Source of the DNA: Halorubrum lipolyticum DSM 21995
GTDB lineage: Archaea > Halobacteriota > Halobacteria > Halobacteriales > Haloferacaceae
Length of the DNA: 64,000 nucleotides
NCBI RefSeq assembly: GCF_000337375.1
Contig: NZ_AOJG01000012.1
Span: 32,074-96,073 of the forward strand
Direction of reading: 5' to 3'
Positions 1 through 64,000 of the stretch are shown piece by piece. The notes beneath the pieces were generated by a model. It was not told the origin of the DNA and searched no databases. It saw only the letters and a list, made by a program, of their open reading frames with translations. A program made the translations under genes and the position numbers. Position 1 is the stretch's first letter. Every line of letters begins with the position of its first letter.

Positions 1-37
1 CCTCCCTCGCGCCATCAGAGATGTGTATAAGAGACAG
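1..37. other. Sequencing adapter: 454 primer A plus Tn5 mosaic end
   Basis: Bases 1-18 match the 454 FLX primer A lacking its first G, and bases 19-37 are AGATGTGTATAAGAGACAG, the 19-bp Tn5/Nextera mosaic end. This combination is a transposase-based 454 library adapter, not archaeal DNA. Genomic sequence starts at 38, so the truncation of the first gene is a contig end and not a biological deletion. Confidence 0.96.
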
Positions 38-3000
38 ACTCGGAGGCGCCCACCGTGCGCGCCCACCAGGCCGCGTTCGGTTACACCACCGACTCGCTGA
101 ACCACCTCGTCGAGCCGATGGCGAAAGACGGGAAGGACCCGGTCGGCTCGATGGGCGACGACACCCCGCTGTCGGTGCTCGCCGACGTCGACCGCCCGCT
201 GTTCACCTACTTCAAACAGCTGTTCGCGCAGGTGTCGAACCCGCCGATCGACTACATCCGCGAGGAGCTCGTCACCTCGCTCGAGACCCGGATCGGTAAC
301 CAGCGCAACCTGCTGGACGAGACGCCCGAGCACGCCGAGCAGATCGTCTCCGACACCCCGGTTCTCACCGACGCGGAGACCGCCGCGCTGCGCGATCTCC
401 CCGGCCCGGGCGAACGCTCGCCGGCCGACGGAGACGGCGAGGGGGCGGCCGCGTCGTCGTTCACCTCCGTGACCGTCGACGTGACGTACGACCGCGACGG
501 ATCGCTGGTCGACGCGGTGAATCGGATCCGCGAGGACGCCGCGACCGCCATCGGGGACGGTGCCGACGCCGTGGTCCTCTCCGACCGGGCCGTCGGCCCG
601 GACCGGATCGCGGTCCCGAGCCTGCTCGCGACCGGCGCGGTCCACCATCACCTCGTGCGCAACGGGCTTCGCAACCGCGCGGGGCTCGTCGTCGAGTCCG
701 GCGAGCCGCACGAGGTCCACCACCTCGCGACGCTGGTCGGGTACGGCGCGGACGCGGTCGACCCGTACCTCGCGTACGCCTCCATCGCCGACGTCGTCGC
801 CGGCCCCGACGGCGCCGACGAGGACGAGGCGCTGGCCGCCTACCGCCACGCGCTGGAGGACGGCCTCCTCAAGACGATGGCGAAGATGGGCATCTCGACG
901 ATGGAGTCGTACCAGGGCGCGCAGATCTTCGAGGCCGTCGGGCTCTCCTCGTCGTTCGTCGCCGAGTACTTCGAGGGCACCGAGATCCGCACCGAGGGTA
1001 TCGGGGTCGCGGAGATCGAGAGCGACCTCCGGACGCGCCACGCGATGGCGTTCGGCGCGGACCCCGAAGTCGAGACGATCGGCGAGTACGAACACCGGTC
1101 GTCGGGCGTGAAGCACGGCTGGAACCCCCAGACGGTCGGGACGCTCCAGCAGGCGGTCCGGGGCGGCGACTACGAGCAGTACCGGGAGTTCGCGGAGCTG
1201 GTGAACGACCAGTCCGAGGAGCTCCAGACGCTCCGCGGCCTCCTCGAGTTCGAGTCCGACCGCGACCCGGTCCCGGTCGAGGAGGTCGAGCCGGTCGAGT
1301 CGATCGTGGAGCGCTTCTCGACGGCAGCGATGAGCCTCGGGAGCATCTCGCCGGAGGCCCACGAGAACAACGCCATCGCGATGAACCGGCTCGGCGCGAA
1401 GTCGAACACGGGCGAGGGCGGCGAGCCCCCGGAGCGGTTCGACACCGAGAAGGAGTGTTCTGTCAAGCAGGTGGCGTCCGGCCGGTTCGGCGTCACCTCC
1501 GAGTACCTCGCGAGCGCCGACGAGCTCCAGATCAAGATGGCGCAGGGGTCGAAGCCCGGCGAGGGCGGCCACCTCCCGGGGAAAAAGGTCAACGAGATGA
1601 TCGCGCACGTCCGGTGTTCTACTCCCGGCGTCGGGCTCATCTCGCCGCCGCCCCAGCACGACATCTACTCGATCGAGGACCTCAAGCAGCTCATCTTCGA
1701 TCTGAAGGCCGCGAGCCCCGACGCCGACGTCAACGTGAAGCTGGTCTCCGAGGCGGGTATCGGCACCATCGCGGCCGGCGTCGCGAAGGCGAACGCCGAC
1801 GTGGTCCACGTCTCCGGCCACGACGGCGGGACCGGCGCGTCGCCGAAGACGTCGATCAAGAACGCGGGGCTCCCGTGGGAGCTCGGGCTCGCCGAGGCGA
1901 ACCAGATGCTCCGCGCGACCGGACTCCGGGACCGCATCCGCGTGACGGCCGACGGCGGCCTGAAGACCGGGCGCGACGTGGCCGTCGCCGCCGCGCTCGG
2001 CGCCGAGGAGTACGTCTTCGGGACGGCCTCGCTCGTCACCGCCGGCTGCGTGATGGCGCGGCAGTGCCACGAGAACACCTGTCCGGTCGGGGTCGCCACG
2101 CAGCGCGAGGACCTCCGCCAGCGCTTCCCCGGCCAGCCGGACCACGTCATCAACTACATGACGTTCATCGCGCAGGAGCTCCGCGAGCTCATGGCAGAGC
2201 TCGGCTACACCGAGGTCGAGGAGTTCATCGGCCGGCCCGAGCTCCTCTCCCAGCGCGAGACCGACCACGAGAAGGCGAAACACCTCGACCTCTCTGCGGT
2301 CATCGCCGAGCCCGCCGGCGACGCCCGGACGAAGACTCGCGAGCAGGAGGACGCCGACATCGACGACCTGCTGGACTGGGACCTCATCGAGGAGGCCAGC
2401 CCGGCCATCGAGGACGGCGCACCCGTCGCGCTCACCCGCGACGTGGAGAACGTCGACCGCGCGGTCGGCGCGACCCTCTCGAACCGGATCGTTTCGGAGC
2501 ACGGCGGCGAGGGCCTCCCGGACGACACCGTCACCTGCCGGTTCGACGGCTACGCGGGCCAGAGCTTCGGCGCGTTCCTCGCGTCCGGGATCACCATGGA
2601 GCTGTCCGGCGCCGCCAACGACTACGTCGGCAAGGGGCTCTCCGGCGGTCGGATCGTGATCGACACGCCCGAGGAGGCCGGCTACGACCCCGCCGAGAAC
2701 GTCGTCGCCGGCAACGTCGGGCTGTACGGCGCCACCGCGGGCGAGGTCTACGTCAACGGCGTCGCCGGCGAGCGGTTCGGCGTCCGCAACTCCGGCGTGA
2801 AGGCGGTCGTCGAGGGCGTCGGCGACCACGGCTGCGAGTACATGACCGGCGGGGTCGTCGCCGTGCTCGGCGACACCGGGCGGAACTTCGCGGCCGGGAT
2901 GTCCGGCGGCGTCGCCTACGTGTACGACCCGGACGACCGGCTCGACGACCGCGTGAACCGCGGGATGGTGTCGCTCTCGGAGACCCTCGAGGAGTCGGAC

Positions 3001-3243
3001 GAACGCATGCTCCGCCGGCTCGTGGAGAACCATCGCGCGTACACCGACAGCGACCGCGCGGCCGAGCTGCTCGACGACTGGGCGGCCGCGCTCGACGACT
3101 TCGTGCGCGTCTTCCCCGACGCCTACGCCGAGGTCATCTCCGAGGGCACGGGCGCCGACGTGCGCGAGGACCCGCCCGAGCCCGCTGCGGCGGTCCCCGG
3201 GTCCGCGTCCGACGCGACCGGGCAGGCGTCGAGCGACGACTGA
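38..3243 (+). CDS. gltB: Glutamate synthase large subunit, 5'-truncated
   Basis: This is the C-terminal two thirds of the large (alpha) subunit of glutamate synthase (GOGAT), which makes two glutamates from glutamine and 2-oxoglutarate. The frame is open from base 40 and reads SEAPTVRAHQAAFGYT, so the GTG at 55 is an internal codon and not the start. About 400 N-terminal residues, including the Ntn-type glutaminase domain, lie off the contig. What remains is the central domain, the FMN-binding synthase domain (GEGGEPPERF and GHDGGTGASP motifs) and the C-terminal GXGXG beta-helix. The 3Fe-4S ligands appear in CVMARQCHENTCPVG (Cys 665, 671 and 676 counted from base 55). A T-rich terminator follows, and an ABC transporter gene converges on it. 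Family assignment is very secure; whether the haloarchaeal enzyme uses ferredoxin or NAD(P)H cannot be read here. Confidence 0.97.
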
Positions 3244-3249
3244 CTCGGC

Positions 3250-3262
3250 CGTTCTTTTTAGA
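3250..3262 (+). terminator. T-rich archaeal terminator after gltB
   Basis: TTCTTTTT at 3252-3259 lies a few bases after the gltB stop codon, in the 66-bp gap between convergent genes. Archaeal RNA polymerase terminates at short T-runs like this one. No strong hairpin precedes it. Confidence 0.55.
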
Positions 3263-3309
3263 CCGTTCGCCGGGTTCGACCGTTTCGATCGGCGAGCGTC
3301 TCGCGTCCG

Positions 3310-5364
3310 TCAGTCGTCGAGCGACTCGCTCTCTACTTCGCCTTTGACCGCACGCTCGACCGCGCGGTCGACGTGGCGCTCGCGGGCGCGCTCGACGAAC
3401 TCCTCGGGGAGCTCGTCGATCTCGCCGGCCTGCACGCCCCAGAGCTTCGCGTAGAGGCCGTCGGCCTCGAGCAGTTCGTCGTGAGGCCCGCGCTCGACGA
3501 CCGCGCCGTCTTCCAACACGAGCGTCAGGTCGGCGTCGGTCACGGTCGAGAGGCGGTGCGCGATGACGAAGGTGGTGCGGTCGGCCGCGAGTCGGTCGAG
3601 CGACCGCTGGATGAGCATCTCCGTCTCGGTGTCGACCGCGGAGGTCGCCTCGTCGAGGATCAGGATCGCGGGGTCCTGTAAGACGACTCGCGCGATGGCG
3701 ACGCGCTGCCGCTGGCCGCCGGACAGCTTCACGCCGCGCTCGCCGATCCGGGTGTCGTAGCCGTTCGGCAGCGAGTCGATGAACTCGTGGGCCTCGGCGG
3801 CCTTCGCGGCCTCGACCACGCGCTCGCGGACCGCCTCGCTCTCGGCCGCGTCGTCGTTCTCACCCGCGGCGTCGACGCCCGTGAACCGCCCGTACCGGAT
3901 GTTCTCGGCGATGGTGCCGTCGAACAGCGTGGTGTCCTGCGCGACGTAGCCCACGTTCGACCGGAGGCTCGAAACGGTCACGTCGCGGACGTCGTGGCCG
4001 TCGACACGGACCGCGCCCTCGGTCACGTCGTACAGCCGGAGGAGCAGCTTGAGCAGGGTGGACTTCCCGGCCCCGGTCGGGCCCACGAGCGCGACGGTGT
4101 CGCCGGGGGCGGCCTCGAAGGAGACGTTCCGGATCACCTCCTCGTCGGCGTCCGCGGGGTCGACGAGGGCGTTCTCGGCGTAGGCGAACGAGACGTCGTC
4201 GTACTCGACCGCGCCGTCGACACCGCCGCGGTCGGGACGGTCGTCGTCGTTCCCGCCGCCGAGATCGGTCGCGTCCTCGTCGTCCGTGATCCGGATCGGG
4301 ATGTCCCGGAGGCCGAAGACGCGCTCGCAGGAGGCCTTCGCGTTCTCGTACTGGTCGATGATATTGGAGACCTCCGCGAGCGGGGCGACGAACTGCTGGG
4401 TCAGGAGGACGAACGTGACGAAGGTCCCGACCGTGAGCGTCGTCGTGAAGGGTCCCGGCGGGCCGGCCGAGAGCCAGTACCCGCCGACCGCGAAGGTGGC
4501 GGCGAACGAGATCCCGGCGAACAGCTCCATCCCCGGTCGGTAGACGAAGTTGAGCCGGAGGATCGACATCGTGCGCTCGAAGTACTCCTTCGAGGCGGTC
4601 TCGACGCGGTCGCTCTCGTGGGCCTCGGTGTTGGAGGTCTTGACGAGTTCGACGCCCGAAAGCGCGTTTTCGAGGGCCGTGTTCAGGTCGCCGACGACGG
4701 AGCGCTGGGCGACGTACCGCGGCTCGACCGCTCGCATGAACCACAGCGTGAAGAGGATCATCAGCGGGATGGCCGAGAGCGTGACCGCCGCGAGCTCGTG
4801 GTTGTAGTAGAAGAGGACGCCCGCGATGCCGACTAACATTACGCCGAGGCGCGCGGAGTTCTGGAGCGCGTTGTCGAGGAAGACCTCCAGGTTCGAGGCG
4901 TCGTTGTTGAGGACGCTCATCACCTCGCCGGTCTGTTTGTCGTCGAAGAAGGTCATGTCGAGCCGCTGCATCCGGTCGAAGGAGTCGGTCCGGACCGCGT
5001 GCATCACCCGGTGCGCGAAGTTGTTCGCGGCGATACCGTAGATCCACGTGAACACGCCGGTGACGAGGAACGACCCGACGATGAGCGCGACCGAGAGTCG
5101 AAACTGCGCCGGCCCCGCGGTCGGCAGCCACGCGTCAGGAACGATCGGGAGGGTGTAGGGGCCGTCGCCCGTGAACACGGCGTCGATGGCGACGCCGAGC
5201 ACGACCGGCGGGAGCAGCCCCGCGACGCGGGCGACCACGTTCGCGGCCATCCCGATCACGAGCCAGTGCGCCTCGGGCGCGCCGTACTCGCGGAACAGCC
5301 GCAGGAGGGGTCGGTCGACCCGGTCGCGGTACACTTCGAAGGCGTTGCGGTCGTCGGCGGCCAT
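3310..5364 (-). CDS. ABC transporter, fused permease-ATPase half-transporter
   Basis: A 684-residue exporter half-molecule, expected to work as a homodimer in the membrane. Residues about 35-340 form the six-helix type I exporter domain (ABC_membrane). Residues about 370-620 form the nucleotide-binding domain, with Walker A GPTGAGKST near residue 427, signature LSGGQRQR near 545, Walker B ILILDEATSAVD near 562 and the switch histidine in IAHRLSTV. The long charged C-terminal tail (ERARERHVDRAVERAVKGEVESES) is an extension typical of salt-adapted proteins. The fold matches MsbA/MDR-type lipid or drug exporters, but the substrate cannot be inferred. It is transcribed alone and converges on gltB. 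The ATG at 5364 fits the start of homology. Confidence 0.93.
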   Translation of the reverse strand: MAADDRNAFEVYRDRVDRPLLRLFREYGAPEAHWLVIGMAANVVARVAGLLPPVVLGVAIDAVFTGDGPYTLPIVPDAWLPTAGPAQFRLSVALIVGSFLVTGVFTWIYGIAANNFAHRVMHAVRTDSFDRMQRLDMTFFDDKQTGEVMSVLNNDASNLEVFLDNALQNSARLGVMLVGIAGVLFYYNHELAAVTLSAIPLMILFTLWFMRAVEPRYVAQRSVVGDLNTALENALSGVELVKTSNTEAHESDRVETASKEYFERTMSILRLNFVYRPGMELFAGISFAATFAVGGYWLSAGPPGPFTTTLTVGTFVTFVLLTQQFVAPLAEVSNIIDQYENAKASCERVFGLRDIPIRITDDEDATDLGGGNDDDRPDRGGVDGAVEYDDVSFAYAENALVDPADADEEVIRNVSFEAAPGDTVALVGPTGAGKSTLLKLLLRLYDVTEGAVRVDGHDVRDVTVSSLRSNVGYVAQDTTLFDGTIAENIRYGRFTGVDAAGENDDAAESEAVRERVVEAAKAAEAHEFIDSLPNGYDTRIGERGVKLSGGQRQRVAIARVVLQDPAILILDEATSAVDTETEMLIQRSLDRLAADRTTFVIAHRLSTVTDADLTLVLEDGAVVERGPHDELLEADGLYAKLWGVQAGEIDELPEEFVERARERHVDRAVERAVKGEVESESLDD

Positions 5365-5867
5365 GGGCCTACGAGCGCGTCGCGCCCCATGTATCCGACG
5401 GCTTCGGCGGGTCGTTCCGGGTCCCGATCGAGAAAGCGATCGGAAGCTAATCGTTTATAAATGATTGTGCGGTGGCGCGTGCCCGTGAGCGGCCGTCAGG
5501 CCGCGAACCGGCGCGCGCGAGGGAGTCGGTCGCCCGGAGCAACGCGGAGGGCGACCGACGAGGCTGGGGAGGTGTGAGGCTGCTGTGCGGTTGCGGGCGG
5601 GTGGGACTCAAAGGGGCAACCACGAGGCGGACGCAGGCGTTCACGAGAGCGGAGCTCTCGTGAGCCAATCAGAACGCGGAGCGTTCTGATGACGACGTAA
5701 GTACCGCAGGGAGCGAACGACGTGAGCGCCTGAGGAACGCAACGAGCGTGCGCCTCGTGGTTGGGGCTTTGGCGGTGTTCGCCGACGAGGAGTCGCTGTC
5801 CCCGTATACACACATCTCCACGTCCAATCGTCGGACCGCTTATTAGGCGCCGCTCGAACCCCAGTAC
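5365..5867. other. 503-bp intergenic region carrying repeat copy A
   Basis: No protein-coding gene is supported here; the short open frames are by-products of high G+C. The region holds a TTTATAAA octamer at 5454-5461, the structured repeat at 5469-5771, and near 5838-5847 a TATA-like CGCTTATTAG about 25 bp before the GTG start of the next gene. Confidence 0.8.
5469..5771 (+). repeat. Structured intergenic repeat, copy A (full length)
   Basis: It begins GCGGTGGCGCG and ends GGGGCTTTG. In order it contains: hairpin GCGGCC-GTCA-GGCCGC (5489-5504); hairpin with 11-bp stem 5525-5535/5549-5559; conserved GGCTGGGGAGGTGTGAGG; conserved GGGTGGGACTCAAAGGGGC (5599-5617); a long-range 12-bp stem AACCACGAGGCG (5618-5629) pairing with CGCCTCGTGGTT (5751-5762), closed outside by CAAAG/CTTTG; and inside that stem two perfect hairpins with GGA loops (5641-5663 and 5668-5690). 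The same plan recurs at 33058-33294 with different stem sequences, and in shortened form at 22055-22211. A TTTATAAA box sits 8 bp upstream, so it could be transcribed. Function unknown; either a non-coding RNA or a mobile structured repeat fits. Confidence 0.85.
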
Positions 5868-6443
5868 GTGGACGAACTCGTCGTGAGCACGGAGGTGTAC
5901 GCCGACCCCGAAGACGTGTACGCGTTCCTGCTCGACTTCCCGCGGTACGCCAACTACTCGGAGTACCTCCGGGAGGTGCGCACGCTGGAGGGAGAGGGCG
6001 GACCGGACACCCGCTACGCGCTGACGTTCGCGTGGTGGAAGATCACCTACACCGCTCACTCGCGCGTGACCGGCGTCGAGCCGCCAGAGCGGATCGACTG
6101 GGAGATCACGAAGGACATCGACGCCGGCGGATGTTGGCGGGTGACGCCGGGCGAGTCGGAAGCCGATCCCGATCTCGACGCCGTCGCCTCCGACAGCGAG
6201 GCCAACGCGGACCAAACCGACCACCCGTGCGAGGTCGCGCTCGAGGTCGAGTTCGACCCGGGCTCGGCCAGCTCCGACGCGCTCGACCTCCCGACGCTCG
6301 TCTCGTTCGACTGGGTGCTGAAGAAGGCGATCCCCCTGATCAGAGGCGAGGCCGAGCGCGTCGTCGAGCGCGCCGTGCGCGACTTGGAGGACTCGACGCG
6401 CGACGTCGACCTCGAGGTGTACGTCGATTCCGCCCGGATCTGA
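5868..6443 (+). CDS. SRPBCC (START-like) family protein
   Basis: A 191-residue protein of the polyketide cyclase/coenzyme Q-binding (SRPBCC) superfamily. It opens with the family's typical strand-helix pattern, TEVYADPEDVYAFLLDFPRYANYSEYLREVRTLE, continues through the curved sheet (TFAWWKITYTAHSRVTGVEPPERIDWEITK) and ends in a long helix (AERVVERAVRDLEDS). Such folds bind hydrophobic ligands in a central pocket. The insert at about residues 95-125 is acidic and low in complexity. Start is GTG at 5868, with a TATA-like box about 25 bp upstream, implying a leaderless message. It is single and not obviously in an operon; the next gene is a tRNA. The ligand is unknown. Confidence 0.82.
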   Translation: MDELVVSTEVYADPEDVYAFLLDFPRYANYSEYLREVRTLEGEGGPDTRYALTFAWWKITYTAHSRVTGVEPPERIDWEITKDIDAGGCWRVTPGESEADPDLDAVASDSEANADQTDHPCEVALEVEFDPGSASSDALDLPTLVSFDWVLKKAIPLIRGEAERVVERAVRDLEDSTRDVDLEVYVDSARI

Positions 6444-6485
6444 GCGCGCGTGGGAACCGGTGTCGCCGGTGTCGGCGAGTCGAAG

Positions 6486-6500
6486 GCCTTAATATATCCA
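6486..6500 (+). promoter_or_regulatory. TATA box of tRNA-Ala
   Basis: CTTAATATATCC is A+T-rich in a G+C-rich background and lies about 30 bp before the first base of the tRNA, the normal distance for an archaeal TATA box. Confidence 0.6.
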
Positions 6501-6525
6501 GCGGGGAACGAATGGATGCGTACGA

Positions 6526-6597
6526 GGGCTCGTAGATCAGTGGTAGATCATCCCCCTGGCACGGGGAAGGCCCGGGGTTCAAATCCCCGCGAGTCCA
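6526..6597 (+). tRNA. tRNA-Ala (GGC)
   Basis: A complete cloverleaf can be drawn. The acceptor stem is GGGCTCG/CGAGTCC with G3-U70, the alanine identity pair. The D-arm is GATC-loop-GATC, and the anticodon arm is TCCCC-CTGGCAC-GGGGA with anticodon GGC. The variable loop is five bases, and the T-arm is CGGGG-TTCAAAT-CCCCG with discriminator A. CCA is not encoded. There is no intron. Its 3' end is partly repeated downstream at 6708-6721 and 6731-6761, as after integration and loss of an element that used this tRNA as its target. Confidence 0.97.
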
Positions 6598-6761
6598 CTC
6601 GACTCACTTCGTTCGTCTCGTTCCCTCGCTTGGTCCCGTTCGCTAGCGTCGCCGGCGCGGAGCGCCGGCTGCACGAGGGACAAAAGGTCCCTCGCTGCTC
6701 ACGGGACCCCCGCGAGTCCACGTTTTTGCGCCGCGAGTCCGCTCGACTCACTTCGTTCGTC
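6587..6761 (+). repeat. Repeated tRNA 3' end (attachment-site-like scar)
   Basis: Bases 6587-6617, which span the tRNA 3' end and about 20 bp of downstream flank, are repeated at 6731-6761 with a single mismatch in 31. A third, exact 14-base copy, CCCCGCGAGTCCAC, lies at 6708-6721. Between them are two perfect hairpins: GCCGGCGC-GGA-GCGCCGGC (6651-6669) and CGAGGGAC-AAAAG-GTCCCTCG (6674-6694). No integrase is present. The arrangement resembles nested attachment sites left by integrative elements. Confidence 0.6.
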
Positions 6762-6831
6762 CTTACGGCTTGAAACCGGTCCGGGTACCGGACTCGCCTC
6801 GGGAGGTACGTTCCGACACCTATCTCGAAGT

Positions 6832-6846
6832 CAACCATATATATAC
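6832..6846 (+). promoter_or_regulatory. TATA box of the HNH nuclease gene
   Basis: CCATATATATACGG ends about 25 bp before the ATG at 6870, which suggests a leaderless or very short-leader transcript. Confidence 0.55.
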
Positions 6847-6869
6847 GGGTTCGACGACGAGCGGGACGC

Positions 6870-7760
6870 ATGGAGACGGCACCGGTCGCGGTCGGCGATC
6901 GCCTCGCGAAAGCCGAGATCGAGGAGGCGTTCGACACGGGGTTCGGGTATCAGATCTCCGGGATTAACCCGCGGAGGGACGCGCGAGACCGACGATACGT
7001 GCTGTTGTTCGCGACGGAAGACGGCCCGTACGACGACGACGTGACCCGCGGTCGGTTCGAGTACGTCGGGGAGGGGTTAGACGGCGATCAGAGCGAGACG
7101 TCGCCGGGGAACTCGACGCTTATCGACGCCGTCGACGGAGGGATTCCCGTCCATTTCTTTTATAAACCGACGGACGCGAAGGAGTGGGAGTACCACGGCC
7201 TGGTGAGCGTCGTCGACCACGAGTTCGAGGAGCGAGACGGCCGAGACGTGATCGTGTTCACGATGGAGAACCGGAGCGCCGAGCCGGACAGCGAACCGTC
7301 CGACGACGCGGGCGCAGACGCGAACGCGGCCGCAGATCCCCCGAAGCTGACCGTCGAGGAGGACCGATTCGTCGAGAGCCGTCGGCGCGAGCGCGACCCG
7401 GAGTTCGTCGAGGACGTTCGAGCGGCGTACGATCGCACCTGCGTCGTCTGCGGTCGTCGCCGCGAGACCCCCGACGGCCGGCCCGAAGTGGAGGCGGCCC
7501 ACGTGTATCCGAAGGCCGAACGCGGAGTCGACGAGGTTCGGAACGGAGTGACGCTCTGTCGGCTGCATCACTGGGCGTTCGACGCGGGCTGGATCGCCTT
7601 CACCGACGACTACGAGGTCGTCGTCAAGGACGCCCCCGAGCGGGAGGGGTACTACGAGTTCAAGCAGTTGGAGGGGGACTCGCTGGTCTTCCCCGAGGGG
7701 AGTTCGATCAGGCCGCATCCGGACTTCGTGGCGAAACACCGCGAACGCCACGGGTTCTGA
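6870..7760 (+). CDS. HNH endonuclease with N-terminal SRA-like domain
   Basis: A 296-residue two-part protein. Residues about 8-130 resemble the SRA/YDG-like base-recognition domain of McrA-type enzymes (GISGINPRRD-like start, RGRFEYVGEG, GDQS, GNSTLIDA, PVHFFYK, WEYHGLVSV). A linker rich in Ala, Asp and Glu follows. Residues about 185-260 are an HNH_2-type nuclease: zinc ligands C191 and C194, the catalytic histidine H211 in EAAHVYP, N225 in VRNGVTLC, C230, and H233-H234 in LHHWAF. SRA-plus-HNH proteins are known as modification-dependent (type IV) restriction enzymes, so cleavage of methylated or otherwise modified DNA is the likely role. That role is inferred, not shown. It sits just after the tRNA scar, a usual place for defence genes. 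TTC TTT TAT AAA inside it (7156-7167) is a run of rare codons. Confidence 0.82.
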   Translation: METAPVAVGDRLAKAEIEEAFDTGFGYQISGINPRRDARDRRYVLLFATEDGPYDDDVTRGRFEYVGEGLDGDQSETSPGNSTLIDAVDGGIPVHFFYKPTDAKEWEYHGLVSVVDHEFEERDGRDVIVFTMENRSAEPDSEPSDDAGADANAAADPPKLTVEEDRFVESRRRERDPEFVEDVRAAYDRTCVVCGRRRETPDGRPEVEAAHVYPKAERGVDEVRNGVTLCRLHHWAFDAGWIAFTDDYEVVVKDAPEREGYYEFKQLEGDSLVFPEGSSIRPHPDFVAKHRERHGF

Positions 7761-7955
7761 GCACGGCGACAGTCCCCTCCCTCCCCTCCCCGCCTCGACC
7801 CGGCCCGGCGCGCCCCGACCCGGCCCGCGCGTCTGCCGGAAACGCCCGGACCGAGTGCGGTTCCGACTCACCGACACCGGGGTCGCCGTCTCCGAGACCG
7901 GGAACGCGAGCGGCGACAGCCACTTGCCCCGTCGAGCCCTGCGATCGGTCGTCAG
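7761..7955. other. Intergenic region, nothing recognised
   Basis: About 195 bp of C-rich DNA (runs such as CCCTCCCTCCCCTCCCC) between the HNH gene and the PAS gene. I see no RNA gene, clear TATA box or conserved repeat in it. Confidence 0.6.
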
Positions 7956-8543
7956 ATGGGGATCAGGGAAGACGCGTTCGACCTCCTCGCGTGCGACGGC
8001 GACGCCGTCCGGACGCGGTTCAACGAGTTCGTCTCGCGCCACGGCGTCACGTCGGACCGGGGGCGGGCGGGCACGGAGGTGGCCGCCGACGCCGACCGCG
8101 GAGACCGAGACGACCTCCCGGCGCTCACCGAGCGCGACCGCCGGCTGATCGACCGGGTTCGGCTCCTCGACACCGCCCCGATCGGCGTCACGCTGTGCGG
8201 GCCGGCGTACCGCGACACGCCGATCCTGTACGCGAACCGGACGTTCCGCGACCGCACCGGCTACTCGCTCGCCGAGCTCCGCGGTCGCAACCCGCGGCTG
8301 CTGCAGGGTCCCCGCACGGACCCCGCGGCCGTCGCGAAGCTACGCGAAGCGGTGTCGATCTGGGAGGCCGTCACCGTCGACGTGTGGAACCACCGGCGGG
8401 ACGGGACGCCGTTTCTGAACCGCGTCTCGCTCCGACCGCTCCGCGGCGACGACGGGACCATCACCCACTGGGCCGCGGTACAGGCCGCGGTGCAGGCCGC
8501 AGTCGAGGGACCGACCGAGCGAATCGGAGACGCGGAGCGGTGA
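7956..8543 (+). CDS. LOV-like PAS domain protein lacking the flavin cysteine
   Basis: A 195-residue protein. Residues 1-75 are an acidic N-terminal segment and residues about 75-180 form a PAS domain closest to the LOV subgroup (ILYANRTFRDRTGYSLAELRGRNPRLLQGPRTDPAAV). In photoactive LOV domains the motif reads GRNCRFLQG and the cysteine bonds to FMN; here that position is Pro113. The domain may still bind flavin but cannot form the usual adduct. There is no output domain (kinase, HTH or GAF), so it must act through a partner. The C-terminus has a short duplication, VQAAVQAAVEG. The ATG at 7956 is the first start in frame before the homology. Confidence 0.8.
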   Translation: MGIREDAFDLLACDGDAVRTRFNEFVSRHGVTSDRGRAGTEVAADADRGDRDDLPALTERDRRLIDRVRLLDTAPIGVTLCGPAYRDTPILYANRTFRDRTGYSLAELRGRNPRLLQGPRTDPAAVAKLREAVSIWEAVTVDVWNHRRDGTPFLNRVSLRPLRGDDGTITHWAAVQAAVQAAVEGPTERIGDAER

Positions 8544-8626
8544 TGCCGCGGTCGGTGTGAGCTCTCCGACTCCGGGGTCGGTGTCAGCCCTCCGCGGGAG
8601 GCCGCGTCGCTCGGGGGGGTCCGCAC

Positions 8627-9322
8627 CTACCGACGCGGATCGGCGCTTTGCAGCCGCCGAGCGACGAGCGTGAACAGCCCCAGTCCGATCAGGTAGAGCC
8701 GCCAGCCGGCGCTCGCGACCGGGAACCGCCTGTCGACCGGCTCGTCCGTGACCTCTCGGGGGTCGCGCGGCTCGACGGGGTTGTTCACGTGCACCGTGTC
8801 GGTCGTTCCGCCTCCGCCCGCGTCGACCCGACGGGCCCCCGTCTCCGGATCGACTCGAACGTCGACGAACGTCTGTACGAACCCGTCGGTCGACGAGAGC
8901 AGCGCCTCTCCGTTCAGAGCGTAAAAGCGGTCTCGAAGCGGCCAGAGCGCGTTCACCCCCTCGAGGTGGACCCAGTCCAGCGCGACGTGCGCGAACACGT
9001 GCACGAACAGGCCGACCCACGCGACCGCGATCCACCGCTCGGCACTGCGCTCCGAGAACCGGTCGGCGAGCCGGTCGCGGAGCGTCGACCGGCCCCGCAG
9101 CCGCGTGTCGTAGTAGAGGAGCGCCGCGACCGCCGCGGGGAGCACGAGGTTGTGACCGACCGTCCGGTGGGCCCCCGGCATGACCGGGCCGAGGAAGCTG
9201 TCGACCTCCGGGAAGACGACGACCGCGAGGACGACCGCGAGCGCTCGCCGGTCGTAGTAGTCGCCGAGGAGCCCGACCGCGAGCGCGAGCGCGAACCCCG
9301 CGTGGACGACCGTCGAGACCAT
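8627..9322 (-). CDS. Membrane-bound metal-dependent hydrolase (DUF457/YdjM-like), paralogue 1
   Basis: A 231-residue membrane protein with four to five hydrophobic segments. It carries the family's polar motifs: FPEVDS near residue 37, HRTVGHN near 52, and FAHVALDWVHLEGVNALWPL near 110, which are thought to ligate metal. The C-terminal region is a periplasm-like loop with acidic residues and a last transmembrane helix. Its start codon directly abuts the stop of the upstream paralogue (9323), so the two are one transcription unit and probably translationally coupled. The family is described as a membrane-bound hydrolase; no substrate is known. Confidence 0.8.
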   Translation of the reverse strand: MVSTVVHAGFALALAVGLLGDYYDRRALAVVLAVVVFPEVDSFLGPVMPGAHRTVGHNLVLPAAVAALLYYDTRLRGRSTLRDRLADRFSERSAERWIAVAWVGLFVHVFAHVALDWVHLEGVNALWPLRDRFYALNGEALLSSTDGFVQTFVDVRVDPETGARRVDAGGGGTTDTVHVNNPVEPRDPREVTDEPVDRRFPVASAGWRLYLIGLGLFTLVARRLQSADPRR

Positions 9323-10054
9323 TTATCGGGTCGCCTCCGTTCGGTCGGTCGCGGCGTCGGTCTCGGCTCCGCCTCCGTCTCCGTTCCCCCCGGCGGACTC
9401 CCGCGAGCGGCGTACCCGCGCGAACCGCACCGCGAGCAGCGCCGCCCCCGCGGCGACGACCACTAGCTGCCAGCCGCTCCGGACGAGGTACAGCGTCCGG
9501 TCCGCGCCGAGAGAGAGCCCCGGTCGCCCGTCGGGGTTCGCGAAGGTCGGGATCACGTGCGAGGCGGTCGTGCCGGGGCTCCGAAACGGGAGGATCCCGG
9601 GCCCCTCCGCACCGAGCGCGACGAACGTCTGGACGATCCCCTCACGCGTCGAGAAGACGAGACGGCCGTCGATCCGGTAGTAGGCGTCGTGGACCGGGTA
9701 CAGCAGGTTCGCGCCCTCGCCGCCGAACAGGTCGGGCCCGACGCCCGCGGCGACGAACGCGGCCAGCGCGACCCACGCGACCCGCACGCCCCGCCACCCG
9801 AACCGGGCGCGGACCCGAGAGTCGGTGCCGACGGCGGTGTCCCGGTAGAGCGCGACCGCCGCGAGCAGCGGGAGCCAGAGGGCGTGGAGGAGGGCGTTCG
9901 TCGCGCCCGGAACGACGAGGCTCGCGACCGCGTCGAGATCGGGAGCGACCGCGGCCGCGACGACGACCGCGACCGCGCGCCGGTCGAACGCGGCGCCGAG
10001 CAGGGCCGCCGCGAGCACCGCGCCGACGGCGGCGCTGACCAGCGTCGGTGCCAT
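9323..10054 (-). CDS. DUF457-like membrane protein, degenerate paralogue 2
   Basis: A 243-residue paralogue of the next gene in the unit, alignable along its length (APDLDAV to FPEVDS; EGANLLYPVHDAYYRIDG to EGVNALWPLRDRFYALNG; GIVQTFV to GFVQTFV). Of the putative metal ligands, the aspartates remain, but the first histidine of the HRTVGHN motif is threonine and the histidine of HVALD is glycine. It therefore looks catalytically impaired and may be a structural partner. It is preceded by a TATA-poor region next to the convergent repeat-bearing gene. Whether the two proteins form a complex is inference. Confidence 0.7.
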   Translation of the reverse strand: MAPTLVSAAVGAVLAAALLGAAFDRRAVAVVVAAAVAPDLDAVASLVVPGATNALLHALWLPLLAAVALYRDTAVGTDSRVRARFGWRGVRVAWVALAAFVAAGVGPDLFGGEGANLLYPVHDAYYRIDGRLVFSTREGIVQTFVALGAEGPGILPFRSPGTTASHVIPTFANPDGRPGLSLGADRTLYLVRSGWQLVVVAAGAALLAVRFARVRRSRESAGGNGDGGGAETDAATDRTEATR

Positions 10055-10120
10055 ACCGACCCTGACACTCCCACGAGAATAAGCGCTCCGGGGGCGGAGT
10101 CGCCGCGAAACGGTGGCGGA

Positions 10121-11080
10121 TCAGGCCCGGTCGTCGTCCCGTACCGGGCCGTCGCCAGAGTTCCGATCGACTGCGTCCGAGTTCTGTTCGACTGCGTCCG
10201 AGTTCTGTTCGACTGCGTCCGAGTTCTGTTCGACTGCGTCCGAGTTCTGTTCGACTGCGTCCGAGTTCTGTTCGACTGCGTCCGAGTCCGGCTCCACGGC
10301 GTCCGCCGGGATGAACGCGTCGTCGCCCGTCGGCGGGGCGTCGCTCTCCGCCGAGTCGCCGGTCTTCGACGGACCGGCGTCACTCGTCGCCGAGTCGCTG
10401 CCGTCGTCCGCCACCGACTCCCGGACGGTCCCCGACCCGTCTCCCGTCGGCTCTCCGAGCAGCGCGGTCGCCATCTGCCGGCAGACGTACGCGACGAGGT
10501 TCGTGACGTGAAGGGCCACGAGCACCGCGACGACGCCGACGAGGACCGCCAGCAGCGCCTCAGGGAGCGTGTCGATCGCCCACGTCACCGGCTCCCCGTT
10601 GGACTCGCCGAAGTTCGCCACGTATGGGTACCGCAGCGGGGCGAGAACGAGCGGGAGTCCGGCCGCGAGCGCGACCAGCGGGACGAACGCGAGCACGGTG
10701 ACGAAGTATTTCAGCAGGAGGAAGCCGACGCCCCGCCACGTCGACGCCGCGTCGACGTACTTCCTGACGCCGGCGACCGCGCCGTCCGTGTCGGCGGGCA
10801 CGTCGTCGTACCGCTCGAGGTCCGTGCCCAGCAGCCGGTCGGCGAGCCAGCGCTCGAAGCCGGCGGCGATCCGGGCGCCGAGGAGCGTCGCCAGCAGGAC
10901 GACGAACCCGACGAGCACCACGGAGAGCAGGAGTCCGAAGACGAACCCGAACGAGAACAGCATCGAGTAGAGGAACCCGAGCGGGATCGCGAGCAGGAGG
11001 TACAACAGGTGTCTGTACGTCCGGCCGTCGACGAGGACGCCGACGACCGGGAGAGCGGAGGGTGATCTGAGGGAGACCAT
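10121..11080 (-). CDS. Sensor-domain membrane protein with heptad-like C-terminal repeats
   Basis: A 319-residue protein. Residues about 15-215 match the putative sensor domain found at the front of some histidine kinases (RTYRHLLYLLLAIPLGFLYS, FERWLADRLLG), with four transmembrane segments. No kinase or other output domain follows. The C-terminal 100 residues are hydrophilic and acidic and contain a seven-residue repeat, SDAVEQN, five times exactly plus diverged copies, encoded by a 21-bp DNA tandem repeat. The repeat number is likely to vary between strains. The tail is probably disordered and cytoplasmic. The sensed signal is unknown. Confidence 0.78.
   Translation of the reverse strand: MVSLRSPSALPVVGVLVDGRTYRHLLYLLLAIPLGFLYSMLFSFGFVFGLLLSVVLVGFVVLLATLLGARIAAGFERWLADRLLGTDLERYDDVPADTDGAVAGVRKYVDAASTWRGVGFLLLKYFVTVLAFVPLVALAAGLPLVLAPLRYPYVANFGESNGEPVTWAIDTLPEALLAVLVGVVAVLVALHVTNLVAYVCRQMATALLGEPTGDGSGTVRESVADDGSDSATSDAGPSKTGDSAESDAPPTGDDAFIPADAVEPDSDAVEQNSDAVEQNSDAVEQNSDAVEQNSDAVEQNSDAVDRNSGDGPVRDDDRA
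10158..10304. repeat. 21-bp tandem repeat (coding VNTR)
   Basis: Five identical 21-bp units, GAGTTCTGTTCGACTGCGTCC read on the plus strand with unit starts at 10179, 10200, 10221, 10242 and 10263, are flanked by one diverged unit on each side (10158-10178 and 10284-10304). The unit length keeps the reading frame, so expansion or contraction changes only the number of SDAVEQN repeats in the encoded tail. Confidence 0.95.
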
Positions 11081-11192
11081 GTGCGCTCACAAACGGTTTC
11101 GCTGTCGACATAAATCGGTCGCTCGCCGGGCCGCGGGACGGCCCGAGAGCCGCGACGGGACGGTCGCGGGAGCCGTCGGCGCCGCGGCTCGC

Positions 11193-11534
11193 TCAGCCGA
11201 TGAAGAAGTCGATGGCGTTCCCCGTCGACTGTCCTTTGTACAGCTCCGAGTAGCCGCAGTTCGCACACGAGACCACGACGAACTTGCGGTTCTGAACGTC
11301 GAACATCTTCGTGAGTCCGGTGCCGCTCGTCGCGATTTCGTCGGTCTCCGTCTCCTCGTGTCCGCACTTCGGGCAGCCGTCGTCGTCCCCGGCCGCCAGC
11401 GACTCGGGCCGTTCCCCGGTTCGAGTCGCGTCGGGGTCGGCGCGATCGCCGTCGCCCGCGTCGGCTCGCTCGTCGCTCGCTTCGTCGTCGAAGACGGAGT
11501 ACTCCGTCCCGCTGTCGTTGTCGTCGGAGGGCAT
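11193..11534 (-). CDS. Small zinc-ribbon protein
   Basis: A 113-residue protein. The first half is an acidic, disordered segment. The second half is a zinc ribbon: CPKCGHEET, then about 30 residues, then VVSCANCGYSELYKG, with two CxxC knuckles. The C-terminal part (NAIDFFIG) resembles small zinc-ribbon nucleic-acid-binding proteins of the DUF2082 type. I chose ATG 11534 (MPSDDNDSG), because the in-frame extension to 11594 runs into the divergent promoter region of the SDR gene and its sequence looks non-coding. Function unknown. Confidence 0.72.
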   Translation of the reverse strand: MPSDDNDSGTEYSVFDDEASDERADAGDGDRADPDATRTGERPESLAAGDDDGCPKCGHEETETDEIATSGTGLTKMFDVQNRKFVVVSCANCGYSELYKGQSTGNAIDFFIG

Positions 11535-11627
11535 CAGTTCGGCTTTCAACGACCAGCCAATTGAGCGTTGTGCCCGCATGTGACGGGGCGCCACAAGCTA
11601 TTCCACGACGCCGTACGATGCGAGTCT

Positions 11628-12305
11628 ATGTCGCGCGTCGTCGTCGTCGCTGGGGTCGGACCGAACATCGGGACCGCGGTCGCTCGCCGGTTCCACGCTG
11701 ACGGGTTCGCCGTCGCGATGCTCGCGCGGAGCGACCGGGTGACGGCCCCTCTCGCGGCGGAGCTCGGTTCCGATGCGGTATCGATAGCGGCTGACGTTAC
11801 GGACCGATCTGCGGTCGAACGGGCGATGGAACGGGTCAGAACCGAGCTCGGCCCCGTCGAGGTCCTCGTGTTGAACGCCAGCGGCGGGGGCGGACGCCCG
11901 GTCGACGAGGCGAACGTCGAGCGCCTCCGCTCAATCTTCGACGTCCGGGTCGGCGGGTCGCTCGCCTGCGTCCGCGCGGCCCTTCGGGATCTACGAGAGA
12001 CCGAAGGGACCGTCCTGTTCAGCGGAACGACGTTCGCGGAGCCTCCCGTGACCGAACAGATCGAGTGGGGCGCCGTCGGCCCGGCCGCTCGTGGACTCGC
12101 CCAGTCTCTGGACGCCGCCCTCGACGACGTCACCGTCACCTACGTCCGGATCGGATCGGCGGTCCGACCGGCGGAGAGTTCGACGGAGGCGGAGGAGACA
12201 GGTGACCGGATCGCGATCGACGCCGCCGACCTCGCCGCGGAGTACCGCCGGCTCGTGGACCGGCCGGGACTCGCGACGAGCGAGCTCGACCTGCGGGCGG
12301 AGTGA
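11628..12305 (+). CDS. Atypical short-chain dehydrogenase/reductase without YxxxK
   Basis: A 225-residue Rossmann-fold protein of the SDR superfamily. The N-terminus MSRVVVVAGVGPNIGTAVARRFHADGFAV carries a GxGxxxG nucleotide-binding motif, followed by AADVTD and VLVLNASGGG (the NAG position). The catalytic Tyr and Lys are absent: the corresponding segment reads TEQIEWGAVGPAARGLAQSL. It may bind NAD(P) without classical reductase chemistry, or use other residues. Start ATG 11628 was preferred to an upstream in-frame start at 11568, because homology begins here and the extension is basic and odd for this genome. It is monocistronic and divergent from the zinc-ribbon gene. Confidence 0.8.
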   Translation: MSRVVVVAGVGPNIGTAVARRFHADGFAVAMLARSDRVTAPLAAELGSDAVSIAADVTDRSAVERAMERVRTELGPVEVLVLNASGGGGRPVDEANVERLRSIFDVRVGGSLACVRAALRDLRETEGTVLFSGTTFAEPPVTEQIEWGAVGPAARGLAQSLDAALDDVTVTYVRIGSAVRPAESSTEAEETGDRIAIDAADLAAEYRRLVDRPGLATSELDLRAE

Positions 12306-12329
12306 CCGATCCGGGCGATCGAGTGGCGG

Positions 12330-13805
12330 CTACGCGTCGATATCGTCGACCAGCTCGTCGGCGACGCCGACGTACCCGGCGGGGGTCAGCGTCTTGAGCT
12401 CCTCGCGGACGCCCTCGTCGACGTCGAGGTCGTCGAAGAGGTCGCGGAAGTCGTCGAGGGTGACGCGCTTCCCCCGCGTCAGGTCCTTCACGCGTTCGTA
12501 CGCCCCCGTGTCGCCCTCGCGTCGGAGGATCGTCTGGACGGCCTCGCCGATCACCTCGGGCGTCGCCGCCAGCTCCTCGCGCATGACGGCCTCGTTCGGG
12601 ACGACCGTCGCGAGCCCGTCGCCGGCCTTCGAGTAGCCGATCAGGCAGTGCGCCAGGGCGGCGCCCACGTTGCGCTTGACCGTCGAGTCGGAGAGGTCGC
12701 GCTGGAGCCGCGAGGTCGTCACGTAGTCGGCGAGGAAGGTGAGGTCCGAGTTCGCCTTCGAGAGGTTCCCCTCGCTGTTCTCGAAGTCGATCGGATTCAC
12801 CTTGTGCGGCATCGTCGAGGAGCCCGTCTCGCCCTCGACGGTCCGCTGCCCGAGGTACCGGTCGGAGACGTAGAGCCACGCGTCCAGGTCCAGGTCGAGG
12901 AGGACGTTGTTGACGCCGCGCAGCGCGTCGAACAGCGCCGCGAGGTCGTCGCAGGGGTTCACCTGCGTCGCGAGCGGGGTGTGTTCGAGGTCGAGCCCGC
13001 GCACGAACGACTCGGCGAACGCCCGCCAGTCGACCTCGGGGTAGGCCGCGTCGTGGGCGGCGTAGGTCCCCGACGCACCGGCGAGCTTGCCGGAGAGGTC
13101 GCCGTTGGCGACGACGACTCGACCGAGCGCGCGACCGAGCCGCGAGGCGTACACGGCCATCTCCTTGCCGAACGTCGTCGGCGTCGCGGGCTGGCCGTGG
13201 GTGCGCGCCAGCATCGGCGTCTCGCGGTGCTCCCGCGCGAGGTCGGCGAGCGCGTCCCGGACCTCGCGGATCGCGGGCACGATCACCTCGCTCACGGCCC
13301 CCTTCACCAGGAGGCGGTGCGCGAGGTTGTTCACGTCCTCGCTCGTGAGCCCGAAGTGGATCCACGGGTACAGCGCCTCGCCGTCCGCGATCGTCCCCGA
13401 CTCCTCGAGTCCGTCGAGTCGGACCCGCAGGAAGTACTCGACCGCCTTCACGTCGTGGTTGGTCGCGCCGTACCCCTGCGCGCCCTCGACCTCCAGCGCC
13501 TTGATCAGGCGAGCGTCCTCGGCGGAGAACTCCTCGTAGACCCCCCGAAGCGCCGACTCGGCCGCCTCGTCGAGCGCGATCGGGGTCGCGTCGAGGCCGG
13601 CCAGATCGATCAGGTACTCGACCTCGACGCGGGTCCGGGCGCGCATGAGCGCGGCCTCGCTCGCGTACGGCGACAGCGGCGCGGTCCGGGAGGCGTACCG
13701 CCCGTCGAGCGGAGACACCGCCGCGAGCGGGTCCGAGCGCGACAGCCCGGAGATCGGTTCGTCGGCCGGTGCGTCGTCGCCGGGCGTGTCGTCGGCGTCC
13801 GTCAT
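12330..13805 (-). CDS. purB: Adenylosuccinate lyase
   Basis: A 491-residue enzyme of the fumarase/aspartase superfamily that acts twice in purine synthesis: it splits SAICAR to AICAR plus fumarate and adenylosuccinate to AMP plus fumarate. The signature GSSTMPHKVNPIDFEN is intact, as are LTSEDVNNLAHRL and the catalytic-histidine segment ARTHGQPATP. The ATG at 13805 starts MTDADDTPGDDAP, a usual acidic haloarchaeal leader, followed at once by LAAVSPLDGRYASRT. The frame is open much further upstream, but that part lies antisense to purNH and is not homologous. It is divergent from purNH, so two purine genes share one promoter region. Confidence 0.96.
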   Translation of the reverse strand: MTDADDTPGDDAPADEPISGLSRSDPLAAVSPLDGRYASRTAPLSPYASEAALMRARTRVEVEYLIDLAGLDATPIALDEAAESALRGVYEEFSAEDARLIKALEVEGAQGYGATNHDVKAVEYFLRVRLDGLEESGTIADGEALYPWIHFGLTSEDVNNLAHRLLVKGAVSEVIVPAIREVRDALADLAREHRETPMLARTHGQPATPTTFGKEMAVYASRLGRALGRVVVANGDLSGKLAGASGTYAAHDAAYPEVDWRAFAESFVRGLDLEHTPLATQVNPCDDLAALFDALRGVNNVLLDLDLDAWLYVSDRYLGQRTVEGETGSSTMPHKVNPIDFENSEGNLSKANSDLTFLADYVTTSRLQRDLSDSTVKRNVGAALAHCLIGYSKAGDGLATVVPNEAVMREELAATPEVIGEAVQTILRREGDTGAYERVKDLTRGKRVTLDDFRDLFDDLDVDEGVREELKTLTPAGYVGVADELVDDIDA

Positions 13806-13973
13806 GTCCGCGACTGCCGCTGGAGCCAGCAAAAGCGTGTCGATGAGGAGTGGCACGGACGTGGATCCGTTTTCGGTCTTCGCCGTCGTCTCGCCCGGAA
13901 TATATCCGCGAACGTGAACACACGACCGGAGCGGACCGCAATCGATATACGCGATCGGTCGGACCACTCGCGT
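13806..13973. promoter_or_regulatory. Divergent purB / purNH promoter region
   Basis: A 168-bp region between two divergent purine genes. For purNH, ATCGATATACGCG around 13941-13953 is TATA-like and about 25 bp from the ATG. For purB, a TATATTCC-like stretch on the minus strand near 13897-13904 is a weaker candidate. Shared regulation by purine supply is plausible but is not shown by a recognised operator. Confidence 0.45.
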
Positions 13974-15578
13974 ATGAAGATCGCCGGACTCGCGAGCAAC
14001 CGGGGACGGAACCTCAGACACATCGCCGACGCGGCGCCGGGCGACGCGGAGCTGTCGGTCGTCCTGACCAACCGCGAACAGGCCCCCGTGCTGGAGGCCG
14101 CGACGGAGCGTCGGATCCCGACGGAGGTCGTCGAGCGCGAGGCGGGCGAGTCGCGCGAGTCGCACGAGCGACGGATCGCCGACCGACTGGCGGGGTACGA
14201 CTTCGATCTCGTCTGTCTGGACGGGTACATGCGCGTGCTCACCGACGAGTTCCTCGACGCGGCGCCGACGACGCTGAACGTCCACCCCTCGCTGCTGCCC
14301 GCGTTCCCCGGTACGGACGCCCACGAGCAGGTGCTCGACGCCGGCGTCCGGACCACCGGCTGCACCGTTCACGTCGTCACCGAGGAGGTCGACGCCGGCC
14401 CGATCGTCACGCAGGAGCCGGTACCCGTCTACGAGGGCGACGACGCCGACGCGCTGAAAGACCGAGTGCTTCGCGACGCCGAGTTCACGGCGTACCCGCG
14501 GGCCGTGCGGTGGTTCGCGGAGGACCGAGTGACGCTCGAACGCGACGGCGACGACGCGCCCGTGAACGTATCCGTCGACGGCGACGAGGGGGGCGACTTC
14601 CCCGAGCGGCGGTTCGTCTCCGAGGAGCGCGCCGACACGCTGCGGTACGGCGAGAATCCCCACCAGGACGCCGCGCTCTACGTCGACGACGGCTGCGAGG
14701 AGGCGAGCGTCGTCGACGCGCCCCAGCTGAACCCCGGCGCGAAGGGGATGGGGTACAACAACTACAACGACGCCGACGCCGCGCTGAACCTCGTCAAGGA
14801 GTTCGACGAGCCCGCGGCCGCCGTGATCAAGCACACGAATCCGGCGGGCTGCGCGACGAGCGACACGCTCGTGGACGCGTACGACCGCGCGCTCCGCACC
14901 GACGCGAAGTCGGCGTTCGGCGGCATCGTCGCCGTGAACCGCGAGTGCGACGCCGACACCGCCGACGCCGTCGTCGACTCGTTCAAGGAGGTCGTCGTCG
15001 CGCCCGGCTACACCGACAGCGCGCTCGACGTGCTCCGGGAGAAGAAGAACCTCCGCGTGCTCGACGTGGGTCCGCTCGGCGAGGGCGACGAGCGCTTCTC
15101 CGAGCGGTTCACGGAGAAGCCGGTCGTCGGCGGGCGACTGGTACAGGAGCGCGACCGACAGTCGCCGGCGGCCGCCGACCTCGACGTGGTCACCGAACGC
15201 GAGCCCACCGACGAGCAGCTGGAGACGATGCTGTTCGCGTGGCAGACGCTCAAACACGTGAAGTCGAACGGCATCCTGTTCGCGACCGGCACCGAGACGG
15301 TCGGCGTCGGAATGGGACAGGTGTCGCGCGTCGACGCCGTCACGCTCGCGGCGATGAAGGCGGAGAAGGACGCCGACGGGAAGTCCGCCGAGGGCGCGGT
15401 GATGGCCTCGGACGCCTTCTTCCCCTTCCCGGACGCGATCGAGGAGGCGGCCGAGGCCGGGATCGAGGCCGTGATCCAGCCCGGCGGTTCCGTCAACGAC
15501 GAGGACGTGATCGCCGCGGCCGACGAACACGACATGGCGATGGCGTTCACCGGCTCGCGCTGCTTCCGGCACGACTGA
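13974..15578 (+). CDS. purH: PurN-PurH fusion: GAR transformylase / AICAR transformylase
   Basis: A 534-residue bifunctional enzyme. Residues 1 to about 190 are a GAR formyltransferase (PurN: GLASNRGRNL start, CLDGYMRVL, catalytic segment LNVHPSLLPAFPGTDAH, EEVDAGPIV). Residues about 205-534 are the AICAR formyltransferase half of PurH (RYGENPHQDAALY, GYNNYNDADAALNLV, IKHTNPAGCAT, KSAFGGIVAVN, ending IQPGGSVNDEDVI..FTGSRCFRH). The IMP cyclohydrolase half normally at the N-terminus of PurH is absent, so ring closure must be done by another enzyme, such as archaeal PurO, outside this window. This fusion is known from haloarchaea. The ATG at 13974 is preceded by a TATA-like box. It is divergent from purB. 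Confidence 0.94.
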   Translation: MKIAGLASNRGRNLRHIADAAPGDAELSVVLTNREQAPVLEAATERRIPTEVVEREAGESRESHERRIADRLAGYDFDLVCLDGYMRVLTDEFLDAAPTTLNVHPSLLPAFPGTDAHEQVLDAGVRTTGCTVHVVTEEVDAGPIVTQEPVPVYEGDDADALKDRVLRDAEFTAYPRAVRWFAEDRVTLERDGDDAPVNVSVDGDEGGDFPERRFVSEERADTLRYGENPHQDAALYVDDGCEEASVVDAPQLNPGAKGMGYNNYNDADAALNLVKEFDEPAAAVIKHTNPAGCATSDTLVDAYDRALRTDAKSAFGGIVAVNRECDADTADAVVDSFKEVVVAPGYTDSALDVLREKKNLRVLDVGPLGEGDERFSERFTEKPVVGGRLVQERDRQSPAAADLDVVTEREPTDEQLETMLFAWQTLKHVKSNGILFATGTETVGVGMGQVSRVDAVTLAAMKAEKDADGKSAEGAVMASDAFFPFPDAIEEAAEAGIEAVIQPGGSVNDEDVIAAADEHDMAMAFTGSRCFRHD

Positions 15579-15641
15579 GCCGGCGCCGTCGGTCGTCGGC
15601 CGATTCCGGCCCGCTACTCACACGCCGATCGGTTCCGATCT

Positions 15642-16829
15642 CTACTCGTACGCCGCGATGCCCGTCAGGTCCTCGCCGAGCACGAGCGTGTGGATGTCGT
15701 GGGTGCCCTCGTAGGTGTACACCGTCTCCATGTTGGCCATGTGACGCATCGGCGAGTAGTCGGTCGTGATCCCGTTGCCGCCGAGCATCTCTCTGGCGAC
15801 CCGCGACTGGTCTCGGGCCGTGCGGACGTTGTTCCGCTTCGCCATCGAGACGTGCTGGGGCGTGAGGTCGCCGCGCTCTTTCAGCTCCGCGAGCCGGTAC
15901 GCGAGCAGCTGGGCCGTGGTGATCTGGGTGGCCATCTCCGCGAGCTTCTCCTGTTGGAGCTGGAACCGGGCGATCGGCCCGCCGAACTGGTCGCGGTCGA
16001 GCGCGTACTCGCGCGCCTGCTCGAAGCAGTCCCGCGCCGCGCCCACCGCGCCCCACGCGATCCCGTAGCGGGCCTGCGTGAGACACGAGAGCGGCCCCTT
16101 CATCCCCGAGACGCCGGGGAGGACGTTCGCCTCGGGGACGCGCACGCCCTGCAGACTGATCTCGCCGGTGATCGACGCGCGCAGCGAGAGCTTGTCGTCG
16201 ATCTCGTTCGTGGTCACGCCGTCGCGGTCCGTCTCGACGAGGAACCCGCGGACGGGGGCCTCGCCGGTGCTCCCGCTGTCCTCCCCGCCGCCCGACTCGT
16301 CGCGCGCCCAGACCACCGCCACGTCGGCGATCGGCGCGTTCGTGATCCACGTCTTCGACCCGTCGAGGACGTAGGCGTCACCGTCTTTCCGCGCCGTGGT
16401 CTCCATCGCCGAGGGGTTCGAGCCGTGGTCCGGCTCCGTCAGTCCGAAGCAGCCGACCGCCTCGCCCTCCCCGAGCGCCGGCAGCCACCGCTCCTTCTGG
16501 TCGCCGCTGCCGTAGGCGTGGATCGGGTACATCACCAGCGCTCCCTGCACGCTCGCCATCGACCGGAGCCCCGAGTCGCACGCCTCCAGCTCCTGCATCA
16601 GGATACCGTACGCCGTCTCGGAGACGTTCGGGAGCCCGTACCCGTCGAGGTTCGGCGCGTAAAACCCCATCTCGCCCATCTCCTCGATCAGATCCGTCGG
16701 GAACGTCCCCGCCTGGAAGTGGTCGCCGATGTCGGGGCGCACCCGCTCGTCGACGAACTCCCGGGCCGTGTCGCGGATGAGTCGCTCCTCCTCGCCGAGG
16801 TCCGCCTCCAATCCCACGTAATCGAGCAT
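15642..16829 (-). CDS. Acyl-CoA dehydrogenase, glutaryl-CoA dehydrogenase type
   Basis: A 395-residue FAD acyl-CoA dehydrogenase with the N-terminal helical, middle beta and C-terminal helical domains. Landmarks are CFGLTEPDHGSNPSAM and DGSKTWITNAPIADVAVVWA in the flavin region. VYTYEGTHDIHTLVLGEDLTGIAAYE at the end is very close to the glutaryl-CoA dehydrogenase subgroup and carries the catalytic glutamate. It would move electrons to electron-transfer flavoprotein while oxidising, and possibly decarboxylating, a short acyl-CoA. I use ATG 16829 (MLDYVGLEADLGEEE); an alternative start nine residues upstream (16856) is possible. The next gene on the same strand is a flavoprotein reductase, with a 64-bp gap. 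The exact substrate is uncertain. Confidence 0.9.
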   Translation of the reverse strand: MLDYVGLEADLGEEERLIRDTAREFVDERVRPDIGDHFQAGTFPTDLIEEMGEMGFYAPNLDGYGLPNVSETAYGILMQELEACDSGLRSMASVQGALVMYPIHAYGSGDQKERWLPALGEGEAVGCFGLTEPDHGSNPSAMETTARKDGDAYVLDGSKTWITNAPIADVAVVWARDESGGGEDSGSTGEAPVRGFLVETDRDGVTTNEIDDKLSLRASITGEISLQGVRVPEANVLPGVSGMKGPLSCLTQARYGIAWGAVGAARDCFEQAREYALDRDQFGGPIARFQLQQEKLAEMATQITTAQLLAYRLAELKERGDLTPQHVSMAKRNNVRTARDQSRVAREMLGGNGITTDYSPMRHMANMETVYTYEGTHDIHTLVLGEDLTGIAAYE

Positions 16830-16893
16830 AGTCGGTAGTGCGTAACCGCCGGACAAAACGGTTCTGGAGGTCGAGAATCCGGAGCGTCCGCCC

Positions 16894-18129
16894 CTACGAC
16901 CCCAACTGCTCGCGCGCGAACTTCGCTAACAGCGGGATGTCGTCGAGGTGGAGCAGCTTCGCCATCGCCCCCTTCTCGCCCTGGTTCGCCTTCTCGAGCG
17001 TGTTCTCTTCGGTCTTCCGGAGATCGCGCATAAACCGGTCGTAGCGCTCGTTGGGCGCGAGGTACAGCAGCCGCGTGAGCATCAGCCGCGACTTCATCCG
17101 CGGGGCCACGTCGCGGTGCCAGAGCCGCTCGTAGACCGCGAGGCTCTCGGCGTCGAGGCGACGCTTCGAGTCGGTGAGACACCGGTCGACGGTGGCCGCC
17201 GCGGCGCGGGCCGACTTCATCCCCTTGTGGATTCCCTCGCCCCACAGCGGGTCGATGGAGGGGACCGTGTCGCCGATCGCGAGGAAGCGGTCGGTGTGCA
17301 TCTCGTCGGGCATCTGGATGTGCGCGGAGCCGCGGTGGACCTTCCCGTCGATCACCTCGGCGTCGGCGAACCGCGGGTCGCGGTCGACCCACGCGTCGAG
17401 GTAGCCGTCGACGGTCTGTCCCTCCTGGGCGAACTCGCGGTGCCGGTCGTTCTGGATGTAACAGATCCCGACCTTCGCGGTGTCGCCGCCGGTGGCGAAG
17501 ATCCACGAGTAGCCGCCGGGTGCGATGTCGTGATCGAGTCGGAGCATCATCGCCCGGCGCAGGTCGGCGTACTCCGGGTGGTTCATCTCGACGCCCTCCA
17601 TCTCGTACTCGATACCGATCGCCTGGTTCTCGCGTTCGAGGTCGACCACGTCGAGCGCGCTCGCGATCGGCGCCGCGGGACCGGTGGCGTCGACGACCAC
17701 CTCGGCGTACACCTCCTCGTCGCCGTTGTACCGGACGCCTTCGATGACGCCGTCCTCGTCGAGGATCGGTCGCGACACCCGCGAGTCGAACCGGTACTCG
17801 GCGCCGTTCTCGCGGCCGTCGGCGACGAGGAACCGCTTGAACTCGGCGAACTCCAACACCGCGCCGGGCTGGTAGCTCTTGTAGTGGCTGTTGGGTGACT
17901 CCAACACCACGTCGTCGGTGTACGACATCACCACGTCGTCGGGGATTCCGAAGGAGGACATCATCGACGGGAACGTCCCGGCGGTCGACTTGTTGCTCTG
18001 ACGGGGGAACTCGTCTTCCGGCTCCGTTTCGAGAACGACGACGTCGTAGCCTCGCGTCGCCAGGTCGCGAGCGCACTGGGCGCCCGCCGGTCCGGCACCC
18101 GCGATCACGACGTCGTAGCGATCAACCAT
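16894..18129 (-). CDS. Geranylgeranyl-reductase-family FAD oxidoreductase
   Basis: A 411-residue flavoprotein. It begins MVDRYDVVIAGAGPAGAQCARDLA, with the dinucleotide-binding GxGxxG. It continues with the second FAD motif FLAIGDTVPSIDPLWGEGIHKGMKSA, typical of geranylgeranyl reductases that saturate the isoprenoid chains of archaeal lipids or related compounds. The long C-terminal helical part (MKSRLMLTRLLYLAPNERYDRF) is family-like. The ATG at 18129 marks the start of homology; the open frame upstream to 18264 is not conserved in character. A TAATTA element about 25 bp upstream on the minus strand is a TATA candidate. Lipid hydrogenation is likely; carotenoid or quinone side chains are alternatives. 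Confidence 0.87.
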   Translation of the reverse strand: MVDRYDVVIAGAGPAGAQCARDLATRGYDVVVLETEPEDEFPRQSNKSTAGTFPSMMSSFGIPDDVVMSYTDDVVLESPNSHYKSYQPGAVLEFAEFKRFLVADGRENGAEYRFDSRVSRPILDEDGVIEGVRYNGDEEVYAEVVVDATGPAAPIASALDVVDLERENQAIGIEYEMEGVEMNHPEYADLRRAMMLRLDHDIAPGGYSWIFATGGDTAKVGICYIQNDRHREFAQEGQTVDGYLDAWVDRDPRFADAEVIDGKVHRGSAHIQMPDEMHTDRFLAIGDTVPSIDPLWGEGIHKGMKSARAAAATVDRCLTDSKRRLDAESLAVYERLWHRDVAPRMKSRLMLTRLLYLAPNERYDRFMRDLRKTEENTLEKANQGEKGAMAKLLHLDDIPLLAKFAREQLGS

Positions 18130-18356
18130 ATACCCGTGAATACGGACCCACGTAATTAGGCTTGCTGAAACGGGTCGCAAACAGGTTGTGACCCGGCTCG
18201 GTCGCCGGATTTTGGCGGTTCGCTGAGGTCGGAATATCGCGGGGATCGCGATCGCGGTCGTCAAGGGGACCGTCGCGGTCGGAGCGCGGGACGGTCAGAG
18301 CGCGGGGCGGCCGTAGAACGAGTCGAATCGCGAACCGCCTCGCGCCCGGTGCCGGT
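18130..18356. other. Intergenic region, nothing further recognised
   Basis: 227 bp between korB and the geranylgeranyl-reductase-like gene, which lie on the same strand. Apart from the TAATTA box near 18151 it contains only simple G+C-rich sequence and no recognisable RNA gene. Confidence 0.55.
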
Positions 18357-19220
18357 TCAGTAGAACTCGCGGACGAGGTCCGTCGCGCCCTCGGGCGCGC
18401 CGTCCGGGATGACGGACATGTCCTCGTCGACGCCGTGGCGCTCGTGGTACGGCACCGACTCCTCGTCCTGGTAGATGACGCCCTGGTGCTCCGTCTCGTC
18501 GTCGAAGATGACGTCTTTGGCGGCGTCCTTGTCGCTGGGATCGTGGCCCTCCTCCTTCAGGTCGACCAGCGAGTCGCGGAAGTAGTCGTAGGTGTCCACG
18601 TCGTTGAACGTGACGCAGGGCGAGTAGACGTTCACGAAGCCGAAGCCGTCGTGTTCGACCGCCTTCTGGATGATCTCCTGATGGCGGAGCGCGTCCGAGG
18701 AGAACGACTGGGCAATGAACGTCGCGCCCGACGCCAGCGCCAGCGCGTGCGGGTTGACCGGGGGCTGTTTCGGGCCCTCGGGGCTCGTCGAGGTCTCGAA
18801 GTCCTCGCGGGAGGTGGGCGAGGCCTGCCCCTTCGTCAGCCCGTAGATGCGGTTGTCCATCACGACGTACGTCATGTCGACGTTGCGTCGGACGGCGTGG
18901 ACGAAGTGGCCCGCACCGATGGAGTAGCCGTCGCCGTCGCCGCCGGCGACCATCACTTCGATGTCGGGCCGGGCCATCTTGACGCCGGTGCCGACGGGGA
19001 GCGCGCGTCCGTGAACGCCGTGAAGCGCGTAGCTGTGCATGTACGTGCCGATCTTTCCGGAACAGCCGATGCCGGCGACGACGAAGGTGTTGTCGGGGTC
19101 GTTCCCCGTCTCCGCGAGGGCCTTCATCATCCCGTTCATGGTCCCGAAGTCGCCGCATCCCGGGCACCACGTCGGCTGCTTGTCGGACTTGAAGTCGGTG
19201 AATCGAATGTCTGAGCTCAT
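18357..19220 (-). CDS. korB: 2-oxoglutarate:ferredoxin oxidoreductase, beta subunit
   Basis: A 287-residue thiamine-diphosphate-binding subunit. Key motifs are WCPGCGDFG (with the cluster-adjacent cysteines), GIGCSGKIGTYMHSYALHGVHGRALPVGTG, and the ThDP/Mg motif GGDGDGYSIG followed about 30 residues later by VVMDNRIYGLTKGQ. With KorA it oxidises 2-oxoglutarate to succinyl-CoA while reducing ferredoxin, replacing 2-oxoglutarate dehydrogenase in the TCA cycle. It starts three bases after the korA stop, so the two are one operon. The length of the pair (585 and 287) fits the haloarchaeal Kor pair better than the pyruvate (Por) pair, but substrate specificity is inferred. Confidence 0.92.
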   Translation of the reverse strand: MSSDIRFTDFKSDKQPTWCPGCGDFGTMNGMMKALAETGNDPDNTFVVAGIGCSGKIGTYMHSYALHGVHGRALPVGTGVKMARPDIEVMVAGGDGDGYSIGAGHFVHAVRRNVDMTYVVMDNRIYGLTKGQASPTSREDFETSTSPEGPKQPPVNPHALALASGATFIAQSFSSDALRHQEIIQKAVEHDGFGFVNVYSPCVTFNDVDTYDYFRDSLVDLKEEGHDPSDKDAAKDVIFDDETEHQGVIYQDEESVPYHERHGVDEDMSVIPDGAPEGATDLVREFY

Positions 19221-19223
19221 TGG

Positions 19224-20981
19224 TTACGCCTCCACCCCCGTCGCGAGGGTCTCCCTGATGTCGTCTGCGAGTTCGTCCGCCTTGAACCGCACGCCGTTGT
19301 ACTTGTTAATCCGGTCGACGCGCGCTAACACGTCGTGCTCGACGAGGTCCGCGAACTGCCCCTGCTCGTTGCACTCCACGACGATGACGCTCTCCGCCGC
19401 CTCGACGTCCTCGGAGAGGTCCGGCCGCGGGAAGATGTACGGGACGGAGAGCACCCGCACGTCGATTCCGTCGTCCGCGAGGAACTCGACCGCCTCGGCG
19501 AGCGCGCCCTCGTTCGAGCCCCACGAGATCACGAGCGTGTCGGCGTCTTCGTCGCCGAACTCGCGCGGACTCAGGTCCTCGCGCTCGCGGGCCGTCTCGA
19601 CCTTCCGGTTGCGCTTGTCGACCTGCTCGACGCGCATCTCCGTGTCCTCGGTCCGACGGCCCTGCTCGTCGTGTTCGAGCCCGGTGGACATGTGCGCGCC
19701 GTCGGCCGTGCCGGGGAACGCCCGCGGCGAGATCCCGTCGTCGGTGATCTCGTGGGGCTGGAAGCCGCCCGACTCGCTCATGTGGTCGTCGATCGTCGTC
19801 TCGTCGACGACGTTGCCGCGGTCGACCTCGACCTCGTCCATGTCGAAGGTGTCCGGACTGAACGTCTGCTCGGTGACCGCCATCGAGAGGTCGGCGGTGA
19901 GGTAGACGGGGAGCTGGTACTTCTCGGCGAGGTTGAACGCCTCGACCGTCTTCCAGAAGCACTCGTCGATGGTCGTCGGCGCGAGCACGAACCGGGGGAC
20001 CTCGCCGTGGCCGCCGTACAGCATCTGGTTTAAGTCGCCCTGTTCCTGTTTCGTCGGCATCCCGGTCGACGGGCCGGAGCGCATCACGTTACAGATGACG
20101 AGCGGCGTCTCCGAGGTCGCGATGAGCCCGAACGTCTCGGTCATCAGGTCGATCCCGGGCCCGGAGGTAGCGGTCATCGACCGCGCGCCCCCGCGGGCGG
20201 CGCCGAGCGCCATGTTGATCGCCGACAGCTCGTCTTCCGCCTGCACCACGTGACCGCCGTAGCGCTCGATCCGACCCGTGAGGTACGTCATCACATCGGT
20301 CGCGGGCGTGATCGGGTAGCCGGCGTAGAAGCGGCAGCCGGCCGCGATGGCGCCCATCCCGATCGCCTCGTCGCCGTTGAGCAGGACGTAGTCCTCGTCG
20401 GTGGTCTCCAGGTCGTAGTCGAACTCGTGGTCGTACTCCTCGGCGACGTACGACTGCCCCGCGCGGGCGGCCTCCTTGTTGTTGTCGACGAGCTTCTGGC
20501 CCTTGTCCGCGAAGCGCTTCTCCAGCGCGGAGTCGAGGTTCTCGATGGGGAAATCGGCGACCTCGCAGGCCGCGCCGAGCGCGACGACGTTCCGCATGAT
20601 CGCCCCGCCGGCCTCCTCGGCGAGCCGTTTGAGCGGGACGTCGATCCCGATCATCTCGTCGGGGATCTCCACGTCCTGCATCGTGGTCCGCTCGCCGTCG
20701 TAGATGATCACCGACCCCTCGTGGAGCTCCTCGAGGTTCTCCTCGATGGTCCGCGGGGTCAACGCGATGAGCACGTCCAGGCGATCGACGACGCTCTGTA
20801 CCTTGTCGACGGAGGTCCGCACCTTGTACGCGGTGTAGCCGCCTCGGATCCGCGAGGCGAAGTCCTTCGACGTGAACACGTGTCGACCCGCCCGAGAGAG
20901 CGCTTGCGCGAAGATCTTCCCGGTCGAGTCGATGCCGTCACCGGCCTCCCCGCCGACGGCCCAATTGAAATCCGCAGCCAT
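19224..20981 (-). CDS. korA: 2-oxoglutarate:ferredoxin oxidoreductase, alpha subunit (gamma-alpha fusion)
   Basis: A 585-residue subunit with a gamma domain fused in front of the alpha domain. Residues 1 to about 190 are the gamma part (NWAVGGEAGDGIDSTGKIFAQAL, RIRGGYTAYKVRTS). Residues about 205-400 are the pyrimidine-binding part (GDEAIGMGAIAAGCRFYAGYPITPATDVMTYL, ATSGPGIDLMTETFGL). The rest is the C-terminal transketolase-like domain (LVISWGSNEGALAEAVEFL). It forms the alpha2beta2 enzyme with KorB just downstream. A weak TATA-like TCTTTTGAT lies about 30 bp upstream on the minus strand. Members of this family also act on pyruvate or other 2-oxoacids; Kor is the best fit by size and layout. 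Confidence 0.92.
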   Translation of the reverse strand: MAADFNWAVGGEAGDGIDSTGKIFAQALSRAGRHVFTSKDFASRIRGGYTAYKVRTSVDKVQSVVDRLDVLIALTPRTIEENLEELHEGSVIIYDGERTTMQDVEIPDEMIGIDVPLKRLAEEAGGAIMRNVVALGAACEVADFPIENLDSALEKRFADKGQKLVDNNKEAARAGQSYVAEEYDHEFDYDLETTDEDYVLLNGDEAIGMGAIAAGCRFYAGYPITPATDVMTYLTGRIERYGGHVVQAEDELSAINMALGAARGGARSMTATSGPGIDLMTETFGLIATSETPLVICNVMRSGPSTGMPTKQEQGDLNQMLYGGHGEVPRFVLAPTTIDECFWKTVEAFNLAEKYQLPVYLTADLSMAVTEQTFSPDTFDMDEVEVDRGNVVDETTIDDHMSESGGFQPHEITDDGISPRAFPGTADGAHMSTGLEHDEQGRRTEDTEMRVEQVDKRNRKVETAREREDLSPREFGDEDADTLVISWGSNEGALAEAVEFLADDGIDVRVLSVPYIFPRPDLSEDVEAAESVIVVECNEQGQFADLVEHDVLARVDRINKYNGVRFKADELADDIRETLATGVEA

Positions 20982-21285
20982 GCTATGTCGCAGCTTTCGC
21001 CGGACTCATCAAAAGACTTCTGGAAGGAGCTATCGATCCATTTCTGAACGTTCGTTTCTCTTTTCGCGAATATTGTCGCTAAGAGGCGGCCATATCCGGT
21101 TATTTGCCAGATGGGATGGACATATGTTGTCCCAGTCTTTCACGATCGACTCGTATCGTCGGCGGTAGTTTCGACGCTCGTCGAACAGACGGCGCCCGGA
21201 GTCGGGCGGCGCCCGGACCGGTTTCGACACGGGCAGCACCGACGTCGACGGGAACACGTTTGTGTGTCCCGATCGGATCGGAGTC
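20982..21285. other. Divergent intergenic region, korA / flavoprotein
   Basis: About 304 bp between divergent genes. It holds the presumed korA promoter and A+T-rich stretches near 21060-21080 and 21090-21130 (ATATTGTCGC, CATATCCGG, GACATATGTTG) that could serve either side. No RNA gene or repeat copy is recognised. Confidence 0.5.
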
Positions 21286-21930
21286 ATGGACACCACAGCG
21301 ACGGTCAGCGCGGTCGAGACGGTCGGCCGCGACACGTACGCCCTCCGGTTCGACGCGCCCGACGGGTTCGCCGCCGAACCGGGCCAGTTCGTGAAGCTCG
21401 GCACTGAGATCGACGGCGAGTCGGAGGCGCGCTTCTACACCCTCTCGTCGCCGACGGTCGGCGACACCTTCGAGGTCACGGTCGGCATCGACCCCGACGA
21501 AGGCGGCGAATTCTCCGCGTTCCTCGCCGACGCCGAGGCGGGCACCGAGATGACGCTCTCCGGGCCGTTCGGCGACCAGCACTACGACGGCGAACCGCGC
21601 GCGGTCGTGATCGCGGGCGGCCCGGGCGTCGGGCCGGCGGTCGCCATCGCGGAGCGCGCGCTCGACGACGGCGCCGAGGCCGCGGTCGTCTACCGGGACG
21701 ACGACGTGTCGCACGCGGACCGACTGGACGCGCTGGCGGAGCGCGGGGTCGCGGTTCACCTCCTCGACGCGGCGGAGGAGCTGGACGACGCCGTCGCCGC
21801 GGCGCTGACGGGAACCGAGGGCGAGACGGTCTTCGTCTACGGCTTCGCCGACCTCGTCGCCGACGCGGAGGCCGCGATCGAGGCGGCCGGCGGCGACGCC
21901 GACGCGGCGAAGGTGGAAAACTTCGGCTAG
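21286..21930 (+). CDS. Ferredoxin-reductase-like FAD/NAD(P)-binding protein
   Basis: A 214-residue protein of the ferredoxin-NADP reductase superfamily. The FAD domain has EPGQFVKLG and ARFYTLSSP (the RxYS/T flavin motif), and the nucleotide domain begins VVIAGGPGVGPAVAIAERAL. It ends in VYGFADLVADAEAAI, where typical members have a C-G-x-x-x-M/F motif. There is no fused ferredoxin or cytochrome, so it must pass electrons between NAD(P)H and a separate partner. It lies divergent from korAB, which reduces ferredoxin; a link is possible but unproven. ATG 21286 is chosen over 21262 because MDTTATVSAVETVG opens the FAD barrel. Confidence 0.82.
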   Translation: MDTTATVSAVETVGRDTYALRFDAPDGFAAEPGQFVKLGTEIDGESEARFYTLSSPTVGDTFEVTVGIDPDEGGEFSAFLADAEAGTEMTLSGPFGDQHYDGEPRAVVIAGGPGVGPAVAIAERALDDGAEAAVVYRDDDVSHADRLDALAERGVAVHLLDAAEELDDAVAAALTGTEGETVFVYGFADLVADAEAAIEAAGGDADAAKVENFG

Positions 21931-22224
21931 ACGCGGTTTATAAAAGATCAGCTGATCGTTTATAAGTAGTTGACTGCGGATCGGCGTGGGGTTCCTGCAA
22001 AGCCCCAGCCCCTCGCTTATAATCGACTGACACTGACTCTCAGGCAAACAATCCCAAAGCCCCAGCCGCGCCGCGACGGCGTTTATAAACGCCGTCGCGG
22101 GCTCCCTCGCGGGCTCTCGCCGGCGGCTTCGCCGCCGGCTGTCAGAGAGACCTTCGGTCTCTCCCTACTCGCGGCCGCCGAGGGTGGCCGCTCGCAGGCG
22201 CGCGCCACCGCCATCTGTTCCGGA
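21931..22224. other. Palindrome-rich intergenic region with repeat copy C
   Basis: 294 bp between convergent genes. It holds TTTATAAA at 21937-21944, the palindrome GATCAGCTGATC at 21946-21957, TTTATAAG at 21959, an isolated repeat terminus CAAAGCCCC at 21998-22006, and the shortened inverted repeat copy C at 22055-22211 with several perfect hairpins. No protein gene is supported. Confidence 0.8.
22055..22211 (-). repeat. Structured intergenic repeat, copy C (shortened, inverted)
   Basis: Read on the minus strand it starts GCGGTGGCGCG (22211-22201) like copies A and B, has hairpin GCGGCC/GGCCGC (22171-22176 with 22186-22191) and ends GGGGCTTTG (22063-22055). The middle of the full element, including GGGTGGGACTCAAAGGGGC, is missing. 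In its place are perfect hairpins at 22145-22163 (8-bp stem) and 22119-22139 (9-bp stem), and a 30-bp perfect palindrome at 22071-22100 centred on TTTATAAA. It is best read as a deleted or rearranged copy. Confidence 0.75.
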
Positions 22225-23328
22225 TCAGTCCCCGAAGTAGTCGGCGAGGCGCTCCGCGGCCGCCTCGGTCCGCGGCGTCACGAGGGCGAACCGGATCCAC
22301 TCGTCGCGCGCGGTGCCGAACGCCTCGCCGGGCATGCCGGCGACGCCGGCCTCGTCGACGAGCCGCTTCACGTTCGCCATCGTCCCGGGAAAGTCGTCGA
22401 AGCGCGCGAGCACGTAGAAGGCGCCCTCCGGGCGGGTGTACTCGGCGCCGGCCGCGTCGAGTGCGTCGGTGAAGGCGTCGGCGCGGTCGGCGAGCAGGTC
22501 GCGGGCCTCCGCGTAGTACTCCGGGGGCGTCTCCGCGAGCGCGTGGTGGACCGCGTACTGCGAGGGACGCGCCCCGGCGACGTTCACGAGCATGTGTCGG
22601 GTCTTCGCGCTGTCGACGTGGTCCTCGGGGAAGACCCCGTACCCGACGCGGAACCCCGTGATCGCCATCGACTTCGAGAAGCCGCTGGTGACGATGACGC
22701 GGTCCGAATCCAGCGTCAGCGCCGACTCGAACTCGCCGGTGAGATCGAAGTGGTCGTACACCTCGTCGACCACGACGAGGGCGTCGACCGCCTCCGCGAC
22801 CGCGACGACCTCGCGGACCGCGTCGAGGTCGTACACGGCTCCCGTGGGGTTGTTCGGCGTGTTCAGGACGACGAGGGCCGTGTCCTCGCTCGCGGCCTCT
22901 CGGATCGCGCCGACGTCGAGGCTCCCGTCGCGCTCCGTCGGAACGAGCGTCGGATCGCCGCCGAGCATGTCCACCTTCCCTGGGTAGTAGGGGTAGACGG
23001 GGTCGGTGAGGAGGGCTTCGGCCCCCGCGTCGCGCTCGAACGCGCGCGCCATCGCGAGGTAGTTGGCCTCGCCGGTGCCGTTCGTGACCACCACGCGGTC
23101 GGGATCGACGCTCCGGCGCTCGGCGATCGCCTCCCGGAGCTCTAACAGCCCCTCGCTCGGCGGGTACTGAAACGCCTCCGAGGGGAGGTCGGCGTACTCG
23201 CGGAGCGCCTCCCGCAGCGCGGCCGGCGGCTCCCAGTCGGGGTTCCCGCTCACCATGTCGATGACGTCCCCGTCGGCCGCGGCCGCGTACTGCATCACGT
23301 GGAAGAACTTCGGCTCCTCGTACTCCAT
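22225..23328 (-). CDS. Pyridoxal-phosphate aminotransferase, class I/II
   Basis: A 367-residue fold type I aminotransferase. It shows the substrate-side motif DMVSGNPDWEPP, the PLP-phosphate region VVTNGTGEANYLAMAR, the ring-stacking/Asn motif VVLNTPNNPTGAVYDL, VVDEVYDHF with the PLP-N1 aspartate, the Schiff-base lysine in SGFSKSMAITGFRVGY, and the carboxylate-binding arginine near IRFALVTPR. Such enzymes transfer amino groups between aspartate, aromatic or branched-chain amino acids and 2-oxoacids; the exact pair cannot be named. ATG 23328 (MEYEEPKFFHV) is the homology start; the frame upstream to 23463 is Arg-rich and non-conserved. The divergent neighbour is a membrane hydrolase-like gene. 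Confidence 0.9.
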   Translation of the reverse strand: MEYEEPKFFHVMQYAAAADGDVIDMVSGNPDWEPPAALREALREYADLPSEAFQYPPSEGLLELREAIAERRSVDPDRVVVTNGTGEANYLAMARAFERDAGAEALLTDPVYPYYPGKVDMLGGDPTLVPTERDGSLDVGAIREAASEDTALVVLNTPNNPTGAVYDLDAVREVVAVAEAVDALVVVDEVYDHFDLTGEFESALTLDSDRVIVTSGFSKSMAITGFRVGYGVFPEDHVDSAKTRHMLVNVAGARPSQYAVHHALAETPPEYYAEARDLLADRADAFTDALDAAGAEYTRPEGAFYVLARFDDFPGTMANVKRLVDEAGVAGMPGEAFGTARDEWIRFALVTPRTEAAAERLADYFGD

Positions 23329-23471
23329 ACGGGTCGCTCGGCGTCGGTCGCCGTGGCTCTTTCGACTGGCCGTTCCCCCGCTCGACCGACCGTCTGCGTG
23401 CGTTATGCCGACCTTATTCCCCGGGCGATCCGATCCGGTGGTTTCACCTACGGCCCCGGCCACCCGAAGGT

Positions 23472-23975
23472 ATGAACAAACGCGGTCACGTCCTCAACGC
23501 CTTACTTCTCGCGCTCGGACTCGGCTTCGTCATCGAGCCCGGGCTCGACATGGCCACGGCGCGGACCACCGCCCAGATCACCGTCCCGATCGTGTTGGGC
23601 GCGCTGTTCCCCGACGTCGACACGGCCTTCGGCCGTCACCGGAAGACGCTCCACAGCCTCCCGGTGTTGGGGATCTTCCTCGCGTACCCGATCGTGTTCG
23701 GCAACCTCCAGTACGTCTGGATCGGCGTGTTGACCCACTACGTCCTCGACGTGGTCGGGAGCCGCCGCGGCATCGCGCTGTTCCACCCGCTCTCCGACAC
23801 CGAGTACGGGATGCCGACCGGCGTGACGACGAGCAGCAAGTACGCGGACCTCGTCACCGTGGTCGTCACCGCCGTCGAACTCGCGGTCTTCTGGGCGATT
23901 CACACCTACGTCGTGACCCTCGATCTGGACCTCTCCGCGGCCGCCTCGGAGGCGGCGGCCGGGCTCGGAATCTGA
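23472..23975 (+). CDS. Membrane-bound metal-dependent hydrolase (DUF457-like)
   Basis: A 167-residue membrane protein with four hydrophobic segments. It keeps the full set of polar motifs: N-terminal RGHVLNALL, LFPDVDTAFGRHRKTLHSLP, and LTHYVLDVVGSRRGIALFHPLSDTEYG. This is a third member of the same broad family as the tandem pair at 8627-10054, and the one with the best conserved His/Asp ligands. The LexA-binding inner-membrane hydrolase YdjM is a bacterial relative. Substrate unknown. Monocistronic, divergent from the aminotransferase. Confidence 0.8.
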   Translation: MNKRGHVLNALLLALGLGFVIEPGLDMATARTTAQITVPIVLGALFPDVDTAFGRHRKTLHSLPVLGIFLAYPIVFGNLQYVWIGVLTHYVLDVVGSRRGIALFHPLSDTEYGMPTGVTTSSKYADLVTVVVTAVELAVFWAIHTYVVTLDLDLSAAASEAAAGLGI

Positions 23976-24016
23976 CCGGTACAGCGCGTCGGGAGAACTG
24001 AGACGGCGACCGCGAC

Positions 24017-24835
24017 CTAGTTCGGCCGGTAGTCGGAGAGCGTCCCGGAGTAGACGCTCACGTCGTTGAACCGTCCCTCGTAGGCGACGTTGCTCGGGAG
24101 GGTCGGCTCGTCGCCCGAGAGGAACTGCCGGTCGAGCTTCTCCCACGTGTTCTCGTACGCGAGGTGGGCGAACTCCACGAGCCCGCGGAGCTGGTGGCCG
24201 GCGCCGCCCCGGTGGACCACGCTTCGGGGGCGCGCCTCGCGGAAGGCGTCGACGACCGCGTCGACGCCGTCCAGATCGCCGTCGAACTCGGTCCACGCCT
24301 CGCCGACGGTGCCGGAGAGGTGGGCGTACGACGATCCGAACCCCGGCTGGTCGGTGGCCTCGGCGATCCGGCGGGTCCGGGCGTTCTGGTGCGGGAGGAG
24401 CTTCGTGTTGTACGTCTCGACCGCGTCGATTCGGGCGCCGTGAGCCGCGATCTCCGGACGGGTGAGCGAGATGGTCGCGAACCCCGGATGCGGCGCGAGC
24501 ACGGCCGCGTCCTGCCGGTCCGCCTCTGCCATCGCCGCCTCGAAGGTGATGTAGTCGGGGACGGGCTCGTCCAGGCCGAGAACGAGGATGTGTCGCCGGT
24601 TCCCCCAGTCGCCGGTGAACACCTCGCGCGCGGGGACCACGGTGAGATCGTCGTCGGAGAACCGGGCCGCGCGCTCCCGGATCGTCGGCAGGCGAGTGAA
24701 ATGCGGGGCGTACACGAGCGCGTCGATCCCCCGTTCCTTCGCGAGGGCCACGACGTCGTCGTCGAGCACCTTGACGTGGGCGTCGACGCGCGTTCTCGAT
24801 CGAGTCACAGAGGTGGGTTCTTCGTGCCCGAGCAA
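24017..24835 (-). CDS. PHP-domain phosphoesterase-like protein
   Basis: A 272-residue protein of the PHP (polymerase and histidinol phosphatase) superfamily. Recognisable are VDAHVKVLDDDVVALAKERGIDALVYAPHFTRLP, VVPAREVFTGDW, VLAPHPGFATISLT and FGSSYAHLSGTVGEAWTEF. The first motif, usually HxH, here has only one histidine (HVKV), so one metal site is altered. Metal-dependent phosphoester hydrolysis is the family activity, but the substrate is unknown. The start is not certain: ATG 24835 adds MLGHEEPTS, and GTG at 24811 would begin just before TRSRTRVDAHV. It converges on the preceding hydrolase-like gene. Confidence 0.83.
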   Translation of the reverse strand: MLGHEEPTSVTRSRTRVDAHVKVLDDDVVALAKERGIDALVYAPHFTRLPTIRERAARFSDDDLTVVPAREVFTGDWGNRRHILVLGLDEPVPDYITFEAAMAEADRQDAAVLAPHPGFATISLTRPEIAAHGARIDAVETYNTKLLPHQNARTRRIAEATDQPGFGSSYAHLSGTVGEAWTEFDGDLDGVDAVVDAFREARPRSVVHRGGAGHQLRGLVEFAHLAYENTWEKLDRQFLSGDEPTLPSNVAYEGRFNDVSVYSGTLSDYRPN

Positions 24836-24966
24836 AGGCGTATCGTTCGACCGCGAAGCGTCCGTCGGCTCGCCGCGAACCGACCGTCCGGTCCCGGTCG
24901 ACCCCGCGACGCGAGAGGCGACCGCCGGGGGAAACCGTTAATCCCTCGGGGCGGGGACGGGATGGT

Positions 24967-25263
24967 ATGCCCCGCTGGACGTGCGGTATCGACGGCTGCG
25001 ACGCCGGCTTCGACGACGTGGAGTCGGCCATCGTCCATCAGACGAACGGCCACCAGCGCCACGAGTGCAAGGTGTGCGGCACGATCGTCCCGGACGGCTA
25101 CTTCGCTATCCGACACGCGTTCGACGAGCACACCCGCGCCGAGTTCGTGCGCGCGTACGACGCCGACTCCGCGGCGGTCCGCCGCCGCGAGGAGATCAAA
25201 CGCGAGATCGAGCGCGAGGCGGACCTGCAGCGCGTCGTCGATCAGCTGGACCGAAGTCCCTGA
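24967..25263 (+). CDS. Small C2H2-type zinc-finger protein
   Basis: A 98-residue protein with two zinc-finger-like modules: CGIDGCDAGFDDVESAIVHQTNGH (C-x4-C-x12-H-x4-H) and CKVCGTIVPDGYFAIRHAFDEH. The C-terminal third is a charged helix (RRREEIKREIEREADLQRVVDQL). Small zinc fingers of this kind are frequent in haloarchaea and likely bind nucleic acid or protein; no specific role can be given. The start ATG 24967 is close to an A+T stretch, GGAAACCGTTAATCCC, about 25 bp upstream. Confidence 0.8.
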   Translation: MPRWTCGIDGCDAGFDDVESAIVHQTNGHQRHECKVCGTIVPDGYFAIRHAFDEHTRAEFVRAYDADSAAVRRREEIKREIEREADLQRVVDQLDRSP

Positions 25264-25278
25264 CCGGGTCTTCTCCCC

Positions 25279-26184
25279 TCAGAGCACCCGCTTTCCGAAC
25301 GCGCTCGCGGCCAGCTCCGTCGCGAGCTCCGCGGTCTCGTTGTGCTGGTCCAGCGTCGGGTTCACCTCGACGAGCTCCATCGAGCGGACGGCGTCGCTCT
25401 CGGCGACGACCTCCATCGCGCTGTGGGCCTCCCGGTAGGTGACGCCGCCGCGCACGGGGGTCCCGACGCCGGGCGCCTCCTTGGGGTCGAGCCAGTCGAG
25501 GTCGAGGCTGACGTGAACGCCGTCGACGCCCGCCGCCGCCTCGGCCATCGCCTCCTCCGCCACGTCCGTGATCCCGCGCTCGTCGATGTCGGACATCGTG
25601 TACGCCGCGAACCCGTGGTCGCGGATCACCTCGACCTCCGCGTCGTCGACGGAGCGGAGCCCGACCAAGGCGACGTTCTCCGGGTCGAGCCCTGGCGCCA
25701 CCGCCCAGTCCGAGTCCGCGAACTCGCCGAGCCCGAGCGCGGCCGCCAGCGGCATCCCGTGGACGTTCCCGGAGGGCGTCGTCGCGGGCGTGTTGAGGTC
25801 GGCGTGGGCGTCGAACCACACCGCGCCGATCTCCGCGTCGCGCGCGGACCCGACGAGCGAGCCGATGGCGATCGAGTGGTCACCGCCGAGCGCGAGCGGC
25901 ACGTCGCCCGCGGCGAGCGTCTCGCCGACCTCGTCCGCGAGCCGGCGGCAGACGTCGGCCGTCTCGCGGAGGAACTTCGCGTCCCCGTCGCGCGGGGCCT
26001 CCGCGTCCGGGTCGCGCTCCTCGGCGCGGGGGACCGCGAGGTCGCCGGCGTCGACGGTCTCGACGTCCGCGCCCGCGAGCTGGTCGGCCAGCCCCGCGTA
26101 GCGGATCGCTGACGGTCCCATGTCGACGCCGCGTCGGTTCGCCCCGTAGTCGGTCGGCGCGCCGATGATCCTGACGGTGGTCAT
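25279..26184 (-). CDS. rocF: Arginase
   Basis: A 301-residue ureohydrolase, converting arginine to ornithine and urea with a binuclear manganese centre. The metal motifs are all present: LALGGDHSIAIG, WFDAHADLNTP, VHVSLDLDWLDP and MELVEVNP. NVHGMPLAAALG follows DLNTP as in true arginases, rather than agmatinases or formiminoglutamases, although the subgroup is judged by eye. ATG 26184 gives MTTVRIIGAPTDYGANRRGVDMGP, the usual arginase N-terminus; the longer open frame upstream is spurious. It may give ornithine and nitrogen for glutamate synthesis. Confidence 0.92.
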   Translation of the reverse strand: MTTVRIIGAPTDYGANRRGVDMGPSAIRYAGLADQLAGADVETVDAGDLAVPRAEERDPDAEAPRDGDAKFLRETADVCRRLADEVGETLAAGDVPLALGGDHSIAIGSLVGSARDAEIGAVWFDAHADLNTPATTPSGNVHGMPLAAALGLGEFADSDWAVAPGLDPENVALVGLRSVDDAEVEVIRDHGFAAYTMSDIDERGITDVAEEAMAEAAAGVDGVHVSLDLDWLDPKEAPGVGTPVRGGVTYREAHSAMEVVAESDAVRSMELVEVNPTLDQHNETAELATELAASAFGKRVL

Positions 26185-26284
26185 GTGGGAGAGAGCGCCG
26201 CGGCGACGCTTGAATGGTGCGGATCCCCGTCGCGCCGCGGAGAGATCGCCGAGGGTTTTCACGGTCGGCCGCCAACGGACGGCT

Positions 26285-26500
26285 ATGAGCGGATCCGAGG
26301 GCGACGACGCTCCGACCGACATCGAACCGATCGGCGCCATGATCGCCGTCGCGTTCACCGGCGCCGTGATCGGGCTCGTCGGCGCCGGGCTCGCCTTCTT
26401 CGTCGGCGACCTCGGTCTGGCGCTGATCGGCGTCGGCGCGGTCGTGGCGCTCTCCAGCCCGATCGCGTACGTTCGCCTCCGTCGCCTCCGCCGATCCTGA
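26285..26500 (+). CDS. Small two-helix membrane protein
   Basis: A 71-residue protein with an acidic head (MSGSEGDDAPTDIEPIG), two hydrophobic helices (AMIAVAFTGAVIGLVGAGLAFFVG and LGLALIGVGAVVALSSPIAYV) and a basic tail (RLRRLRRS), which suggests both ends are cytoplasmic. No family is recognised. It sits in the 380-bp gap between arginase and the winged-helix gene. Codon use and topology are those of a real gene, but its function is unknown. Confidence 0.68.
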   Translation: MSGSEGDDAPTDIEPIGAMIAVAFTGAVIGLVGAGLAFFVGDLGLALIGVGAVVALSSPIAYVRLRRLRRS

Positions 26501-26567
26501 GAATCCACACGATCATTTATAACGGGCTTCCATCGCATTTAAGCAGGGTCGCCATCTATTCGCGTCT

Positions 26568-27101
26568 ATGTCATCGATCGAGCTCACGTCGAGTCAGAAA
26601 AGCATCCTCACGGCCCTCATCAACCTGTACGGGGAACAGGAAGACGCCGTCAAAGGCGAGGCGATCGCCGAGGAGGTCGACCGCAACCCGGGGACGATCC
26701 GCAACCAGATGCAGAGTCTGAAAGCACTCCAGCTGGTCGAGGGCGTACCCGGGCCGAAAGGGGGGTACAAGCCGACCTCGAACGCGTACGAGGCCCTCGA
26801 CATCCAGCGGATGGACGAGCCCGCGGACGTTCCGATCTTCCACGAGGGCGAGGAGGTCACGGGCGTTAACGTCGACGGCATCGACCTCTCCAGCGTCCAC
26901 CACCCCGAGCTCTGCCGCGCCGAGATCCACGTCCAGGGCTCCGTCCGGAAGTTCCACGAGGGCGACTCAGTCACCGTCGGTCCGACGCCGCTCTCGAAGC
27001 TCGTCATCGACGGGACCGTCGACGGCAAAGACGACACCGCGAACATCCTCATCCTCCGTATCGACGACATGCGCGCGCCCGACGAGCCCGCCGAGCACTG
27101 A
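26568..27101 (+). CDS. Winged-helix regulator-like protein with C-terminal sensor-like domain
   Basis: A 177-residue protein. Residues 1-75 form a winged helix (TSSQKSILTALINLYGEQEDAVKGEAIAEEVDRNPGTIRNQMQSLKALQLVEGVPGPKGGYKPT), much like Rrf2- and TrmB-type DNA-binding heads. Residues about 85-170 are a small beta-rich domain (EGEEVTGVNVDGIDLSSV, CRAEIHVQGSVRKFHEGDSVTVGPTPLSKLVIDGTV). Ligand- or redox-sensing by that domain is possible; there is a single cysteine. A CATTTAAGC box lies about 27 bp before the ATG. Exact family and targets are unknown. Confidence 0.75.
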   Translation: MSSIELTSSQKSILTALINLYGEQEDAVKGEAIAEEVDRNPGTIRNQMQSLKALQLVEGVPGPKGGYKPTSNAYEALDIQRMDEPADVPIFHEGEEVTGVNVDGIDLSSVHHPELCRAEIHVQGSVRKFHEGDSVTVGPTPLSKLVIDGTVDGKDDTANILILRIDDMRAPDEPAEH

Positions 27102-27302
27102 CGGTACCGGTCTGCGTTTCTCTCTTCGCGACCCCGCCAACACCTCGAGCGAAGCCGCTCACCCTCCGCGATTGACTCCGTTGTGGTCGTCGAAACCGCC
27201 CCAGTCGCCGAAACCGCCCCAGTCGCCGAAACCGCCGCTCTCGAGCCGGACATCTCGTCGCCGAAAAACCGGTCTTCGCGTCGGTTCTCGCTTTCGCCGC
27301 GC
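27102..27302. repeat. Intergenic region with 18-bp tandem repeat
   Basis: 201 bp between convergent genes. It contains an 18-bp direct repeat, CGAAACCGCCCCAGTCGC, at 27191-27208 and 27209-27226, then a partial copy to 27236. There is no gene or recognisable RNA. Confidence 0.7.
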
Positions 27303-28484
27303 TTACATGTCGCCGAACGCGCTCACGCCGCGTCCGGTCGAGGAGACCTTCGCGATCCACCGCACCGCGATGGACTTCTTCAGGAGCTTCGCCGGGGTGC
27401 CGCCGAACGTCTTGATCGGCATGCCCATCACGTCGTGAGCGACCGCCTCCTCGCCGATCGAGATGACGGTCCCCTTGTCCTTGTGCTCCCACGACTGGAG
27501 GGGCGCACCGCGTGCGGCGCGTGCGAGGTTCTCGCCGGCGACCTCGGCGGCCTGCCAGGCGGCCTGCGCGGTCGGCGGCGCCACGTCGTCGTCGCCCTGC
27601 TCGACGAGCGCGGTGTCGCCGATTGCGAACACGCGGTCGTCGCTGGTGGTGAAGTCGGAGGCGGCGTGGACGCGGTGCGACCGCTCGTCCTTCTCGACCT
27701 CGACGTTCTCGATCTCGGGCTGGCCCGTGATGCCGCCGGTCCAGATCAACACGTCGTGCGCGAGCTCCTCGGGCTCCTCGTCCTCGCCGCCGCCGAGGTA
27801 GACCGCGTCCTCGTCGGCCTTCGAGATGAAGTCGCCGGTGAGGATCTCAACGTCGGCGTCCTCCAGCCGCTGGCGGAGCGCGCCCTGGAGCTGCGGATCG
27901 TTCCCGGGGAAGACCTCGTCGAGGCCCTCGACGAGCGTGATCTCTATCGGGGCGCGGTGTTTATCGCGGTACTCCGCGATCTCGCCCGCGGTCTGGATGC
28001 CGGAGAGGCCGGCGCCGCCGACGATGACCTCGACGGGCTCCGAGCGAGTCGCCTCGGCCGCGGCCGACCGCACGTCCTCGTGGATCGCCTTCGCGTCGTC
28101 GAGGCTCTTGAGCTGGTGGGCGTTCTCCTCGAGCCCCTCGATGCCGAAGAAGGCGGTCGTGGAGCCGACGCCGAGCAGGAGGTAGTCGTAGTCGACGGTC
28201 GTCCCGTCGTCGGTCTCGACGACGCGCTCGTCCGTGTCGACGTCGACGACGCGGCCCTGTACGAAGTCGGATTCGGGCGATTTGATCTCGTCGACCGGGA
28301 TGGTGATCTTCTCGGCGACCGCGGGGTTGCGGATCGCGCGGTGGACCTCGTGGAGAACGAGGTGGTAGTCGTGCTCCGAAATCCACGTGAGCTCGGCCTC
28401 GCCGTCGCCGACCTCGTCCTCGAACGCCTTCACCGCCCCTGCCCCGGCGTAGCCGGAACCGACGACGACGACCTGTGTAGTCAT
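27303..28484 (-). CDS. ndh: Type II NADH dehydrogenase (FAD)
   Basis: A 393-residue single-subunit pyridine-nucleotide:quinone oxidoreductase. It starts VVVVGSGYAGAGAVKAF (FAD ADP-binding GxGxxG). It has a second dinucleotide motif, VEVIVGGAGLSGIQTAGEIAEY, for NAD(P)H, then VFAIGDTALVEQGDDDVAPPTAQAAWQAAE (second FAD motif with quinone-site glutamines). The C-terminal amphipathic stretch (GGTPAKLLKKSIAVRWIAKV) is typical of monotopic NDH-2 enzymes. It would pass electrons from NADH to menaquinone without pumping protons. Relevant context is the Nuo complex in this window, which lacks the NADH-input module. Sulfide:quinone reductase is a relative, but the paired cysteines expected for it are missing. 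Confidence 0.9.
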   Translation of the reverse strand: MTTQVVVVGSGYAGAGAVKAFEDEVGDGEAELTWISEHDYHLVLHEVHRAIRNPAVAEKITIPVDEIKSPESDFVQGRVVDVDTDERVVETDDGTTVDYDYLLLGVGSTTAFFGIEGLEENAHQLKSLDDAKAIHEDVRSAAAEATRSEPVEVIVGGAGLSGIQTAGEIAEYRDKHRAPIEITLVEGLDEVFPGNDPQLQGALRQRLEDADVEILTGDFISKADEDAVYLGGGEDEEPEELAHDVLIWTGGITGQPEIENVEVEKDERSHRVHAASDFTTSDDRVFAIGDTALVEQGDDDVAPPTAQAAWQAAEVAGENLARAARGAPLQSWEHKDKGTVISIGEEAVAHDVMGMPIKTFGGTPAKLLKKSIAVRWIAKVSSTGRGVSAFGDM

Positions 28485-28565
28485 GCGTGTCGTTCCGCGG
28501 TCCGGGGGTAAAGTCGCTTTGGAACGTCGCTGAACTGGCGAACGGTCGGAAGACGAGCCGTCGCC

Positions 28566-29393
28566 CTACAGCGAGAGCCCGGCGTGCCAGCGGTCGGCGC
28601 CCGCCTCGCGCTTGACCTCGTCCATCCGCGCGAGGAGCTTCACGGCGAGGCTCGCGGTCTCGGCCGCCCGTGACTCGCCCTCGGTGCGGAACTCGCCGGT
28701 GACCCGGTTCGCGTAGACGGAGCAGACCGCGCCCGCGCGGAGCCCGTACACGCTCGCGATCGTGAGGATCGCCGACGCCTCCATCTCGATGTTCTTCACG
28801 TTCGCGTCCCGCAGCTCCGCGACCAACTCGTCGGAGCCGGCCGCCTCGAACCCCTCGAAGCCGGGGCGGCCCTGTCCCGCGTAGAAGGAGTCGGCGCTCA
28901 TCGTCACGCCGGTGTGGTAGTCGTACCCGAGCCGCTCGGCGGCGGCGACGAGCGCGGAAACCACCTCGCCGTCGGCGGCCGCCGGGTAGTCCTCGCGGAC
29001 GTACTCGTCGCTGGTCCCCTCCTGTCGGACCGCGCCGGTCGTGATCACCAGGTCGCCCACGTCCATCCCCGGCTGGATCGCGCCGCAGGAGCCGACCCGG
29101 ATGAACGTGTCGACGTCGGCCCTGGCGAGCTCCTCGACCGCGATTGCGGCCGACGGCGAGCCGATCCCGGTCGAGGTCACGGAGATCGGCGCGCCGTCGT
29201 AGGTGCCGGTCGCGGTGCGGTACTCGCGGTGGCGCGCGACCTCCTCGTGGCCGTCCCACAGCGCCGTGATCTTGTCCACGCGCTCGGGGTTACCGGGGAG
29301 GAGCACGGCGTCCGCGACGTCGTCGGAGCCGACCTCGACGTGGTACCCCACCTCGTCGTTCGGGTCCTCGCTCCGGTCGCTCTTGTCGGTCAT
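28566..29393 (-). CDS. udp: Uridine phosphorylase / nucleoside phosphorylase
   Basis: A 275-residue PNP/UDP-family phosphorylase that cleaves uridine with phosphate to uracil and ribose 1-phosphate. Motifs are AVLLPGNPERVDKI near the N-terminus, the family signature STGIGSPSAAIAVEELAR, RVGSCGAIQPGMDVGDLVI, and NIEMEASAILTIASVYGLRAGAVC near the nucleoside site. The start ATG 29393 (MTDKSDRSEDPNDEVGYHV) fits; longer in-frame versions overlap the neighbouring deaminase. It follows cytidine deaminase on the same strand with a 67-bp gap, so the pair forms a pyrimidine salvage unit. Confidence 0.92.
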   Translation of the reverse strand: MTDKSDRSEDPNDEVGYHVEVGSDDVADAVLLPGNPERVDKITALWDGHEEVARHREYRTATGTYDGAPISVTSTGIGSPSAAIAVEELARADVDTFIRVGSCGAIQPGMDVGDLVITTGAVRQEGTSDEYVREDYPAAADGEVVSALVAAAERLGYDYHTGVTMSADSFYAGQGRPGFEGFEAAGSDELVAELRDANVKNIEMEASAILTIASVYGLRAGAVCSVYANRVTGEFRTEGESRAAETASLAVKLLARMDEVKREAGADRWHAGLSL

Positions 29394-29460
29394 GTCTCCG
29401 CCCTTCGGTGAGCCGTTTAAAAGTAGTTCCGTCTCGGTCGCTCGGTGCGCTCGTCCGTTT

Positions 29461-29862
29461 TTAAATTTCGCGCGCGTCGTCGAGGGTCCCCTCCGAGATG
29501 GTGTTCGGAAGCAGTTCGCCGAGCGTGTACTCGCTGGTCTCGCCGTCGCCCTCGTCGCAGACGACGAGGAGGTCGTCGGCCGCGAACTCCGCGAGCGTCT
29601 GCCGGCACATCCCGCAGGGCGTGACGCCGTCGCGGACGCCCGAGGTGACGGCAATCCGGTCGAACTCGCGGTGGCCGTTCTTCACCGCTTCAGCGAACGC
29701 GACCTCCTCAGCGTGGAGGCTGTTGGAGTAGTTCGCGTTCTCGATGTTACAGCCGGTGTAGACGGTGCCGTCGGCGGTCCGGAGCGCGGCGCCGACGCGG
29801 TACTCGGAGTACGGGACGTGCGCGTCGTCGAGCGCGTCGCGCGCGGCCTCGATCAGGTCCAT
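29461..29862 (-). CDS. cdd: Cytidine deaminase
   Basis: A 133-residue zinc deaminase converting cytidine or deoxycytidine to the uracil nucleoside. The zinc and catalytic motif is intact: HAEEVAFAEAV (His ligand and catalytic Glu) and PCGMCRQTLAEF (two cysteine ligands), with substrate-binding NIENANYSNS in front. The length is the usual one for homotetrameric Cdd. Uridine phosphorylase is next in the same direction and would use its product. Confidence 0.94.
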   Translation of the reverse strand: MDLIEAARDALDDAHVPYSEYRVGAALRTADGTVYTGCNIENANYSNSLHAEEVAFAEAVKNGHREFDRIAVTSGVRDGVTPCGMCRQTLAEFAADDLLVVCDEGDGETSEYTLGELLPNTISEGTLDDAREI

Positions 29863-29905
29863 ACCGGGGTGTCGGTCGGCGGGGCGTTAAGCGGTCGGAT
29901 CCGGA

Positions 29906-31018
29906 TCACGGCGGCGACCGGCGGAGACGCCGCGGGAGCCGCGGCAGGTGCGACCCGCCGATCTCGATCACGCCGAGCCGGTGAGCCGCCAGGTACACGC
30001 CGAGCGCGACGAGGAACGTCGCCGGCGCGTACGCGAGGTGCCAGCCGAGGGTCTCCGCGAGCGGCGTGCCGCCGACGAGCGCTTGGTCCCCGATTCGGTC
30101 GAGGATCGCCAACACCGGCGGGTGCGCGACGTAGACGCCGACCGCGTAGCTCCCCCACGCGGGGAGGTGCGTCGACGCGCCGAGGCCGGGGCGGGACAGG
30201 AGGTACAAGAAGAGCGAGACCGCGAACGCCGCCGTGCCGACGGTGAACGACGGCGCGTACACCCCGGTCGCGACCGACGCGCCGCCGAGCGCGTACCCCA
30301 CCGCGTAGCGCTCGACGACGTGGAGGATCCCGAATCCGACCGTGGCGGCGAGGAGCGTCCCCGACCGTCCGGAGCCCCCGCGCCACCCGCGGGCGGCGAT
30401 GGCGTGGCCGACGCTCACGTAGAAGAACCCGAAGAAGAGCCCGTCGCGGACGTCGACCGGAAGGTCGACGAGTCCGGCGTACTCCGGGCCGAGGAGCCCG
30501 ACCGCGTGGAGCGCGAACGCGACCGGGAGCACGAGGTCGCTCCGGCCGAGCGCGGCGAACCCGGCGACGAGCCCGAGCCCGACGGCCAGCGCCGGGATGA
30601 ACCAGAGGATCTCCGAGACCGAGGTCCCGTAGTAGAGGAGATCGACCGGTGAGGCGCTCTCGACCAGCCGTCCGCCGACGCTCCGGGTGACGGACTCACC
30701 GGCGGCGGCCGCCTCCAGCGCGGTCCCGGCGAGGAAGACGGGGAGCGTCAGCGCGATCCCGAACGCGTACAGCTCCGCGAGCGACCGCGCCCGCGAGCGG
30801 AAGTACGCCAGCGGGTCGCGGTCGAGCGTCTTGCGCGCGAAGAAGTAGCCCGACGCCAGGAAGAAGAACGGAACGGCGACGCGGGCGGTCGTCTCGAGCA
30901 GGAAGTTGACCGCGTTGCCGGACGCGCCGACCCCTTCGAAGGGGTTCGTGTGGATGACGACGACCAGCGCGACCGCGACGATCCGCATCGCGTCCACGCT
31001 GTGGATCCGTGATCCCAT
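29906..31018 (-). CDS. Acyltransferase 3 family membrane protein
   Basis: A 370-residue integral membrane protein with about ten transmembrane helices. It belongs to the acyltransferase 3 (OafA/YiaH-like) family: start IHSVDAMRIVAVALVVVIHTNPF, including the conserved histidine at the end of helix 1, then VPFFFLASGYFFARK. Members O-acylate surface sugars or other extracellular polymers. Here the target could be a surface glycan or lipid, but no glycan genes are nearby. It is on the same strand as, and 43 bp before, cytidine deaminase, probably by chance. Confidence 0.85.
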   Translation of the reverse strand: MGSRIHSVDAMRIVAVALVVVIHTNPFEGVGASGNAVNFLLETTARVAVPFFFLASGYFFARKTLDRDPLAYFRSRARSLAELYAFGIALTLPVFLAGTALEAAAAGESVTRSVGGRLVESASPVDLLYYGTSVSEILWFIPALAVGLGLVAGFAALGRSDLVLPVAFALHAVGLLGPEYAGLVDLPVDVRDGLFFGFFYVSVGHAIAARGWRGGSGRSGTLLAATVGFGILHVVERYAVGYALGGASVATGVYAPSFTVGTAAFAVSLFLYLLSRPGLGASTHLPAWGSYAVGVYVAHPPVLAILDRIGDQALVGGTPLAETLGWHLAYAPATFLVALGVYLAAHRLGVIEIGGSHLPRLPRRLRRSPP

Positions 31019-31100
31019 TTACGCCGCGTACGGGGTGCGACTCGATGTCTCTTCCGGATCTCCGTCGATCGGTCCGCGGGAGCCCGACCGCCCTCGTCCG

Positions 31101-31691
31101 CTACCGTCCCGTGTCGTACTTGTACGTCGCCGACTCGGGGTCGATCCCGAAGTCCTCGGGCGACTCGCTCGCGTCGTCGGCGGCGTCGGCCGGCTCGGCC
31201 GCCTTGAACGCCTCGCGGAACCGGTCGGGCATCTCGAAGTCGCCGACGGCCAGCCGCAGGCCGACCACGCCCCCGCCGAGGAACTCGCGCTTCTCCGCGA
31301 GCCGGTCCGAGAGCGCCTCGGGGAGGTCGTCGGTGTCGACCGCGTCGAAGCCGAACTGGGTCAGGTACTCGGGCTGGTCGGTGAGCACGTACACCGTCTC
31401 GAACCCGTTCGCGGCCGCGGTGTCGACGAGGCGCTCGACGACGTGCCCACCCACGCCCCGGCCGCGCCACTCGGGGAGCACGCCGATCCCGGTGAGCTCG
31501 ATCCGATTCTCCGCGTCCTCGTCGTCGCTCCGATGCAGGCGGAGCCGACCGAACCCCGCTCGGTCGCCCGACTCCTCGTCGACCGCGATCACGTAGTCCC
31601 GCGACCGGAAGGCGACGTCGTCGAGCCCCAGCTGCTCGATCGCGTCCAGTAACCACGCCTCGTCACGGTTCTTGGCGTCGCGGACATACAT
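31101..31691 (-). CDS. GNAT-family N-acetyltransferase
   Basis: A 196-residue protein with a GNAT fold: the acetyl-CoA motif A is VLPEWRGRGVGGHVVERLV (R/Q-x-x-G-x-G), followed by VYVLTDQPEYLTQFGFDAVD, the usual end of the core. The last 60 residues are an acidic extension (AAEPADAADDASESPEDFGID). The acetyl acceptor is unknown. A Met-Tyr-Val start at 31691 sits next to a TATA-like stretch on the minus strand (CGTACGTGTATCCATG region). Single gene. Confidence 0.85.
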   Translation of the reverse strand: MYVRDAKNRDEAWLLDAIEQLGLDDVAFRSRDYVIAVDEESGDRAGFGRLRLHRSDDEDAENRIELTGIGVLPEWRGRGVGGHVVERLVDTAAANGFETVYVLTDQPEYLTQFGFDAVDTDDLPEALSDRLAEKREFLGGGVVGLRLAVGDFEMPDRFREAFKAAEPADAADDASESPEDFGIDPESATYKYDTGR

Positions 31692-31754
31692 GGATACACG
31701 TACGCGGGGCGACGTAAAAACGGTTCCCCGCGGGGCGTCGGCGTCGACCGCTAG

Positions 31755-32981
31755 TTAAATGCCCTGTCCCATCAGGTGGCTGCGTAACACGTCCGGCGTC
31801 TTGAGCCCGGCGTCGCTGTTCACGAGGACGACCGTCTCCGTTCCGTCGAAGAACCCCTCCTCCGCGAGCGCCCAGGCGCCGGCGGGCGCGGCGCCGCCGG
31901 TGGCGCCCATCTCCATGACCTCGTTCTGCGCGACCGCGACCGCGCTCGCGAGGATGTCCTCGTCCTCGACGCCGACCGCCGTCCCGCCGCTCTCCGTCAC
32001 CGCCTCGACCGCGGCCGCGCCGCCCGCGGGGTCCGCGATCTCCAGCTCGCCGCAGATCGTGTCGGGCGTCGACCACGGCTCCGGCTCGTCGAGGCCGCGC
32101 TCCACCGCCGCCGCGATCGGCGCGCAGCCCGCGGCCTGCGCCGCGACGACCTTCGGCACGGCGTCGATCGCGCCGACGCGCTCCAGCTCCGCGAACCCCT
32201 TATAAACCCCGGCGACGACCTCGCCGGAGCCGGTCGGCACGACCACGACGTCGGGCGCCGCGTCGAGATCGGCGACCAGCTCGAACGCGAGCGTCTTCAC
32301 GCCGTCGTGGCGGTACGGCGTCGCGAACTCCCCGAGGTCGGTGTACTCCGTCTCCAGTTGCTCGTCGACCGCGTCGGCCGCGTCGGGGAAGCGCCCGCCG
32401 ACCACGCGCATGTCGCCGCCGTGGACGTTCGTCATCGCCTTGTTCGAGAACGCGCACCGCGAGGGGACGAAGGAGTACGAGCGCAGGTCGGCCCGGCCCG
32501 CGTACGCCGCCATCGACTGCCCGGCGTTGCCCGGGCTCGCGCACGCGAGCGGCTCCACGTCGGCCCCCTCGTCGGCCCGCGCCGCGACCGCCGTGAGCGC
32601 GACCGAGAGCCCGCGGTCGAGCACGGTGCCCGTCGGGTTGCGGCCCTCGTCCTTGACGTACACCGCGTCGACGTCGAGCTCGTCGGCGAGCCGCTCCGTC
32701 GGGACGAGGGGGGTGGCGCCCTCGCCAGCGGAAATGGCCGCGTCGGCCGGGAACGGGAGCAGCGCGTCGAAGCGCCAGTGGCCGCGGCCCGTTCCCGCGG
32801 GGCCGTCCCGCGGCGACCCCAGCAGCGTCTCGGGGTCGACCGCGTCGTAGTCGTAGGCGGGGTCGAGTCCCCGCGCCTGCTCCTCGGCCGACACGGTCGT
32901 CGGGTCGGCCGTCTCGTGGACGCGACCCGACGCGCGACTCTGCAGCCCGCGGAACGCCGTCGTCGTCTCCGTCGACTCCAT
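31755..32981 (-). CDS. Threonine synthase-like PLP-fold protein lacking the PLP lysine
   Basis: A 408-residue protein of fold type II, clearly related to threonine synthase (ISAGEGATPLVPTERLADEL, VYVKDEGRNPTGTVLDRG, CASPGNAGQSMAAYAGR, VVPTGSGEVVAGVYKGF, NSDAGLKTPDVL). In working enzymes the lysine that holds PLP is in NPTGxFKDRG; here the two positions are Val120-Leu121 (codons GTG CTC), so no Schiff base can form there. It is otherwise full length with no frameshift, so it is not a plain pseudogene. It may be a regulatory or binding paralogue, or use PLP differently. ATG 32981 is the homology start; the open frame beyond it lies in repeat copy B. Confidence 0.85.
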   Translation of the reverse strand: MESTETTTAFRGLQSRASGRVHETADPTTVSAEEQARGLDPAYDYDAVDPETLLGSPRDGPAGTGRGHWRFDALLPFPADAAISAGEGATPLVPTERLADELDVDAVYVKDEGRNPTGTVLDRGLSVALTAVAARADEGADVEPLACASPGNAGQSMAAYAGRADLRSYSFVPSRCAFSNKAMTNVHGGDMRVVGGRFPDAADAVDEQLETEYTDLGEFATPYRHDGVKTLAFELVADLDAAPDVVVVPTGSGEVVAGVYKGFAELERVGAIDAVPKVVAAQAAGCAPIAAAVERGLDEPEPWSTPDTICGELEIADPAGGAAAVEAVTESGGTAVGVEDEDILASAVAVAQNEVMEMGATGGAAPAGAWALAEEGFFDGTETVVLVNSDAGLKTPDVLRSHLMGQGI

Positions 32982-33057
32982 ACCGGCCCTTTCGGCGGCG
33001 GCGACTAATCGCTTCCCTCTCGGCGGTGGACCGCAATCGGAATCACACCCCAGCCGT

Positions 33058-33294
33058 GCGGTGGCGCGCGCCTGTGAGCGCCCGACAGGGCGCGAACAGC
33101 CCGTGCGAGGGAGTCGCGAACGAAGTGAGCGACGAGGTTGGGGAGGTGTGAGGTGCGGTCGCGGTGCGGTCGGGTGGGACTCAAAGGGGCAGCCGGCGAG
33201 GACGAAGGCGCGCGACGTAAGGACCGCAGGAACGAGCATTGCGAGTGACGAGGACCGCAACGAGCGCACCGAGTCCTCGCCGGCTGGGGCTTTG
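33058..33294 (+). repeat. Structured intergenic repeat, copy B
   Basis: Same plan as the element at 5469-5771 but 66 bp shorter. It starts GCGGTGGCGCG. Hairpin 1 is GCGCCC-GACA-GGGCGC (33078-33093). Hairpin 2 has a short stem GTCGC/GCGAC (33113-33117 with 33129-33133). The GGTTGGGGAGGTGTGAGG box follows, then GGGTGGGACTCAAAGGGGC (33172-33190). The long-range stem is AGCCGGCGAGGAC (33191-33203) with GTCCTCGCCGGCT (33273-33285), closed by CAAAG/CTTTG, and it ends GGGGCTTTG. Stem sequences differ from copy A but pairing is kept. Confidence 0.85.
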
Positions 33295-33339
33295 GAGGCC
33301 TTCACCGCAAAGGGATCAGTCACGTATCCGTCAGCGACC

Positions 33340-33352
33340 GCTTATAAACCCG
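33340..33352 (+). promoter_or_regulatory. TATA box of the FAD oxidoreductase gene
   Basis: CGCTTATAAACCC ends about 20 bp before the ATG at 33371, the expected spacing for a leaderless haloarchaeal message. Confidence 0.65.
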
Positions 33353-33370
33353 CAACTCGATCACAGACGT

Positions 33371-34684
33371 ATGAACGGAGACGTCACCGTTATCGGCGGC
33401 GGGCTCGCGGGGCTCGTCGCGGCGACCCGACTCGCCGAGGCGGGCGCGGACGTGACGCTGTACGAGCGACGGCCCGAGGTCGGCGGCCGCGTCCGCACCG
33501 AGACCGTCGACGGGTTCACGCTCGACCGCGGCTTCCAGGTGCTGTTCACGAGCTACCCGGCGGTCGCGAGCGAACTCGACGCCGACGCCCTCGACGTCCG
33601 ACGCTTCGCGCCCGGCGCGACGATCTGCCGGCCGGGGTCGCGCTCGGTCCTCTCGGATCCCCTCCGCGACCCCCGTGGGGCGATTCCCTCGCTGTTGAAC
33701 GACGAGGTCTCGTTCTCCGACAAGCTCCGAACGCTCGCGCTCCGGTACGACCTCTCGAAGCGCGACGAGGGCGACTTCTTCGCCGGATCGGACACGTCAA
33801 TCCGCGAGTACCTTTATAAATGGGGATTCGCCGACGACTACGTCGAGAACTTCGTCGAGCCCTTCTACGGCGGGATCACCCTCGACCGGGGCCTCTCGAC
33901 CTCGAAGCAGGTGTTCGAGTACACCTTCCGCGCGATGGGCCGCGGCGCCATCGGCGTCCCCGCCGAGGGAATGCGCGCGATCCCCGAGGCGCTCGCCGCC
34001 CGCGCACGGGAGGCCGGCGTCGAGATAGCGACCGGCGAGGACGTGGAGTCGATCCGGACCGCGGGGCAGGGTCGGATCCCGTTCCGGACCGGGAGCGGCG
34101 ACGCAGAGGGCGCGACCGTCGAGCTCGCGGACGGCTCGACGCGCGAGACCGACGCGGTCGTGGTCGCGACGACCCCGCCGGAGGCCCGACGGCTCACCGG
34201 CGTCGAGTCGATTCCCACCCAGGGCGTTCCGAACGTGACCGGCTGGTACACGCTCCCCGCGGGCGAGTCGTTCGAGACCGGGAAACGGATCCTGCTCAAC
34301 GCCGCCGAGGAGTCGCCGAACGCGGTGGTTCCGATGTCGGAGGTCGCGCCCGAGTACGCCCCCGACGACCGCGCCCTCCTCGCGGCGACGTTCCTCGGCG
34401 AGAAGTCCCTCGACCGCCCCGCGAACGCCCTCCGCGACGACGTCCGGGACGCCCTCGAGGCGTGGTACCCCGAGCGCGACTTCTCCGGGCTGGAGACCGT
34501 GGCCACCCATCGGATCCGGTTCGCGCAGTTCGCCCAGCCGCCGGGCGTCCACGCCGACCTCCCCGACCCCGACGATCCCGAGGGCCCGGTCGTCCTCGCC
34601 GGCGACTACACGGAGTGGTCGTCGATCCAGGGCGCCTTAGAGAGCGGGCGGAGGGCGGCAGCGGCGGCCGGCGACTATTTATAA
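33371..34684 (+). CDS. FAD-dependent amine oxidase / phytoene desaturase-like protein
   Basis: A 437-residue flavoprotein. The N-terminus VTVIGGGLAGLVAATRLAEAGADVTLYERRPEVGGRVRTE is the classic FAD-binding start of the protoporphyrinogen oxidase/phytoene desaturase/amine oxidase group. The C-terminus VVLAGDYTEWSSIQGALESGRRAA is the matching flavin-binding end. EPFYGGITLDRGLSTSKQVFEYTFR in the middle resembles carotenoid or isoprenoid desaturase-like members. The substrate cannot be named. CTT TAT AAA TGG at 33812-33823 is a run of rare codons containing TTTATAAA, and the stop codon also lies in a TTTATAAA (34678-34685). A TATA box is just upstream. Confidence 0.85.
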   Translation: MNGDVTVIGGGLAGLVAATRLAEAGADVTLYERRPEVGGRVRTETVDGFTLDRGFQVLFTSYPAVASELDADALDVRRFAPGATICRPGSRSVLSDPLRDPRGAIPSLLNDEVSFSDKLRTLALRYDLSKRDEGDFFAGSDTSIREYLYKWGFADDYVENFVEPFYGGITLDRGLSTSKQVFEYTFRAMGRGAIGVPAEGMRAIPEALAARAREAGVEIATGEDVESIRTAGQGRIPFRTGSGDAEGATVELADGSTRETDAVVVATTPPEARRLTGVESIPTQGVPNVTGWYTLPAGESFETGKRILLNAAEESPNAVVPMSEVAPEYAPDDRALLAATFLGEKSLDRPANALRDDVRDALEAWYPERDFSGLETVATHRIRFAQFAQPPGVHADLPDPDDPEGPVVLAGDYTEWSSIQGALESGRRAAAAAGDYL

Positions 34685-34708
34685 ATCCCGGAGCGACGCC
34701 ACCCAACC

Positions 34709-35905
34709 CTACTCCTCCCGCAGGAACGACTCCTCCCCGTGCTCGTCGACCGCCGCGAGCAGTTCGTCGCGCTGGCGTCGGACCTCGGGCGGGAGCTCGG
34801 CGTAGGCGTGGTCGAACATGTCGCTCGGGTCGGGTTCGATCGACTCCGCGAAGTCGATCGCGTCGGCGACGACCTCGTCGGCCTCCTCGCGGATCGCCGC
34901 GACGCCCTCGTCGTCGATCCGGTCGGTCTCCCGCAGGAACGCCTCCATGCGGTCGAGCGGGTCGAGCGCGCGCCACGGCTCCACGTCGTCGGGGTCGCGG
35001 TAGGCGGTCGGGTCGTCGGCGGTCGTGTGCGCGCCGAACCGGTACTCGACGAACTCGATCAGGGCCGGGCGGGGAGGATCCCCGCCGGCCGGGTCGTCGT
35101 CGCTCTCCGACCCGCCCCCGCCGACCCGCGCCCGCTCGGCCGCCTCCCGGGTGACCGCGTAGCTCGCGAGGGGGTCCATCCCGTCGACGCGAACGCCGTC
35201 GAAGCCGTAGGCGGACGCCTTCCCCGCGAAGGTGTCGCTCGCGGTCTGCCGCGACTCGGGGATCGAGATCGCCCACCCGTTGTTGTGACAGCAGAACAGG
35301 GTCGGGGTGTCGAAGACGCCCGCGAAGTTCATCGCCTCGTGGAAGTCGCCCTCGCTGGTCGCGCCGTCGCCGAAGTGCACGGCGACGACCCGGTCCTCGT
35401 CCCGGTAGTCGAACGCCCACGCGGCCCCCACCGCGTGCGGGAGGTGCGCCGCGATCCCGATGTTGAGGGGAAAGACGTTACCCTCGGCGATCGCCTCGGT
35501 CCCGGACTCGTGACCCGTCCAGTAGGGGAGGTACTCCGAGAGGAGGTCGCGGACGACGACCGCGCCGTGTTCGCGGTACTGGTAGCTGATCAGGTCCCGG
35601 TCCGCGAGCGCGTGGGTCGAGCCGACCGCCGAGCCCTCCTGGCCCGCGCAGGGCGCGTACGTCCCGATACGGCCCTGTCGCTGGAGGCTGACCGCGCGCT
35701 CGTCGAAGCGGCGGGTGATCACCAGGTCGCGGTAGATCGCACGGAACCGCTCGTCCGACAGGTCCGGGACCGTCGCGTCCGGCAGGGGACTGCCGTCCGG
35801 GCCGAGCACGCGGTAGAGATCCTCGTCGGCGAGGGGATCGGTCCCGGAGTCGGGGGCGTCAGCACGGTCGACGGTGTCGGCGCCGTCGGTGCCGTTCTCG
35901 TTCAT
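34709..35905 (-). CDS. Thiamine-dependent 2-oxoacid dehydrogenase E1 alpha subunit
   Basis: A 398-residue E1-alpha of the pyruvate/branched-chain 2-oxoacid dehydrogenase type. Present are RRFDERAVSLQRQGRIGTYAPCAGQEGSAVG, the ThDP-Mg motif HFGDGATSEGDFHEAMNFAGVFDTPTLFCCHNNGWAIS, and the phosphorylation-loop-like FVEYRFGAHTTADDPTAYRD. An insert at about residues 255-275 is low in complexity (GGGGSESDDDPAGGD). An alpha2beta2 partner (E1-beta), E2 and E3 would be needed, but none lies nearby; the neighbours are a four-helix membrane protein and a flavoprotein. It is therefore an orphan in this window. The substrate is not determinable. Confidence 0.9.
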   Translation of the reverse strand: MNENGTDGADTVDRADAPDSGTDPLADEDLYRVLGPDGSPLPDATVPDLSDERFRAIYRDLVITRRFDERAVSLQRQGRIGTYAPCAGQEGSAVGSTHALADRDLISYQYREHGAVVVRDLLSEYLPYWTGHESGTEAIAEGNVFPLNIGIAAHLPHAVGAAWAFDYRDEDRVVAVHFGDGATSEGDFHEAMNFAGVFDTPTLFCCHNNGWAISIPESRQTASDTFAGKASAYGFDGVRVDGMDPLASYAVTREAAERARVGGGGSESDDDPAGGDPPRPALIEFVEYRFGAHTTADDPTAYRDPDDVEPWRALDPLDRMEAFLRETDRIDDEGVAAIREEADEVVADAIDFAESIEPDPSDMFDHAYAELPPEVRRQRDELLAAVDEHGEESFLREE

Positions 35906-35926
35906 GCGGATCGGTGTGCGCGCCGG

Positions 35927-36403
35927 TCACAAGGAGGTAGCGGTCGCGGCGGCGTCCGACCGCGCTCGGCTCCGCCGGCGGAGGAAGGCGATCGGGGGGC
36001 CGATCAGCGCTCCGGCGACCGTCGCCAGCCCGATCACGAGAGTGACAATGAGCGGGGTCGGGTCCGCGACGAGCAGGTCGACGCCCCAGACGACGAGGAA
36101 CCACGCGGTCCAACAGAGGCCGGTTGCGAGCGCCGTGAGCGCCCCGTACGCGACTCCCGCTCGGTACGTGTACGCCCCGCGACGCTCGACGAGCAGCCAC
36201 CAGAGCCCGCCGCCGACGGGGAGCGCCGGCGCCGCGAGGAGGGGCACCGGGAACGACGCCGGGAGGCCGACCACCTCGGCGAAGACGCGCAGGACGGTCG
36301 ACAGCAGGCGCGCCGTGACCGCACCGCACCCGAAGGCGTAGGCGCCGGCGTAAAGCGACCACCGCCGCGAGGGGCCGGACGCGGGCGGGTCGGAACCGTC
36401 CAT
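35927..36403 (-). CDS. Four-helix membrane protein, unknown
   Basis: A 158-residue protein with an N-terminal MDGSDPPASGPSRRW segment and four hydrophobic stretches (about residues 18-40, 48-66, 80-100 and 112-136). A basic tail follows (RRRSRARSD). No motif is recognised. It ends 21 bp before the start of the E1-alpha gene on the same strand, so the two could share a transcript. Start ATG 36403 is chosen because the longer open frame upstream is rich in Arg and Ser and antisense-like. Confidence 0.68.
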   Translation of the reverse strand: MDGSDPPASGPSRRWSLYAGAYAFGCGAVTARLLSTVLRVFAEVVGLPASFPVPLLAAPALPVGGGLWWLLVERRGAYTYRAGVAYGALTALATGLCWTAWFLVVWGVDLLVADPTPLIVTLVIGLATVAGALIGPPIAFLRRRSRARSDAAATATSL

Positions 36404-36578
36404 ACTCGGCGGTCGTGAACGGATAATAAAGGCCTTCCCGTGGGTGAAGCGCCGATTTGAGTCTCCCTCGCGACGGCGCCACCTCGCGGGGATCATCCCG
36501 GTCAGCGTGCCCGACGAGGGCGCCCGGTCGCTCGTGAGGAATCGATTCGGGGGAGTCGCCGCGGGGAACCGACCCCGC

Positions 36579-38000
36579 TCACTCGACCGCGAGCTCCAGC
36601 TCGAACGGGTACGCCCCGTGCTCGTCCGGCGTCTGATCCGGGACGCCCCACGAGATATGGAACAGCCCACGAGCCGCGTACGTGTCCGCGGGGAGGTCCT
36701 CGGGGACCGCGTACGTCGCGGCGATTTCCTCCCGCGCGTCGAGCGACTCCAGCGCCTCACTGTCGGGACGACTCGGCTGCGGTCCGTCGACGCCGTCGGT
36801 TTCGACGACGCTCAACGGCCACCGCTCACCCTCGTGGAGCACCCAGAGGGCGCTCGGCAGCGCGCCCCGGCTCGTGAACGTGTACGGCCCCTCGGCGTCG
36901 CCGTCGGCGCTCCCCGGCGCCGGCGCGACCGAGAGCGTGAACTCGCGTTCCGCGGTTTCGCTCGCCGCGGCCGACACCGACACCGGGAGCCGGTCGTACC
37001 GCGACTCGCCGACGATGATACGGTACACGGTGTCGTCGATCCGGTAGTACGGCGGCTCGTCGCGCTCCGCGGCGAACTCCTCGTAGGCGTCCGGCACGTC
37101 GTCGGCGAAGAGCTGACTGCGATCGTCGCCCGGCAGCGCCGGCCTCCGGTGGGGCGACGCCAGCGCGCGCTCGAAGAGCGCGACCACCTCGTCGTCGAGC
37201 GCCGACTCGTCGACGACCGGCCGGTCCCACATGTCCGCCGCGGTCAGCTCGCGCGCCGTGATCGCGTACGGCGGGTCCTCGTTCTCGACGCCCGTCCGGA
37301 TCCGGGACACGCCGCGTCCGTCCTCCAAGTAGTCGTACTCGTCGAGGAACGCGGCGACGGGGTCCGGGAGGACGCACCGGCGGTACTCCCCGCGCGCCAC
37401 GTTCGGGCCGTAGGCAGTCAGCGCGTCGACGAACGTCTCGACCGCCGACGGGTCGAGGTCCTCGCGCTGCCTCGCCTCGCGCAGGACTCGGTCCTCGTCG
37501 TATCCCTCCGCTTCCTCGTCGACGAGGGCTGCGGTGAACGTCGGGAGCGTCGGGTCGAACGCGTAGCGCGTCCCGTCCAGTTCGACGTACGGCTTCAGCT
37601 TGCCCCGGTCGTACGCGCGGAACTCGTCGACCGCGGCCAGCAGCGCGTCGCTCGGGTCGTCCGTCTCGAACCGCCCGTCGCGCGCCTCGGCGAGCGGCTC
37701 GCGCAGCGCGTCCGGAATCTCGGACTCGGGGACGACGTGCTCCGGATCGATCCCCCGACTCGGCGACGGTTCGTACGCGGTGACGACGTGCGGAACCCTC
37801 CGGAGCTCGACGTCGAGAGACGCCGTCGTCTCGTCGCCGTCGCTCGATCGCTCGCCGTCGCTCGATCGCTCGCCGTCGGTCTCCGTCGTCCCGTCGTCGG
37901 TCCCGTTCGTCGCCGGAGCCGTGTCAGCGCCGTCGCCGACGCATCCCGAACCCGCGACGACGGACCCGCCGATCGCGGAGAGGAGGGCCCTGCGATCCAT
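36579..38000 (-). CDS. Tat-exported lipoprotein, unknown
   Basis: A 473-residue secreted protein. MDRRALLSAIGGSVVAGSGC is a twin-arginine signal ending in a lipobox (AGSGC), so it is probably lipid-anchored to the outer face of the membrane. A Thr/Ser/Asp-rich linker follows, with an 18-bp DNA duplication (37838-37855 and 37856-37873) giving SSDGERSSDGE. The body is acidic. It has two related segments with DPTLPTFTAAL and YYRIDDTVYRIIVGES, and the C-terminus (FHISWGVPDQTPDEHGAYPFELELAVE) reads like a beta-sandwich edge. No enzyme motif is seen. The frame is open beyond 38000 into the neighbouring dehydrogenase, but that part is spurious. Confidence 0.8.
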   Translation of the reverse strand: MDRRALLSAIGGSVVAGSGCVGDGADTAPATNGTDDGTTETDGERSSDGERSSDGDETTASLDVELRRVPHVVTAYEPSPSRGIDPEHVVPESEIPDALREPLAEARDGRFETDDPSDALLAAVDEFRAYDRGKLKPYVELDGTRYAFDPTLPTFTAALVDEEAEGYDEDRVLREARQREDLDPSAVETFVDALTAYGPNVARGEYRRCVLPDPVAAFLDEYDYLEDGRGVSRIRTGVENEDPPYAITARELTAADMWDRPVVDESALDDEVVALFERALASPHRRPALPGDDRSQLFADDVPDAYEEFAAERDEPPYYRIDDTVYRIIVGESRYDRLPVSVSAAASETAEREFTLSVAPAPGSADGDAEGPYTFTSRGALPSALWVLHEGERWPLSVVETDGVDGPQPSRPDSEALESLDAREEIAATYAVPEDLPADTYAARGLFHISWGVPDQTPDEHGAYPFELELAVE

Positions 38001-38071
38001 ACTCGGACGTTCGAAACGATCAGTAAAAATCTTCTGCGAGCTGTGCCGGGTTTCGACGGCGGACTCCCCAC

Positions 38072-39112
38072 TCAGGGCGTGATCACGGCGCGCCCGTCGA
38101 TCTCGCCGTGTTCGAGCTTCTCCGCGACCGCGTTCACGTCGCCGAGGTCGTAGCGGCTGGTGTGGAGGTCCACGTCGCCCTGTTCGACGAGCGCGACGAG
38201 CTCCTGCAGCTCCGCGTACCGGCCGACGATGTTCCCGACGAAGGAGAACTCGCCGTTCACCAGCGCCTGCGCCGGCTCGTGGACGTGTCCGCCGTAGCCG
38301 ATGATGTGGTGGTCGCCGCCGGCGGCGGTGATGTCGGGCGCGTACGCCGTGGTGACGTCCTCGCCGACGAAGTCGAGCACCTGCGCGGCCCCCTTTCCGT
38401 CGGTGATCCCGTCGAGCTCCTCCCGCACGTCGGCCTCGCTCGGGTTTACCAGGTGGTCGGCGCCGTAGCCGTCGGCGAGGTCCAAGGCGGATTCCTTCAA
38501 ATCGATCGCCGTGATCCGGGCCGCGCTCATGGCGTTCAGACACTGCAGCCCGATGTGGCCTAACCCGCCGACGCCGATGACGACCGCGTGGTCGCCGGGG
38601 TCGAGGTCGGCGACCGCCTTCTTCGCGGCGTGGTACGCCGTGATCCCGGCGTCGGCGTGCGGGGCGATGTCGATCGGCTCGACGCCGGCCGGCAGCGGGA
38701 TCACCGAGCGCTCGCTGGTGTGGAGGTACTCGGCGAAGCCGCCGTCGGTGGTGAGCCCGTTGAACGCGTCGTTCTCGCAGTACATCGTCTCGCCGAGCCG
38801 GCAGGGACGGCAGGTGCCGCAGGTCTGGACCGGGTGACAGATCACCGGGTCGCCCTCCGAGACGAGGTCCACGTCTTCGCCCGTCTCGACGACGGTTCCC
38901 GCGTTCTCGTGACCTAGTGTCATGGGGAGCTCCTGCGGGACGTACTCCTCCCACATCCCCTCGATGATGTGGTTGTCCGTCTGGCACCACCCCGCGCCCT
39001 CGACCTCGACGACCACGTCGCTCGCCCCGGTCGCGTGGGGTCGGTCGACCTCGTCGATCGCGAGCCCCTCCGTCATGTCGTCGGTGTACTCGTGGAGTCT
39101 GGCTGCTTGCAT
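38072..39112 (-). CDS. adh: Zinc-dependent alcohol dehydrogenase (MDR family)
   Basis: A 346-residue medium-chain dehydrogenase. Catalytic zinc ligands are seen in GWCQTDNHIIEG (Cys) and LGHENAGTVVETGEDV (His-Glu). The structural zinc site is HPVQTCGTCRPCRLGETMYCEND with four cysteines, and the Rossmann motif is VVIGVGGLGHIGLQCL. NAD(P) would be reduced as an alcohol is oxidised, or the reverse. Acidic residue after the second strand (ITAIDLKESA) favours NAD over NADP. The substrate is unknown. It begins with ATG at 39112, MQAARLHEYTDDM. Confidence 0.93.
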   Translation of the reverse strand: MQAARLHEYTDDMTEGLAIDEVDRPHATGASDVVVEVEGAGWCQTDNHIIEGMWEEYVPQELPMTLGHENAGTVVETGEDVDLVSEGDPVICHPVQTCGTCRPCRLGETMYCENDAFNGLTTDGGFAEYLHTSERSVIPLPAGVEPIDIAPHADAGITAYHAAKKAVADLDPGDHAVVIGVGGLGHIGLQCLNAMSAARITAIDLKESALDLADGYGADHLVNPSEADVREELDGITDGKGAAQVLDFVGEDVTTAYAPDITAAGGDHHIIGYGGHVHEPAQALVNGEFSFVGNIVGRYAELQELVALVEQGDVDLHTSRYDLGDVNAVAEKLEHGEIDGRAVITP

Positions 39113-39148
39113 GTGCGATCAGGTGTCACGGGGACGGGAAATAAACGT

Positions 39149-39946
39149 TCACCGCGAAGCGGGTTCGCGAACGCCGCGGTCCTCCTCGTCGACGTGGTTG
39201 CGTGCGGTCGCGTACGCCTCGCGGACGCGGCGGAACGCCTCCTCGTCGCCGCCCTGATCGGGGTGGGTCTCCTTGACGCGCTCGCGGTAGGCGCGTTTCA
39301 CCTCGGCGGCGTCGGCGTCGGTCGCCACGTCGAGCTCGGCGAAGGCGGCGGCGACGGGGTCGTGTCCGCCCGCGCCGACGGCTCGGCCGGCCCCGCGTGC
39401 GGCTCGACCGGCCCCGGCGACGCGTCGCCAACGCCTCTCGGACCGTCCGCCTCGCTCGGATCGGCCGCCCGTCGCGGACCGTCCGCCGGTCGCCCACTCG
39501 GGTTCCGTCACGTCGAAGGGGAGGCGTCGGCCGAGCCCGCGGCCGGGCATCTCGTGTTCACAGAGGACGGTGTAGACGCCCTCGCCCTCCAGTCTGAAGT
39601 AGTCGTGCGCGTCGAACGTGATGGCGACCTCGCGCTCGGGGAGGTAGAAGGGAACCGCCACGTCGCCGACCGCGTGGTCCTCGCGGAACCGCTCGCCGAT
39701 CGCCCGCAGGTACTCGCCGATCTCCCGTCGGCGTCGCTCGTCGACCGCCGTTCCGGAGGCGGCGCGGTCAGCGCCGGTACCCCCGGGACCGGAGCCCCCT
39801 CGCCCTCCGGCGCCGCCGCTCGGGACCGGGCCCACGTAACGGTCCCCGAGGTAGAAGGCGAGCGCGACGAGCCCCGAGGCGACGGCGCCGAGCGCGAGCC
39901 CTAACGCGACCCAGGGCGGCAGGAGACTGACGATCTCGACGACCAC
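39149..39946 (-). CDS. Membrane-anchored DnaJ-domain protein
   Basis: A 265-residue protein. Residues about 10-35 form one transmembrane helix (WVALGLALGAVASGLVALAFYLG). A Gly-rich linker follows and then a globular middle (EIGEYLRAIGERFREDHAVGDVAVPFYLPEREVAITFDAHDYFRLEGEGVYTVLCEHEMPGRGLGRRLPF). After a second low-complexity Arg/Gly stretch comes a C-terminal J domain: FAELDVATDADAAEVKRAYRERVKETHPDQGGDEEAFRRVREAYATARN, with the HPD motif that stimulates Hsp70 ATPase. It could recruit DnaK to the membrane. There is no zinc-finger or CTD, so it is not canonical DnaJ. Confidence 0.85.
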   Translation of the reverse strand: MVVEIVSLLPPWVALGLALGAVASGLVALAFYLGDRYVGPVPSGGAGGRGGSGPGGTGADRAASGTAVDERRRREIGEYLRAIGERFREDHAVGDVAVPFYLPEREVAITFDAHDYFRLEGEGVYTVLCEHEMPGRGLGRRLPFDVTEPEWATGGRSATGGRSERGGRSERRWRRVAGAGRAARGAGRAVGAGGHDPVAAAFAELDVATDADAAEVKRAYRERVKETHPDQGGDEEAFRRVREAYATARNHVDEEDRGVREPASR

Positions 39947-40027
39947 GCCCGCAGTTACGGCTCCGAGCGTATCAACCTCTCGGCGGGTGCGGCAGGCGGT
40001 CGGAAAAAGCGGCGTCGCGCCGACGCG

Positions 40028-40285
40028 TCAGATCATTCCCTTCGCTTCGAGCCCGTCCATGATGTCGTCGACGAGCGCCTCGGGCGTGTCGTAGGGGAAC
40101 TCCTGTTCGCTGCCGAGCTTCGCGGCCAGCTCCATCGCGGTGAGGCTCACGTCGCCGGCCTCGAACTTCGTGCCCGGTCCGTTCGGGAGCGCGGGGACGA
40201 GGTCCATCTGGTTCTCGACGGGGAAGTCGGCGCCGCCGAAGGCCTCTAAGAACTGTTCGCGGAGTTCCGCTTTCACGTCTGTCAT
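40028..40285 (-). CDS. MTH865-like family protein
   Basis: An 85-residue acidic protein matching the small archaeal MTH865 family (ELREQFLEAFGGADFPVENQMDLVPALPNGPGTKFEAGDVSLTAMELAAKLGSEQEFPYDTPEALVDDIMDGLEAKGMI). It is probably an EF-hand-like all-helical fold. Its function is not known for any member. ATG 40285 gives MTDVKAEL; an upstream in-frame start at 40312 is less likely. It is divergent from the M42 peptidase. Confidence 0.85.
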   Translation of the reverse strand: MTDVKAELREQFLEAFGGADFPVENQMDLVPALPNGPGTKFEAGDVSLTAMELAAKLGSEQEFPYDTPEALVDDIMDGLEAKGMI

Positions 40286-40342
40286 ACATCCACGTCCCGA
40301 GAGGGACCGCAAAAGCGTTGCGGAACAACGCTAAACTAATTG

Positions 40343-40356
40343 AGGGTTTTAAACGG
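40343..40356 (+). promoter_or_regulatory. A+T-rich promoter candidate, M42 peptidase gene
   Basis: GAGGGTTTTAAACG lies in an otherwise G+C-rich gap 75-90 bp before the peptidase ATG. If it is the TATA box, the message has a leader of about 50 bases, unlike most genes in this window. Confidence 0.35.
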
Positions 40357-40432
40357 GTGAGCGGTCGGGCCGAAACCCGGGCGCGCGTTCCGGAACCTGC
40401 GGAACTTTGTCGATGGGGTCGCGAGGAGAGGT

Positions 40433-41485
40433 ATGTCGTTCGAGTTCGACTATGACCTGCTCCGCGAGTTGACCGAGGCCCGAGGCGTCCCGGGGTACGA
40501 GGACGAGGTCCGCGAGATCGTCCGTCGCGAGTTCGCCGACCGCGCCGACCGCGTCCGCACCGACGCGATGGGCAACGTCGTCGCCACGATCGAGGGCGAC
40601 TCCGACTACTCGGTCGCCGTCGCGGCCCACATGGACGAGATCGGCTTCATGGTCCGACACGTCACCGACGAGGGGTTCGTCCAGGTGGACTCGCTCGGCG
40701 GGTTCGACGCCCGCGTGCTGCGCGCCCAGCGCGTCACCGTCCACGGCGAGGAGGACCTCACCGGCGTGATCGGCTCCGTGCCGCCGCACACGCTCACGGA
40801 GGAACAGCGGGAGAAAGACGACGAGGTGAAAGACGTCTTCATCGACCTCGGCCGCGACGCCGAGGACGTCGAGGAGCTGGTCGGCGTCGGCGACCTGGTC
40901 ACCCTCGACCAGACGACGACCCGCATGGGCGACCGGATCACCGGGAAGGCGCTCGACGACCGGATCTGCCTGTTCGCGACGCTCGAGGCCGCCGAGCGGA
41001 TCGACGAACCCGACGTGACGATCCACTTCGCGGCGACCGTCCAAGAGGAGGTCGGCCTTCGCGGGGCGCAGGCGCTCGGCGTCGACATCGATCCGGACCT
41101 CGCCGTTGCCCTCGACGTCACCGTCGCCAACGACGTGCCGCAGATCGGCGAGCCGGCCGACGCTGTGACCGAGCTGGGAGCGGGGACCGCGATCAAGCTG
41201 AAGGACTCCTCGGTGATCACCAGTCCGAAGGTCCACAAGCGGCTCACCGCAGTCGCCGAGGAGGAGGGGATCGAGCACCAGCACGAGGTGTTGCCCGCGG
41301 GCGGTACCGACACCGCCGGGTTCCAGAACACCGCGGGCGCGAAACCCGTCGGCGCCGTCTCGATCCCGACGCGGTACCTCCACACGGTCACCGAGACCGC
41401 CGACGGCGACGACGTGGCCGCGACGATCGACCTGCTGACGGCCTTCCTGGAGTCGGAGACCGGCGAACACGACTACACTTTATAA
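40433..41485 (+). CDS. M42-family metallopeptidase
   Basis: A 350-residue aminopeptidase of family M42 (TET/glutamyl aminopeptidase, often labelled endoglucanase). The metal and catalytic residues are visible: AAHMDEIGFMV (H66, D68), KALDDRICLFATLEAAERI, ATVQEEVGLRGAQALGV (E205-E206), LDVTVANDVP and LPAGGTDTAGFQ. It would trim short peptides in the cytoplasm as a dodecamer. Its stop codon falls in TTTATAAA (41479-41486), followed by ATAGTATATAAAAAG, which may serve as a terminator. It is divergent from the MTH865-like gene and convergent with citrate synthase. Confidence 0.92.
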   Translation: MSFEFDYDLLRELTEARGVPGYEDEVREIVRREFADRADRVRTDAMGNVVATIEGDSDYSVAVAAHMDEIGFMVRHVTDEGFVQVDSLGGFDARVLRAQRVTVHGEEDLTGVIGSVPPHTLTEEQREKDDEVKDVFIDLGRDAEDVEELVGVGDLVTLDQTTTRMGDRITGKALDDRICLFATLEAAERIDEPDVTIHFAATVQEEVGLRGAQALGVDIDPDLAVALDVTVANDVPQIGEPADAVTELGAGTAIKLKDSSVITSPKVHKRLTAVAEEEGIEHQHEVLPAGGTDTAGFQNTAGAKPVGAVSIPTRYLHTVTETADGDDVAATIDLLTAFLESETGEHDYTL

Positions 41486-41538
41486 ATAGTATATAAAAAG
41501 AGGGTGTCAGACCGCGGCGCCGCACCGCCGTCGACGCC

Positions 41539-42687
41539 TCACCGCTCGTCGACGGGCACGAACTCCGAGTCCTTTGGCCCGGTGTACCGGGCGCGCGGGC
41601 GGATGAGGCGGTTGTCCTCCTGGTACTCGACGACGTGGGCGATCCAGCCGCCGGCGCGGCTCATCGCGAAGATGGGGGTGTACATGTCGACCGGGATCCC
41701 CAGCGAGTCGTAGACGGAGCCGGAGTAGAAGTCCACGTTCGGGGCGATCCCCTTGTCCAGCAGCCCCTGTTCGGTGAGGTACTCCTCGATCGCGGTGGTG
41801 TAGTCGAGCCACTTCGTGTCGCCCGACGACTCCGAGAGGTCGCGCAGCTTCTCTTCGAGGATATTCGCGCGGGGATCTTTCACCTTGTACACGCGGTGGC
41901 CGAAGCCGGGGATGCGTCGGCCCTCGTCGCGGGCGTCTTTCACCCACTGCACGGGGTCCTTATCCGAGGCGTCGACCTCCTGAAGCACCTCCATCACGTC
42001 CTGGTTCGCGCCGCCGTGGAGCGGGCCGGAGAGCGCGCCGATCCCGCCGGTGACGCCGGAGTACACGTCGGCCATCGTCGAGCCGATCACTATCGCGGTG
42101 AACGTCGAGGCGTTGAACCCGTGGTCGGCGTGGAGCGTCAGCGCCATGTCGAACGTCTCCGCGCTCACCTCGTCGGGCTCGGTCCCGGTGAGCATGTAGA
42201 GGAAGTTCGCGGCGTGCGAGAGGTCCGGGTCGGGCGCGACCGGGTCCTCGCCCTGCCGGGCGCGCTCGAACGCCGCGAGGATCGTCGGGATCTTCGCCGT
42301 GATCCGGCGGCCCTTCCGGAGCGTCGCGTCGAGGTCCGCGGGGTCCGCGTCCCCCTCGGGCTCGTACGCCGACAGCATGGAGACCGCGGTCCGCAGCGCG
42401 GCCATCGGGCGTTCGCCGGCGTCGGCGAGCGCCTGAACGGTGTCGAGCACGTCATCGTCGACGGCGCGCTCGGCGGCCAGGTCCGCGGCGAAGGCGTCGA
42501 GTTCCTCGCGCGTCGGCAACGAGCCGTGCCACAGGAGGTATACCACCTCCTCGTAGCTCGCGCCGCGAGCGAGGTCCTCGATGTCGTAGCCACGGTACAC
42601 GAGCCTGCCGACCTCGCCGTCGACGTAGCTCAGATCCGACTCCGCGACGAGGACGCCTTCGAGCCCGCGCTTTAACTCGTCTGACAT
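41539..42687 (-). CDS. citZ: Citrate synthase
   Basis: A 382-residue type II-like citrate synthase condensing oxaloacetate and acetyl-CoA. The catalytic residues are in LHADHGFNASTFTAIV, GPLHGGANQDVMEVL (His) and PGFGHRVYKVKDPRA (His), and the Asp near DFYSGSVYDSLGIP. The N-terminus LKRGLEGVLVAESDLSYVDGEVGRLVYRGYDIEDLA is characteristic of archaeal and bacterial dimeric forms. 2-methylcitrate synthases look similar, so some uncertainty remains over substrate. A TATA-like ATAACGC lies upstream of the ATG at 42687 on the minus strand. Confidence 0.94.
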   Translation of the reverse strand: MSDELKRGLEGVLVAESDLSYVDGEVGRLVYRGYDIEDLARGASYEEVVYLLWHGSLPTREELDAFAADLAAERAVDDDVLDTVQALADAGERPMAALRTAVSMLSAYEPEGDADPADLDATLRKGRRITAKIPTILAAFERARQGEDPVAPDPDLSHAANFLYMLTGTEPDEVSAETFDMALTLHADHGFNASTFTAIVIGSTMADVYSGVTGGIGALSGPLHGGANQDVMEVLQEVDASDKDPVQWVKDARDEGRRIPGFGHRVYKVKDPRANILEEKLRDLSESSGDTKWLDYTTAIEEYLTEQGLLDKGIAPNVDFYSGSVYDSLGIPVDMYTPIFAMSRAGGWIAHVVEYQEDNRLIRPRARYTGPKDSEFVPVDER

Positions 42688-42898
42688 GCAGTGACGTTCC
42701 GACCACCGCCAAAAAAGCGTTATCTTTCAGGAGGAATACGCACGACGATCGTCGAACCGGTCCGCGTCGGACGACGGCGCTTCGGTCGTCGGATTTGCGA
42801 CACGTGCGGGGACGGACCGTCGCGATATCGCCCGAGACCGGTGCGGAAACCCGACGATCAGCGAGTCGGGGCCGGCGATCGGCGGTTCGGCGCGGCGA
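42688..42898. other. Intergenic region, nothing recognised
   Basis: 211 bp upstream of citrate synthase and downstream of the PIN/KH ATPase gene. It holds AAAAAAGCGTTATC near 42710-42723, part of the citrate synthase promoter and also a possible terminator. No RNA gene or repeat copy is present. Confidence 0.5.
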
Positions 42899-44797
42899 TC
42901 AGCGAGCCGGCACGACCGTCACCGTGCGCTTCCGGTCGATCGCGTCCTCCAGCTCCTCGGCGATCGCGGAGCCGCGGGAGACCTGCACTTCGCCGCCGCG
43001 GCCGACGGTGGCGGTGAAGAGGTACTCGCCGTCCGCGCGCACCTCGACCGTCTCGCCGACGCCGGCGTCGACGTCGATGACGACGTGCCGAGAGGTGATC
43101 TCGGGGGTCACGACGGTGCCGCGCTCCTCGCCGACCTGCCCGCCCCGGCCGCCGCCCTGTCCCTTCGAGCCGCCCCCGCCGCCGGATCCGCCCCCGCGAC
43201 CGCCGGGCTTCTCGTCGTGGGTGCGGACGTCGATCTCGATCCCGAGGCGGTTCTCGATGTCGCTGATGCGGCCGCCGCCCTTGCCGATGACGGTGCCGAT
43301 GTCGCCCTCGGAGACGTACACGATCGCCTGGTCGTTCCCCTCGAGCTCGACGTCGACGTGGCCGTGCGCGACCGACTTGATCTCGCGTTCGATCTCCTGT
43401 TTCGCGATCCGACCGACGCCCGTCTCGCTCTCGGCCTCGCCGCCCTCGTCGTTCAGGGGGACCGTGACGACCTGCCGGTTGAACGTGTAGATCTCGTACT
43501 CCGGGCGGCCCGTCTCGAAGTTCGACACCTGGATGACCGGACGCGCGAGGTCCTCGGCGGTGAGCCCGGCGGGCACCTTCACCTCCGTCGTCACGTCGTA
43601 CACCGTGTGGACCTCCCCGGCCTCGATGTAGACGACGGTGTCGACGATCTGCGGGATCATCCCGAGCTCGACCCGGCCGACGAGCCGCTGGAGCGCGTCG
43701 ATGGCGCGGGAGGCGTGGACGACGCCGACCATCCCGACGCCGGCCATCCGCATGTCCGAGAACACCTCGAAGTCGTTCGTCTTCCGGACCTCGTCGTAGA
43801 TGGTGTAGTCGGGGCGAACCAGGAGGAGGGAGTCGGCCGTGTTCTCCATCTCGCCGCCGAGCGCGCCGTACTGGGTGATCTCCGGACCGACCTGGAGGTC
43901 GCGCGGCTTCTCCATCGTCTTGACCGCGTAGTCGTTGTCGTTGAGGAACTCCGCGACCGCCTGCGCGAACGTCGACTTGCCGGCCCCGGGCGACCCGGAG
44001 ATGAGCACGCCGCGCTTCCGCTCTTTGAAGCGCTCGCGGAGCTCGTCGGCGAACTCGTAGTCGTCGAGCGTCGTCTTCGCGATGGGACGGACGGCCGTGA
44101 TCTCTATCCCGTCGGCGAACGGGGGGCGCGCGACCGCGATCCGGTAGTTCCGGAACTGGACGATGTCCATCCCGTCGTCGGAGAGCTCGATGAACCCCTC
44201 GTTGGACTGCCGCGCGAGGTCGACGACCGCTGTCGCCCACTCGTCCATCTGCGCCTCGCTCGTCTCCTCGTCGTCGATGACCTCGTACCGCATCTCGCCG
44301 AGGGCCCCGCGCTTCGCCTTCGGCTTCGTCCCCGTCTTGAGGTGGACCGACATCGTCTCGTCCGTGAAGAACTGCTGGATCGGCAGCTCGTCGACGACGC
44401 CGCGGGCGACCGGCTCGACGTACTCGACGTCGATCCCCTTCGCGCGGGCGACCTCCGCCTGCACGACGTCGCTGGAGAGGAGCGTGGCGTCGCGGTCGTC
44501 GGCGACCTCGCGGATCAGCGCGTCCACGTCGCCCTCGTGGGCGCGCGATCGGGCGTCGCCGTCGGCGCGCTCGCCGACGTACTCCAGCTCGATCGTCCCC
44601 TCGTCGGCGTAGTCGGCGAGCCGCTTGAGCTCGCTCAGTCCGTCCCATCCCGACTCCAGCCCGTCGTTCGCCTGCGACTCCAGCTCGCCGACGACGGCCT
44701 CCGGGACGAGCACCGTCGCCGCCGCGTAGGTCCCGTCCTCGACGCGTTCGGACACGCGGCCGTCGACGACCGCACTGGTGTCCGGTACTACGTTCAT
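42899..44797 (-). CDS. PIN-domain / PilT-type ATPase / KH-domain protein
   Basis: A 632-residue archaeal protein of the COG1855 type. Residues 1 to about 135 are a PIN nuclease domain (PDTSAVVDGRV, LIREVADDRDATLLSSDVVQAEVA). Residues about 240-430 are a VirB11/PilT-like ATPase with Walker A GSPGAGKST, VRPDYTIYDEVRKTNDFEVF as Walker B region, and HASRAIDALQRL. Residues about 500-545 are a KH RNA-binding domain with the GxxG loop (VIGKGGGRISDIENRLGIEID). A Gly-rich, flexible linker (PGGRGGGSGGGGGSKGQGG) follows and then a TRAM-like C-terminal sheet. RNA processing or turnover driven by ATP is likely; the substrate is unknown. Monocistronic. Confidence 0.92.
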   Translation of the reverse strand: MNVVPDTSAVVDGRVSERVEDGTYAAATVLVPEAVVGELESQANDGLESGWDGLSELKRLADYADEGTIELEYVGERADGDARSRAHEGDVDALIREVADDRDATLLSSDVVQAEVARAKGIDVEYVEPVARGVVDELPIQQFFTDETMSVHLKTGTKPKAKRGALGEMRYEVIDDEETSEAQMDEWATAVVDLARQSNEGFIELSDDGMDIVQFRNYRIAVARPPFADGIEITAVRPIAKTTLDDYEFADELRERFKERKRGVLISGSPGAGKSTFAQAVAEFLNDNDYAVKTMEKPRDLQVGPEITQYGALGGEMENTADSLLLVRPDYTIYDEVRKTNDFEVFSDMRMAGVGMVGVVHASRAIDALQRLVGRVELGMIPQIVDTVVYIEAGEVHTVYDVTTEVKVPAGLTAEDLARPVIQVSNFETGRPEYEIYTFNRQVVTVPLNDEGGEAESETGVGRIAKQEIEREIKSVAHGHVDVELEGNDQAIVYVSEGDIGTVIGKGGGRISDIENRLGIEIDVRTHDEKPGGRGGGSGGGGGSKGQGGGRGGQVGEERGTVVTPEITSRHVVIDVDAGVGETVEVRADGEYLFTATVGRGGEVQVSRGSAIAEELEDAIDRKRTVTVVPAR

Positions 44798-44893
44798 ACG
44801 GAGCGTCCGGGCGGGAACCGTATAAGCGTGTTCGACCCGGGCGGCGCCGAAGTCGGGCGGGGAATCGCCGGTCGCGCCGTCGGCGAACCCGGG

Positions 44894-45610
44894 TCAGTCG
44901 CCGGCCGCGGCGACCGACTCCCGCTCGGCTTTCAGTCGCCGGGCGTACGTCGCGAAGTTGTCGAACAGCGGCTTCGCCTCGCAGGCGGCGTCGTAGGCCT
45001 CGGGGGTGATCTCGGCCAGCACCGAATCGACGCGGGCGTCGCCGAGGCGCTCGCGTTTCCCCTCGGTGACCTCCCGCGCCGTCTCGAGGTCGTACTCCGG
45101 GTGGAACTGCACGCCCCAACAGTGGCCGTCGCGGAACGCGTGGACGCCGCGGTCGTTCTCGGCGAGCAGGGTCGCGCTCGGCGGGAGCTCGACGACCGCG
45201 TCGCCGTGGGTCGTGAAGACGGTGAACGCCTCGTCGATCCCCGCGAACAGCTCGTCGCCGCCGCGGTGGCGGACCTCGTTGTACCCGATCTCGAACCCGT
45301 CCATCCCGGCGACGCGCCCGCCGAGCGCCTCGGCGACCACCTGGTGGCCGTAACAGACGCCGAGCACCGGGAGCCCGGCCTCCGCGGCCTCGGCGACGTA
45401 GTCGATGAGCGGCGGGATCCACTCATCGTCCCAGTAGACGGACGAGCGCGACCCGGTGACCACGACGCCGTCGAACTCGGTGTGGTCGGGGAGGTGGCCG
45501 TCGCTGGCCGAGAACTCGACGAGGTCGGCGTCGAGCTCGCGCCGGAAGTTCCGCCGGGTGTTCGCGCCGTCGTGGGCGGCGTTCAGCAGAGCGAACCGGA
45601 GCCGTGTCAT
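44894..45610 (-). CDS. Class I glutamine amidotransferase (GMP synthase subunit A-like)
   Basis: A 238-residue stand-alone class I amidotransferase. The catalytic triad is visible: the nucleophile in VLGVCYGHQVVAEALGG, and His-Glu in WGVQFHPEYDLETA. VVVTGSRSSVYWDDEWIPPLIDYV and GYNEVRHRGGDELFAGI are like the GuaA amidotransferase/gamma-glutamyl-GABA hydrolase group. No synthetase partner is nearby, so it may hydrolyse gamma-glutamyl compounds rather than feed GMP synthase. Start ATG 45610 (MTRLRFALLNAAHDGANTRRNF) is the homology start. The alpha/beta hydrolase gene is 95 bp upstream on the same strand. Confidence 0.88.
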   Translation of the reverse strand: MTRLRFALLNAAHDGANTRRNFRRELDADLVEFSASDGHLPDHTEFDGVVVTGSRSSVYWDDEWIPPLIDYVAEAAEAGLPVLGVCYGHQVVAEALGGRVAGMDGFEIGYNEVRHRGGDELFAGIDEAFTVFTTHGDAVVELPPSATLLAENDRGVHAFRDGHCWGVQFHPEYDLETAREVTEGKRERLGDARVDSVLAEITPEAYDAACEAKPLFDNFATYARRLKAERESVAAAGD

Positions 45611-45705
45611 TGGAGGTTCCGACGCGCGACGGGGCAAAAACGGTTGCGACGGCGCGAAGCGCTACCGCCGTCGGGGAGCGGCGAGTTCGGTCGGCCGGCT
45701 TCCGT

Positions 45706-46512
45706 TCACTCCGGGAAGGGGTCCGCGGCGTGTTCCGCGAGCCAGCCGACGAGGGCGTCGTTGACCGCGGCCGACGCCTCGACGCCGACGAGGTGGCGCG
45801 CGCCCTCAACCGCGTGGAGCTCGCCGCGCGGAAGTCCCTCCGCGAGCGTCTCGGCCGCCGTCACCGGACACGCGGTGTCGTCGGTTCCGTGGACGACGAG
45901 GGTCGGCGTCGTGAGCTCGTACAGCCGGTCCGAGAGGTCGAACCCGTCGACGGCCGCGCGGTGGGCCTCGAACGTCTCGCGGCCGGCGTCCTCGGCGAGG
46001 CGCCACTCCGCGATCCGCGAGAGTGCGTCGGGGTGGTTCCCCCGGAACGACTCCGAGAGGAGTCCGTTCAGCGACCCCTCCACCGCCGCCGGGGTCGACG
46101 GGTCGGCCCACACGCCGTCGGGGTTGTAGGCGTCGCCCGCGGGCGGCGTGCCGACGACCGAGAGGCTCGCCGGGCGCGACGAGGCGAGCGCGTACGCGAG
46201 CGCGACCATCCCGCCGAGGCCGTACCCGACGAGGTGGGCGTTCCGGATCCCCTCCGCGGCACACACGGCGTCCACGTCGCTCGCGAGCGCTTCGACCGTA
46301 TACGGCCCGGGCGGCGCGTCGGACCGGCCGACGCCGCGCGTCTCCGGCGTGATGACCGTGTGCGGGCCGGCGAGCGCGGCGTGTTGCCAGCCGAACTGCC
46401 AGGCGCCGAGCCCCACGTCGCCGCAGAACACGACCGCCTCGTCGGGGTCGCCGGCGTCGGGGGCGTCCGTCTCGTACCGGATCTCGACGCCGGCGTTGTT
46501 CGCGTGGGGCAT
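45706..46512 (-). CDS. Alpha/beta-hydrolase-fold protein with Gly in place of nucleophile Ser
   Basis: A 268-residue alpha/beta hydrolase (FCGDVGLGAWQFGWQHAALAGPHTVITPETRGVGRSDAP). The nucleophile elbow, normally GxSxG, reads VGYGLGGMVAL: Gly98 replaces the serine (codon GGC). The acid (VVHGTDDTACPV) and the histidine (EGARHLVG) remain. It is intact otherwise. It may be inactive, act as a binding protein, or use another mechanism. The gene ends 95 bp before the amidotransferase start, on the same strand, and its ATG is 19 bp downstream of the alaS stop, so alaS and this gene could be co-transcribed. Confidence 0.85.
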   Translation of the reverse strand: MPHANNAGVEIRYETDAPDAGDPDEAVVFCGDVGLGAWQFGWQHAALAGPHTVITPETRGVGRSDAPPGPYTVEALASDVDAVCAAEGIRNAHLVGYGLGGMVALAYALASSRPASLSVVGTPPAGDAYNPDGVWADPSTPAAVEGSLNGLLSESFRGNHPDALSRIAEWRLAEDAGRETFEAHRAAVDGFDLSDRLYELTTPTLVVHGTDDTACPVTAAETLAEGLPRGELHAVEGARHLVGVEASAAVNDALVGWLAEHAADPFPE

Positions 46513-46533
46513 AAAAACCGGGTGAGAGTGAGC

Positions 46534-49314
46534 TCAGGCCTCCTGGAGACTGCGGAGCACGTCAGGCGCCGCGTCGAGCGCGTCGTCGAGCGCGTCCGCG
46601 TCCGGGCCGCCCCCCTGCGCGAAGTCCGGGGGACCGCCGCCGCCGCCGCCGACGCGGCCGGCGAGCTCCGAGACGACCTGCCCGGCGTTCACGTCGACGC
46701 CGTCGGGGACGCCGACCACGAAGCTCGCGGAGCCGTCCGCCCCGCTGCCGACGACCGCGACCTTCCCGTCGTCGACGTGGGCGTTCGCGGTCGCGCGAAG
46801 CTCGTCGGCGTCGCCGTCGAGCCGCTGGATCACCGCGGTCACGCCGTCGACGTCGACCTCCTCTGCGTCGGCGCCGCCGGAGGCGCGCGCCGCCGCGAGC
46901 TCCTCTTTGAGCGACTCGACCTCCTTGCCGCGCGCCTTCCACTCCTCGAAGAACCGCTCCGCGGTCTCGGGCACGTCGAGCGGGTCGACGTCGAGCGCCT
47001 CGGCGGCGTCGTACAGCGCGTCCTCCGTGCGCTGGGTCGCCTCGATCGCCGCGCCGCCGGCGGCGAACACGATCCGCTCGACGCCGTCCTGGACGGGCTC
47101 CGTCTTTAACACCTTCACCGCGCCGATCTCGCCGGTCCGGTCGATGTGGGTACCGGCACAGGCCTGCACGTCGGCGTCGCCGACGTGGATCAGGCGGATG
47201 TTGGTTCCCGGCGGGACGCCGCCCTGATACAGGTCGAACCCGTGCTCGGCCTCCGCCTCGTTGCGGTCGGGCCACTCCTGGCGCACCGGCACGTCGTCGC
47301 GGACGAGCTCGTTGGCCACCCGTTCGATCTCTTTGACCTGATCGCGAGAGATCCGATCGAAGTGACGGACGTCGAGCCGGGAGGAGTCGATCCCCTTCTG
47401 TGCGCCCGCCTGCCGGACGTGATCGCCGAGCACTTCGCGGGCCGCGTGGCCGATCAGGTGGGTCGCGGTGTGGTGCGCGCGGAGCCGGTCGCGACGGTCG
47501 CCGTCGACCTGTCCCTTGACGAACTCTCCCTTCCCGGGGTCGGCGTCCGTCCGGTGGAGCACGACGCCGTTCGTCTCCTGTACGTCGACCACGTCGACGG
47601 TGGTCTCGCCGGCGGTGAGCTGGCCGCGGTCGGCCGGCTGACCGCCGCCCTCCGGGTAGAACATCGTCTGGTCCAACACCACGTCGTACCCCTCCTCGCG
47701 CTCGAACACGTCGAGGACGACCGCCTCGAACTCGGTGCGTCCCTGATCGTCGTAGAACAGCTTCTCCGTCTCGGGGAGGTCGCCGAGCCGGTCGTCGCGG
47801 TCCGCGGCCGCCTCGTCGCCGTCCTCCTCCTCGTGGCGGTCGGCGACGAGCGCGTAGAAGTCGTCCGGTACGTCGACGGTCGCGCCGCGCTCGGCGGCGA
47901 TGTCGGCGACCATGTCCGGCTGGATCCCGTGGGAGTCGTACAGCTCCAGGAGCGCCGCCGTCGGGATCGGTTCGCCCGTGCCGGCGTACTCGTCCGCGAG
48001 CGACTCCACCTTGCGGGAGCCGCGTTCGAGCGTCTTCCGGTACTTCCGCTCCTCGGTGCGGACGATCTCGCGGATCGTGTCGCGGTTCTCGTAGCCGAGC
48101 CGCTCGGCCTGCATGTCGACGAGCTCGTCGAGCGGGGCGTCGACGCCGACCTCGTCGACGAGCCGCTTCGTGCGCCGAAGCACCATCCGGGCGAGGTAGC
48201 CCGTCCCGACGTTCGAGGGGACGATCCCGTCGCCGAACATGTACGCGAGCGTCCGCGAGTGGTCGGCGATCGCGTAGATCGACTCGAGCGGCTCGACGAG
48301 CTCGCGGAGCCGGTCGACGTCGACGTCAAGCCGGTCGGCGATCTCGCCGCGAGCGGCCTCCACGTCGTCCACGTCGTCGATGTCGAGTCGGCCGGAGAGC
48401 TTCGCAGCGCGGTGGACGAGCTTCCGTTCCGCCTCCGTGTGTTCGATCCCCGCGTTCTCCTTGAGGAAGTCGATCGCCTCGGGGTAGACGGCCTCGTACA
48501 CCGTCGCCGTCCCCTGACTCATCCACGTCCACCGCTCGAGCCCGTACCCGGTGTCGACGATGTACGTGTCCATGAACGAGTACGTGTGCCCGTCCTTCAT
48601 CTCGTAGTCGCCGTCGGGGTCCCGCTCCATACACATGAAGACGAGCGTCGCCAGCTCGGCGCCTTTATAAATGACCTCGATCGCGGGGCCCGCGTTGCCG
48701 CCCCCGACCCACGGGTCCTCGATGTAGGTGATCTCCTCCAGATCCGCGCCGAGGCTCTCGAACAGCTCGTCGCAGTACTCGACGGTCTCGTCCTTCCAGT
48801 ACACCTCGCCGTGGTAGGCGTACTCGTCCTCGTCGACCTCTTCGCGCGTATTGAACGCGTGGTGGGCCATCATCTCGAAGGCCATCGTGTGCCGGCCCGT
48901 CTTGCCGACGTTGTCGATGTCCTGCATCCGGATACAGGGCTGTGAGATGGTGAGGGGGTTCGCCGGCGGCGGGGTCTGACCGGAGGTGACGAGCGGTTGG
49001 AAGTCGTAGATCGACGCCTGCGTCAAGAGCACGTCGTCGCGCCAGCGGTTCGCCGCGACCGGGTACGGGTCGATCCGTTCGTGGTCGTGCTCCTCGAAGA
49101 AGGAGAGGAACGCCTCCCGCATCTCAGAGAGCGTGTGGGCCTCCGGGAAGCCCGGATCGTCGATGAAGCTGTAGTCCTCACAGGGCGGCTCGCCGCACAG
49201 TTCGCGGTCGGCATCGCGGGTCCAGAAGTGCGCGCCACAGGAGATACACTCCTTCCGCTCGAACCCCTCCTCTTCGAAGTAGTCGAGGCGGTACTCCGCT
49301 TCGAGATCGCTCAT
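46534..49314 (-). CDS. alaS: Alanyl-tRNA synthetase
   Basis: A 926-residue archaeal AlaRS. Order: a zinc-binding N-terminal extension typical of archaea ([22 protein letters not shown]), the class II catalytic core ([64 protein letters not shown]), the helical tRNA-binding region, the editing domain with [11 protein letters not shown] and CAGTH (zinc-ligand histidines and cysteine), and a C-terminal oligomerisation region ending in a Gly-rich stretch ([16 protein letters not shown]). ATG 49314 ([19 protein letters not shown]) is the homology start. Codons ATT TAT AAA (48664-48672 on minus) embed TTTATAAA. Confidence 0.97.
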
Positions 49315-49534
49315 TACTGCAACGTGGCCCGTGTTCCTCCAAAAGGGTTCCGGGGTGCCTCGCGGCCCGCTTCGTACGCGTTCCGCGGCCTGTCCAGCGC
49401 TCCCTCCGGCCGGACCGCTCAACTCACTCCGGCCGGACCGTTCAACGCTCTCTCCGGTCGGATCGGCCGCGAATCCCTAGGGAACGGACGACGGAAGGAA
49501 AATTTATCCGCGCACCAGTCGTGTTCACGGTATC
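49315..49534. other. Divergent alaS / histidine-kinase intergenic region
   Basis: 220 bp. It contains three imperfect copies of a CCGGCCGGACCG(C/T)TCAAC-like motif between about 49400 and 49460. A TATA-like AAAATTTATCCG at 49499-49510 lies about 25 bp before the kinase GTG start. Confidence 0.55.
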
Positions 49535-51004
49535 GTGAACACCGAGCCGAGCGGGCGGCCCTCCGTCCTCGTTTTCGGCGGCGACGCGGACGAGGCGGCG
49601 GACGTTGCCGACGCCGTGGAGAGCATGGTCGCCGCATCCGTGTCCGGCGGCGACGACGCTCACACCCCCGGCGACGACGCTCACACCCCCGGCGACGACG
49701 CGTCTTCGACGCCGAACGACGGCGATCTCGCGGCGGCGGAGGCCGCCGTCGTCCTCGACGCCGACGGGCTCGACGCGGTCCACCGCCTCGACCGGTCGTA
49801 TCGGGTGGTCGCGTTCGTCGACGACCCCGTCAGCGAACCGGCGACCGACCCCCTCGTCGACGCGATCGCGACCACCCCGACGGAGCTCGACGCGACGCTC
49901 CGCTGGCTCGCGGCCGGAGGCGGGCCGGGACTCGACCGCGACGACGAGGCGCTGCGGGCCGAACGGGACCACCTGCTTGCGCTGTTCTCGAACGTCCCCG
50001 ACCCCGCGATCGCCTACGACTACGTCGACGGCGAGCCGATCGTTCATCGAGTCAACGACGCGTTCGAGGAGACGTTCGGCTACGCCGCCGACCGCGTGGT
50101 CGGCGAGTCCGTCGACGACTTCATCGTTCCCCCCACCGAGGAGGCCGAGTCCGAGGCTACGGAGCTCAACGAGCGACTCCAGCGCGGCGAGAACGTCAGA
50201 CGCGAGGTGACACGCGAGACCGCCGACGGCCCCAGACACTTCATCCTGCACGTCGTGCCGATCCGACTCGACGCCGAGAACGTTTCCGGGTACGCGATCT
50301 ACACCGACGTGACGGAGCGCCGCGAGCGCGAGGCGGCGCTCGAACGGCAGAACGAACGGCTCGACGAGTTCGCCTCGATCGTCTCGCACGACCTCCGGAA
50401 CCCGCTCTCCGTCGCGGAGGGGTACGTCGCCCTCGCGAACGAGACCGGCGAGACCGCCCACCTCGAGAAGACCGTGGAGGCGCTGGACCGGATGGACGAG
50501 CTCGTCGGCGACCTGCTCTCGCTGGCCCGGCAGGGGGAGTCCGTCGGCGACACGGAGCCCGTTTCGATCGAGGCGCTCGCGAGGGACGCGTGGGAGAGCG
50601 TCGACACCGGGGGCGCCGAGCTCGTCGTCGACGGCGACGTGACGGTCGACGCGAGCGCGACCCGGACGCGGGAGCTGCTGGAGAACGTGTTCCGGAACAG
50701 CGTGGAACACGGCCGGCTGTCGCCGGAGACCGACGACGCCGGCCACGTCACCGTGCGCGTCGGGACGGCGGCGTTCCGCAGCGACGACGGGGCGGCGGGA
50801 AGCGGGTTCTTCGTCGAAGACGACGGTTGCGGGCTCCCCGAGGGCCAACGAGACCGCGTGTTCGAGAGCGGGTTCACGACCGAGGAGGACGGGACGGGTC
50901 TCGGGCTCGCGATCACGAAACGGATCGCCGACGCGCACGGCTGGGAGGTGCGCGCGCTCGCCGGCGACTCCGGCGGCGCCCGGTTCGAGTTCAAGACATC
51001 GTGA
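49535..51004 (+). CDS. PAS-domain sensor histidine kinase
   Basis: A 489-residue soluble kinase without membrane helices. Residues 1 to about 135 form an alpha/beta segment ([50 protein letters not shown]) reminiscent of a degenerate receiver domain. Residues about 150-275 are a PAS domain ([46 protein letters not shown]). HisKA has its phospho-acceptor in [18 protein letters not shown] (His285). HATPase_c follows, with [13 protein letters not shown] (N-box), [21 protein letters not shown] and [18 protein letters not shown] 21-bp DNA repeat (49649-49702) gives [18 protein letters not shown]. Start is GTG at 49535. No response regulator is nearby. Confidence 0.9.
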
Positions 51005-51062
51005 GCGTCGGGACCGAACCGGTCCGAAACGACCTTACGCCGCGCGCTCGCCTCTCCGGTAT

Positions 51063-51341
51063 ATGGTCGAGAACGTCGTCTATCCCGCGTACTTCGACGC
51101 CGACCGATCGCGGTCGGCGGGACGCCGCGTCCCGATGGACCTCGCGATCGAGGAGCCGACCGTCGACGAGATCGCGAAGGCGGTCCAACAGGTCGGCTAC
51201 GACGCTGTGATCGAACGCGAGAAGACCTACTCACGCGAGTTCGAGCCGCGAGGCGCGGTGGTCGTTCGAGGGACCGAAGACACTGCGAAAAACGACCTCG
51301 TACAGGCGATCGCCGCCTACCTCGGGGTCATCAGAGAGTGA
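51063..51341 (+). CDS. srp19: Signal recognition particle subunit SRP19
   Basis: A 92-residue protein that binds 7S RNA helices 6 and 8 to allow Ffh/SRP54 loading. The family features [62 protein letters not shown] are complete. TATG at 51062 is preceded by a pyrimidine-rich stretch. Its stop codon overlaps a possible GTG start of gar1, so the two are co-transcribed, a pairing that links SRP assembly with RNA modification in haloarchaea. Confidence 0.94.
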
Positions 51342-51343
51342 CG

Positions 51344-51571
51344 ATGCGCCGCGTGGGCACGGTCGTCCGCACCGCCGGCGGCCTCGCTATCGCGCGCGCC
51401 GAGGCGGGCGCGGAGCCGCCGCGGATCGGCTCGTCCGTGGTCGACGAGTCACTCGCGACGGTCGGCCGCGTCGTCGACGTGTTCGGCCCCGTCGATCGCC
51501 CCTACGTGGCGGTGACGCCGAACGACGACGACCTCGCGGCGCTCGTCGGCGGAAAGCTGTACGCGCGCTGA
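51344..51571 (+). CDS. gar1: H/ACA RNA-protein component Gar1
   Basis: A 75-residue Gar1-like beta-barrel protein (MRRVGTVVRTAGGLAIARAEAGAEPPRIGSSVVDESLATVGRVVDVFGPVDRPYVAVTPN). It binds the Cbf5 pseudouridine synthase in H/ACA RNPs, which pseudouridylate rRNA. The VGRVVDVFGPVDRPYV segment is the family core. I chose ATG 51344, two bases after the srp19 stop; a GTG at 51338 would overlap that gene by four bases and add Met-Thr. The operon with srp19 is clear. Confidence 0.9.
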   Translation: MRRVGTVVRTAGGLAIARAEAGAEPPRIGSSVVDESLATVGRVVDVFGPVDRPYVAVTPNDDDLAALVGGKLYAR

Positions 51572-51580
51572 ATCGCGGTC

Positions 51581-51922
51581 CTACTCGGGAGTCGGCGACT
51601 CGGCGGCCTCGTTCGAGCGTTCGTCCTCCGCCCCGTCTTCTTCCTCGTCACCACTCACCACGTCGAAGTCATCGATCGTCTTCGTCGAGCGGGCGAGCCG
51701 CTCCGCGACGACGAGCTTCTCCACTCGATCGAGCCGCTGCCAGTCCAACTCCGCCGGCGGCGACTCCTCGAACGCCTGAAACTGTCGATACACCGCCTCG
51801 TTGACGAACCGCTCGAACGACTCGCAGGTCGGGCACGTCACCGACAGATGCGAGGTGTCGAACTCGCGGCTCACCGTGTGTTCGAGGCAGTTCAGACAGC
51901 GGTACGTTCGAGTTCTACTCAT
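51581..51922 (-). CDS. Small haloarchaeal zinc-ribbon protein
   Basis: A 113-residue protein. Residues 1-45 form a zinc ribbon (TYRCLNCLEHTVSREFDTSHLSVTCPTCESFERFV, two CxxC pairs). A helical middle follows (EAVYRQFQAFEESPPAELDWQRLDRVEKLVVAERLARSTKTIDDFDV), and the tail is very acidic (SGDEEEDGAEDERSNEAAE). Nucleic-acid or protein binding is likely; no partner is known. It converges on gar1. The TATA-like CGACATATACGGG lies about 25 bp upstream of its ATG at 51922. Confidence 0.78.
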   Translation of the reverse strand: MSRTRTYRCLNCLEHTVSREFDTSHLSVTCPTCESFERFVNEAVYRQFQAFEESPPAELDWQRLDRVEKLVVAERLARSTKTIDDFDVVSGDEEEDGAEDERSNEAAESPTPE

Positions 51923-52012
51923 AACGACATATACGGGACCGAACGGGCTAATACCTGCGGTACCGGTGGAGAGAGATCGAAGTCGAAAGCGCTGCGAGGG
52001 CGCGCCGGACCG

Positions 52013-53524
52013 CTAGAACAGCGCCGACGCCGCGGCCTCGGCCGTCTCGATGACCGGCCCGAAGCCGGGCAGGAGCAGCACCGTCGCGACCGCCGCGAAG
52101 ACGACCGCGGCGTACAGCCCGGTGGGCCGCACGTCGACCGCGTCCAGCGAGCTCGACGACGCCGGGTCGTCGATGAACAGCGCCTTCACGACCCGACTGT
52201 AGTAGTACAGCGAGACGACGCTGTTGACGGCGCCGAACGCCGCCAGCCACAGGAAGCCGTTGTCGATGGCGCCCATGAACAGGAAGTACTTCGAGAAGAA
52301 CCCGGCGAAGGGCGGGAGCCCGGCGAGCGAGAACATGAACACGGCCATCGCCGTCGAGGCGACGGGCGCGCGACGCGCGAGCCCGGCGTAGTCCTCGAAG
52401 GTTCGACCGACGCCCCACCGCTCCGCCATCGCGACGAAGAGGAACGCGCCGGTGTTCATGAACCCGTAGACGAGCAGGTGAGCCATCGCCGCGCCCATCA
52501 CCGCGCCGTTGGCGCCCCCGTCCTGCGAGAGCGCCGCGACGCCGATGAGCACGTAGCCCGCGTGCCCGATGGAGGAGTACGCGAGCATCCGCTTGACCTC
52601 CTCCTGGACGGCCGCCGCGAAGTTCCCGAGCGTCATCGTCACGGCCGCGAGAATGCCGAACGCCAGCACCCAGTCGATGCCGGCGGTGAGCGACGCGCCC
52701 ACCGGGAACGCCTCGGTGAACAGGCGGAACGCGACCACGAAGCCGGCCGCCTTCGAGGCCGACGAGAGGAACGCGCTCACCGGTGCGGGAGCGCCCTCGT
52801 ACGCCTCCGGCGCCCAGAAGTGGAACGGGACGGAGGCGGTCTTGAACGCGACGCCGCCGACGATCATCACGATTCCCAGACCGGCGACGCCGGCGAGGCC
52901 GTCGAGCGCTCCGACTCCCTCGGCGACATCGTCGAGCAGCAGCGACCCGGTCGCCGCGTACACCAGCGAGATCCCGAAGAGGAAGATCGCCGAGGAGAGC
53001 GCGCCGACGAGGAAGTACTTCATCCCCGCCTCGACGCTCCCGCGGTCCCGCTTGAGGTACGCGACGAGCACGTACGACGGCAGCGACACCATCTCGAGGG
53101 CGACGAACACGACCGCGAGCGAGTTCGCGGCCGCGAGCAGCGCCATCCCGGTCGCTGCGAACACGACGAGCGAGTAGAACGCCGCCGGGCTCTCGTGGTC
53201 GTGGAAGTAGTCGTGGGCCGCCACGACGACCAGCGCCGTCACGGACGCGAAGATGGCGGTGAAGAACAGCGCCATCGTGTCCACCTTGATCGCCTCGGCG
53301 AACAGGGTGATCGCCCCGCCGGTGTCGGTGCTCCCGGTGCCGGAGACGACCAGCCAGACGCTGGCCGCGAGCGCGGCGAGCGAGCCGATCGCACCGACGA
53401 CCGCCATCGAGGTGTTCGACCGCGCGTCGGGGCTGATCGTGTCGACGAGCAGCAGCGCGAGTCCCGTGAACGCGAGCAGGAAGACGGGCAACAGCGCCGC
53501 GACCTGCGGAAGCGTGTTAACCAT
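52013..53524 (-). CDS. nuoN: NADH-quinone oxidoreductase subunit N
   Basis: A 503-residue antiporter-like proton-channel subunit of respiratory complex I, with about 14 transmembrane helices. The conserved channel segments are SLPSYVLVAYLKRDRGSVEAGMKYFLVGALSSAIFLFG and VPFHFWAPEAYEGAPAPVSAFLSSASKAAGFVVAFRLF, with the key lysine and glutamate residues. It is the last gene of the leftward nuo operon; its start overlaps the nuoM stop by eight bases, which suggests translational coupling. There is no further nuo gene downstream. Confidence 0.94.
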   Translation of the reverse strand: MVNTLPQVAALLPVFLLAFTGLALLLVDTISPDARSNTSMAVVGAIGSLAALAASVWLVVSGTGSTDTGGAITLFAEAIKVDTMALFFTAIFASVTALVVVAAHDYFHDHESPAAFYSLVVFAATGMALLAAANSLAVVFVALEMVSLPSYVLVAYLKRDRGSVEAGMKYFLVGALSSAIFLFGISLVYAATGSLLLDDVAEGVGALDGLAGVAGLGIVMIVGGVAFKTASVPFHFWAPEAYEGAPAPVSAFLSSASKAAGFVVAFRLFTEAFPVGASLTAGIDWVLAFGILAAVTMTLGNFAAAVQEEVKRMLAYSSIGHAGYVLIGVAALSQDGGANGAVMGAAMAHLLVYGFMNTGAFLFVAMAERWGVGRTFEDYAGLARRAPVASTAMAVFMFSLAGLPPFAGFFSKYFLFMGAIDNGFLWLAAFGAVNSVVSLYYYSRVVKALFIDDPASSSSLDAVDVRPTGLYAAVVFAAVATVLLLPGFGPVIETAEAAASALF

Positions 53525-55046
53525 CGACGGTCACCCCCTCGACCACGGGAACGGCGGCGTCACGGATCATCTCGAAGAAGATGTCGGGCGCCACGCCGAG
53601 CACGATGATCGCCACCAGAAGCACCGCGAGCGGGGCGACGTCGTGGAACGGCGCGGGACCGACCTCGTAGTCGGTTTCGAGCTCGAAGGGCCCGAACAGC
53701 GTGCTCTGCATCGCCGACAGCAGGTAGCCGGCGACGATGACGATACCGAACATCGCGAGCGCCGTGAAGATCGGCGCGTACGGCAGCGCCGGGGCGGCGA
53801 ACGAGCCCACGAAGATGAAGAACTCACCGGCGAAGCCGGCCATCAGCGGGAGTCCCATGTACCCGAACGCGCCGGCGACGAGGATGCCCACCGCGACGGG
53901 CATCCGGTCGGCCATGCCGGACATGTCGCCGACCATCCGCGTGTGCGTCGCGTTGTAGATGACGCCGACGGCCATGAACATCAGCCCCGAGATGAGACCG
54001 TGCGCGACCATCTGGAACGTCGCGCCGCCGACACCGTACTCGGTGAACACGATGAGTCCGAGGATGACGTACCCCATCGACGAGACGGAGGAGTAGGCGA
54101 CGATCCGCTTGAGGTCCTTCTGGGCCAGCGCCAACATCGCGCCGTAAATGACGCTGATGACGGCGACGGCGGCGATCGGAATTGCGAGCGCCGACGCCTG
54201 GTCCGGAAGCATCGTGAAGTTGAATCGGAGTAGCGCGTACGTCCCCATTTTCAGGAGGACGCCGGCCAGCAGCACCGACACCGGCGTCGGCGCCTCCACG
54301 TGGGCGTCGGGCAGCCACGTGTGGAACGGAACGATCGGGACCTTCACCGCGAACCCGAGGAACATCGCGAGGAACGCGACCATCGCGATCCGGTCCGGTG
54401 AGATGTTGAACCACGTCCCGAGACCGCCGTCGGCGATCGCCGCCGTGATCTCCGGCAGCGCGAACGAGCTCACGGAGTCGCCGAGCGCGAACGTCAGCGA
54501 CATGAACCCGATGAACATCAGCAGCGACGCGGCGTTCGTGTAGACGAAGAACTTGATCGCGGCGTACTTCCGACGCGGACCACCCCAGATGCCGATGAGG
54601 AAGTACATCGGCACGAGGACGGCCTCCCAGAAGACGAACCAGAGGAAGAAGTCGAGCGCGGTGAACACGCCGAGCAGGTTCGCCTCCATGAACAGCATGA
54701 GCCCGTAGAACTGGCTCTGGCGCGAATCGATCGGCGTCCACGCGCTCACGATCGCGAGCGGAACGAGGAACGTCGTGAGCACGACGAGCGGGAGGCTGAT
54801 CCCGTCGACGCCGACGAACCACGAGACGGTCCGTCCGCCGACCTCCAACCACTCGATCTGGGTCGCGTACGCGATGTCGCCGCCCGTGAGGGCGTTGCCG
54901 GCGCCGTCGAAGCCGGACCAGAGGTACAGCGAGCCGGCGAACGGGAGCAGGCTGAACGCGAACGCCAGCCGCCCCGCCCACTCGTCCGGCGCGAGCAGCA
55001 CGAGGAGCGCGGCCACGAACGTGACGCCGATGAGCGCTTCGAGCAT
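53517..55046 (-). CDS. nuoM: NADH-quinone oxidoreductase subunit M
   Basis: A 509-residue Mrp-antiporter-like membrane subunit. Typical segments are FFLWFVFWEAVLVPMYFLIGIWGGPRRKYAAIKFFVYTNAASLLMFIGF and VKVPIVPFHTWLPDAHVEAPTPVSVLLAGVLLKMGTYALLRF, with the proton-path Lys, Glu and His. It translocates protons as part of the membrane arm. The ATG at 55046 overlaps the nuoL stop codon (ATGA type), and the gene ends inside the first codons of nuoN. Confidence 0.95.
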   Translation of the reverse strand: MLEALIGVTFVAALLVLLAPDEWAGRLAFAFSLLPFAGSLYLWSGFDGAGNALTGGDIAYATQIEWLEVGGRTVSWFVGVDGISLPLVVLTTFLVPLAIVSAWTPIDSRQSQFYGLMLFMEANLLGVFTALDFFLWFVFWEAVLVPMYFLIGIWGGPRRKYAAIKFFVYTNAASLLMFIGFMSLTFALGDSVSSFALPEITAAIADGGLGTWFNISPDRIAMVAFLAMFLGFAVKVPIVPFHTWLPDAHVEAPTPVSVLLAGVLLKMGTYALLRFNFTMLPDQASALAIPIAAVAVISVIYGAMLALAQKDLKRIVAYSSVSSMGYVILGLIVFTEYGVGGATFQMVAHGLISGLMFMAVGVIYNATHTRMVGDMSGMADRMPVAVGILVAGAFGYMGLPLMAGFAGEFFIFVGSFAAPALPYAPIFTALAMFGIVIVAGYLLSAMQSTLFGPFELETDYEVGPAPFHDVAPLAVLLVAIIVLGVAPDIFFEMIRDAAVPVVEGVTVDG

Positions 55047-57088
55047 CACAGGAACCACCCCCCGGTCACGCCGAGCGCGAGAAGCAACGCGACGAGCCCC
55101 AGCGTGAGCAGCATGGCGTACTGCGAGACCACGCCGCTCTGGAGTCGGCGGACCCGACTCCCACCGAAGAGGCTCACCGACGACACGCCGTTGACGACGC
55201 CGTCGATGATCCCCTGATCGAAGGTGTTCGCGCCGCCGGCGACGTCCTCGGTGCGATACGCGAGCCATACCTGCAGTTCGTCCAAGTAGTAGTTGTTGTA
55301 CAGCACGTCTTTGATCCCGCCGAGCTTCGCCGTGTGTTCCGTCGGCGACGGAACGTTGTAGAGCCGCCACGCGACCGCGAGGCCGCCGAGCGCTAAGCCG
55401 AGCGAGACGACCGCGCCGACGAGCACCGTACCGACCTCGCCGCCGACGAGGTACGCGCTACTGTACGGGCCGATGTCCCCGTAATGGTGCGAGGAGAGCC
55501 CTTCGATGCCGCCCCACTCGTTGTCGAGCCAGCGGTGGAGCAGGTCGATCCCCTCCAGTCCGAGGACCTTCTGGACCGGCACCATGTTGATGAAGCCGGT
55601 GACGACCGCGAGCGAGCCGAGAACCGTCAGCGGCCCCTTCACGTTCCAGCGAACGGGTTCGGGGTCGCGTGCGGTCTCGCTCCGGGGCTCGCCGTGGAAC
55701 GTCAGGAACACCATCCGGAAGGTGTAGAAGGCGGTGACGGGCACCGCGAGCAGTCCCATCAGGTAGCCGCCGAGCAGCAGCGGGTCATTGAGCCCGTGGA
55801 CGAGCGCCTCGTAGAGGATCTCGTCTTTCGACCAGAAGCCGGCGAACGGGAAGATGCCCGCGAGCGCCAGCGACCCGGCGAGGAAGGTGTAGTAGGTGAC
55901 GGGCATCTTCGATCTGAGCCCGCCCATGTCCCACATGTTCTCGTTGTGGTGCATCGCGATGATGACCGCGCCGGCACCCAAGAACAGCAGGGCCTTGAAG
56001 AAGGCGTGGGTCGTCAAGTGGAAGACCGCGGCCACGTACCCGCCCGCGCCGAGCGCGAGCATCATGTAGCCGTACTGCGAGATGGTGGAGTAGGCGAGCA
56101 CCTGCTTCAGCTCGTCTTTCACGAGCCCCATCGTCGCCGCGAACAGCGCGGTGAAGCCGCCGATGAAGGCGATGACCGCGAGCGCCGTCGGCGACAGCGC
56201 GTAGAACCCGTACATGCGCGCGACGAGGTAGACGCCGGCCGCCACCATCGTCGCGGCGTGGATGAGCGCGGAGACGGGCGTCGGGCCCTCCATCGCGTCG
56301 GGGAGCCACGTGTGCAGTGGGAACTGCGCGGACTTCCCGACGACGCCGCCCAACACGAGCAGGCCGACGACCGTCAGCCACGTCTGCAGTTCGACGCCGC
56401 CGGGCGTCCACGCGACCGACCCGGAGCCATTGAGCGCTGCGTCGGCCAGTGCGGGGAACGACCCATCACCGGCGAACTGTGCGGTGCCGAACGTCGCGAT
56501 CACCGCGACGACGCCGATCAGGAAGAAGTAGTCCCCGAACCGCGTGACGAGGAACGCCTTCTTCGCCGCCGAGGGCGGTCCCGGCTCCCGGAAGTGGAAG
56601 CCGATGAGCAGGTATGAGCAGAGCCCGACCAGCTCGAAGAACATGAACGCCATCAGCAGGTTGTCGGCGACGACGAAGCCGAGCATCGACGCCGTGAACA
56701 GGCCGAGCCCGGCGTAGTACCGGGGGAGTCCCGTCTCGCCCTCGTCGTTCATGTAGCCGAGCGAGAACACGTGGACTAGAAGCGCCACGAGCGTCACGAT
56801 GACGAGCATGAGCGCCGATAGCGGGTCGATCAGGATTCCGAAGGATAGCTCGACGTCCGTCGGACCGATGCCGCCCGCGTCCGCCCACGTGTAGAGCGTG
56901 CGGTTCGCCGCCTCCCCGCCCGCGACCGTCGCGAGCACCCACAGCGAGAGCAGGAACGACCCCGCCGTCGCCGCGATGCCGCCGAAGGCGCCGCCCTTCG
57001 GGAGGTGTTTGCCGACACCCAGGGCGATCAGGAACGAGAAGAACGGGAGGAGAACGATCGCCGGAACGTATGAGAACACGTCTATCAT
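55046..57088 (-). CDS. nuoL: NADH-quinone oxidoreductase subunit L
   Basis: A 680-residue subunit, the distal antiporter-like module. It has about 16 transmembrane helices plus the lateral amphipathic helix expected near the C-terminus. Landmarks are VELSFGILIDPLSALMLVIVTLVALLVHVFSLGYM, FFELVGLCSYLLIGFHF, AKKAFLVTRFGDYFFLIGVVAVI, SAQFPLHTWLPDAMEGPTPVSALIHAATMVAAGVYLVARM and AYSTISQYGYMMLALGAGGY. It follows nuoK with one base between and leads into nuoM by overlap. Confidence 0.95.
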   Translation of the reverse strand: MIDVFSYVPAIVLLPFFSFLIALGVGKHLPKGGAFGGIAATAGSFLLSLWVLATVAGGEAANRTLYTWADAGGIGPTDVELSFGILIDPLSALMLVIVTLVALLVHVFSLGYMNDEGETGLPRYYAGLGLFTASMLGFVVADNLLMAFMFFELVGLCSYLLIGFHFREPGPPSAAKKAFLVTRFGDYFFLIGVVAVIATFGTAQFAGDGSFPALADAALNGSGSVAWTPGGVELQTWLTVVGLLVLGGVVGKSAQFPLHTWLPDAMEGPTPVSALIHAATMVAAGVYLVARMYGFYALSPTALAVIAFIGGFTALFAATMGLVKDELKQVLAYSTISQYGYMMLALGAGGYVAAVFHLTTHAFFKALLFLGAGAVIIAMHHNENMWDMGGLRSKMPVTYYTFLAGSLALAGIFPFAGFWSKDEILYEALVHGLNDPLLLGGYLMGLLAVPVTAFYTFRMVFLTFHGEPRSETARDPEPVRWNVKGPLTVLGSLAVVTGFINMVPVQKVLGLEGIDLLHRWLDNEWGGIEGLSSHHYGDIGPYSSAYLVGGEVGTVLVGAVVSLGLALGGLAVAWRLYNVPSPTEHTAKLGGIKDVLYNNYYLDELQVWLAYRTEDVAGGANTFDQGIIDGVVNGVSSVSLFGGSRVRRLQSGVVSQYAMLLTLGLVALLLALGVTGGWFL

Positions 57089-57089
57089 G

Positions 57090-57410
57090 TTACCACCTCA
57101 TCTCCGTTGGAACGGTCACGTCGGTGACACCGAAGTTGCGGTACAACACGAGGATGATGCCGATCCCGATCGCGACCTCCGCGGCCGCGAGCGCGATGAC
57201 GAACAGCGCGAACACCTGCCCCGTGAGGTCGCCGTAGTACAGCGCGAACGCGACGAAGTTGATGTTCGCGGCGTTCATCATGAGCTCGACGCTCATCAGG
57301 AAGTAGAGCGCGTCTCGCCGCGTGAGAACGCCGAACAGGCCGATACAGAACACGGCAGCGGCGAGCAGCAGGTACCACTCGGGCGGGATCGAGGAAGCGA
57401 CGGCCGTCAT
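57090..57410 (-). CDS. nuoK: NADH-quinone oxidoreductase subunit K
   Basis: A 106-residue subunit with three transmembrane helices (WYLLLAAAVFCIGLFGVLTRRDALYFLMSVELMMNAANINFVAFALYYGDLTGQVFALFVIALAAAEVAIGIGIILVLYRN). The two helix-embedded glutamates (SVELMMN and AAAEVAIG) that carry protons are present. The start codon shares its first base with the nuoJ2 stop. The order nuoJ-K-L is as in bacteria. Confidence 0.95.
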   Translation of the reverse strand: MTAVASSIPPEWYLLLAAAVFCIGLFGVLTRRDALYFLMSVELMMNAANINFVAFALYYGDLTGQVFALFVIALAAAEVAIGIGIILVLYRNFGVTDVTVPTEMRW

Positions 57411-57766
57411 TACCGCTCACCTCCGTCGCGTCCGCCGTCGGTGAACGCCGTGCCCACCGCAGAGACGATGGAGCCGTCCTCCTCGCGTTTCGCGAGGTAC
57501 ACCGCGCCGTCGACGGCCACGTCGAGCGCGACGGCGGCGATCAGGAACGCGGCGAGGAACCCTTCGGAGGGCACCGCGCCGAGCTCGTACTCGCCGAGGT
57601 TGAAGAGGGCGTACCCGATGTTGTGGACGATCGACGCGTCCGCCGGGAACGCCGCCACCTCGCCGAAGTCGGCCGACAGCACCGTCAGGGCCATGATTGC
57701 GAACAGGAGTCCGACCGCGACTGCGGGTACGAGACGCCCGCGGCTTCGGGAGTCATCGTTACTCAT
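57410..57766 (-). CDS. nuoJ2: NADH-quinone oxidoreductase subunit J, second part
   Basis: A 118-residue membrane protein with two to three helices and an acidic C-terminus. In haloarchaea the NuoJ subunit is split into two genes, and this one, lying between J1 and K, corresponds to the C-terminal half (GYALFNLGEYELGAVPSEGFLAAFLIAAVALDVAVDGAVYL). Sequence similarity to bacterial NuoJ is low, and position is the main evidence. It overlaps nuoJ1 by four bases (ATGA). Confidence 0.85.
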   Translation of the reverse strand: MSNDDSRSRGRLVPAVAVGLLFAIMALTVLSADFGEVAAFPADASIVHNIGYALFNLGEYELGAVPSEGFLAAFLIAAVALDVAVDGAVYLAKREEDGSIVSAVGTAFTDGGRDGGER

Positions 57767-58029
57767 GCGCTATTCACCTCCGTTTCCGTGTCCGATCGCG
57801 TGAGCATCACGGCGAACGTGACGAGGATCAACACCCCGCCCACGTAGACGAGGATCTGCATGGCGGCGATAAACTCCGCCTGCAGCATCACGTAGTGCAC
57901 CGCGACGCTCGTCAGGGCACCGCCCAGAAGCAACGCGGCGTGGAACACGTCGCGCGCGAGGACGACCCCGAGGCCGAACGCCAGCGTGACCGCGGCGAAC
58001 AGCCCGAACGCGATGGTAGCATAAACCAT
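57763..58029 (-). CDS. nuoJ1: NADH-quinone oxidoreductase subunit J, first part
   Basis: An 88-residue membrane protein with three helices. It matches the N-terminal half of NuoJ (TIAFGLFAAVTLAFGLGVVLARDVFHAALLLGGALTSVAVHYVMLQAEFIAAMQILVYVGGVLILVTFAVML). This includes the pi-bulge region around AALL and the VxYVGGVLILVTFAVML ending of TM3, the best conserved part of NuoJ. It is followed by nuoJ2 with a four-base overlap and preceded by nuoI. Confidence 0.93.
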   Translation of the reverse strand: MVYATIAFGLFAAVTLAFGLGVVLARDVFHAALLLGGALTSVAVHYVMLQAEFIAAMQILVYVGGVLILVTFAVMLTRSDTETEVNSA

Positions 58030-58078
58030 TGTGTTTGTCTCCTATGAGAGTCCCTTTGAAGATTTCGAGACGCGCCCG

Positions 58079-58540
58079 CTACTGGTAGTCGACCTCGCCG
58101 TCTCCCTCCCCGATCCACGCGCCGCGATCGGGGTTCCGGGACTCCAGCGGGTCGATTCCCTTGTACCACGGGACGTTCTTGAGCTGTTCTTTGTTGAACA
58201 CGAAGTCGTCCTTCGTGTCCGCGGTGAACTCGAAGTTCTGCGTCAGCAGGATGGCGTCGACGGGACAGACCTCCTCGCAGAGTCGACAGTAGATGCACTG
58301 CCCGATGTGGAGGTTGTACTGCTCGCCGTTTCGCTGGTCGTCCTGCACGATCTGAATCGTGTCGTTCGGACAGACGTTCTCGCACTGGCGGCACCAGATA
58401 CACCGTTCTTGGCTGAACTTGTGGACGCCGCGGAAGCGCGGGCTCACCTCGGGCGCGTCCTCCGGGTACTCCACCGTGAACGTCTTCCCGTCCAGCGCGT
58501 GCTTCATCGTCGTCGCCATGGATTTCATGAGTCCGATCAT
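58079..58540 (-). CDS. nuoI: NADH-quinone oxidoreductase subunit I (2x 4Fe-4S)
   Basis: A 153-residue peripheral subunit with two ferredoxin-like motifs, CIWCRQCENVCPNDTI and CIYCRLCEEVCPVDAI, that bind clusters N6a and N6b and pass electrons toward NuoB. The N-terminal TVEYPEDAPEVSPRFRGVHKFSQER is as expected. With the NuoEFG module absent, this subunit is a candidate docking site for the electron donor, as in ferredoxin- or F420-linked relatives of complex I. Two bases separate it from nuoH. Confidence 0.95.
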   Translation of the reverse strand: MIGLMKSMATTMKHALDGKTFTVEYPEDAPEVSPRFRGVHKFSQERCIWCRQCENVCPNDTIQIVQDDQRNGEQYNLHIGQCIYCRLCEEVCPVDAILLTQNFEFTADTKDDFVFNKEQLKNVPWYKGIDPLESRNPDRGAWIGEGDGEVDYQ

Positions 58541-58541
58541 A

Positions 58542-59615
58542 TTACGCGATCACCCCCACGATTACGGCCGTGAGAACCAGGTTCGCGAACGACAGCACCA
58601 GCATTCCTTTCCAGCCGATCTCGATCAGCTGATCGATCCGGACGCGGGGAATCGCCGCGCGGGCCCACTGCGTGAACAGGAAGAAGCCCCAGACCTTCAC
58701 CACGAACCAGATGAAGCTGATACTCTCCGGCCCCGGACCGGATGCGCCGCCGAGGAACACCACGGAGAGGATCGCACCGCCGAGGAAGATGTGGACGAAC
58801 TCGCCGAGGTAGAACAGGACGAAGTACGCCGAGGAGTACTCCGTCTGGTACCCCGCGACGATCTCCGTCGGTGCCTCGGGGATGTCAAACGGGTTCCGAC
58901 CGATCTCCGCCATGTTCGCCGTGAGGAACAGCACGAACGCGAACGGGTTCACGAACGCGTACCACGCCGGGATGTCGAACCCGGCGATCGTCACGAGCGT
59001 CTCCGTCTGTGCCCCGACCACGCCGCTTATCTGGAGCGTCCCGGCGAAGATCACGACGGACATCGCGGTGACGATGAGCGGGATCTCGTACGCGAGGTTC
59101 TGCGCGACGGCGCGGAGCCCGCCGAGTAGCGAGTACTTGTTGTTCGACGCGTAGCCGGCCATCACGAGCGAGACGGAGGCGATGGAGGCGAACGCGAACA
59201 CCAGCGCCAGCCCGACTTCCGGGTCGGCGAGGTGGAGGTTCAGCGGGCCGATCTGGCCCATCGGGATCACGGAGAACCCGAGCATCGCCGACGCCGGCAG
59301 CAGTATCGGAGCGATGTCCCACGTCGGGCGGTCGACTCCCTCTGGGATGATGAGCTCCTTCGCGAGCAGCTGGACCGCCGCCGCCGGGATGATGAGCAGC
59401 CCGTAGGGGCCGATCCGGTCGACCGCGATGCGGTCGGTGAACGCCGCCGTGATCTTCCGTTTCGCCCACGGTCCGGCGACGCCGGAGAACGCGAGGATGA
59501 TGTTGGCGACGACGGCGGCCCCGACCAGCGAGGCGACGACCTCGCCGAGCACGCCGGGAAGCCCGAACGTGTCGACGAGGAACTCGGGGAACAGCTGTGC
59601 TGGCGCCGTCCCCAT
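58542..59615 (-). CDS. nuoH: NADH-quinone oxidoreductase subunit H
   Basis: A 357-residue membrane subunit with eight helices that forms the quinone-access chamber with NuoB and NuoCD. Typical stretches are GPWAKRKITAAFTDRIAVDRIGPYGLLIIPAAAVQLLAKELIIP, SLVMAGYASNNKYSLLGGLRAVAQNLAYEIPLI, FDIPEAPTEIVAGYQTEYSSAYFVLFYLGEFVHI and RAAIPRVRIDQLIEIGWKG. The charged loop residues near DIPEAPTEIV are part of the E-channel. The first base of its start overlaps the nuoCD stop. Confidence 0.96.
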   Translation of the reverse strand: MGTAPAQLFPEFLVDTFGLPGVLGEVVASLVGAAVVANIILAFSGVAGPWAKRKITAAFTDRIAVDRIGPYGLLIIPAAAVQLLAKELIIPEGVDRPTWDIAPILLPASAMLGFSVIPMGQIGPLNLHLADPEVGLALVFAFASIASVSLVMAGYASNNKYSLLGGLRAVAQNLAYEIPLIVTAMSVVIFAGTLQISGVVGAQTETLVTIAGFDIPAWYAFVNPFAFVLFLTANMAEIGRNPFDIPEAPTEIVAGYQTEYSSAYFVLFYLGEFVHIFLGGAILSVVFLGGASGPGPESISFIWFVVKVWGFFLFTQWARAAIPRVRIDQLIEIGWKGMLVLSFANLVLTAVIVGVIA

Positions 59616-61279
59616 CAGCGGTCCACCTCCCCGAGAACGATGTCTAAGCTACCGAGCGCCGCGACCACGTCGGGGATGTACTCCCCGTTCGCCATCTCGG
59701 GAAGCGTCTGGAGGTTCGAGAAGCAGGGCGACCGGATCTTGAACCGCGCCGGCTTGTCCGTCCCGTCGGCGCGGATGTAGATGCCGAGCTCGCCCTTCGC
59801 GCCCTCGACGGCGCGGTAGATCTCGGTGTCGTCGTCCGGGCGCAGCGTGCGCGGCACGTTCGCCTGGATGTTCCGTTCGTCCTCCGGCCAGTCCTCGAGC
59901 AGGTCGACGCACTGCCCGATGATCTTCGCCGACTCCTCGACCTCGCGCATCCGGACGAGGAGGCGGCTGAAGTTGTCGCATCCCTCCTCGGTGACGACGT
60001 CCCAGTCGAGCTCGTCGTAGTACCCGTACGGGTCGTCGCGACGCAGGTCGTAGTCGACCCCCGAGCCGCGGGCGACGGGGCCGGTGGCCCCGTAGTTCTT
60101 CGCGACCTCCGGCGGCAGAACACCCGTGTCGATGGTCCGCATCTGGAACACCTCGTTCGAGGTGATCAGGTTGTGGTACTCCTCCACGGACTCCGGGAGC
60201 TGGTCGAGGAAGTCCCGGGTCTTCGAGAAGAACTCCTCGCGTGGCTCCGGGAGGTCCCAGACGACGCCGCCGAGGCGGAAGTAGTTGAACATCAGCCGCT
60301 GGCCCGTCAGATCCTCCAAGAGGTTCTGGACGCGCTCGCGGTCGTTGATGGCGTACATGAACGTCGCCGTGAAGTCGCCGTTGATGTCGAGCGCGAACGT
60401 GGCGAGCGCGAGCATGTGCGCGGCGATCCGGCACATCTCCGCGCCCATCGTCCGGATGACCTGCGCGTACTCCGGGACCTCGATGTCGGCGAGGTCCTCG
60501 GCCGCGCGGGCGTACGCCCACTCGTTGAGCAGGCCAGCCGAGATGTAGTCCCAGCGGTCCGGGTAGGGCATGATCTGGTGGCGGTACGTCCCGGACTGCG
60601 CCATCTGCTCCTCGCTACGGTGGAGGTAGCCGATGTCGGGCTCGACGTCGACGACCTGCTCGCCGTCGAGCGTCGTCTTCAGGTGGAGCACCCCGTGCGT
60701 CGCCGGGTGGTGCGGCCCGATGTTGAGGAACATCGTGTCGGACTCAGCGTCCTTGTGGTGGTCCTCCAGCGGGTTCGCGTGCTCCGGCAGCGTGGCGATC
60801 TGCGGTCGGTCCAGGTCGTAATCCATCGACAGGGGATGGCCCTGCCACGTCTCGGGCAGGAGGATCCGCCGCAGGTCGGGGTGGTCGTCGTACTCGATGC
60901 CGATCAGGTCGTACGCCTCGCGTTCGTGCCAGTCGGCGGTACGGAACACCGGTTCGGCAGACTCGGAGACGGGATCGTCCTTGTCGGCGGGGACGACGAC
61001 GCTGACCTCCTGGGTCGGGTCGTCGAACTTCTTCAGATGGTAGATCGACTCGTACCGGTTCTCGTACTCCTGTGCGGAGACCACCGAGAGGTGGTCGTAC
61101 CCCGCCTGCTCTTTCAGGATCGAGAGCGTCTCCTGGACGGTGTCGGGCCGGATGACGAATCCGGGCGCGTTCAGGTGGTCGTCGCGGTCGACGACGAGGT
61201 CGCCCAAGAGCGCCTCCAGCTCGTCGGGGGTGCGCTCGACGGCGCCGTCGTCGACGGTGTCAGGTCGTTCGAGGCTCAT
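59615..61279 (-). CDS. nuoCD: NADH-quinone oxidoreductase subunit CD (fused)
   Basis: A 554-residue natural fusion of the 30-kDa (NuoC, about residues 20-170: DHLSVVSAQEYENRYESIYHLKKFD, EREAYDLIGIEYDDHPDLRRILLPETWQGHPL) and 49-kDa (NuoD, about residues 180-554: NIGPHHPATHGVLHLKTTLDGEQVVDVEPDIGYLHRSEE, MAEICRIAAHMLAL-like, RSPCFSNLQTL) subunits. NuoD provides the quinone-site histidine of HPATHG. The family descends from NiFe-hydrogenase large subunits and has lost the active-site cysteines. It overlaps nuoB by four bases. Confidence 0.96.
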   Translation of the reverse strand: MSLERPDTVDDGAVERTPDELEALLGDLVVDRDDHLNAPGFVIRPDTVQETLSILKEQAGYDHLSVVSAQEYENRYESIYHLKKFDDPTQEVSVVVPADKDDPVSESAEPVFRTADWHEREAYDLIGIEYDDHPDLRRILLPETWQGHPLSMDYDLDRPQIATLPEHANPLEDHHKDAESDTMFLNIGPHHPATHGVLHLKTTLDGEQVVDVEPDIGYLHRSEEQMAQSGTYRHQIMPYPDRWDYISAGLLNEWAYARAAEDLADIEVPEYAQVIRTMGAEMCRIAAHMLALATFALDINGDFTATFMYAINDRERVQNLLEDLTGQRLMFNYFRLGGVVWDLPEPREEFFSKTRDFLDQLPESVEEYHNLITSNEVFQMRTIDTGVLPPEVAKNYGATGPVARGSGVDYDLRRDDPYGYYDELDWDVVTEEGCDNFSRLLVRMREVEESAKIIGQCVDLLEDWPEDERNIQANVPRTLRPDDDTEIYRAVEGAKGELGIYIRADGTDKPARFKIRSPCFSNLQTLPEMANGEYIPDVVAALGSLDIVLGEVDR

Positions 61280-61974
61280 GGCGAATCAGCGAAGTTGTAC
61301 CGCATGACGAGTTCGTCGTCGTCGATCTGGTCGGCGAGCTTGTCGACGAGCTCGTCGCGTTCGAGGTCGGAGAACTCCTCCAGTTCGTACGGCTTGACGG
61401 TGACGGGCGCGGCCTCGCCGTTGGCGATGCGTTCCTGCAGCTTCACGACGCCGTAGACGAGGGCCTCGGGACGGGGCGGGCAGCCGGGGACGTGGATGTC
61501 GATCGGGATGACCTCCTCGGCGCCCTTGATCACGTTGTACCCCTCTTGGAACGGACCGCCGGAGATGGTACACGAGCCCATGCCGACCACGAACTTCGGC
61601 TCGGGCATCTGGTCGTAGACGCGCTTCATCCGCGGGGCGAACTTCGAGACGATCGTCCCGGGGACGATCATCACGTCGGCCTGCCGCGGCGAGGCGCGGG
61701 GGACCCCGCTCCCGAAGCGGTCGAGGTCGTGTTTCACCGCGTAGGTGTGCATCATCTCGATGCTGCAGCAGGCGATGCCGAACTGCAGCATGAACATCGA
61801 GGATCCGCGACACCAGTTCAGGAACTTGTCGAACTTGGTGAGGATGAACGGCGAGGAGCCGAACGCCTCGCGGAGGCGGGAGTTAAATCGGTCTCCCTGC
61901 CCGGTCATCCGGGCGTCCCGCGTCTCGGTCACGACTTGCGATTCGTCGGTGATGAATGGTTGATCGCTGCTCAT
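61276..61974 (-). CDS. nuoB: NADH-quinone oxidoreductase subunit B
   Basis: A 232-residue subunit carrying cluster N2, which donates electrons to quinone. Cysteine ligands are in [14 protein letters not shown] (tandem CC), [13 protein letters not shown] and [23 protein letters not shown]. There is an N-terminal extension of about 60 residues ([52 protein letters not shown]), as in other haloarchaea. It overlaps nuoA by four bases and nuoCD by four, so the operon is tightly coupled. Confidence 0.96.
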
Positions 61975-62390
61975 TGGTTGAGGTCACGCTCCGTCTTTCG
62001 ACTGGTCGCGCGGGGACTCCGGGCCCAGCTGATGGCGCCGGAGCGCCACGCCCAGACGAGTCCGATCGCGAGGATTCCGACGAACGCCAACATCGGCCAC
62101 AACAGGTCGATCATCGGCACGCCGGCGCTGATCGCCGGACGGTAGATGACGGCCCACGGGAACAGTAACACGGTCTCGATGTCGAACACGACGAACAACA
62201 GCGCGACCATGTAGTACTGGATGTTGAACCGGATCCGCGTCCCGCCCGTCGGGGTCTCGCCGGACTCGTAGGTGGTACTTTTACCGGTCTCAGGCACGCT
62301 CGGACGGAGCAACGCCGACACGGACATCATCGCTAGGGGGATGACCAGGCCGACGGCCGCCAAGGCGCCGATCGCTATCCAATCGCTCAT
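61971..62390 (-). CDS. nuoA: NADH-quinone oxidoreductase subunit A
   Basis: A 139-residue membrane subunit with three helices, the first gene of the nuo operon. Characteristic features are TTYESGETPTGGTRIRFNIQYYMVALLFVVFDIETVLLFPWAVIY, with the quinone-chamber loop and conserved Glu/Asp. Start ATG 62390 (MSDWIAIGALAAVG) begins the first helix; the much longer open frame upstream is Arg-rich and antisense to purE, so it is not coding. The promoter should lie within 62391-62450; a weak CTTATGAG at about 62430-62437 (minus) is the best TATA candidate. Confidence 0.93.
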   Translation of the reverse strand: MSDWIAIGALAAVGLVIPLAMMSVSALLRPSVPETGKSTTYESGETPTGGTRIRFNIQYYMVALLFVVFDIETVLLFPWAVIYRPAISAGVPMIDLLWPMLAFVGILAIGLVWAWRSGAISWARSPRATSRKTERDLNQ

Positions 62391-62536
62391 ATAGGTCTCC
62401 GTAACGTGCTGGGGTTTGGACCGCCCCCTCATAAGCGTTGAGTCTTCACCGCAACGCCCCCACGTCGCCGAAAACGCCGGCCAGCAGGTCGGACGGGCGA
62501 TCGGGGTTGAGCGTCTCCGCGGTCCTCCGGACGACC
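62391..62536. promoter_or_regulatory. Upstream region of the nuo operon / downstream of purE
   Basis: 146 bp between nuoA and purE, both leftward. It must contain the nuo promoter. The best A+T-rich candidate is CCTCATAAGCG near 62430-62440 (plus strand view). No clear terminator for purE is seen. Confidence 0.4.
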
Positions 62537-63154
62537 CTACGACTCGTCCCGCTCGCGGAACCCGTCGATGCCGAGGTCGTGAAGACCCGCCGACACGTCT
62601 GCGACGCCGCCTTTCAGCCCCTCGTGGTACTCGACCAGTCGCTCTTCGATCGCGTCGTGCTCGCGCGCGAGCACCTGCGCGGCCGACAGGGCGGCGTTGA
62701 ACGACTTCCCCGCGTCGACCGCGACGATCGGGGCCCCGGTGGGCATCCCGATGACCGAGTTCACCGACTTCTCTTGAACCGGGACGCCGATCACCGGGAT
62801 CGGGTACGCGAGCGACGCGGTCATGTTCGGGAGGTCGGCGGACTTCCCGCCCGCGCCCGCGATCACGACGTCGAGCCCGCGGGCCGCCGCGGTCTCCCCG
62901 TACGCGTACATGAGCTCCGGCGTCCGGTGCGCGGAGACGACGTAGCTCTCGTAGGTGAACCGCGCGTCCGGCGCCTCGTCGAAGTCGGTCTGCTCCGCGA
63001 ACCCGAGCTCGTCGAGCGCGTCGTACGCGCCCTCCATGACGGGGAGGTCCGAGTCCGATCCCATGATGATCCCCACGTCGGGAGTCGTCTCGGGGTCGGC
63101 GTCGGCCGCCGCTTCCGCTTCGAGCCGGTCGATCAGGTCTTGGACCGTCGTCAT
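62537..63154 (-). CDS. purE: N5-carboxyaminoimidazole ribonucleotide mutase
   Basis: A 205-residue PurE-type enzyme acting in purine synthesis. The motifs are VGIIMGSDSDLPVMEGA, YVVSAHRTPELMYAYGETA and VVIAGAGGKSADLPNMTASLAYPIPVIGVPVQ. The SAHRTP segment contains the catalytic histidine. Bacterial enzymes carry GAGGxAHLPGM, while here it is KSADLPNM, a variation that could reflect a halophile subgroup. PurK, the usual partner, is not adjacent. Start ATG 63154 (MTTVQDLIDRLEAEAAADADP) fits the acidic leaders of the window. Another purine gene pair is at 12-15 kb. Confidence 0.93.
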   Translation of the reverse strand: MTTVQDLIDRLEAEAAADADPETTPDVGIIMGSDSDLPVMEGAYDALDELGFAEQTDFDEAPDARFTYESYVVSAHRTPELMYAYGETAAARGLDVVIAGAGGKSADLPNMTASLAYPIPVIGVPVQEKSVNSVIGMPTGAPIVAVDAGKSFNAALSAAQVLAREHDAIEERLVEYHEGLKGGVADVSAGLHDLGIDGFRERDES

Positions 63155-63276
63155 GGGAGTGGGTGACGCGAGCCGGGTTGTAAATCGTGCCGGTCCGGGG
63201 CCCTCCGTCACGCCGGCGATAGACACTCCAGCGACCGCAAGGCGGAAGGGCTCGGACGCGGAATCGCTGGACGAAC

Positions 63277-64000
63277 ATGCCCTCCAGACGCGCGTTTCTC
63301 GCCGGTCTCGGCGCGACCGGAACGGCGGCTGCCGCCGGCTGTCTCGGCGAGTTCGACGCCGCTCCCGGCAGCGACGAGGCGTACGACTGGCCGACCGGCG
63401 GCGGCAACGAGTGGAACTCGCGGGCGGTGCCGAACGGCGCCGCGCCGCGCGACGACCCGACCGTCGACCGGACGCACGAGTTCGACGGGATCCCCGCCGG
63501 CGACCCGGTGGTGACCGACGGAACGGTGCTTTTGAACACCGGCGTGAACGTGGTCGCGCTCGACCGCGGAGACCTGAGCCGGCGCTGGGCCGTCGCCCCC
63601 GACGACAACGACGCGTTTCGCTACACCGGAGCGCCGGCCGTCGCGGACGGCGTGGCGTACGTCCCGGAGCGGGATGCGCTGGTCGCGCGCGATCTCGACA
63701 CCGGTGAGGAGCTGTGGAGCCGAGCGTTCGAGTACGTCTTCGGCGAGACGACGCCTCTCGTCGTCGACCGCGGGGACGGTCATCGGGTCGTGATCGGCGC
63801 CGGCGAGTACCTCCGAGCGTTCGACGGCGCGACGGGCGAGCGACAGTGGGAACGGCGGCTCGACGGGATCGTCCGGCGTGCCGCCGCCCACTCACTGGCG
63901 TCGGTGTACGGCGTCGTCTACGCCGCGACCGCCGGCGGGGAGCTGTACGCGGTCGACGACGACGGCCGCGTGCGCTGGAACCGGACCGTCGACGCCGGGA
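63277..64000 (+). CDS. Tat lipoprotein with PQQ-type beta-propeller, 3'-truncated
   Basis: The open frame begins with ATG 63277 and runs off the window without a stop. MPSRRAFLAGLGATGTAAAAGC is a twin-arginine signal with a lipobox cysteine. The exported part contains propeller blades: AGDPVVTDGTVLLNTGVNVVALDRGDLSRRW, GAPAVADGVAYVPERDALVARDLDTGEELWSRAF, YLRAFDGATGERQWERRL and SVYGVVYAATAGGELYAVDDDGRVRW. The repeated A/ALDxxTGxxxW motifs are those of the PQQ_2/quinoprotein-like family, whose members often lack PQQ and act as structural or binding proteins. A BamB-like scaffold is possible; function unknown. About 240 codons are visible. Confidence 0.85.
   Translation, partial: MPSRRAFLAGLGATGTAAAAGCLGEFDAAPGSDEAYDWPTGGGNEWNSRAVPNGAAPRDDPTVDRTHEFDGIPAGDPVVTDGTVLLNTGVNVVALDRGDLSRRWAVAPDDNDAFRYTGAPAVADGVAYVPERDALVARDLDTGEELWSRAFEYVFGETTPLVVDRGDGHRVVIGAGEYLRAFDGATGERQWERRLDGIVRRAAAHSLASVYGVVYAATAGGELYAVDDDGRVRWNRTVDAG

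What the first reader, a model, noticed from the sequence alone, without database searches (positions are those of the whole stretch)
5469..5771. A structured intergenic element with two full copies whose stems covary
Copies at 5469-5771 and 33058-33294 share three fixed boxes (start GCGGTGGCGCG; GG(C/T)TGGGGAGGTGTGAGG; GGGTGGGACTCAAAGGGGC) and the end GGGGCTTTG. The sequence between is free to change, yet stems stay paired: GCGGCC/GGCCGC in A is GCGCCC/GGGCGC in B, and the long closing stem AACCACGAGGCG/CGCCTCGTGGTT in A is AGCCGGCGAGGAC/GTCCTCGCCGGCT in B, both bracketed by CAAAG and CTTTG. Compensatory change with fixed loops and boxes is the mark of a selected RNA (or structured DNA) fold. 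I know no named family that matches, and it has no protein gene. It could be a non-coding RNA, a chromosome-organising site or a non-autonomous mobile element.
Basis: partly seen in the sequence, partly recalled or inferred. Interest (0 to 1): 0.8.

Follow-up and report, generated by a model that had tools for sequence, protein, structure and literature searches.

The report
Folding mobile repeat of salt-loving archaea

Summary
The window lies in a Halorubrum genome with about 100 copies of the box GGGACTCAAAGGGG (reversed-pattern control: 1), plus a third, internally deleted copy in the window (22211-22055, minus strand). A covariance model of the 3' domain hits 156 of 212 haloarchaeal genomes (56 of 68 genera) and none of the sampled archaea outside Halobacteria. 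Rfam has no match. Covariation is very strong: 387 two-sided changes across genera against 128 shuffled. At one orthologous site, 18 species carry 10 different stem sequences, on average 10.9 of 11 pairs formed. Tandem G·A mismatches, GGGG tracts and the boxes stay fixed.

Copies sit mainly between convergent ordinary genes, with no transposase detected among the neighbours. A lineage-specific ~640-bp insertion with nested inverted repeats carries a core copy, so the family is MITE-like, although no enzyme, target duplication or recent burst was found.

Strict Watson-Crick pairing (G·T equals A·C across genera) and GNA/GNYA loops (GNRA rare) favour a fold of one DNA strand. A G·T excess in one Halorubrum stem keeps an RNA possible. 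Best reading: a non-autonomous dispersed repeat whose fold is selected at single-strand level. Its biological job is not shown.

The parts
5469..5771 (+). Copy A of the structured core (5' domain, linker, 3' domain)
   Evidence: covariance model hit 5660-5790, E 2.6e-12
33058..33294 (+). Copy B of the structured core
   Evidence: covariance model hit 33176-33313, E 4.7e-25
22055..22211 (-).
   Evidence: copies with the core box at the orthologous site in five other species
21998..22006 (-). Solo end box GGGGCTTTG exactly 57 bp after the end box of copy C (tail unit)
   Evidence: 57-bp spacing recurs genome-wide
5565..5579 (+). Box 2 of copy A, TGGGGAGGTGTGAGG
5599..5617 (+). Box 3 of copy A, GGGTGGGACTCAAAGGGGC (G tracts and 5' strand of helix H)
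5763..5771 (+). End box of copy A, GGGGCTTTG (G tract and 3' strand of helix H)
   Evidence: GGGG follows P5 in 244 of 256 domains found without using it
5454..5461 (+). TTTATAAA 15 bp before copy A; such a site lies -16 to -14 from the start in most copies
33139..33153 (+). Box 2 of copy B
33172..33190 (+). Box 3 of copy B
33286..33308 (+). End box of copy B plus conserved tail GGAGG..TTCACCGC; CACCGC could pair with the start GCGGTG

Best explanation
It is a haloarchaea-wide, non-autonomous dispersed repeat (MITE/BOX-like) whose core is selected to fold as a single strand, most likely the '+' DNA strand. Shown: about 100 copies per Halorubrum genome, a class-wide homologous core, covarying stems, invariant tandem G·A mismatches and G tracts, a lineage-specific insertion of a ~640-bp composite with nested inverted repeats around the core, preference for convergent gene ends, long residence at orthologous sites with the stems still paired. 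Inferred: the folded strand is DNA exposed as a single strand during replication, recombination or transposition; an unidentified enzyme acting in trans recognises fold plus boxes; resident copies are kept foldable by selection, with module exchange between copies. What the fold does for the cell or for the element is not known.
For: Copy number and control. Class-wide core, absent outside Halobacteria in the phylum sample. Covariation within the genome and across genera (30 of 35 pairs change on both sides). Helix H as CAAAG/CTTTG, GAAAG/CTTTC, CGAAG/CTTCG or GGAAG/CTTCC. Tandem G·A kept in nearly all sequences between covarying pairs. Same site, different stems: locus A 18 species, 10 arms, 10.9 of 11 paired. 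Private stems: 28 distinct 18-bp arms among 30 copies with perfect P5 of 18 bp or more, so gene conversion alone does not make them. Insertion in G226 with flanks 92-95% identical to four species lacking it. Inverted repeats around own copies. Convergent-gap enrichment 52 of 92 against 18 of 163, p 1.3e-14, as reported for pneumococcal BOX repeats (PMC3049150). DNA-type signs: P7 loops GNA 111 and GNYA 19 against GNRA 4; GNA and GNNA mini-hairpins are unusually stable in DNA (PMC4686876); G·T 24 equals A·C 24 across genera.
Against: No enzyme: Y1 transposases are absent from this genome and ten other species, several of them copy-rich, and no transposase was found beside the copies; one lone terminal repeat lies downstream of a tnpB gene. 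No target duplication seen. The best full-length pairs of own copies are only about 83% identical, so no recent burst (its automatic count lists one pair above 90% that was not inspected). Only 16 of 96 copies have recognisable inverted repeats on both sides. G·T exceeds A·C 82 to 21 in P5 of mostly Halorubrum copies (30 of the 82 at one position), which an RNA would also give. Orientation of neighbouring copies is random, so no replication-strand signal.
Confidence: 0.5

Rival explanations
1. A structured non-coding RNA family: each copy is transcribed and the RNA folds and works, in cis or in trans.
For: Strong covariation with fixed boxes; G·T excess over A·C in P5 of Halorubrum copies, 82 to 21; RNA fold of both copies better than all shuffles; maintained at orthologous sites.
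Against: GNRA loops rare and GNA/GNYA common, opposite to the 23S rRNA control; wobble not favoured across genera; the nearby TATA site at -16 to -14 would start a transcript inside P1 (inference); no sense preference next to tandem genes, 13 same against 18 opposite; copy number ranges from 0 to about 187 within the genus; no Rfam match.
Confidence: 0.27
2. A chromosomal DNA site with a cellular job at convergent gene ends (insulator, replication or recombination site, G-quadruplex or hairpin binding site) that is not, or is no longer, a mobile element.
For: Convergent-gap enrichment; very long residence at the same sites; conserved G tracts; ordinary housekeeping neighbours.
Against: Copies are missing or nearly missing in some otherwise normal Halorubrum species; a recent composite insertion exists; BOX repeats show the same convergent bias without an essential job (PMC3049150).
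Confidence: 0.15
3. No selection: paired stems come only from template-directed correction of quasi-palindromes and from gene conversion between copies.
For: Modules are shared between copies and even between different positions of the element; one ortholog shares the 5' half of copy B but has another 3' half.
Against: Such correction should also remove the tandem G·A mismatches, which are nearly invariant between covarying pairs; most long P5 stems are private to one copy; boxes are conserved across the class.
Confidence: 0.06

Closest known systems
Pneumococcal BOX repeats (boxA-boxB-boxC; PMC3049150)
   Same: Modular interspersed repeat with a folded form, over-represented between convergent genes, slow current spread
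   Different: Unrelated lineage; BOX is described there as infrequent outside S. pneumoniae and close relatives, whereas this core spans a whole archaeal class with compensatory stem changes
MITEs and PATEs of Haloquadratum walsbyi (PMC3119063)
   Same: Transposase-free haloarchaeal repeats with inverted repeats or palindromes and high copy number
   Different: Those are tied to a transposon family or to IS605-type ends; no such partner was found here. The Haloquadratum sequences themselves were not compared
REP/BIME and ERIC repeats of enterobacteria
   Same: Extragenic palindromic repeats with folded forms
   Different: From general knowledge only; no sequence comparison made. REP elements are linked to a Y1-type protein, which is absent from this genome
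TnpB-associated omega RNA
   Same: Structured, linked to transposons, common in haloarchaea
   Different: No core copy lies beside the 30 tnpB loci examined; only three partial inner-hairpin matches far from tnpB

Membership tests
Known RNA family (Rfam 15) | Score above a family's gathering threshold | tested here: not met
   Only a tRNA at 6526-6597 in the window; nothing up to E 5 for copy B
MITE | Terminal inverted repeats | tested here: inconclusive
   Nested inverted repeats (TGAKCGATAGCGGGAGTRGGTAT and an outer pair) around 16 of 96 own copies and the G226 insertion; not recognised on the other copies, and only 28 of 52 Halorubrum genomes have the repeat
MITE | Movement: filled and empty sites in relatives | tested here: met
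   One insertion in G226, absent from four species with 92-95% identical flanks
MITE | Target-site duplication | tested here: inconclusive
   None seen at the one insertion examined, but its flanking gaps are too diverged to fix the ends exactly
MITE | Cognate transposon with the same ends | tested here: inconclusive
   No transposase beside the copies or beside the lone terminal repeats examined, apart from one tnpB; not all repeats were examined
IS200/IS605-derived element (PATE) | Y1 transposase present in copy-rich genomes | tested here: not met
   PF01797 absent from this genome and ten other Halorubrum species; TnpB proteins are present
BOX/ERIC-like interspersed repeat (descriptive class) | Many short, modular, non-coding, folded intergenic copies | tested here: met
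Integron attC site | Gene cassettes and an integron integrase next to the sites | not tested
   Integrase not searched for; the 135 neighbouring proteins scanned are ordinary

The most novel reading that the evidence does not exclude
A class-wide family of chromosomal sites selected to fold as single-stranded DNA on one fixed strand (GNA/GNNA mini-hairpins, helices of 2-bp steps separated by tandem G·A, a G-tract internal loop), maintained in place for the age of a genus by compensatory change. This would be a functional structured-DNA element identified by covariation, in the way non-coding RNAs are.
Probability: 0.3. Interest if true: 0.85.

Novelty: new variant of a known kind. Interest (0 to 1): 0.66.

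Why it matters
Covariation is normally read as proof of a functional RNA. Here the loop types and the lack of wobble preference across genera suggest that covariation can also mark folded DNA. The family has many natural replicates: about 100 copies per genome, dozens of species, the same site with different stems. It could be used to ask whether single-stranded DNA folds are selected in a chromosome, and how dispersed repeats persist without a visible enzyme. It would also need to be masked or annotated when haloarchaeal genomes are analysed.

Tried and rejected
IS200/IS605 (Y1) mobilisation: no Y1 gene in this genome or in ten other species. TnpB guide RNA: no adjacency. Plasmid or virus origin: only 6 plasmid records with partial similarity, no phage match; the 15 viral-contig pattern hits were not followed up. 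Bias with replication direction: neighbouring copies are not co-oriented, 35 same and 28 different. Gene conversion as the sole source of stems: private stems argue against. Tandem duplicates 89-90 bp apart (L007, L034, L038, L058) look like scaffolding artefacts (an N lies between them where read); they inflate the copy and context counts slightly. Several 'present' calls in the synteny table are coding false matches of the two-mismatch box and were not used. Literature searches found no description of this repeat.

Full report
WHAT WAS CHECKED. Box 3 does not occur by chance: 2 hits with up to three mismatches, 0.00 expected. The window is part of a 3.43-Mb, 41-contig genome; the box GGGACTCAAAGGGG has 102 hits there with up to two mismatches, against 1 for the reversed pattern. 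Named relatives with the exact box are almost all Halorubrum. The covariance model finds a third copy in the window, on the minus strand. Reading it shows the 5' domain and a P4-type hairpin joined directly to the end box, followed by a solo end box exactly 57 bp on; other species have copies with the core box at that site.

ANATOMY. About 96 own copies were fetched and compared. The 5' domain has P1, P2/P3 and a variable P4 hairpin; then box 2, a variable TGCGG-rich linker, box 3, helix H, a G-rich internal loop (GGGGC against GGGG), the long P5, P6 and P7, and the end box. P7 consists of 2-bp steps separated by tandem G·A mismatches. The G·A positions are invariant or nearly so while the adjacent pairs covary. 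A TTTATAAA-like site lies 14-16 bp before the start in most copies and again 42 bp after the start of the end box; extra end boxes follow at 57-bp spacing.

COVARIATION. On 21 own copies the 3' domain has 91.9% paired cells (75.6% shuffled; 31-41% when slid) and 24 of 35 pairs change on both sides; the 5' domain behaves alike, except that its number of pair types does not exceed the shuffles. On 42 sequences from several genera, 30 of 35 pairs change on both sides, with 387 such cells against 128 shuffled (that alignment was fitted to the model, so it leans towards the structure; sliding the partners drops pairing to 31-39%). Helix H exists as CAAAG/CTTTG, GAAAG/CTTTC, CGAAG/CTTCG and GGAAG/CTTCC; GGGG follows P5 in 244 of 256 domains located without using it. 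R-scape itself was not available.

DISTRIBUTION. The box with at most one mismatch is in 261 of 391 class genomes with 0 to 187 copies. The 3'-domain model hits 156 of 212 class genomes in 56 of 68 genera and none outside the order in a phylum sample. In the other genera read, the 3' domain is kept; some have a related 5' domain and some have two domains head to head. Plasmid matches are few and partial.

CONTEXT. By a home-made gene caller, 52 of 92 copies lie between convergent genes, 31 between tandem genes (13 sense, 18 antisense) and 9 between divergent genes, which include both full window copies. Control gaps: 18 of 163 convergent; odds ratio 10.5, p 1.3e-14 (a few scaffold-split copies are counted twice). 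Neighbours are ordinary genes; no transposase is among the families listed.

RESIDENT OR MOBILE. At locus A, 18 species carry a copy with 10 different P5 arms, on average 10.9 of 11 positions paired; at locus B, 10 copies with 9 arms. Two copy-poor species lack it at locus B (L259, L275). In this genome, 28 of 30 long P5 stems differ and 26 are unique, and no young pairs of copies were found. So pairing is kept in place while sequence changes, and not by copying from other copies alone, although module sharing shows that exchange happens. Mobility was real at least once: species G226 has a ~640-bp insertion between two genes, absent from four other species, consisting of nested inverted repeats around a core copy. 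The same inverted repeats surround 16 own copies but are missing from many copy-rich species. No cognate enzyme was found.

DNA OR RNA. For DNA: hairpin loops are mostly GNA triloops (P7: 111 of 166) and GNYA tetraloops (19), with GNRA at 4; the genome's own 23S rRNA shows GNRA 9, GNYA 3 and GNA 1 with a similar search (a small control). Mini-hairpins with GNA or GNNA loops are extraordinarily stable in DNA (PMC4686876). Across genera G·T and A·C are equally rare, 24 each of 1390 cells, and 12 each in the 5' domain, whereas RNA helices usually favour G·U (general knowledge). Against: P5 of mostly Halorubrum copies has G·T 82 and A·C 21, of which 30 at one position, and P7 has 7 against 1. Strand asymmetry of loops and G·A mismatches points to one strand, not a symmetric cruciform (inference). 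Both readings fold better than nearly all shuffles. DNA is favoured, not proven.

MECHANISM. Shown: family, fold, covariation, residence, one insertion, context. Inferred: the + strand folds when single-stranded; an unknown protein recognises fold and boxes; selection keeps resident copies foldable, because blind palindrome correction would erase the G·A mismatches. Not shown: transcription, protein partner, benefit to cell or element.

NOVELTY. No Rfam match and no description found in the open-access papers searched; subscription literature and ISfinder could not be searched, so 'undescribed' is provisional. In style it resembles BOX repeats (PMC3049150) and Haloquadratum MITEs and PATEs (PMC3119063), but membership of a MITE family is not established, since target duplication and partner transposon are missing.

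Noticed in passing
Own genome, e.g. L438 1501-1984, L444 1501-2040; G226 insertion: Nested inverted repeats (TGAKCGATAGCGGGAGTRGGTAT and an outer GGGATC..GTTGAAAYCCT) surround some core copies and also occur as lone ends after ordinary genes; absent from many copy-rich Halorubrum species.
   Followed up: partly
L463 (G000:C34:48500-53500), repeat at 2889, tnpB at 1720-2640: A lone inverted-repeat end lies about 250 bp downstream of a tnpB gene; probably chance, but it is the only transposon gene seen next to one.
   Followed up: partly
L346, L353, L355, L360: In other haloarchaeal genera two 3' domains sit head to head about 30-50 bp apart, making one large inverted structure.
   Followed up: no
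window 6526-6597: tRNA gene downstream of copy A, the only Rfam hit in the window.
   Followed up: no
L007, L038, L049, L005, L433, L449: Duplicated stretches separated by a single N inside these repeats: probably assembly scaffolding artefacts.
   Followed up: partly
L280 (G209:C14): Contig carries AGATGTGTATAAGAGACAG next to locus B, which looks like a leftover sequencing-adapter sequence.
   Followed up: no
Halorubrum genomes: Copy number differs from 0 to about 187 between species, so the gene content of copy-poor species (G369, G347, G310, G013) against copy-rich ones could reveal a partner protein.
   Followed up: no
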